A DNA stretch of 20,293 nucleotides from a virus: positions 1-20,293 of IMG/VR virus record IMGVR_UViG_3300020457_000140; one strand, given 5' to 3'. This document shows, one piece after another, positions 1 through 20,293 of this stretch; the stretch's first letter is position 1, and each line of letters begins with the position of its first letter. The notes beneath the pieces were generated by a model. It was not told where the DNA came from and ran no database searches. It worked only from the letters and a program-made list of their open reading frames with translations. Made by a program: the position numbers and the translations under genes.

Positions 1-1
1 T

Positions 2-30
2 ATTGTACCAAAGAACGACATATTTGTCAA
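2..30 (-). promoter_or_regulatory. Sigma70-type promoter firing leftward out of the window
   Basis: On the minus strand there is a perfect -35 TTGACA (positions 30-25), a 17-bp spacer and TACAAT (7-2) as -10, preceded by TGG, an extended -10 form. It lies just downstream of the reductase gene, so it should drive genes beyond the left edge of the window. Its sequence closely matches a second minus-strand promoter at 19889-19917. Confidence 0.7.
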
Positions 31-65
31 CAAGGGACTATAAATCCCTTGGGTCTACTAGACCC
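31..65. other. Two tandem hairpins at the end of the replication operon
   Basis: CAAGGGA (31-37) pairs with TCCCTTG (45-51). Immediately next to it GGGTCT (51-56) pairs with AGACCC (60-65). The second hairpin contains the stop codon of the reductase gene. No T-run follows on the minus strand, so these are not classical intrinsic terminators. They may stabilise the 3' end of the operon mRNA or partly insulate the next promoter. Confidence 0.5.
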
Positions 66-1740
66 CACAAGAACCACCTTTCCCACCTATTTCACAAATG
101 TCGTGGGTTTCAATGTGTTCTTCAAATTCATCCCCCAATTTTGTTACGGCTTCTGAATATGGTACACCTGTAATGGGTTGTCCACCTCTTGATGCATCTG
201 CGTAACAAGTAAATCCCCTTAATCGATGAGCATATGAAGCTAGACACTTAGCAAAGTCGTCTACTGTGTCTTCATTATTGTATTTTGTACCCCATGCAGG
301 TAGATTTATTGTGCTAGATATTGCCATATCGACATAATCCTGTACGTCTGCTTGAAACTTAATCCTTTTTTCATATTGTGGTGCTAAATCCATAGCAGAC
401 TCAACATCATCTGGATTAACTCCATACCTATCGATTAATTCTTGGGCAGCATTATCAACGACATATTGATACATCCATTTCTTATCGCCTTTAAGGTATC
501 TTCTTTTATAGGCAACGGCAAAAATTGGCTCAATTCCCGTAGATGTTCCAGCTAATATTCCTATAGATCCCGTAGGAGCAATCGATCTGTTAGCTACAGG
601 TCTTGATATTCCAAGTTCATCTGCAAATTCCTTAGATATTTTGTTAGAAACTCCTTTATAAACCGAAAGCCAATTGTGTAATTCTGGAGTAACTTCATAG
701 GAATATCTACGGCTTAGTAACCATTCATGCATCCCCATCAAACCTAAACCTAAACGTCTATTCTTTTCTCTTATATCATAAACTTTTTCATATGGGAGTT
801 TGGCTCTAAGAGTTCCACAAAGAAGAAACTTAGTAGATAATTCAACTATTGTTTTAAACTCTGCAAGGCTCTCAATTCTGCCTAGATTAATACTTCCCAG
901 ATTACATACGTCAGAGTCAGAATCCGATACTACTTCACAACAAGCATTACGAAGAGTATCATTTTCATTTTCAAAGAAATTAAAACTGAATCCAGGTTCT
1001 GATGTTCTAAGTGCTTGAGCCACATTCTTTCTAAAGGTATCTCCTACCTCACCTGTTTCCATGTAGGACAATAACCAATCGGTGTCATAGTTTAAACTAA
1101 TATTAGTCATGTCGAGAGGTGCTGGGAAATTGAAATCTTCTACCTTTATATCCCATAGCGATTTTCCCGTAGAGCCGACAGGCATTGAGTGCCAATCCTT
1201 TGCTTTTAAAAAGGATTCAGCATCGCCGTGTTGCCAATTTAAACTTGCATAAATTGCACTTCTACGATTGCCCCCCTGCATGATGCGACTACCTATACTA
1301 TTGATCATTTCCATTTTTGGGATTGGCCCTGATGCTACACCGCCTGTTTTACTAATAGGACTTCCAGCAGGTCTATAAACAGAATAATCTACACCAATGC
1401 CACCCCCCGTCATAAGACAACTTTCGGCTTTCCAACTTAGGTTTGCCCAATCTTCACGGGTATCTTCTTCAGCTTTTAGTAGATAGCAATTATTAAAAAA
1501 CTTGTTAGGTCTACCTGCGTAGTAAATATATCTGCCACCTGGAATGAACTTCATGTCAGTTATAATCTGTGTTAATTCAGACTTTTCATCCCGTGTCATT
1601 TTATCTTGGGCAACATCTTCAACTAATGTCCTTGCTAGTTTTTCCCAAGTTTCACAACCTTCATGTCTATACTTATCATTAAATATAGTTTCAGAGAATT
1701 TGGATCTAAAAGAGGGGTTTAAATTGCTCTTAAAACTCAT
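58..1740 (-). CDS. nrdJ: Adenosylcobalamin-dependent (class II) ribonucleotide reductase
   Basis: This enzyme reduces ribonucleotides to deoxyribonucleotides and so supplies dNTPs for phage DNA synthesis in the cytoplasm. The 560-aa product shows the active-site core NACCEV, giving N265, C267 (thiyl radical) and E269, with the redox pair C85 (NNCYLL) and C279 (CNLGSINL). The glycine-rich TGGGIGVDYS segment (111-120) and the APTGSIG loop (388-394) are also present. C549 and C558 near the C-terminus could be the shuttle cysteines that accept electrons from thioredoxin or glutaredoxin. No small radical-generating subunit gene is present, and the sequence style is that of B12-dependent NrdJ, which needs no oxygen. 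It is shorter than most cellular NrdJ proteins, as is common in phages. It is the last gene of the operon; its ATG overlaps the MazG stop as ATGA. Confidence 0.92.
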   Translation of the reverse strand: MSFKSNLNPSFRSKFSETIFNDKYRHEGCETWEKLARTLVEDVAQDKMTRDEKSELTQIITDMKFIPGGRYIYYAGRPNKFFNNCYLLKAEEDTREDWANLSWKAESCLMTGGGIGVDYSVYRPAGSPISKTGGVASGPIPKMEMINSIGSRIMQGGNRRSAIYASLNWQHGDAESFLKAKDWHSMPVGSTGKSLWDIKVEDFNFPAPLDMTNISLNYDTDWLLSYMETGEVGDTFRKNVAQALRTSEPGFSFNFFENENDTLRNACCEVVSDSDSDVCNLGSINLGRIESLAEFKTIVELSTKFLLCGTLRAKLPYEKVYDIREKNRRLGLGLMGMHEWLLSRRYSYEVTPELHNWLSVYKGVSNKISKEFADELGISRPVANRSIAPTGSIGILAGTSTGIEPIFAVAYKRRYLKGDKKWMYQYVVDNAAQELIDRYGVNPDDVESAMDLAPQYEKRIKFQADVQDYVDMAISSTINLPAWGTKYNNEDTVDDFAKCLASYAHRLRGFTCYADASRGGQPITGVPYSEAVTKLGDEFEEHIETHDICEIGGKGGSCGV

Positions 1741-2063
1741 CGATTATCCCCACTTCCCTGTATAACATTTCTTTCTAAACGGGAGTTCAGTTTTTGAAGA
1801 TTCATCAATGCACCATGATCTAATGGCATACCAATATCAGTACAAATAGCAGATAAATACCAAAGACAATCACCTATTTCTTTTAGCATTTCTGTGCGAT
1901 CTTCATCAGACATGACCCCACCTTTATCTCGTATTATCTTTTTGTACTTGTCAGCTACTTCACCAGCTTCAGATACTAATCCTAAAATAGGATAGGTAAT
2001 CTTTTTATCTTCTGGATAAATCATATACTTTTGTGCTTTTGTTTGATATTCGCCTATATCCAT
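1737..2063 (-). CDS. mazG: MazG-like nucleoside triphosphate pyrophosphohydrolase
   Basis: MazG-family enzymes hydrolyse (d)NTPs, and in some phages (p)ppGpp has been proposed as a substrate, to NMP and pyrophosphate. The 108-aa product has the family metal-binding pattern: SEAGE (E32, E35) in one helix and EIGD (E62, D65) in the next, the EExxE/ExxD arrangement of a single-domain MazG. The start is ATG at 2063 in a TAATG overlap with the upstream gene, with a GGAG-type ribosome binding site. Its place between DUF3310 and the reductase suggests a role in nucleotide pool control or in prolonging host metabolism during infection. The actual substrate cannot be read from the sequence. Confidence 0.85.
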   Translation of the reverse strand: MDIGEYQTKAQKYMIYPEDKKITYPILGLVSEAGEVADKYKKIIRDKGGVMSDEDRTEMLKEIGDCLWYLSAICTDIGMPLDHGALMNLQKLNSRLERNVIQGSGDNR

Positions 2064-2392
2064 TACTTATTCTCCTTCTGGATTTGCATTGTTATTAAAC
2101 GATTTAAATACCACCTACATTTCTGTAGGTCTTTTAATGGATGATCCTTTGAGTAGTATCGCCATATATATTTCAAAATATTTGCTTGGCAGGGGATTTC
2201 ATTAGAGTTTGGATTTGCAGAAACGGCAGATTCAATTGCATCAATGCATTCAATATCACCATTTGTATAATGCGATGGATGATTGATTAAATCCTCTTTG
2301 TATTCCCCTTTAAAACTATCGATGCCACCTTCTTTTTTTTCTGGCAAAGGTGGGCAGTAAGCACTATTAAAATTTCCTTTAGGATTTGACAT
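2063..2392 (-). CDS. DUF3310 family protein
   Basis: The 109-aa product carries the conserved C-terminal half of DUF3310: INHPSHYTNGDIECID (about 36-51), then NILKYIWRYY and LKDLQKCRWYLNRLI near the end. The family is very common in phage replication and nucleotide metabolism clusters and is sometimes annotated as a nucleotide kinase, but I know of no firm biochemical role. The first 35 residues are low in conserved features and probably flexible. It starts by TAATG overlap with the upstream gene and ends by TAATG overlap with MazG, so the three genes are translationally coupled. Confidence 0.85.
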   Translation of the reverse strand: MSNPKGNFNSAYCPPLPEKKEGGIDSFKGEYKEDLINHPSHYTNGDIECIDAIESAVSANPNSNEIPCQANILKYIWRYYSKDHPLKDLQKCRWYLNRLITMQIQKENK

Positions 2393-2685
2393 TACTGTTT
2401 TCTCCTAGTGAAATGAATTACTTTAGCACCCTTCTCATCTTCCTTCTGTTTCTCCTCAATCTTTTCTAAAAGTTCAGGATCTGGCTCAAAGCTTAATATG
2501 TCTTGTTGTTCCATCTTTCTATCTACAAGTTCTAGAAGACCTGATAAAACATCCATAACCTGATCAACTTTGTAGTCGGGGTAATCACTCGTAAAATTGT
2601 TATTAATAGTAACAACTACTTTATTCTTTTCTTCATCGAACCTAATTAAAACAATGGATTGATTTTCATCGAAAGAAACTATCAT
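2392..2685 (-). CDS. Hypothetical protein, highly charged C-terminus
   Basis: I do not recognise this 97-aa protein. Its N-terminal half alternates hydrophobic and charged residues (for example SIVLIRFDEE and KVVVTINNN), which suggests a small beta-sheet fold. The rest is helical and strongly charged, ending with a basic tail (HFTRRKQ). The ATG at 2685 overlaps the stop of the upstream nuclease as ATGA, and its own stop overlaps the DUF3310 start. The tight coupling suggests an accessory of the replication or nuclease genes. Confidence 0.75.
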   Translation of the reverse strand: MIVSFDENQSIVLIRFDEEKNKVVVTINNNFTSDYPDYKVDQVMDVLSGLLELVDRKMEQQDILSFEPDPELLEKIEEKQKEDEKGAKVIHFTRRKQ

Positions 2686-3026
2686 TTTTTACTCCTGACA
2701 ATATTAAAAAAAACTTCAGCATCCATACAAACCAAAGGGTTTCTATAGTCAGCTTTAATGATTACGATAGGATCACAAGTAGATGGGCAATTTTGATTTG
2801 CCTGATCAAAGTATTGGTAAACACCTATCTTTTTTCTAGATTTGCATTCCACACTATAAGGAAATTTCTTCCTAGCTAATGGACTTAGTTGAATATCTTC
2901 TCCAGATACTCCCATTGAGGTAGACTTAACATCATCTTTTTCTAGTTTAGGATAACAACATAAAATCATATCCCTAACCCATTGCTGAAGTTTTCTACCT
3001 TTTGCCTTTGCTGATGAAGTTTTCAT
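2682..3026 (-). CDS. Small PD-(D/E)XK endonuclease, possible junction resolvase
   Basis: The 114-aa product has a helical N-terminus (KAKGRKLQQWVRDMIL) followed by SGEDIQLSP and YSVECKSRKK. This gives the PD-(D/E)XK core D44...E60-x-K62. Size and motif spacing resemble phage resolvase-type enzymes such as T7 endonuclease I, which cut branched DNA before packaging or degrade host DNA. Start choice: the reading frame is open upstream to a TTG at 3038, but the ATG at 3026 overlaps the stop of the preceding nuclease gene as ATGA, the usual coupling in this operon. Whether it cuts junctions or linear DNA is not visible. Confidence 0.7.
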   Translation of the reverse strand: MKTSSAKAKGRKLQQWVRDMILCCYPKLEKDDVKSTSMGVSGEDIQLSPLARKKFPYSVECKSRKKIGVYQYFDQANQNCPSTCDPIVIIKADYRNPLVCMDAEVFFNIVRSKK

Positions 3027-3868
3027 TCCACATACCAAACCATCTTTGGTTGTTGTGCTTGAGAAAGTGTTTGAGGTCTTAATTCAGCATTTTTCCAACA
3101 ATCACTTAAATAAGAACAGTAAGTACAAGTTTTTGGTAACGTCTTTTTACCTGTTGGTTTCTGTCTAAAATACTCATCTACTGGTTTAAAACATCTTTTA
3201 AATGGCTCATTATTTTTTAATGCTTTAGCCGTCTTTTCAATTTGTTTTAAAACTAATTCTTTTTGCTCTTTTGTTAAATCGCACTCAACAACCTTTATTT
3301 CACCGCTGGATTTATCCATGACAATCCAACCACCTGCATCCTTACCTTGAGATTCAGCATATCCAACCAATTGTGGTATATAGCCAAAGTCATCTTCCTT
3401 TTGTAAGGCACTAAAACCTTTTCTCCATTTTTGATTAAACGCCCAAGGTGCTGAAGACTTAATATCATAGACTTTATCGTCTATTTGAATGTCATCTTCA
3501 CCCTCAATAACAAACTCACCTAGCTTTAATTTTACCTTGGATTTACCCCCTGTAATATTAACGCCAGATAACCTTAACAAAAATGTTTGGAGAATCTCAG
3601 ATATATCGCCATGCATCATTCTCATCCAATGATTATATGGCATAGAAGAACGGGTTGCCCCTGCCTTCTCCTTTTGGAGTTGGCAAAGGGGTTTCCCTAC
3701 ATTAGACATTCTAAGCCTAAATTTTTCTTCTCTTTTACTAAGCTGACGTTTTAAAGCATCTCTAAATTCATTAACGGCACTTTCTATTAACTCTTCTTTA
3801 ATATCGAGTTTATCAAAATCACCATTTGAAAGCTTAGTACAAACAAATTCTAAAGATGGTTCAATCAT
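3023..3868 (-). CDS. Cas4-like PD-(D/E)XK exonuclease with probable Fe-S cluster
   Basis: A 281-aa nuclease of the Cas4/AddB-like class. Visible motifs are H86 (MMHGDISE), IEGEDD (D125/D126), YDIKSS (D135, K137; the D-x-K catalytic step) and IPQLVGY (Q166, Y170; motif IV). One cysteine before the nuclease core (C62 in GKPLCQ) and three after it (C248, C251, C257 in TCTYCSYLSDCW) form the split four-cysteine arrangement that holds a 4Fe-4S cluster in Cas4 proteins. No CRISPR array or Cas genes are present, so it most likely acts as the phage exonuclease in recombination or host DNA breakdown, in the place T7 gp6 occupies. The ATG at 3868 overlaps the preceding stop as TGATG. Confidence 0.82.
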   Translation of the reverse strand: MIEPSLEFVCTKLSNGDFDKLDIKEELIESAVNEFRDALKRQLSKREEKFRLRMSNVGKPLCQLQKEKAGATRSSMPYNHWMRMMHGDISEILQTFLLRLSGVNITGGKSKVKLKLGEFVIEGEDDIQIDDKVYDIKSSAPWAFNQKWRKGFSALQKEDDFGYIPQLVGYAESQGKDAGGWIVMDKSSGEIKVVECDLTKEQKELVLKQIEKTAKALKNNEPFKRCFKPVDEYFRQKPTGKKTLPKTCTYCSYLSDCWKNAELRPQTLSQAQQPKMVWYVE

Positions 3869-4710
3869 CAAACCAAGTCTTTTTCTAACTCACTTAACTT
3901 TTCAGCATCTTCAATCATATCTGTAGCATTATCAGTTATGCTATTTTGTTGTATTTGATCGATGTATGCTTTGTTAACAAATGCATTAGCATTCTTAATT
4001 ATATTGACAATAACTCTAAGTGTTTCCAGAGTCTTTTCATCTAAAGAAACTGGATTTTTAAAGTCAGGTTTGTATTCCATTGTAAAATAAGAAACACCAC
4101 CCGTTTTCTGCTTTGCCGTTGTTACATCACACCAGTAATCATAGAGTCTTTTATTGCGTGGCAGTATCTTTAAATACTGTTCGTTAAACTGCTTAAAGTT
4201 GGAAGATTTATTAAATATTATAGCAGGTTTATTCTCTACTTTCAATGAATTTCCATCAGCATCTTTACCTTCATAGGACACTAGGACACGAAGGATACGA
4301 TTACATTTTATATCTTTCCAAGATGCCTTCTCATCATCGGGTCTGTCGTACCAATCATCAGGTCTTCCACATTTTAAAGTGCCTTTAGTATCCCTAAATT
4401 CAACATTCCAAGATGGACTCTGAATTGTACGGCAAACAGATTCACCCTTTAATTTGTCAAAGTGATTATATTGATAGACATTACTTAAAGGTCTAATCTT
4501 CATAGAGTCTGTATAAACAGGTTCAATATCATTAGACTTTAAATATAGTTGTCCTCTAGTTAGAGGTCTGCCTTGATTGTCTTCCTCGCTAGTAACAATT
4601 TTAACAATCGGCATCATATCGGCTGGAGATGAATCTCCTGTACCTAATATGTCTGCAAATTCTTTCATTTCGTCACCACCGACATTTAATTCCATAAGGT
4701 CATTATTCAT
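3868..4710 (-). CDS. Putative single-stranded DNA-binding protein
   Basis: No clear domain is recognisable by eye in this 280-aa protein. It lies between DNA polymerase and the exonuclease, where T7-like phages carry their ssDNA-binding protein. It has many aromatic and basic residues in the central region, and its tail is acidic (DNATDMIEDAEKLSELEKDL), as in gp2.5 and SSB proteins that recruit partners. The frame is open to an ATG at 4740, but a promoter at 4743-4771 would start transcription near 4736, so I place the start at ATG 4710, preceded by AAAAGGA. It is the one gene in this part of the operon with its own promoter, consistent with the high copy number an SSB needs. Function is inferred from context. 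Confidence 0.6.
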   Translation of the reverse strand: MNNDLMELNVGGDEMKEFADILGTGDSSPADMMPIVKIVTSEEDNQGRPLTRGQLYLKSNDIEPVYTDSMKIRPLSNVYQYNHFDKLKGESVCRTIQSPSWNVEFRDTKGTLKCGRPDDWYDRPDDEKASWKDIKCNRILRVLVSYEGKDADGNSLKVENKPAIIFNKSSNFKQFNEQYLKILPRNKRLYDYWCDVTTAKQKTGGVSYFTMEYKPDFKNPVSLDEKTLETLRVIVNIIKNANAFVNKAYIDQIQQNSITDNATDMIEDAEKLSELEKDLV

Positions 4711-4742
4711 AATATTTTGATTCCTTTTATTGCTATGCATAA

Positions 4743-4771
4743 TATCTATATTAGTAACGCCACTTAGTCAA
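4743..4771 (-). promoter_or_regulatory. Internal promoter for the SSB-like gene
   Basis: Minus-strand TTGACT (4771-4766), 17-bp spacer, then TAGATA (4748-4743). The -35 overlaps the last codons of the DNA polymerase gene. The expected start point near 4736 lies just upstream of the ATG at 4710 and its AAAAGGA site. The -10 is only a partial match to consensus. Confidence 0.5.
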
Positions 4772-6875
4772 GGGGCATTTCAGATAAATTCATCCAATCT
4801 TTACCCATAGACATTTCAACATCTAGAGGTATGGAAAATTCATAATTAAATCTGTCTTTAATCTCAGTTTTTATATCTCTCATTGCCCAAGTAAGTATCT
4901 TTTTTACATGGATTTCTTCACTTGGATGGGTATCTACAACTATAGAATCGTGTACTGTTAAAATTAACTTGGACTTGAGATTAAATTTCTTAAATTTCCT
5001 CAAGGCTCTGACACAGGAAAGAGGAACTATATCTGCCGTAGCAAAGGATTGGCAGGGAAAATTAACAATTTGTGTACTATTACTTACTCTACCATTTCTA
5101 AATGCTTGGACATTGTTAAACCTAAACTGTCTTCCACTTGGTATAGTAACTAAGCCACTTCTTATCACTTCTTCTTTTAATTTTTTATGCCACTCTGCTA
5201 GACCCTTATAGACTTCAAAAAACTCTTTAAAGTATTGTCTAACATGAGGTGGCTCATTTGCACCCATGCCACCATAAAGTGGGGCAAAAGTAAAAGCTTT
5301 AGATTTTTGGCGTTCATCTTTAGTTACATCTTCAACGTCTTTCTTATATATAATACTTGCCGTCTGCTTATGAATGTCTTTTCCATGTAAAATGTCTTCT
5401 TCTATCTGTTTGTCGCCAGATAAAATACCTGCAACTCTAAACTCCAAACCACTATAATCAAATTCAACAATACTACCCCCCTCAAAACGAGATACGATAG
5501 CTTTTCTTACAGGAAATTTCTGACTTTTTGGCTGATTTTGAAAATTAGGTCTAGTACTAGAAAGTCTTCCTGTTCTGGTCTGACATTGGTTAAATTCTGG
5601 ATAGATTATATTATTAGATCGTGTCCATCTTTTGATGCCAACAACAAAACTATCTAAATAAGTAGAAATAGCATTTAATCTAATAATTTTTTCAATAAAT
5701 TCGGCAGCCAAAGGTCTTTCTAACTCATTCGCTCTATATAATAGCTTACCTAATGTAATTTTATCTGTCTTAAAACCATGAATAGATGCATCTCGTGGAC
5801 TTAGAGGAGCTAATTTTAAACCTGCCACTTCTTTTTGAGGAATGTACATTGCTCCCTCACCACTACATACAGGACACTTAGTTAAATTTTTCCAAGGCTC
5901 ACCATTCTTCTTAATTTTCTGGATAGTTCCTTTTCCATAACAAGCAGTACATTTTTTAGCGATAGTTTTATAAACTTTCTGTGTTGTTGCCCTTACTTGT
6001 TTAACAAAGTTGCTATCTGACATTCTGGGTGGGGGAAGGGGTTTTCCTTGTGGATTTACCCCTATATTCCATACATCTCTATGCAAATCCCTGTCTTTTA
6101 CCCTTCTTGAGTACACTACGGCACATAAATCAGCACCAGAATGAAGATTAATGGGTGTATCCCCCATAATCTCTTCAATAATCTTCTTTAATCTCTTCTC
6201 TATTTCATTTTTTTCCTGTAAAAACTCTTCTTCCACTTTTAAGAGTTCTTCCATATTGATTTTTATGCCGTTTCGTTCAATTTCAACAAGAAATCCCATC
6301 ATATCCATCATAAGATCGAACACAGGCTTTAAACCTTTATTGTGTACGGCAAGTAAATCTTTTTGTTGATCTTGGTATACATCCCTACAGGACAAAACAT
6401 CAGCTTGTAGGTATTCAAGGACAACAGGCAACTCAATTTGCTCAAATCCAACACCTTGTTTAAATAAACTATCTACTAAATCAGACTTTTTGAGCGTAAC
6501 CATTCTTCTTTCAGCCGTAGCTTTTAAAGATTTGGATATTTGTGTTTGACCCCTATTAAAAATGTACTCCCCAATCATTGTGCAATACACTTTTTCGGGG
6601 AGAACAAAACCTCTCTCTAATAATTGAAGTACATCAAATTTGGCATTATGAAATACTGCTATGTCTGCGGAAGAAAGTCTTTTTTGAAGTAACTCCCTAC
6701 TGTCAGAGATTGCCTGATCGTTATGAAAGTATACAGAATACTCATAGCCATGCTCCTGTGTCCACCACCCTACGGCAACCAATTTATTTAGTGGGTTTTT
6801 AGCACTATTATCTATTAACCCATCAAATCTCTGTACTGTGGTTTCACAATCTAAAACAATAATGTTATTCGACAT
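4764..6875 (-). CDS. Family A DNA polymerase with 3'-5' exonuclease and a zinc-finger insertion
   Basis: The replicative polymerase, 703 aa. The exonuclease domain shows LDCETT (D9, E11), HNAKFD (76-81) and YLQADVLSCRD (155-165). The polymerase domain shows motif A FDYSGLEFR (D473), motif B RQKSKAFTFAPLYG (R522, K526, F530) and motif C VHDSIV (H642, D643). F530 sits at the position of E. coli Pol I Phe762, so the enzyme should discriminate against dideoxynucleotides. Unusually, two CxxCxGxG knuckles (C309/C312 and C334/C337) lie in an insertion around residues 255-350, after the thumb motif INLHSGADL. They look like a DnaJ-type zinc finger. T7 polymerase has its thioredoxin-binding insertion before the matching motif, so this is a different insertion point. 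The ATG lies 8 nt inside the 3' end of the helicase gene. Confidence 0.95.
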   Translation of the reverse strand: MSNNIIVLDCETTVQRFDGLIDNSAKNPLNKLVAVGWWTQEHGYEYSVYFHNDQAISDSRELLQKRLSSADIAVFHNAKFDVLQLLERGFVLPEKVYCTMIGEYIFNRGQTQISKSLKATAERRMVTLKKSDLVDSLFKQGVGFEQIELPVVLEYLQADVLSCRDVYQDQQKDLLAVHNKGLKPVFDLMMDMMGFLVEIERNGIKINMEELLKVEEEFLQEKNEIEKRLKKIIEEIMGDTPINLHSGADLCAVVYSRRVKDRDLHRDVWNIGVNPQGKPLPPPRMSDSNFVKQVRATTQKVYKTIAKKCTACYGKGTIQKIKKNGEPWKNLTKCPVCSGEGAMYIPQKEVAGLKLAPLSPRDASIHGFKTDKITLGKLLYRANELERPLAAEFIEKIIRLNAISTYLDSFVVGIKRWTRSNNIIYPEFNQCQTRTGRLSSTRPNFQNQPKSQKFPVRKAIVSRFEGGSIVEFDYSGLEFRVAGILSGDKQIEEDILHGKDIHKQTASIIYKKDVEDVTKDERQKSKAFTFAPLYGGMGANEPPHVRQYFKEFFEVYKGLAEWHKKLKEEVIRSGLVTIPSGRQFRFNNVQAFRNGRVSNSTQIVNFPCQSFATADIVPLSCVRALRKFKKFNLKSKLILTVHDSIVVDTHPSEEIHVKKILTWAMRDIKTEIKDRFNYEFSIPLDVEMSMGKDWMNLSEMPLD

Positions 6876-8088
6876 ATCGGCTCAATTCTGGCTGAATTTG
6901 GCAGATAACTGTGCCATGAAATCCTGACAATTTATTCTTAGAAACAGTTATAAATCTGGTATTATCTGGTATGCCATCTTCTGTTTCTCCAGAGTGCCTT
7001 CCTATACCTAAAATAATATCTGCTTCGCCAGCCTTACCCATTTTTGAACCTGCCATTAAGGTATAACTTAACCTTGTTTTATCTTCGGCTTCGGCAGATG
7101 CTTGGGATAAAGCCAGCACGGCACAATTAGATTTTTTAGCTAGTTCTCTTAACCTTCTGTACAATTCTGCCAATTTTTCGTGGCTTGCATTGTATTTACC
7201 CTCAAGCTGAACCTTGTCGGCTTGATCTAATATAATAATATCAGGCTTTATATAATCGACATAAGACTCTAATTTCATCAAAGACCAATCTTGAGTATCT
7301 TTCATAATCATATTAGATTTAATTTTTGAATAATCAGATACTGCTTTAAAACTCTCTTTAATAATTTGATCTCTATTCATACCTGTAAAGGCTTGGTAGG
7401 CTCTTAGCTTTGTTCTCTTAGACTTTTCCTCGTTACCAATATAAAGAACCTTTGCCCCTTGTTGGCAAAAACCATCTGGTGATACACATAGGCTTACGGC
7501 AAAAGCCGTTTTTCCAGTTTCACTAGTGGCAAAAATAATTCCAAATTCACCTCTTCCAATGCCATAGACATATTTAGAAAGAGTTCGTAGATTAAATTTA
7601 TATCTATTTTCATTAGATGTTTCATATAGAAGTTCCTCTAGATCATCTGTACAGGGTTCTCCAAACTCATCATCAATCTCACTATTTCTAGCAACATTAC
7701 TTATTTGAATAATTTCATCCCACTTATCTGCATTACCTTCTGACACGGCAATACCCAAATTAGCTATTTGTCTACCTCTCTCCCTCTGTTTTAATTGCTT
7801 TAAAACATCTATGGCAACTTCAGTAGTAAGTTTGGGAGTTTGTTCTATTTTAGTAATTAAATTAGTCGCAACATCTTTTTGTGATTGTGTGGCAACAGGA
7901 TAAACAATTTCATGCATAGCCATTACATCTTGTGCAGTAATTGTTTTATTGTAGTTTGTATGAGCCTTCTTAATTATTCTATAAATATCTTTTGTATCGT
8001 CAGAGAATAATGACTCATCTACATATAATTTATTATTTTTGTAAAAGTTATGATTTAGTAAATTACTAAGTAATTTTATTTCTAACAT
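6865..8088 (-). CDS. DnaB-like replicative helicase
   Basis: This 407-aa ATPase should unwind DNA at the replication fork. The C-terminal RecA-like domain starts near residue 175 and shows a DnaB-type Walker A, ATSETGKT (187-194; Ala first, as in DnaB), IGNEE (217-221) with the likely catalytic Glu, Walker B DIIILDQAD (283-291), and LALSQAS (326-332) with the sensor Gln. The N-terminal third is helical and matches the region that binds primase in DnaB proteins. In T7, primase and helicase are one polypeptide; here the primase is separate, about 0.7 kb upstream. The start is ATG 8088 with a good AGAGGTG site. It overlaps the polymerase gene by 11 nt. Confidence 0.9.
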   Translation of the reverse strand: MLEIKLLSNLLNHNFYKNNKLYVDESLFSDDTKDIYRIIKKAHTNYNKTITAQDVMAMHEIVYPVATQSQKDVATNLITKIEQTPKLTTEVAIDVLKQLKQRERGRQIANLGIAVSEGNADKWDEIIQISNVARNSEIDDEFGEPCTDDLEELLYETSNENRYKFNLRTLSKYVYGIGRGEFGIIFATSETGKTAFAVSLCVSPDGFCQQGAKVLYIGNEEKSKRTKLRAYQAFTGMNRDQIIKESFKAVSDYSKIKSNMIMKDTQDWSLMKLESYVDYIKPDIIILDQADKVQLEGKYNASHEKLAELYRRLRELAKKSNCAVLALSQASAEAEDKTRLSYTLMAGSKMGKAGEADIILGIGRHSGETEDGIPDNTRFITVSKNKLSGFHGTVICQIQPELSRYVE

Positions 8089-8105
8089 TGCTCACCTCTT
8101 TAAAT

Positions 8106-8123
8106 TGATAGTTATTACTATCA
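8106..8123. other. Hairpin in the helicase leader
   Basis: TGATAG pairs with CTATCA around the loop TTATTA. It lies 18-35 nt upstream of the helicase ATG and just ahead of its AGAGGTG site, so it could affect translation or be a protein-binding operator. No matching copy was found elsewhere in the window. Confidence 0.4.
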
Positions 8124-8163
8124 CGATTCGGCGAGTTAATAAAGTCTTTTTTTAGAAATAATT

Positions 8164-8197
8164 ATGCCCCCTGGCTATATATATAACTAAGGGGCAT
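8164..8197. other. Hairpin between the helicase and the upstream small gene
   Basis: ATGCCCC (8164-8170) pairs with GGGGCAT (8191-8197) around an AT-rich loop. No T-run follows on either strand, so it is not a standard terminator. It lies between the stop of the 67-aa gene and the helicase leader and may mark an mRNA processing or stability site, since this 117-bp gap is an exception in an otherwise overlapping operon. Confidence 0.45.
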
Positions 8198-8205
8198 TAG
8201 GGAGA

Positions 8206-8409
8206 TTATGTTGATCTGAATTTCATCTTATGAATATCAGGTGGAGTATCTCCTCTTCTCTCCGTCATTTTAATTTGGTGAAAAACAACATGAGGGTTGC
8301 CTTTCACAATGTCTTCAATAGATTTCAGTAGCTTTTCTTCTTCTTCAGCTACGGCTCTAAAGTTTTCTAATTTATCATAGTCAATAACTACAATTCCTCT
8401 TGTCTTCAT
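8206..8409 (-). CDS. Hypothetical 67-aa protein
   Basis: I do not recognise this protein. It starts with a short beta-like stretch (IVVIDYDK), continues with a charged helix (AVAEEEEKLLKSIEDIV) and ends with a basic tail rich in Arg, Lys and Pro. The ATG at 8409 lies within the last codons of the upstream gene (overlap about 29 nt). It is the last gene before the hairpin and the helicase. Its place among primase and helicase genes suggests a replication accessory, but nothing in the sequence proves it. Confidence 0.65.
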   Translation of the reverse strand: MKTRGIVVIDYDKLENFRAVAEEEEKLLKSIEDIVKGNPHVVFHQIKMTERRGDTPPDIHKMKFRST

Positions 8410-8785
8410 ACTTAGTTTCCCTTCTAGGAGGAGAAATGCTACCTACCGACCAAGTTCTTTTGGGTTTGTTGTTATTTCCAAATCCAAATAATTGTAATCG
8501 GTACATTCCTCTATCGTTTAAATTTAAATTTTTAATAGCTTTCGCTTTAATATTTTTCATAATACCAACTCCTGCGGTTCTCGTTTTTGTCCTTTCCAAA
8601 AACTTAATTCTCCTTGGAGTGTCCCTAATCTCTGTTCTTTCGGACTTCCAGTAGGATAATTGCACCAGTTTCCTTTCAATCTCCCTACACTCCCAAGGCT
8701 TGTCAGAAAAACCACACGCCAGCACTCTTTGAACCTTTTGATAGGTGGTGAATGTGATCCAACTTTCTTTATCTTCATTTTCCAA
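8381..8785 (-). CDS. Hypothetical basic protein, TTG start, directly after primase
   Basis: A 134-aa basic protein with no motif I recognise. It has a possible helical N-terminal half (TYQKVQRVLA, REIERKLVQL) and a Lys/Arg-rich second half ending in a polar tail. The frame is the same as the primase frame, separated only by the primase TAA stop (8798-8800) and four codons. The likely start is TTG 8785 behind a run of AAG triplets that can act as a ribosome binding site. Low-level stop readthrough from primase would give a fused product. An alternative frame starting at ATG 8778 runs to 8557, but its composition is less protein-like. Start and even frame are less certain than for the neighbours. 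Confidence 0.5.
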   Translation of the reverse strand: MENEDKESWITFTTYQKVQRVLACGFSDKPWECREIERKLVQLSYWKSERTEIRDTPRRIKFLERTKTRTAGVGIMKNIKAKAIKNLNLNDRGMYRLQLFGFGNNNKPKRTWSVGSISPPRRETKYEDKRNCSY

Positions 8786-8797
8786 GATCTTCTTCTT

Positions 8798-9592
8798 TTA
8801 TAGTGAACTATCATACAAAACCTCATCAATTTGTTTTGGACTTAAGTATTTCAAATCTTCTTTTGTAAATCGTACTGTACATGGCAAAAAAGAATTAATT
8901 TTTTTTGATAACTTAATTGCTTTCTTACTTGCGTCATTATCAAGCACTACAATAGCGTCATCAAAAGCATTTAACTCTAAGCAATGATCCGCACTTATGT
9001 TAGTACCACATAAAGCCACTCCAGTATATTTACTGATATTTGAAATAGCACAAGCAGAAGGAACATCTTCTACCAAAATTGCAGTATTTCCCTTACCAAC
9101 TTTATATAGTGATGGGGCAGTACCATACGTAATCCACTTCGGCATTTCTCTTATTAATGTCCTTCCAATTGCACCTAATAAAGAGTTATGTAGGAAAATA
9201 ACTCTATTGTCAATAGGGGAATATTTAATATCAATATAATTTTTTTCATATGCCAACCAACTATTGACTTCTTTTAGGTATTCAATTGCCTTGGAATTAA
9301 CCTCAACTCTGGATAAATAGGTAGGCATTGGTCGTATAATACTAGTGTACTTGCACGGCAGATTTTCGCTATTCAGTTTATTTTTTATACTTTTAAGTGA
9401 ATAGCCTTTTGAATAAATACCACGCACATTACAGGATGCCCTGTAACAATTCCAAAGCACTTTGCCATCTAAATAAGAAATGGTAAATTTCTTTCTGCCG
9501 TTACAAAAAGGGCAATCAAGTGTTAAGCTATCGCCCTCTTTAATGTTTATGTCCTTAATAATGTCTAGTTGTTCTGATCTACTATACATCAT
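8798..9592 (-). CDS. DNA primase (zinc-binding and TOPRIM domains)
   Basis: This 264-aa protein should make RNA primers for lagging-strand synthesis. The N-terminal zinc site is CPFC (C27, C30) and CYRASC (C49, C54), as in T7 gp4 and DnaG. The TOPRIM domain follows, with the acidic triad AILVEDVPSA (E175) and VVLDNDAS (D218, D220). There is no helicase domain; helicase is encoded separately downstream. Two adjacent ATG codons (9592, 9589) are candidate starts, both inside the end of the upstream gene. The frame is open further upstream to 9694 but without a convincing ribosome binding site. A GGGAG lies 13 nt ahead, a long spacing. Confidence 0.85.
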   Translation of the reverse strand: MMYSRSEQLDIIKDINIKEGDSLTLDCPFCNGRKKFTISYLDGKVLWNCYRASCNVRGIYSKGYSLKSIKNKLNSENLPCKYTSIIRPMPTYLSRVEVNSKAIEYLKEVNSWLAYEKNYIDIKYSPIDNRVIFLHNSLLGAIGRTLIREMPKWITYGTAPSLYKVGKGNTAILVEDVPSACAISNISKYTGVALCGTNISADHCLELNAFDDAIVVLDNDASKKAIKLSKKINSFLPCTVRFTKEDLKYLSPKQIDEVLYDSSL

Positions 9593-9800
9593 TTGATGTT
9601 CTGTACTCCCTAAATACACCACCAACAACGTCACCTTCATTATCGAGCATTTCAGTTTCACCTGCCCAAATAACCTCGTCTGCGTCAAAATCAAATTCTT
9701 CAGCTTTTTTTCTTAACTCTCTACGACCAAGTATCATCTCTCTTCCTTGTCCATCTTGCCACCAAATTGTGTAATATTCTTTAGTAAAAAACTTACGCAT
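9582..9800 (-). CDS. Hypothetical 72-aa acidic protein
   Basis: This protein is not recognised. It has an aromatic N-terminus (FFTKEYYTIWWQDGQ), a basic helix (GRRELRKKAEEF) and an acidic region (DFDADEVIWAGETE), and it lacks cysteines and membrane segments. The ATG at 9800 overlaps the stop of the upstream gene by 8 nt, and its end overlaps the primase start. The arrangement suggests coupled translation ahead of primase. Confidence 0.7.
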   Translation of the reverse strand: MRKFFTKEYYTIWWQDGQGREMILGRRELRKKAEEFDFDADEVIWAGETEMLDNEGDVVGGVFREYRTSNDV

Positions 9801-10056
9801 CAGTTATCTCCTCGTTTAAAAAACCATATCCATGTTTTGTATTATTCTCTTTCAAAGTTTTATAACATTGACGAATGACCTTAGATAAAGACAAAGCATC
9901 AAAAACTTTTTCTTCGAAAATAAGTTTATCGGTGGCATCTACAAATCGACACAAAATCTTTTGATCGTCTGTATTTGGGTACTTGCATATAATACGTAGA
10001 TTGCAACCATGACGAATGGGTAATGTCATTTCTTCTATAAGATCAAAATTACTCAT
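9793..10056 (-). CDS. Hypothetical 87-aa protein
   Basis: This protein is not recognised. The first half looks like short beta strands (CNLRIICKY, ILCRFVDA) and the second half is helical (SLSKVIRQCYKTLKENN). It has three cysteines that do not form a zinc pattern. The start is ATG 10056 in an ATGA overlap with the upstream stop. Part of the run of small early genes between methyltransferase and primase. Confidence 0.7.
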   Translation of the reverse strand: MSNFDLIEEMTLPIRHGCNLRIICKYPNTDDQKILCRFVDATDKLIFEEKVFDALSLSKVIRQCYKTLKENNTKHGYGFLNEEITDA

Positions 10057-10271
10057 ATCTTTTTATCCTCGTCTAATTTTTTATTAAGTTCTACTCTACG
10101 CTTATATTCACTACCCATCTTTTCATAGTATCTACTCATAGACATAAGCATATCTACATATTCGGATAGGTCTTCATTTGAAGTGATGCCATTATGACTT
10201 TCCATTCTACTCCAAAGGTCATAGAGATTATTTTTTAAATGTAAAAATTCGTTAATTTTAGCACCTGCCAT
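10053..10271 (-). CDS. Hypothetical 72-aa helical protein
   Basis: This protein is not recognised. It is almost entirely predicted helix with heptad-like spacing (INEFLHLKNNLYDLWSRME and YVDMLMSMSRYYEKMG), so it may form a coiled coil or small helical bundle. The frame is open to 10328, but ATG 10271 has an excellent GGAGGGG site just ahead and follows the upstream stop at 10276, so I take that as the start. The end overlaps the next gene as ATGA. Confidence 0.68.
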   Translation of the reverse strand: MAGAKINEFLHLKNNLYDLWSRMESHNGITSNEDLSEYVDMLMSMSRYYEKMGSEYKRRVELNKKLDEDKKI

Positions 10272-10275
10272 TGTC

Positions 10276-10683
10276 TTACCCCTCCAACTCTTTTTTATAG
10301 CAAATGATGAAGTAGCAATCATCGTCATCTATAGGAACATCTTCACAATAAAACTTATCGGTTTTGTGTTTCTCATTCATATATTGAGCATAGTCTTCCA
10401 TGTATAAACTATCAGCATCATTAAAATGATCGTCATTCCATGACAGATCAATATTAACTTTGTCTGGATTGTTCATCAAATCGGCAAAAGTGAAATCTAA
10501 GTCTTCAAACTCCCACTTTTCTTTAATATAGTCGAGAACTGCTTGTTCTGAACCCATCTCTTCTTTCATGTGCCACGCACAAAAATCGTTTGGCAAATTA
10601 CAAGTGCCACTAAATGTATCAACAACAAAATGCGTTGTTAATGTGGTATGCTCTTCCCATTCTCCTTTGATTTTATTTTCCAT
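10276..10683 (-). CDS. Hypothetical 135-aa acidic protein
   Basis: This protein is not recognised. It is strongly acidic with many aromatic residues (DLSWNDDHFNDADSLYMED and VPIDDDDCYFIICYKKELEG). Such negatively charged small phage proteins include DNA mimics and inhibitors of host enzymes, but no specific family is visible, so that is speculation. The frame is open to 10746; ATG 10683 has a GGAG site 7 nt upstream and lies inside the last codons of the upstream gene, so I prefer it. Confidence 0.68.
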   Translation of the reverse strand: MENKIKGEWEEHTTLTTHFVVDTFSGTCNLPNDFCAWHMKEEMGSEQAVLDYIKEKWEFEDLDFTFADLMNNPDKVNIDLSWNDDHFNDADSLYMEDYAQYMNEKHKTDKFYCEDVPIDDDDCYFIICYKKELEG

Positions 10684-10885
10684 TACTTTCTCCATCTTCA
10701 ATAAATACAAATCCACCACCATTGCCCTCTGGATCTTGAGAAACAACTAAATTAAATATTTCATTTCCTCTGGTCACTTCAAAAATAAGCCAAGGTTTAT
10801 TTGGATCATTTTTTATTTCATCAGTTGTAAAATCAGTAATTGTAAAACCTATTAATGGTTTATAAAGTTCTTCATATGCGTTCAT
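10673..10885 (-). CDS. Hypothetical 70-aa protein
   Basis: This protein is not recognised. The sequence is beta-like (LIGFTITDFTTDEI, WLIFEVTRGNEIFNLVVSQD) and ends with a glycine-rich, acidic segment. The ATG at 10885 shares a base with the methyltransferase stop (TAATG), so it is coupled to that gene. It is the first of five small unknown genes leading to primase. Confidence 0.68.
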   Translation of the reverse strand: MNAYEELYKPLIGFTITDFTTDEIKNDPNKPWLIFEVTRGNEIFNLVVSQDPEGNGGGFVFIEDGESNGK

Positions 10886-12081
10886 TATGCCACCTCTTTA
10901 ATAGTTAAGTTTTGTAGTTGCTTAGATTCAGCAACAATGTAACCCAATAGATGTTCAATTACTGAAATGGTGAACCCATTACCAATAGCTTTCATCCTTT
11001 GAGTTTTTGAAATTTTCTTTCTTTGTAAATGCTCATGGAGAGTAGGATCATAATCTTTTGCATTACGAAAAACCCCATAGGCAGTATAGTTATCGTCTAG
11101 AGTTTGAAGACGTTCCATCTCTAAGACAGTTAAACTTCTCCATCTTAGTTCATTAGGATTAACTATATAATTATCCTTTTGAACTGTAGTCAGAGCATTT
11201 GTTTTACCATCAAATCTCAACTCCAGATTTTGTGATGTTGATCCATCTGGATTGTATCTTCCTCTAGATGCACCACACAATATAAATGGTTCAGTATTTC
11301 CACCTGCACCTGTAGTCACACAGGGAGATTTATAATTAATGTCATAAACTCTTTTAAGAATGTCATGTCCATTAACATCTGCTACTGCAACTTGTTTGCA
11401 CAGGGAACTACTTTCAAAGGTTAATTTCCTTTTACCTTCATCAAAGTATTCTGTAAGTTTACCACCTCTAAAGTATCCATCATTTTTAACAGGTTTTGTG
11501 GTTTCCAGAATATCCACTATATTAATATTCTTATCTTTTGGTTGTTCTATTAATATAGTCCTGTATGTGCCATCTTCTTGGCGAATACCAAACCAATATA
11601 ATCTTTTACGATTTTGGGCAGAAACTAAATGTGAATTAATTAACTGTGGCTGAATACCTAAAGTATTAGATATTACATCCATATTCTTTTGTGTCATCTT
11701 TACGTTTTCTAGTAGGATGACCTCTGGTTCACATTCTTTAACTAATCTAACAAACTCAAAGAAAAGTTTACCTCTAGGATCATCAAAAGATGGTATCTTA
11801 GAACCTTTAGCAAATGAGAATGATTGGCATGGTGTACCACCAATAATCATATCTATTTTAGGTAAATCTTTACCTTTGACGTTCTTAATGTCACCTAAGA
11901 ATTTTGTATCTGGATAATTACAGGCAGTAATGCTTTGAGTATATTCATCTAATTCACTACTAAAGTAATTGTTTATAGGTATACCAGATCGCCTACACGC
12001 AACCTGTCCACCACTAATGCCATCACATGGGGATAAAATATTTAACCCAATGCCATAGGCAATCTTCTGATGGATGTTCAT
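10885..12081 (-). CDS. DNA (cytosine-5) methyltransferase
   Basis: A 398-aa enzyme that should transfer a methyl group from S-adenosylmethionine to carbon 5 of cytosine. Motif I is atypical but recognisable (NILSPCDGISGGQVA, 14-28). Motif IV is GGTPCQSFS with catalytic C85, motif VI is ENV (125-127), motif VIII is QNRKRLY (156-162), and motif X is AIGNGF near the C-terminus. The target recognition region lies between about 200 and 320. No partner restriction enzyme is recognisable, so it is probably an orphan that protects phage DNA from host restriction or adjusts phage DNA for regulation. It begins in an ATGA overlap with a 128-aa unknown gene. Confidence 0.92.
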   Translation of the reverse strand: MNIHQKIAYGIGLNILSPCDGISGGQVACRRSGIPINNYFSSELDEYTQSITACNYPDTKFLGDIKNVKGKDLPKIDMIIGGTPCQSFSFAKGSKIPSFDDPRGKLFFEFVRLVKECEPEVILLENVKMTQKNMDVISNTLGIQPQLINSHLVSAQNRKRLYWFGIRQEDGTYRTILIEQPKDKNINIVDILETTKPVKNDGYFRGGKLTEYFDEGKRKLTFESSSLCKQVAVADVNGHDILKRVYDINYKSPCVTTGAGGNTEPFILCGASRGRYNPDGSTSQNLELRFDGKTNALTTVQKDNYIVNPNELRWRSLTVLEMERLQTLDDNYTAYGVFRNAKDYDPTLHEHLQRKKISKTQRMKAIGNGFTISVIEHLLGYIVAESKQLQNLTIKEVA

Positions 12082-12464
12082 CTTTGAATAGTGAGATATA
12101 AAGATGTTATACCTTTAGAATCACCTACACCATGCGTAACATTAAAATTAATAATGTCACCAACTTTGGCTAACTTTTTTATCAACTTAATAGATAGACG
12201 TTTATCCCCTCTTTTAGTCATATAGAATTTGACATGAGATGGAGTAACTTCATAATGATTTAGAAAATCTATGTCACAAGGTAGTGTGTATGATTTGTTT
12301 ACACCCTCACTATTATATATAGTGTATGTATTATTTTTTAGATGCTCTAAGTCATCTTTATATTTAATACCAAAGTGTTTATAAATAAATTCTCTGATAC
12401 TTTTATTACAATCGATAATATGTTTATTCAACATAGTATCTGTAAGTTTAATCGTTGGTTGCAT
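12078..12464 (-). CDS. Hypothetical protein coupled to the methyltransferase
   Basis: This 128-aa basic protein is not recognised. It has a helical N-terminal part (KHIIDCNKSIREFIYKHFG) and a basic C-terminal part that looks beta-rich (RLSIKLIKKLAKVGDIINF, ending LYLTIQR). It is the first gene of the leftward operon and starts behind AGAGGTGAAAAATG, the same style of leader as the plus-strand accessory genes. The ATGA overlap with the methyltransferase gene argues that the two act together, for example as a DNA-binding partner or control protein. A restriction function is possible but no nuclease motif is visible. Confidence 0.7.
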   Translation of the reverse strand: MQPTIKLTDTMLNKHIIDCNKSIREFIYKHFGIKYKDDLEHLKNNTYTIYNSEGVNKSYTLPCDIDFLNHYEVTPSHVKFYMTKRGDKRLSIKLIKKLAKVGDIINFNVTHGVGDSKGITSLYLTIQR

Positions 12465-12611
12465 TTTTCACCTCTAAATAAAAATTAATTGATTCCCTAG
12501 TAATGGGGTAGTTCGAACCCACAAAGGGGTTCTCACTTATACCATGCCGTTTTTATTTGTAAAGGTATTTATTAAGTGCAGGTTATGAGCCTAGTAACTC
12601 CACTAACTGCT

Positions 12612-12698
12612 AAGTCATTGATTTCATTGATAAGCCACCTAACCTGAAGGTCAGAGGTTCAAATCCTCTCCCCGCAACCAAGTTACTGATTTTATTGA
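12612..12698. repeat. Imperfect 19-bp direct repeats flanking the attP core
   Basis: Positions 12612-12630 and 12680-12698 match at 16 of 19 bases (pattern AAGTnAnTGATTTnATTGA). They bracket the tRNA-like core symmetrically, as expected for binding sites of integrase or a helper protein. Confidence 0.6.
12640..12680 (+). other. attP core: 3' half of an initiator tRNA(fMet) gene
   Basis: This 41-bp segment reads from just after the anticodon to the CCA end of a tRNA: TAACCTGAAGGTC, T-stem AGAGG (12653-12657), T-loop TTCAAAT, CCTCT (12665-12669), acceptor strand CCCCGCA, discriminator A and CCA (12678-12680). The ending CCCCGCAACCA and the CCTGAAGGTC segment are those of bacterial initiator tRNAs. 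The 5' half is missing, so it is not a tRNA gene but the crossover region copied from the host attB. Integration would rebuild an intact tRNA(fMet). It lies next to the integrase gene. Confidence 0.85.
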
Positions 12699-12727
12699 AT
12701 TTTATTTTTTAAAAATGCTTATTTTGA

Positions 12728-12752
12728 GTTGAAGTTGAACTTAGTTGAAGTT
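12728..12752. repeat. Short repeats, possible integrase arm sites
   Basis: GTTGAAGTT (12728-12736), GTTGAACTT (12734-12742) and GTTGAAGTT (12744-12752) lie about 50 bp to one side of the attP core. Tyrosine integrases of this type bind short repeated arm sites at such distances. The assignment is inference. Confidence 0.45.
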
Positions 12753-12803
12753 TTATGCATTTTTTTTGATTTTGTAGTGTTTTTAACACAGGTTTGAAAC
12801 GAA

Positions 12804-12980
12804 TCATTTATCATTTCCTGTAATCTTTCTAATGAGTATTTCTGCAATTGTAGTTATTGCTAAAACTTCCCAAAATAAAGCGACAATAATTATGTATCGA
12901 TCTTCGACTTTATAATCTCTTAGTATTTCCATTAGTAAAATACAACCAAGACACTTCATAATGATATAAACAGAAATCAT
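12804..12980 (-). CDS. Small two-segment membrane protein
   Basis: A 58-aa open reading frame from ATG 12980 to TGA 12804, lying 22 nt after the integrase stop and on the same strand. The product starts MISVYIIMKCLGCILLMEIL, then a charged turn (RDYKVEDR), then a second hydrophobic stretch (YIIIVALFWEVLAITTIAE) and a basic tail. This is a hairpin-type inner membrane protein. The ribosome binding site is weak; translation could be coupled to integrase, or start at the internal ATG at residue 8. Small membrane proteins made from a prophage often exclude superinfecting phages, which is a guess here; a holin-like role is less likely in this position. Confidence 0.5.
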   Translation of the reverse strand: MISVYIIMKCLGCILLMEILRDYKVEDRYIIIVALFWEVLAITTIAEILIRKITGNDK

Positions 12981-13002
12981 TTTCTAATAAAATCTTTAAA
13001 CA

Positions 13003-14082
13003 CTAGCATCCAAACCTCTTTGCCATTCCTTTTTCAGCTAATTTCTTTGTAGGTCTTACATAAACAGAAAGTATGTTTCTGGATAAATGACCTGTTACTG
13101 ATCTAAGTTCATCTTCAGTACATCCAGATTCAGCCATTTCAGTTGCTCCTGTACGTCTAAGATCACTTAGTTTTAATTCTTTAGGTAAACCTGCTTTGAT
13201 CCTTACTCTCTGCGTATACTTGGCATAAAGTCTGGTATCTCTGTATGGATTACCTGTAGTTTCACAAATAATAATATGATCCTCTGGATCACCTCTATTT
13301 ATTTTAGAAAGTCTTTCAATCAATCTAGGAGATAATTCTAAATCTATATCAACTCCAGTTTTTTCTTGAACAAATCTTACATTATTACCATGTACGTTTT
13401 TCCATTTGAGTTTACGCATATCACCAACTCTCTGACACAAATCATAACAAAATAATGCTAGTGTTCCTACAGAACTTAAACCTAGTTCATCAGAGGTATT
13501 AATAAAGGTACTAACATGGTGCGTTTCCCATAAAACTACCCTTGGTGGTAATCCTTTAATTCCCATTAAAGCAAATGGATTAAAGCGTACTTTTTTGTGT
13601 TTGTAGGCTATGTTAAATACTCGTCTAAGTACTTTAACTATGTGTGTTGCTCTATGTAAACTATATGTATCACGAATAGATTTGTATAGTTTTTCGGTGT
13701 ATTGACTATCAATGTTTCTCAATAGCATTTCACCAAATAATAGCCTATCATTATCAACTCTGGTAAGAATTGCTTGTCTAAGTAGCATTTCATATGCCAC
13801 TTTACTATTAGGCTTTAAGTTTTCATAGGCGATTAAAGTTTTATAAAACTGAATAAACCCTGCCACAGTATTTTCATCTTTGTTTTGGGTAGGATGTTTA
13901 CCAGATTGATACTTTTTATAATCATCATCTAGTTCCTTGCACCTTACTATAGCATCTTCCATGTCTGAATAGGTTTCAGCCACAACAAAAAGAGCATTAC
14001 GCAATGGTTCAGAAGGATTTACAACCCAACTAACACCGCCACCTTTTAAGGTGCGTTTCTGTAAGTATTTAATTCTCTTCAT
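13003..14082 (-). CDS. int: Tyrosine recombinase (phage integrase)
   Basis: A 359-aa site-specific recombinase that should integrate the phage at the host tRNA(fMet) gene. Catalytic residues visible are R218 (LCQRVGD), K241 (VQEKTG), R309 (SDLRRT), H332 (TGHLS) and the nucleophile Y341 (SVYVRP). The residue three before R309, usually His or Lys in this family, is Ser306, a variant seen in some phage integrases. An N-terminal arm-binding region (1-65) precedes the core-binding helical domain (about 70-170). The start ATG 14082 follows AGAGG by 5 nt and lies about 20 nt downstream of its own promoter. attP lies 0.3 kb beyond its 3' end, the normal layout. Confidence 0.93.
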   Translation of the reverse strand: MKRIKYLQKRTLKGGGVSWVVNPSEPLRNALFVVAETYSDMEDAIVRCKELDDDYKKYQSGKHPTQNKDENTVAGFIQFYKTLIAYENLKPNSKVAYEMLLRQAILTRVDNDRLLFGEMLLRNIDSQYTEKLYKSIRDTYSLHRATHIVKVLRRVFNIAYKHKKVRFNPFALMGIKGLPPRVVLWETHHVSTFINTSDELGLSSVGTLALFCYDLCQRVGDMRKLKWKNVHGNNVRFVQEKTGVDIDLELSPRLIERLSKINRGDPEDHIIICETTGNPYRDTRLYAKYTQRVRIKAGLPKELKLSDLRRTGATEMAESGCTEDELRSVTGHLSRNILSVYVRPTKKLAEKGMAKRFGC

Positions 14083-14109
14083 AAAACCTCTGATTCGTTA
14101 ACTAAAACC

Positions 14110-14136
14110 ATTATAGTGCATAAAAAATAAAGTCAA
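14110..14136 (-). promoter_or_regulatory. Integrase promoter
   Basis: Minus-strand TTGACT (14136-14131) and a perfect TATAAT (14115-14110), with a short 15-bp spacer. The expected start point near 14103 gives a leader of about 20 nt. The short spacer suggests the promoter is weak or needs an activator, and the flanking inverted repeats are candidate control sites. Confidence 0.6.
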
Positions 14137-14162
14137 CAAAATTATTTTCTGGACTTTATAAA
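14133..14162 (+). promoter_or_regulatory. Possible divergent plus-strand promoter
   Basis: TCAACA (14133-14138), an 18-bp spacer and TATAAA (14157-14162) overlap the integrase promoter on the opposite strand. A transcript from about 14169 would end at the strong terminator at 14305-14342. The -35 match is only moderate. Confidence 0.35.
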
Positions 14163-14168
14163 CGAATC

Positions 14169-14342
14169 AGTTTAGTGGTATAGGGGAGTTAGGTGTTGTG
14201 GTAGTCATTATAAACCACCAACCAAGGATGGTTTTCATTTCCAAAAAATATGAAATGATTACTCAACATCTAATTCTGTAATATTTTCATTTTTTCTCCT
14301 TATTCCCTCAGAGTAACCTGCATTTACTCTGGGGGTTTTTTT
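14169..14342 (+). ncRNA. Candidate small RNA upstream of integrase
   Basis: A very good plus-strand terminator has no plus-strand gene in front of it, while a plausible promoter lies about 140 bp upstream. The interval holds two small hairpins (GTGGT/ACCAC near 14199-14218, AACCA/TGGTT just after) and only a 17-codon reading frame (14228-14281). The simplest reading is a non-coding RNA of about 170 nt or a tiny peptide message, divergent from integrase. No known RNA family is recognised. Confidence 0.35.
14305..14342 (+). terminator. Strong intrinsic terminator, plus strand
   Basis: A 12-bp stem, CCCTCAGAGTAA (14305-14316) with TTACTCTGGGGG (14324-14335) including one G.T pair, encloses a 7-nt loop and is followed by seven T residues (14336-14342). 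The T-run exists only for plus-strand transcription. Confidence 0.9.
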
Positions 14343-14368
14343 ATACCTGCACGGCAGATAAAAAATGT

Positions 14369-14587
14369 CTAAGGAGTAATCTCCAGTAAAACGCCACTTG
14401 ACCAAGCGTTGTCGGAGTCATCGTCTGGATGTGTACCTTTCGGTAAAGCAATTATACTTCCGTCTAGGTTAACAATTTGATATTTTCTATTTTGTTCTTC
14501 TGCTAAACACCACGCCATTTCTATGGCATCAAGAAGTTGATTGCAGTTGCTCGATTTAAATTTAATTATGTTTAGTTTTTTGTTCAT
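14369..14587 (-). CDS. Hypothetical 72-aa protein
   Basis: This protein is not recognised. It has a basic start (MNKKLNIIKFKSS), a helix (CNQLLDAIEMAWCLAEEQNRK), a beta-like stretch (YQIVNLDGSIIALPKG) and an acidic tail segment (HPDDDSDNAW). Size and fold pattern would suit a small DNA-binding or regulatory protein but no clear helix-turn-helix is visible. The start is ATG 14587 behind GTGAGGTGA. It stands alone, upstream of the integrase on the same strand, and faces the plus-strand terminator. Its position, between integration module and accessory block, is where an excisionase or regulator could sit. Confidence 0.65.
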   Translation of the reverse strand: MNKKLNIIKFKSSNCNQLLDAIEMAWCLAEEQNRKYQIVNLDGSIIALPKGTHPDDDSDNAWSSGVLLEITP

Positions 14588-14892
14588 TTCACCTCACATT
14601 ATTAATGGTATAGAATTGGTAGCACTTAATGAATCAAATTGCAACAACTATGGAAAAAATACTTCCTGCACGGCAGACTATTAATGCATGAATCCAAATA
14701 GAATCAAACACTTAGTTATATAAAATAATTATAAATATATAAGAACAAAAATAGAACAAAAATTTTTGAATTATTTATTTAAATAAAGAAAAATGTAATA
14801 AAAACAATAATTTACTAGGTGTTTTTTATTGCGAATCAAACGCCAATTTATTAAATTGCAATTTCAATCAATTTTTAATAAATAGGTGAAAA
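14588..14892. other. AT-rich intergenic region between divergent genes
   Basis: These 305 bases separate the minus-strand 72-aa gene from the plus-strand accessory block. They hold a CCTGCACGGCAGA motif (14665-14677), a tandem AGAACAAAAAT pair (about 14742-14763) and long AT tracts. The last 29 bases are the conserved leader of the next gene. Promoters for the accessory block probably lie here, but none matches the consensus well enough to name. Confidence 0.5.
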
Positions 14893-14895
14893 ATG
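14864..14895 (+). promoter_or_regulatory. Conserved translation leader, copy 1
   Basis: TCAATCAATTTTTAATAAAT followed by AGGTGAAAAATG. The same AT-rich block plus AGGTGA ribosome binding site precedes three other genes of this region (16420, 16967, 18076). AGGTGA pairs with the 3' end of 16S rRNA (anti-Shine-Dalgarno), so it fixes the start at ATG 14893. Confidence 0.65.
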
Positions 14896-15648
14896 AAAAA
14901 TACATATATTATTTATGAAGGTGATTCTTGTTTAGATAAAAAACCAATTGTTGCCATTTTAACTTTAACATCAAACAATGAAAAACTTACTGGAGGTGAA
15001 AAAATAGAATTGTGCCAGTTGTGGTTTTTAAAAAAAGATATAGATCCATTGACGGCTAGTCGTACAGGTGAAGATTTTTCAATCTGTGGCAATTGCAAAT
15101 TAAGAGGGGTTGCTAATTTAAATAAAAAATCAGGGGTGGCAGATTCTAGGGGGTGTTATGTTCTTTTATATATGCGACCATTGAGTCTATATAAAGCAAT
15201 TCCTGAATTACCTAGAATATCAATGTCAAAAGCAAAACAATTAGTAAAAGGTAAATTTTTGAGAGTCGGTGCTTATGGTGACTCTGGTTCAGTACCAAAT
15301 AATTATATTAATCCTTTAATTAATGTATCAAAAAAATTTACTGGATATAGCCACCAGTGGGAATCCTTTACTAATAAGAATCTAATGGCATCTTGTGAAA
15401 CATTAGAGCAAAGAAAAATTGCAAAGAAAAAAGGTTATAGAACATTTAGAGTCTTAACAGATAAATCCGAAATATCCGAAAATGAAATTCTTTGTCCAGC
15501 CAGCAAAGAATCCTTGAAACAATCTAATTGTTTTAAATGTGGTTTATGCAATGGTAATAAATCAAATAGTTTAAAAGATATTGCAATTGTGAGTCATGGT
15601 GGCATCAAAAACAATCTCAATAATATAATTCGAGAATTAAGAAATTGA
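14893..15648 (+). CDS. DUF7227-like cysteine-rich protein
   Basis: This 251-aa protein resembles a family common in phages and plasmids that I know as DUF7227 (from memory, unchecked). Shared features are IVAILTLTSNNEKLTG near the start; LWFLKKDIDPLTASRTGED then CGNCKLRG (about 71-78); GCYVLLYMRPLSLYKAI; LRVGAYGDSGSVP; TGYSHQW; MASCETLEQRKIAKKKGYRTFRV; ILCPASKE; CFKCGLCNG near the end; and IAIVSHG. The two cysteine clusters could bind zinc or an Fe-S cluster. No biochemical function is known to me. It opens the plus-strand accessory block, starts behind the conserved AGGTGA leader, and is more AT-rich than the replication genes. Confidence 0.7.
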   Translation: MKNTYIIYEGDSCLDKKPIVAILTLTSNNEKLTGGEKIELCQLWFLKKDIDPLTASRTGEDFSICGNCKLRGVANLNKKSGVADSRGCYVLLYMRPLSLYKAIPELPRISMSKAKQLVKGKFLRVGAYGDSGSVPNNYINPLINVSKKFTGYSHQWESFTNKNLMASCETLEQRKIAKKKGYRTFRVLTDKSEISENEILCPASKESLKQSNCFKCGLCNGNKSNSLKDIAIVSHGGIKNNLNNIIRELRN

Positions 15649-15757
15649 GTAAAATTTATTATATTTTAGGTTTTATTTGTTTTTGGTGTTTCATAATAGA
15701 ATTATTATTTAATTAATGAAAATTTAGGGGTTTTTTAAAAAATTGCCCCGAAATAAA

Positions 15758-15827
15758 GCTCATACAGTACCCACAAATGCTTTTTGAATAGTGACACAAG
15801 CAAAAATAATTAAGGTACTGTATGAGC
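15758..15827. repeat. Perfect 14-bp inverted repeat
   Basis: GCTCATACAGTACC (15758-15771) and GGTACTGTATGAGC (15814-15827) flank 42 nt. As RNA this is a stable stem with a large loop; as DNA it could bind a dimeric protein. No T-run follows. Confidence 0.7.
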
Positions 15828-15993
15828 ATATTTTATGCCATAGAGTTAAAATATTAATTAAGTGTACTATTGATTCTTTAAATATGACACTTAAAAAAAG
15901 TGTATTAAATTATAATTGTTTAATATCAATACTTTATAACTTTTTTTGTCAAAAATGGGGATTCTAGATATTTTTATATTATAATAAGACTAT

Positions 15994-16032
15994 GAGATAA
16001 TTGTTTTTCCTTTCTGATTATCTCTAGAAAGG
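15994..16032 (+). promoter_or_regulatory. Overlapping alternative hairpins before an AGGTG site
   Basis: GAGATAAT (15994-16001) pairs with ATTATCTC (16017-16024). Alternatively CCTTTCT (16009-16015) pairs with AGAAAGG (16026-16032). The two overlap and cannot form together, and the second borders GGTAGGTG, a ribosome-binding-like sequence followed at 16053 by a seven-codon frame (MTHFCFV). This is the layout of a riboregulator or attenuator. Ligand and target are unknown. Confidence 0.4.
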
Positions 16033-16065
16033 TAGGTGAAAAAATATAATTTATGACTCATTTCT

Positions 16066-16126
16066 GTTTTGTTTAAATTAATAGGCGTTTTGTTTTGTCA
16101 TTCTCAAATACGCCTATTAACAAAAC
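16066..16126. other. Long hairpin
   Basis: TTAATAGGCG (16078-16087) pairs with CGCCTATTAA (16111-16120). GTTTTG (16066-16071) and CAAAAC (16121-16126) extend the stem past a 6-nt bulge (TTTAAA). No T-run follows on either strand, so a simple terminator is unlikely. Confidence 0.6.
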
Positions 16127-16345
16127 AAATAAAAAGACTTAACTATATAATTAACTATTGTTTATTTAAGTAATTAATTATATATTTAATTCAAGAATTA
16201 GTTGTTTTGATTCTTCGGTAGGTTTAACGATAGTTTTTTAATTTAGAAAAAACCCCTACTGTAAATAAAAGGCTCTTTGACATAAAGCGATAATATTAAA
16301 AATAACTTAATACGCTCTTTGTAGGTTTTAGAAAAATCTACAACT

Positions 16346-16370
16346 GTAGTGATTTTATAGGCTAGATTTA
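16346..16370 (+). repeat. Cassette A, left arm (25 bp)
   Basis: It is an exact inverted copy of 18021-18045. The core reads TGATTTTATAGGCTAGATTT. Arms enclose 1,650 nt that contain cassette B and the DUF932-like gene. Confidence 0.85.
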
Positions 16371-16383
16371 ACAATCAATATTT

Positions 16384-16411
16384 GAGTCTAGCTTTTTATA
16401 AATTGCCTGAG
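16384..16411 (+). repeat. Cassette B, left arm (28 bp)
   Basis: It starts GAGTCTAGCTTTTTATAAAT and ends TGCCTGAG. It is an inverted copy of 16935-16962 with one difference, which in plus-strand RNA is a G.U pair, so all 28 positions can pair. Confidence 0.85.
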
Positions 16412-16419
16412 TTTAAAAA

Positions 16420-16455
16420 AATCAATCAATTTTTAAATATAGGTGATAATATGAA
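16420..16455 (+). promoter_or_regulatory. Conserved translation leader, copy 2 (36-bp exact repeat)
   Basis: Identical over 36 bases to 18076-18111, including AATATAGGTGATAATATGAA. It supplies the AGGTGA site and start codon for the gene at 16451. Confidence 0.8.
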
Positions 16456-16690
16456 TATTTCTAAAAAATCAATTAATGCAAAATTAAAAATTATTTCTGC
16501 TAAAAATATCCATAATAAAAATAAAAGATTATGGTTAAGACAAAGAGAAATAAAAAACAAATATTTATCAGAAATTTTAACTTGTAAAAATTTAGGTGTT
16601 TCTAGTCGTTTTATTGTTTCAAATTTAGCAAAACATTATAATACAAATAATAAAATAATTAGAAAAATTTTAACTTTTTCAGTGGTGTAA
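16451..16690 (+). CDS. Hypothetical basic protein, possible DNA-binding
   Basis: A 79-aa, very Lys/Asn/Ile-rich protein. The segment GVSSRFIVSNLAKHYNTNNKIIRKIL near the C-terminus could form a helix-turn-helix of the type used by small regulators, though it gives no clear family match. The frame is open from 16382, but the conserved AGGTGATAATATG leader fixes the start at ATG 16451; upstream residues would be the translation of the repeat arm. It is the first gene inside cassette B and is followed after 2 nt by the next gene. Regulator of the block is a guess. Confidence 0.6.
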   Translation: MNISKKSINAKLKIISAKNIHNKNKRLWLRQREIKNKYLSEILTCKNLGVSSRFIVSNLAKHYNTNNKIIRKILTFSVV

Positions 16691-16692
16691 TT

Positions 16693-16926
16693 ATGTTATT
16701 AGATATTTTTGAAGTTTTTAAAGATGATGTTAACGCAACGCCAAAAGAAGTAATTGAGTCATTTTTTGAATACACATTAAAAGAAATACATAATAATTAT
16801 ATGTTTATGAGTGTTGAAAAGAAAAACGGCAATATGCATTTACTCTTTAAACATTGTGAAACTAGGGAATATATAAGAATTCCATTTAAAAAAGAATTCT
16901 TTTTAAATAATCCCACAATTAATTAA
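16693..16926 (+). CDS. Hypothetical 77-aa protein
   Basis: This protein is not recognised. It has an acidic helical N-terminal half (LLDIFEVFKDDVN, TPKEVIESFFEYTLKEIHNN) and a beta-like C-terminal half (NMHLLFKHCETREYIRIPF). The start is ATG 16693, 2 nt after the stop of the previous gene, with only a weak ribosome binding site, so translation is probably coupled. Second and last gene inside cassette B; its stop lies 8 nt before the right arm. Confidence 0.6.
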   Translation: MLLDIFEVFKDDVNATPKEVIESFFEYTLKEIHNNYMFMSVEKKNGNMHLLFKHCETREYIRIPFKKEFFLNNPTIN

Positions 16927-16934
16927 GTGAATAT

Positions 16935-16962
16935 CTCAGGCAATTTATAAAAGGCTAGACTC
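16935..16962 (+). repeat. Cassette B, right arm (28 bp)
   Basis: Inverted partner of 16384-16411, starting CTCAGGCAATTTATAAAAGG. It lies between the second gene of cassette B and the leader of the DUF932-like gene. Confidence 0.85.
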
Positions 16963-16966
16963 TTTC

Positions 16967-17001
16967 AATTCAATCAATTTTTAAAAAATAGGTGAAAAAT
17001 G
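16967..17001 (+). promoter_or_regulatory. Conserved translation leader, copy 3
   Basis: TTCAATCAATTTTTAAAAAA followed by TAGGTGAAAAATG. Same leader type as at 14864, 16420 and 18076; fixes the start of the DUF932-like gene at 16999. Confidence 0.65.
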
Positions 17002-18009
17002 TTAGATATAGTTAATATAAATAATTATCCAATTAATGAAGTTAAAGACAATTTTAACGCTTTAGAATTAACAACATTAAATTTTGGAGTCGCATTAAGA
17101 CCAATTACTTTTCAATGTCAATTTCAAGGTGAAATACCTTTTTATGATAACGAAATTCCAAAAGAACTTGGAAGACTCGTTTTAAAAACTAACCCTGATA
17201 ATGGTTTTTTATTAAGGGATTATAAAGAATGTAATTATGATCAAATAATAAAAAATTCTTGTTTAGGTATAGTTGGTTTAAGATATAAACCTATGTTAAA
17301 TGGGGTTATCTTTAATCTATTAAAAAAGTGTTTACTTTCACAAATACCAATTGAAAATTTACAAGATGCCGTTTTAACTGAAACTTCTGCAAAAAATGGG
17401 GCGTTTAGCCGTTTTGAGATTATGTTTCCAAAAATGCAAAATGTAATTGATCAAAAAGGTAGGTATGACAATACAAGATTAAATTTTCGAATTGCCGTAA
17501 ATAATACTTTTGACGGCTCTGGAAGACTCGTTATTGATGCTGGTTTTTTTGATCAAGTTTGTAGCAATGGTTTAAAAATCGGTAGTTATGAAACTGATAC
17601 AAGTAAACACACTGGTAATTTAACTGAAGAAAAAATTGAATATTTTATTTCTGAGCAAATTGAATCTTCTAAAGATAAAATTGAGCAGATTCAAAAATGG
17701 TCAAATATTCCAGTAAATGGTTTTGAGATTAAAGAAAAAATATTTGAAAAATTCTTTTCTGAAACACAAGCAAAGAAAATGCATCAGCAATTTAAGAATG
17801 AGTGTTTAGATCGTGGAAAGACTCTATGGTCGGTCGTTTCAACTCTTACTTACTGGTCTTCATCTGATAATGTAAGAAATAACGGAGTCGAATTTAGTGT
17901 ACGAAATACTGGACTCGATAATGTAGCTAGTACGCTAGACTCTAGACAAAAGATAGTTGATAAGATTCTTAAATCAAAAGAATTTCAAGAATTATCTTTA
18001 GTCGCATAA
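16999..18009 (+). CDS. DUF932-like protein
   Basis: This 336-aa protein resembles DUF932, a family found on plasmids, phages and integrative elements, often near anti-restriction or conjugation genes; its molecular role is not established. The recognisable core runs from RYDNTRLNFRIAVNNTFDG to GRLVIDAGFFDQVCSNGLKIG (about 154-194), where the family shows an aromatic/RVxNSHDG-like strand and a cysteine before a short helix. The second half is helical and charged (about 210-270) and the C-terminus carries TLWSVVSTLTYWSS. It is the main gene of cassette A. GANTC sites, the CcrM target of alphaproteobacteria, are frequent in the gene. Homology is judged by eye. Confidence 0.65.
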   Translation: MLDIVNINNYPINEVKDNFNALELTTLNFGVALRPITFQCQFQGEIPFYDNEIPKELGRLVLKTNPDNGFLLRDYKECNYDQIIKNSCLGIVGLRYKPMLNGVIFNLLKKCLLSQIPIENLQDAVLTETSAKNGAFSRFEIMFPKMQNVIDQKGRYDNTRLNFRIAVNNTFDGSGRLVIDAGFFDQVCSNGLKIGSYETDTSKHTGNLTEEKIEYFISEQIESSKDKIEQIQKWSNIPVNGFEIKEKIFEKFFSETQAKKMHQQFKNECLDRGKTLWSVVSTLTYWSSSDNVRNNGVEFSVRNTGLDNVASTLDSRQKIVDKILKSKEFQELSLVA

Positions 18010-18020
18010 ATAAATAAAAA

Positions 18021-18045
18021 TAAATCTAGCCTATAAAATCACTAC
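18021..18045 (+). repeat. Cassette A, right arm (25 bp)
   Basis: Perfect inverted partner of 16346-16370. It follows the stop of the DUF932-like gene by 11 nt and is separated by one base from the left arm of cassette C. Confidence 0.85.
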
Positions 18046-18046
18046 G

Positions 18047-18071
18047 AAAATAAATTAAAAGGGAGTCTTTT
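18047..18071 (+). repeat. Cassette C, left arm (25 bp)
   Basis: Contains AAAAGGGAGTCTTTT; inverted partner of 18667-18691 with two mismatches in 25. The central 11 bp (GGGAGTCTTTT) match perfectly. Confidence 0.75.
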
Positions 18072-18075
18072 ATTT

Positions 18076-18111
18076 AATCAATCAATTTTTAAATATAGGT
18101 GATAATATGAA
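18076..18111 (+). promoter_or_regulatory. Conserved translation leader, copy 4 (36-bp exact repeat)
   Basis: Exact repeat of 16420-16455, including the ribosome binding site AGGTGA and the start codon at 18107. Confidence 0.8.
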
Positions 18112-18232
18112 ACAACATTTTATAAATATCTTTTGGTTTATTGCTATCACTGGCAATTTATCCTTAATCATTTTTTTTACTTTATGGATTCTATTAGATT
18201 ATCCAAAAATGACTATCGGTCTAGGGGGTTAA
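18107..18232 (+). CDS. 41-aa single-pass membrane protein
   Basis: A short frame, ATG 18107 to TAA 18230-18232, with the best start signal of the region (the 36-bp repeated leader). The product is MKQHFINIFW, then a hydrophobic run FIAITGNLSLIIFFTLWILL, then a polar tail DYPKMTIGLGG: one membrane helix with a basic, probably cytoplasmic N-terminus. It is first in cassette C and is followed by the next ATG after 3 nt. Function is unknown; phage peptides of this type include exclusion proteins, antiholins and membrane toxins, none of which can be chosen from the sequence. Confidence 0.65.
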   Translation: MKQHFINIFWFIAITGNLSLIIFFTLWILLDYPKMTIGLGG

Positions 18233-18235
18233 ATA

Positions 18236-18472
18236 ATGAAACAAGCAATAAATTTTAAAAGAGAAATATTAGATTCTGGTATCACATTAAGACAACAAAA
18301 ATTTCTTAATCAAATTGCAGAGTCTGATTTAACTGTAAAACGATTAATCAATAGACTAGGTGACTCACTAAATAATAAAACAATAGCGAGTTATTTAGTT
18401 AAATATGTAATTGGTCGTAAAAATATAATTCAAGTATTAGATAAAAAAGGAGTCAAAATTGAAAATATTTAA
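18236..18472 (+). CDS. Hypothetical 78-aa protein
   Basis: This protein is not recognised. It is basic and helical, with LRQQKFLNQIAESDLTVKRL and LNNKTIASYLVKYVIG suggesting a three- or four-helix bundle, possibly DNA-binding. ATG 18236 lies 3 nt after the 41-aa gene, with GGGGG upstream. The last codons overlap the start of the next gene by 14 nt. Middle gene of cassette C. Confidence 0.6.
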   Translation: MKQAINFKREILDSGITLRQQKFLNQIAESDLTVKRLINRLGDSLNNKTIASYLVKYVIGRKNIIQVLDKKGVKIENI

Positions 18473-18653
18473 ATTATTAAAATTACAAGAAACGATTGAA
18501 GATAAAAACAATCGAAAAATTCCAGGTGATTTAAAGCAATTAAATAAACTATTTTATTATTCTGAATCTGGTAATAAAAAGGTAAAACTTTCAGAAATGG
18601 AATTAAACCATTTTATCAGAATAGGAATTAAAAAGGGTTTATTTAGTTCTTAA
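18459..18653 (+). CDS. Hypothetical 64-aa protein, TTG start
   Basis: This protein is not recognised. It is basic and helical (KLLKLQETIEDKNNRK, LSEMELNHFIRIGIKKGL). The start is a TTG at 18459 with a very good AAGGAG site 6 nt upstream, which supports the rare start codon. It overlaps the previous gene and is the last gene of cassette C; its stop lies 13 nt before the right arm. Confidence 0.58.
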   Translation: MKIFKLLKLQETIEDKNNRKIPGDLKQLNKLFYYSESGNKKVKLSEMELNHFIRIGIKKGLFSS

Positions 18654-18666
18654 TTAATGCATAGCC

Positions 18667-18691
18667 AAAAGACTCCCTCTTTATTTATTTT
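18667..18691 (+). repeat. Cassette C, right arm (25 bp), with T-rich tail
   Basis: Starts AAAAGACTCCC; inverted partner of 18047-18071. The following T-rich run could let the arm act with its partner as a long-range terminator or processing stem. Confidence 0.75.
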
Positions 18692-19026
18692 TTTATCAAA
18701 CTAAAATTTTTTAGAGTTTAATTTTTTATTAAATAACTTTAAAAGATTTATTTTTTTTATTTATTCAATAATTTCAATAGTTTAAAAATACATTCTATGA
18801 ACTAAACAGTTAGAGAATACAATTAATTATTTAAATAGATAAATTAATCAAACAAAATCAATTACTTAGCTTAAAATAAAATTAAATTGATACCCGTACA
18901 AGTGCCACGGGGGGTGTGGGGGTTGCCGTATACAACCTCAACCTGAGATGGGAAAAATGAGTTAGTAAAGTCCTGCTGCACAGGGATTATAAAAACTTGT
19001 ACCCACATATATTGTAAAGTTCCTAT

Positions 19027-19063
19027 GTAAAATAACAATATTTAGTAGGAAGTGTAAAATAAC
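19027..19063 (+). promoter_or_regulatory. Direct repeats GTAAAATAAC, possible operator
   Basis: GTAAAATAAC occurs at 19027-19036 and 19054-19063, 27 bp apart, ending 2 bp before the -35 of the promoter at 19066. The same place holds TTCCTA/TAGGAA. This is a likely binding site for an activator or repressor of the rightward genes. Confidence 0.5.
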
Positions 19064-19065
19064 TG

Positions 19066-19094
19066 TTGACTTTGTTACGCCACTCTGTTATTGC
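19066..19094 (+). promoter_or_regulatory. Rightward promoter for the 105-aa and endonuclease genes
   Basis: TTGACT (19066-19071), 17-bp spacer, TATTGC (19089-19094). The -10 is a poor match, so an activator acting at the GTAAAATAAC repeats would make sense. The start point would fall near 19101, ahead of AAGGAA and ATG 19114. Confidence 0.45.
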
Positions 19095-19132
19095 ATTAGT
19101 TAAGGAATCAGTAATGGAGTTAGAAACTAAAA

Positions 19133-19450
19133 TTGTCAGTCACCTCTGCTAATTCTATTGTTGTTCCTGTACCAATGTCTGTCGAAACAGACTTAGCTAT
19201 AGATAACGATGGGTTTTTTTATCTTACCATTGATATTTATTCGGATGAGGAAGATTCTCAAGAAGTAAAGATTCCCTTCTCTAAACTTGTTGAGGATCTC
19301 CTTATTTTTTACAAGACAGAATATGGTGTAAATGGCTATCAGGATTTGTATGCGATGGCACATGAACTATCTCGACAATCAGAAAAGATGCGTGAAGTAG
19401 CACATGAGATGGAAGATAGTTTAACACCTGATCTTTTTAGCGGGAAATAA
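19133..19450 (+). CDS. Hypothetical acidic protein, uncertain start
   Basis: This 105-aa protein is not recognised. It is acidic, with a beta-like start (FFYLTIDIYSDEEDSQEVKIPF) and a helical end (LYAMAHELSRQSEKMREVAHEME). The start is problematic: the frame opens at TTG 19133 without a good ribosome binding site, or at ATG 19175. The best start signal nearby (AAGGAATCAGTAATG, ATG 19114) lies in a different frame and gives only 12 codons ending at 19152. A one-base deletion in the AAAA run at 19129-19132 would join ATG 19114 to this frame, so either a sequence error, a true frameshift or a regulatory upstream peptide is possible. Confidence 0.6.
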   Translation: MSVTSANSIVVPVPMSVETDLAIDNDGFFYLTIDIYSDEEDSQEVKIPFSKLVEDLLIFYKTEYGVNGYQDLYAMAHELSRQSEKMREVAHEMEDSLTPDLFSGK

Positions 19451-19864
19451 TTGAACCAACTACATCTTTTTAAAGATACCCCAGAGATTATAAGGGGTAA
19501 TAGTAGAATTTGTAGTAAATGCAAAAAGAAATTGCCTTTAAAATGTTTCCCTAAAGTTCGTGGTCTTTATTATAGACCTGAATGTAAATCCTGTATTAAT
19601 GGTCAATTAAGTGCGAGAAGAAAATTAAGAAAGATATACCCTCATCCAGCCGAAGATTATAGGTGTCCTATCTGCGAAAGGCATAAAGATGATATTCTTA
19701 TTCAGGATTCAAGAAATTTAAGAAGTCCTTGGGTGCTGGATCATTGCCATGAAACCCAGGAGTTTAGGGGATGGTTATGTGATCGTTGTAATAAGCTTTG
19801 TGGTAACGCTACAGATGATATTTCTGTCCTAAAAAAGGCGATAAAATACCTAAGTAATATATAG
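19451..19864 (+). CDS. Endonuclease VII-like (HNH/His-Me) nuclease
   Basis: This 137-aa protein resembles T4 endonuclease VII, which resolves branched DNA before packaging. The core is CPIC (C72, C75), WVLDHCHETQEFRG (catalytic D97, H98, H100), LCDRCNKLCG (C110, C113 complete the zinc site; N114 is the metal-binding Asn) and a C-terminal helix. An additional zinc ribbon precedes it (C21, C24, C45, C48). The start is TTG 19451, directly after the TAA of the previous gene, so it is probably translated by coupling. It would be the third nuclease of the window and the only one in the rightward unit, consistent with a late, packaging-linked job. Confidence 0.82.
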   Translation: MNQLHLFKDTPEIIRGNSRICSKCKKKLPLKCFPKVRGLYYRPECKSCINGQLSARRKLRKIYPHPAEDYRCPICERHKDDILIQDSRNLRSPWVLDHCHETQEFRGWLCDRCNKLCGNATDDISVLKKAIKYLSNI

Positions 19865-19888
19865 GGTGTACCCCCCTAGGGCATTTAT

Positions 19889-19917
19889 ATTGTACCATGA
19901 AATTTAAAATTTGTAAA
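19889..19917 (-). promoter_or_regulatory. Minus-strand promoter-like sequence
   Basis: TTTACA (19917-19912), 17-bp spacer, TACAAT (19894-19889), preceded by TGG. It matches the promoter at 2-30 at 21 of 30 positions, including the last ten. It points leftward across the endonuclease gene, where no minus-strand gene exists until 14587, so its product would be antisense or a long leader. Confidence 0.5.
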
Positions 19918-19956
19918 TATTTTTTTTTAACTATGGCACTAACTAATATACAGTTG

Positions 19957-19985
19957 TTGACATAGTAAAGTCCTTTTGATATAAT
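19957..19985 (+). promoter_or_regulatory. Consensus sigma70 promoter
   Basis: Perfect TTGACA (19957-19962), 17-bp spacer and perfect TATAAT (19980-19985). The start point near 19992 leaves only about 12 nt before ATG 20004. It should be recognised strongly by host RNA polymerase and drives the 89-aa gene and the gene beyond the window. Confidence 0.88.
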
Positions 19986-20003
19986 AATGAATATAAAAAG
20001 TTA

Positions 20004-20273
20004 ATGTCGTTTATTAATCTGCATTACATAAGAGCAGCCATACAGGCTAAAACAGGCAAAAGATTAAGTTTAAGAAAAGTAAAAAGGCTACTTGTGAGAG
20101 AGAAGTTGATTACGGCTGATGAAGCTAGGCAGCTCCAGCCATTTAATTATGCGGATTATTTCAATTTTCCCCATTCAGAAATCGATGAATCACTTGGCAT
20201 CCAAGAAGATGAATTTGAGGATGATCAAGCGGAAGCGAAAGTCTTTGCCAAAATTGAACAAGAAAACAGATAA
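20004..20273 (+). CDS. Hypothetical 89-aa protein
   Basis: This protein is not recognised. The N-terminal half is basic and helical (YIRAAIQAKTGKRLSLRKVKRLLVREKLITADEA) and could be a small winged or helix-turn-helix DNA-binding unit. The C-terminal half is acidic (SEIDESLGIQEDEFEDDQAEAKVFAKIEQ). It starts at ATG 20004 with a very short leader and only AAAAG as ribosome binding site. It stands directly behind a perfect promoter and just before the next gene; in many phages a small gene in this place precedes terminase or portal, but that is context only. Confidence 0.7.
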   Translation: MSFINLHYIRAAIQAKTGKRLSLRKVKRLLVREKLITADEARQLQPFNYADYFNFPHSEIDESLGIQEDEFEDDQAEAKVFAKIEQENR

Positions 20274-20289
20274 ATTGAAAGGATAGCCA

Positions 20290-20293
20290 TGCC
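20290..20293 (+). CDS. Start of a further gene, cut by the window edge
   Basis: ATG at 20290 follows AAAGGA by 7 nt and lies 16 nt after the previous stop. Only four bases are inside the window, so the product cannot be named. Being in the same unit as the 89-aa gene, it is probably the first large gene of the packaging or structural region. Confidence 0.55.

Follow-up and report, generated by a model that had tools for sequence, protein, structure and literature searches.

A conserved candidate microprotein gene and a hairpin-rich, possibly regulatory spacer in an HMO-2011-type marine phage

What is carried by the 802 nt (positions 15649-16450) that separate the genes p2554 and s79 in the 20,293-base IMG/VR record analysed here (the window), and why do they hold so many hairpins? 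An earlier note, made from the letters alone, had flagged this stretch and raised the question of whether it makes an RNA, controls its neighbours or serves as an origin. Our analysis points to a composite, in which a candidate microprotein gene is followed by a regulatory spacer that has expanded and holds hairpin leaders, and not to one large RNA or a demonstrated origin. We give this reading as a whole about an even chance.

Results

The helicase, integrase and DUF932 proteins place the phage among the HMO-2011-type marine phages. Its nearest isolates are CRP-212, CRP-3 and CRP-235, with protein identities of 31-56% and the same gene order; against CRP-212 the helicase is 56% and the integrase 48% identical with order conserved, as expected of a member of this type. 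By its sequence the window is thus a fragment of a CRP-3/CRP-212-like phage. With that group (PMC9038755) it shares the order of integrase, primase, helicase and DNA polymerase, the divergent small genes with DUF932, and a microprotein before DUF932, whereas it differs in being AT-rich, in having p2554, a 735-nt spacer and s79-s77, and in matching none of the isolates compared. Integrase and replication genes run left in the window; p2554, s79, s77, DUF932 and small genes run right through a region of about 21-32% GC, and the isolates carry their divergent small genes with DUF932 at the corresponding record end.

Upstream of the stretch lies p2554 (14893-15648, +), a Cys-rich protein of phrog_2554 (function unknown; PHROG E 2e-50) that is 37-47% identical in relatives. 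The conserved neighbour downstream is the DUF932 gene (16999-18009, +; Pfam PF06067), 30-35% identical in relatives. Between them, s79 (16451-16690, +) encodes a very basic, predicted helical 79-aa protein and s77 (16693-16926, +) a 77-aa protein, both orphans absent from relatives for which Pfam and PHROG searches gave no family match and nothing usable. A single-sequence AF2 model of s79 (pLDDT 87) has three helices, one long and two short, of which the last two look helix-turn-helix-like by eye. Comparisons were made with about 220 loci fetched by integrase, p2554 and DUF932 alignments. Single-sequence searches for close relatives with p2554, DUF932 and integrase gave no match, and a search of GTDB genomes by integrase and helicase found no close prophage. 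One contig (L009) is 99.9% identical and reaches no further than about 10.1 kb into the window, short of the stretch, and another (L010), with 71% helicase identity, ends beside the integrase, also before it.

The stretch had been described as free of genes. Six-frame translation compared with relatives gave a sole coherent match that corrects this: the first 72 nt code for a conserved, predicted membrane microprotein of 23 aa (15645-15716, +), LSKIYYILGFICFWCFIIELLFN with its first residue read as M, whose TTG start overlaps the p2554 stop (TTGA). By tblastn it matches in-frame micro-ORFs of relatives, and a motif search of related phages recovered about 30 distinct versions, each some 22-25 aa long, for example MAGLYQLIGFIVFWYFVVWAIS in L029 and MAGIYQIIGFFVFWGFVFWLLA in CRP-212; one of the 30, in L160, looks like a chance motif match. 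The motif YxxIGFxxFW occurs 46 times in 1.7 Mb and never in shuffles. Differences by codon position across 15 close pairs, which share members and are not independent, number 33/15/67, a pattern that argues for constraint at the protein level. In the 17 loci with both genes the micro-ORF lies upstream of DUF932 on the same strand, except in L100; most lie within 400 nt of DUF932, and in L183 the two overlap by 3 nt. The window copy shows the family features throughout (a length within 22-25 aa, the motif, a place just upstream of DUF932 and a start at or near the preceding stop). Judged by these comparisons, 15645-15716 is a membrane microprotein gene conserved across the phage group: dozens of HMO-2011-type phage contigs have it in this position, and the records of CRP-212, CRP-3 and CRP-235 carry no annotation for it. 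Because the family was found by similarity and motif, its expression is something we infer; translation could be coupled to that of p2554. Apart from two weak TTG frames, no other ORF of at least 12 codons with a plausible Shine-Dalgarno (SD) sequence was found in the stretch.

The remainder, 15717-16450, is an AT-rich, lineage-specific non-coding spacer. Conservation in relatives, which had been proposed as a check on function, failed here: blastn and nhmmer found no homologue in about 220 related loci, at the distances available, and a distant DNA search of 50,697 phages gave no match. The only matches under E 0.05 were two IMG/VR matches to the leader pattern, which lie inside coding DNA of T4-like phage contigs and were taken as chance. 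In relatives the gap between microprotein and DUF932 is usually 68-380 nt, with a few longer, and in the loci with p2554, microprotein and DUF932 side by side (L029, L032, L037) it is 100-140 nt; the window has 735 nt and two orphan genes in this place.

The excess of hairpins, by contrast with the absence of genes, was borne out. The 802 nt passed the folding comparison that the earlier note had asked for, folding far better than dinucleotide shuffles on both strands, with a minimum free energy of -179 against -134 +/- 7 on the + strand (z -6.4) and -153 against -113 +/- 6 on the - strand (z -6.7). Perfect local inverted repeats, counted at several thresholds, were likewise in excess (11 observed against 2.9 expected, with a maximum of 6 in 200 shuffles; at another threshold 4 against 0.38). 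Sliding 200-nt windows located the signal at 15700-15899 (z -7.0/-4.0) and 16000-16199 (z -5.1/-4.9), the remainder being mostly unremarkable; 15649-15757 and 15828-16061 taken alone did not fold significantly better than shuffles. Two hairpins account for most of this, and with both excised the rest of the stretch drops to z about -3. H1 (15758-15827, +) is a perfect 14-bp hairpin, GCTCATACAGTACC/GGTACTGTATGAGC, with arms at 15758 and 15814 and a 42-nt loop containing an inner stem. It is unusually GC-rich for its surroundings, and its score was reached in 0 of 300 shuffles. H5 (16078-16120, +), a perfect 11-bp hairpin, TTAATAGGCGT/ACGCCTATTAA, with arms at 16078 and 16110 and a further flanking stem, was equalled by a pair anywhere in the region in 13 of 300. 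Of the "at least seven" inverted repeats noted before, these two stand out as strong and the other five or so are modest or ordinary for DNA of 78% AT. Neither an SD nor an ORF follows H1 or H5, and a search for terminator-like sites in the stretch found none. As candidate integron attC sites both were rejected, R-box sequences being absent by eye. Rfam searches of the stretch at gathering and loose thresholds gave chance matches only, and no relevant tRNA or tandem repeat was found.

The 12-bp pair said to enclose the hairpins exists, as E (TAGGGGTTTTTT, 15725-15736, +) and E' (AAAAAACCCCTA, 16247-16258, +), and is marginal: 4 of 300 region shuffles reach it, and when the whole island is shuffled many do. 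In an RNA with exactly the ends 15725 and 16258 the two arms pair with a probability of about 1; in 15649-16450 the value is 0.01, since local pairing displaces the pair in the longer transcript.

Much stronger long-range pairs involve the 3' end of the spacer. A (16346-16370, +) is perfectly complementary over 25 nt to A' (18021-18045, +), after the DUF932 gene, and this best inverted repeat of the island scores 32 against a shuffle maximum of 19. B (16384-16411, +) pairs with B' (16935-16962, +), between s77 and DUF932, over a perfect 18-nt core (16394-16411/16935-16952) followed by 9 nt, making 28 nt complementary at all but one position; together with A, B also forms a local hairpin closed by GGCTAGA/TCTAGC. 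Both pairs exceed every island shuffle, and their order is nested: A B [s79 s77] B' [DUF932] A'. They had been missed because their second arms lie beyond the interval first described. They may be RNA duplexes closing transcript units or traces of a DNA cassette history. A separate 12-bp inverted repeat (18060-18071/18667-18678), within shuffle range, brackets the small genes at 18107-18653.

The same 3' end, 16346-16450, is probably the leader of s79. Its last part (16397-16450, +) holds TATAAA, a hairpin of TTTAAAAA and TTTTTAAA, and AGGTGA before the ATG at 16451, and includes the start-associated sequence TCAATCAATTTTTAAATATAGGTGATAATATG, which is repeated exactly at 18076-18106. Comparison of repeats found further copies before p2554 (14864-14895, +) and DUF932 (16967-17001, +), so that TCAATCAATTTTTAAA(n)AGGTGA precedes four genes: p2554, s79, DUF932 and the frame at 18107. 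The copies at 14864, 16420, 16967 and 18076 are identical or nearly so, with a weaker one at 12492(-), and all keep their orientation and position before starts. A hairpin upstream of the copy is present for s79 (A/B and the TTTAAAAA hairpin); the leaders 16927-16998 and 18010-18106 show no folding advantage over shuffles.

A second module of this layout lies in mid-spacer (15980-16040, +), with TATAAT at 15980-15985, the 8-bp hairpin H4 at 15994-16001/16017-16024 and the SD AGGTGA at 16034-16039, and is an orphan since no ORF follows. We searched both strands of the 20 kb for a -10-like box, a gap of 4-14 nt, a perfect stem of at least 7 and an SD within 22 nt, and found three modules: the one before s79, the one at 15980-16040 and one at 14345 (-) before a very short frame. 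Two of the three are therefore in this spacer, one of them directly before s79. Such a module appeared in 9 of 400 region shuffles, a 2% that is optimistic given that the layout test was built after H4 had been seen. Promoter-like sites in the stretch showed no excess over chance.

Relatives carry a comparable layout before the same genes. In L029, L032, L033, L036-L038, L041 and L106 a stem with a GUGGU or UGGU loop is followed by ACTAGC(A/T)AAnGAGG and a start codon, before p2554 and/or DUF932, and in L029 and L032 a promoter, TTGCAT-17-TAATCT, read by eye, stands just upstream of the hairpin. This hairpin with its ACTAGCnAAnGAGG leader before early genes is found for instance at L029:3143-3240(-), L032:3699-3790(-), L036:60-90(-) and L106:1000-1040(+). 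Across eight distinct versions 94% of cells are paired, with a clear loss when the alignment is slid, and the stems show 11 double-change cells against 3.3 in shuffles around an invariant loop. Stem formation was one of the grounds on which the set was chosen, so that the 94% is inflated and the kind of change less affected. The alignment shows that the stem covaries in relatives; a search for a name for this hairpin found none. The GUGGU stem with ACTAG and SD is absent from the window leaders, so window and relatives share the layout and not the letters, an analogy and not a homology. With this qualification the idea of a long riboregulatory leader for the cassette genes survives in part: a hairpin leader of s79 at the 3' end, the 15980-16040 module and a covarying hairpin upstream of the same genes in relatives speak for leaders, and the stretch is not one long leader.

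The nearest layout described is the SAS/ESAS of Cluster K mycobacteriophages, a repeated sequence of unknown function before start codons, with inverted repeats upstream of about half the copies (PMC3203893). In both cases non-structural genes have an asymmetric repeat immediately ahead of their start codons, with nearly all copies oriented like the gene; some copies follow closely on an inverted repeat, and the intergenic gaps are unusually long. The SAS has a 13-bp consensus, GGGATAGGAGCCC, its inverted repeats are alike between sites and there is little support for mRNA hairpins (PMC3203893). The window leaders do not match that consensus: their sequence, TCAATCAATTTTTAAA...AGGTGA, is unrelated, and by this difference the window is not a member. 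They differ further in having only four or five copies and another host group, and relatives of the window phage have covarying stems with a constant loop.

Discussion

The preferred reading is that the spacer would be a lineage-specific expansion of the region where relatives keep the promoter, 5'-UTR hairpin and start-associated leader for their next early gene. The activities that we infer most likely reside in the transcript, where 5' stem-loops placed shortly after a -10 box could shield mRNA ends or govern ribosome access ahead of the AGGTGA Shine-Dalgarno. The 15980-16040 module may then be a leader that no longer leads to a gene, and H1 and H5 may be end-forming or processing stems of a p2554-microprotein transcript. 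A/A' and B/B' could close the s79-s77 and DUF932 units by 25-28 bp duplexes, long enough for RNase III-type processing. Against the leader reading, equal z values on both strands fit DNA-level repeats as well as RNA. If correct, an abundant marine group would share a layout of early-gene control made of promoter, 5' hairpin (its loop constant, its stem covarying) and start-associated leader, a simple system in which to look for a common signal of translation or mRNA stability.

Those equal strands also suit another explanation, a mutational by-product: an AT-rich, fast-changing host-takeover region would have acquired its perfect inverted repeats and a decayed gene relic through template switching and small inverted duplications, and its hairpins would have no selected function. 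The absence of the region from relatives, arms that are perfect and so far show no covariation, intergenic pieces copied in inverted form over long distances and a leader lacking its gene at 15980 are all consistent with such an origin of the repeats. Useless DNA, however, tends to be lost from phage genomes, no leader copy departs from its orientation or from its place ahead of a start, and H1, with its local GC-richness, exceeds all shuffles; we therefore regard the by-product account as a serious but rather unlikely one.

The nested repeats raise the further idea of a mobile cassette scar, with s79-s77 and neighbours inserted between inverted repeats and the hairpins being empty cassette sites. 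The flanking of s79-s77, absent from relatives, by B/B', and of DUF932 by B'/A', with A and B together upstream as an "empty" form, would fit. So would the Cluster O phage YungJamal, in which inverted repeats of about 24 bp flank an accessory gene absent from relatives (PMC4351075), except that there relatives show a single repeat copy at the gene junction. We consider a scar improbable: no transposase, invertase or target-site duplication was seen, DUF932 is an old resident conserved in place, and the case is built on a single genome.

A replication origin or single-strand initiation site in this AT-rich divergence region is a little harder still to credit. Hairpins are common at origins, the GC content of 22% is among the lowest of the window and a turn in GC skew and gene direction lies nearby (about 14500-14900), but AT-richness together with divergent genes is circumstantial support. 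The skew turn tracks the direction of the genes at a distance of about 1 kb, no iterons, tandem or phased direct repeats were found in the stretch, and nothing equivalent is seen in isolates that share the gene order, the 753-nt spacer of CRP-235 being unstructured.

Least convincing, and very unlikely in our view, is a single large structured RNA spanning some 530 nt (15725-16258), with about seven hairpins closed by E/E' in the manner of GOLLD and ROOL (PMC12286853), for which the z of -6.4, the near-certain E/E' pairing with exactly these ends, the length class and the multi-hairpin look speak, and which the marginal closing stem, its replacement by local pairs in a longer transcript, large parts that fold no better than chance, z values lacking strand asymmetry, absence from relatives, no covariation evidence, no Rfam match even at a loose threshold and no match to GOLLD, ROOL or OLE family covariance models in the stretch all oppose. 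That it would be a new phage RNA of this kind made during infection, with no described relative, is the most doubtful proposal of all, and the earlier suggestion of a structured RNA made in quantity found no support in conservation, promoter excess or strand bias.

A few features near the integrase gene may be recorded separately. An apparent 3' half of a tRNA gene (GAGGTTCAAATCCTCTCCCCGCAACCA; 12636-12680, +) adjoins it and is a likely attP core; CATAACCTG recurs at about 12590. The palindrome CTGCCGTGCAGG occurs twice, at 14340-14360 and 14660-14680, in two intergenic gaps beside the integrase. Upstream of the integrase, 14270-14350 (-) carries a frame of 6 codons together with a -10-like box, an 8-bp hairpin and AAGGAG. 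The integrase of L028 is likewise preceded by a comparable short frame, and the two may be leader peptides.
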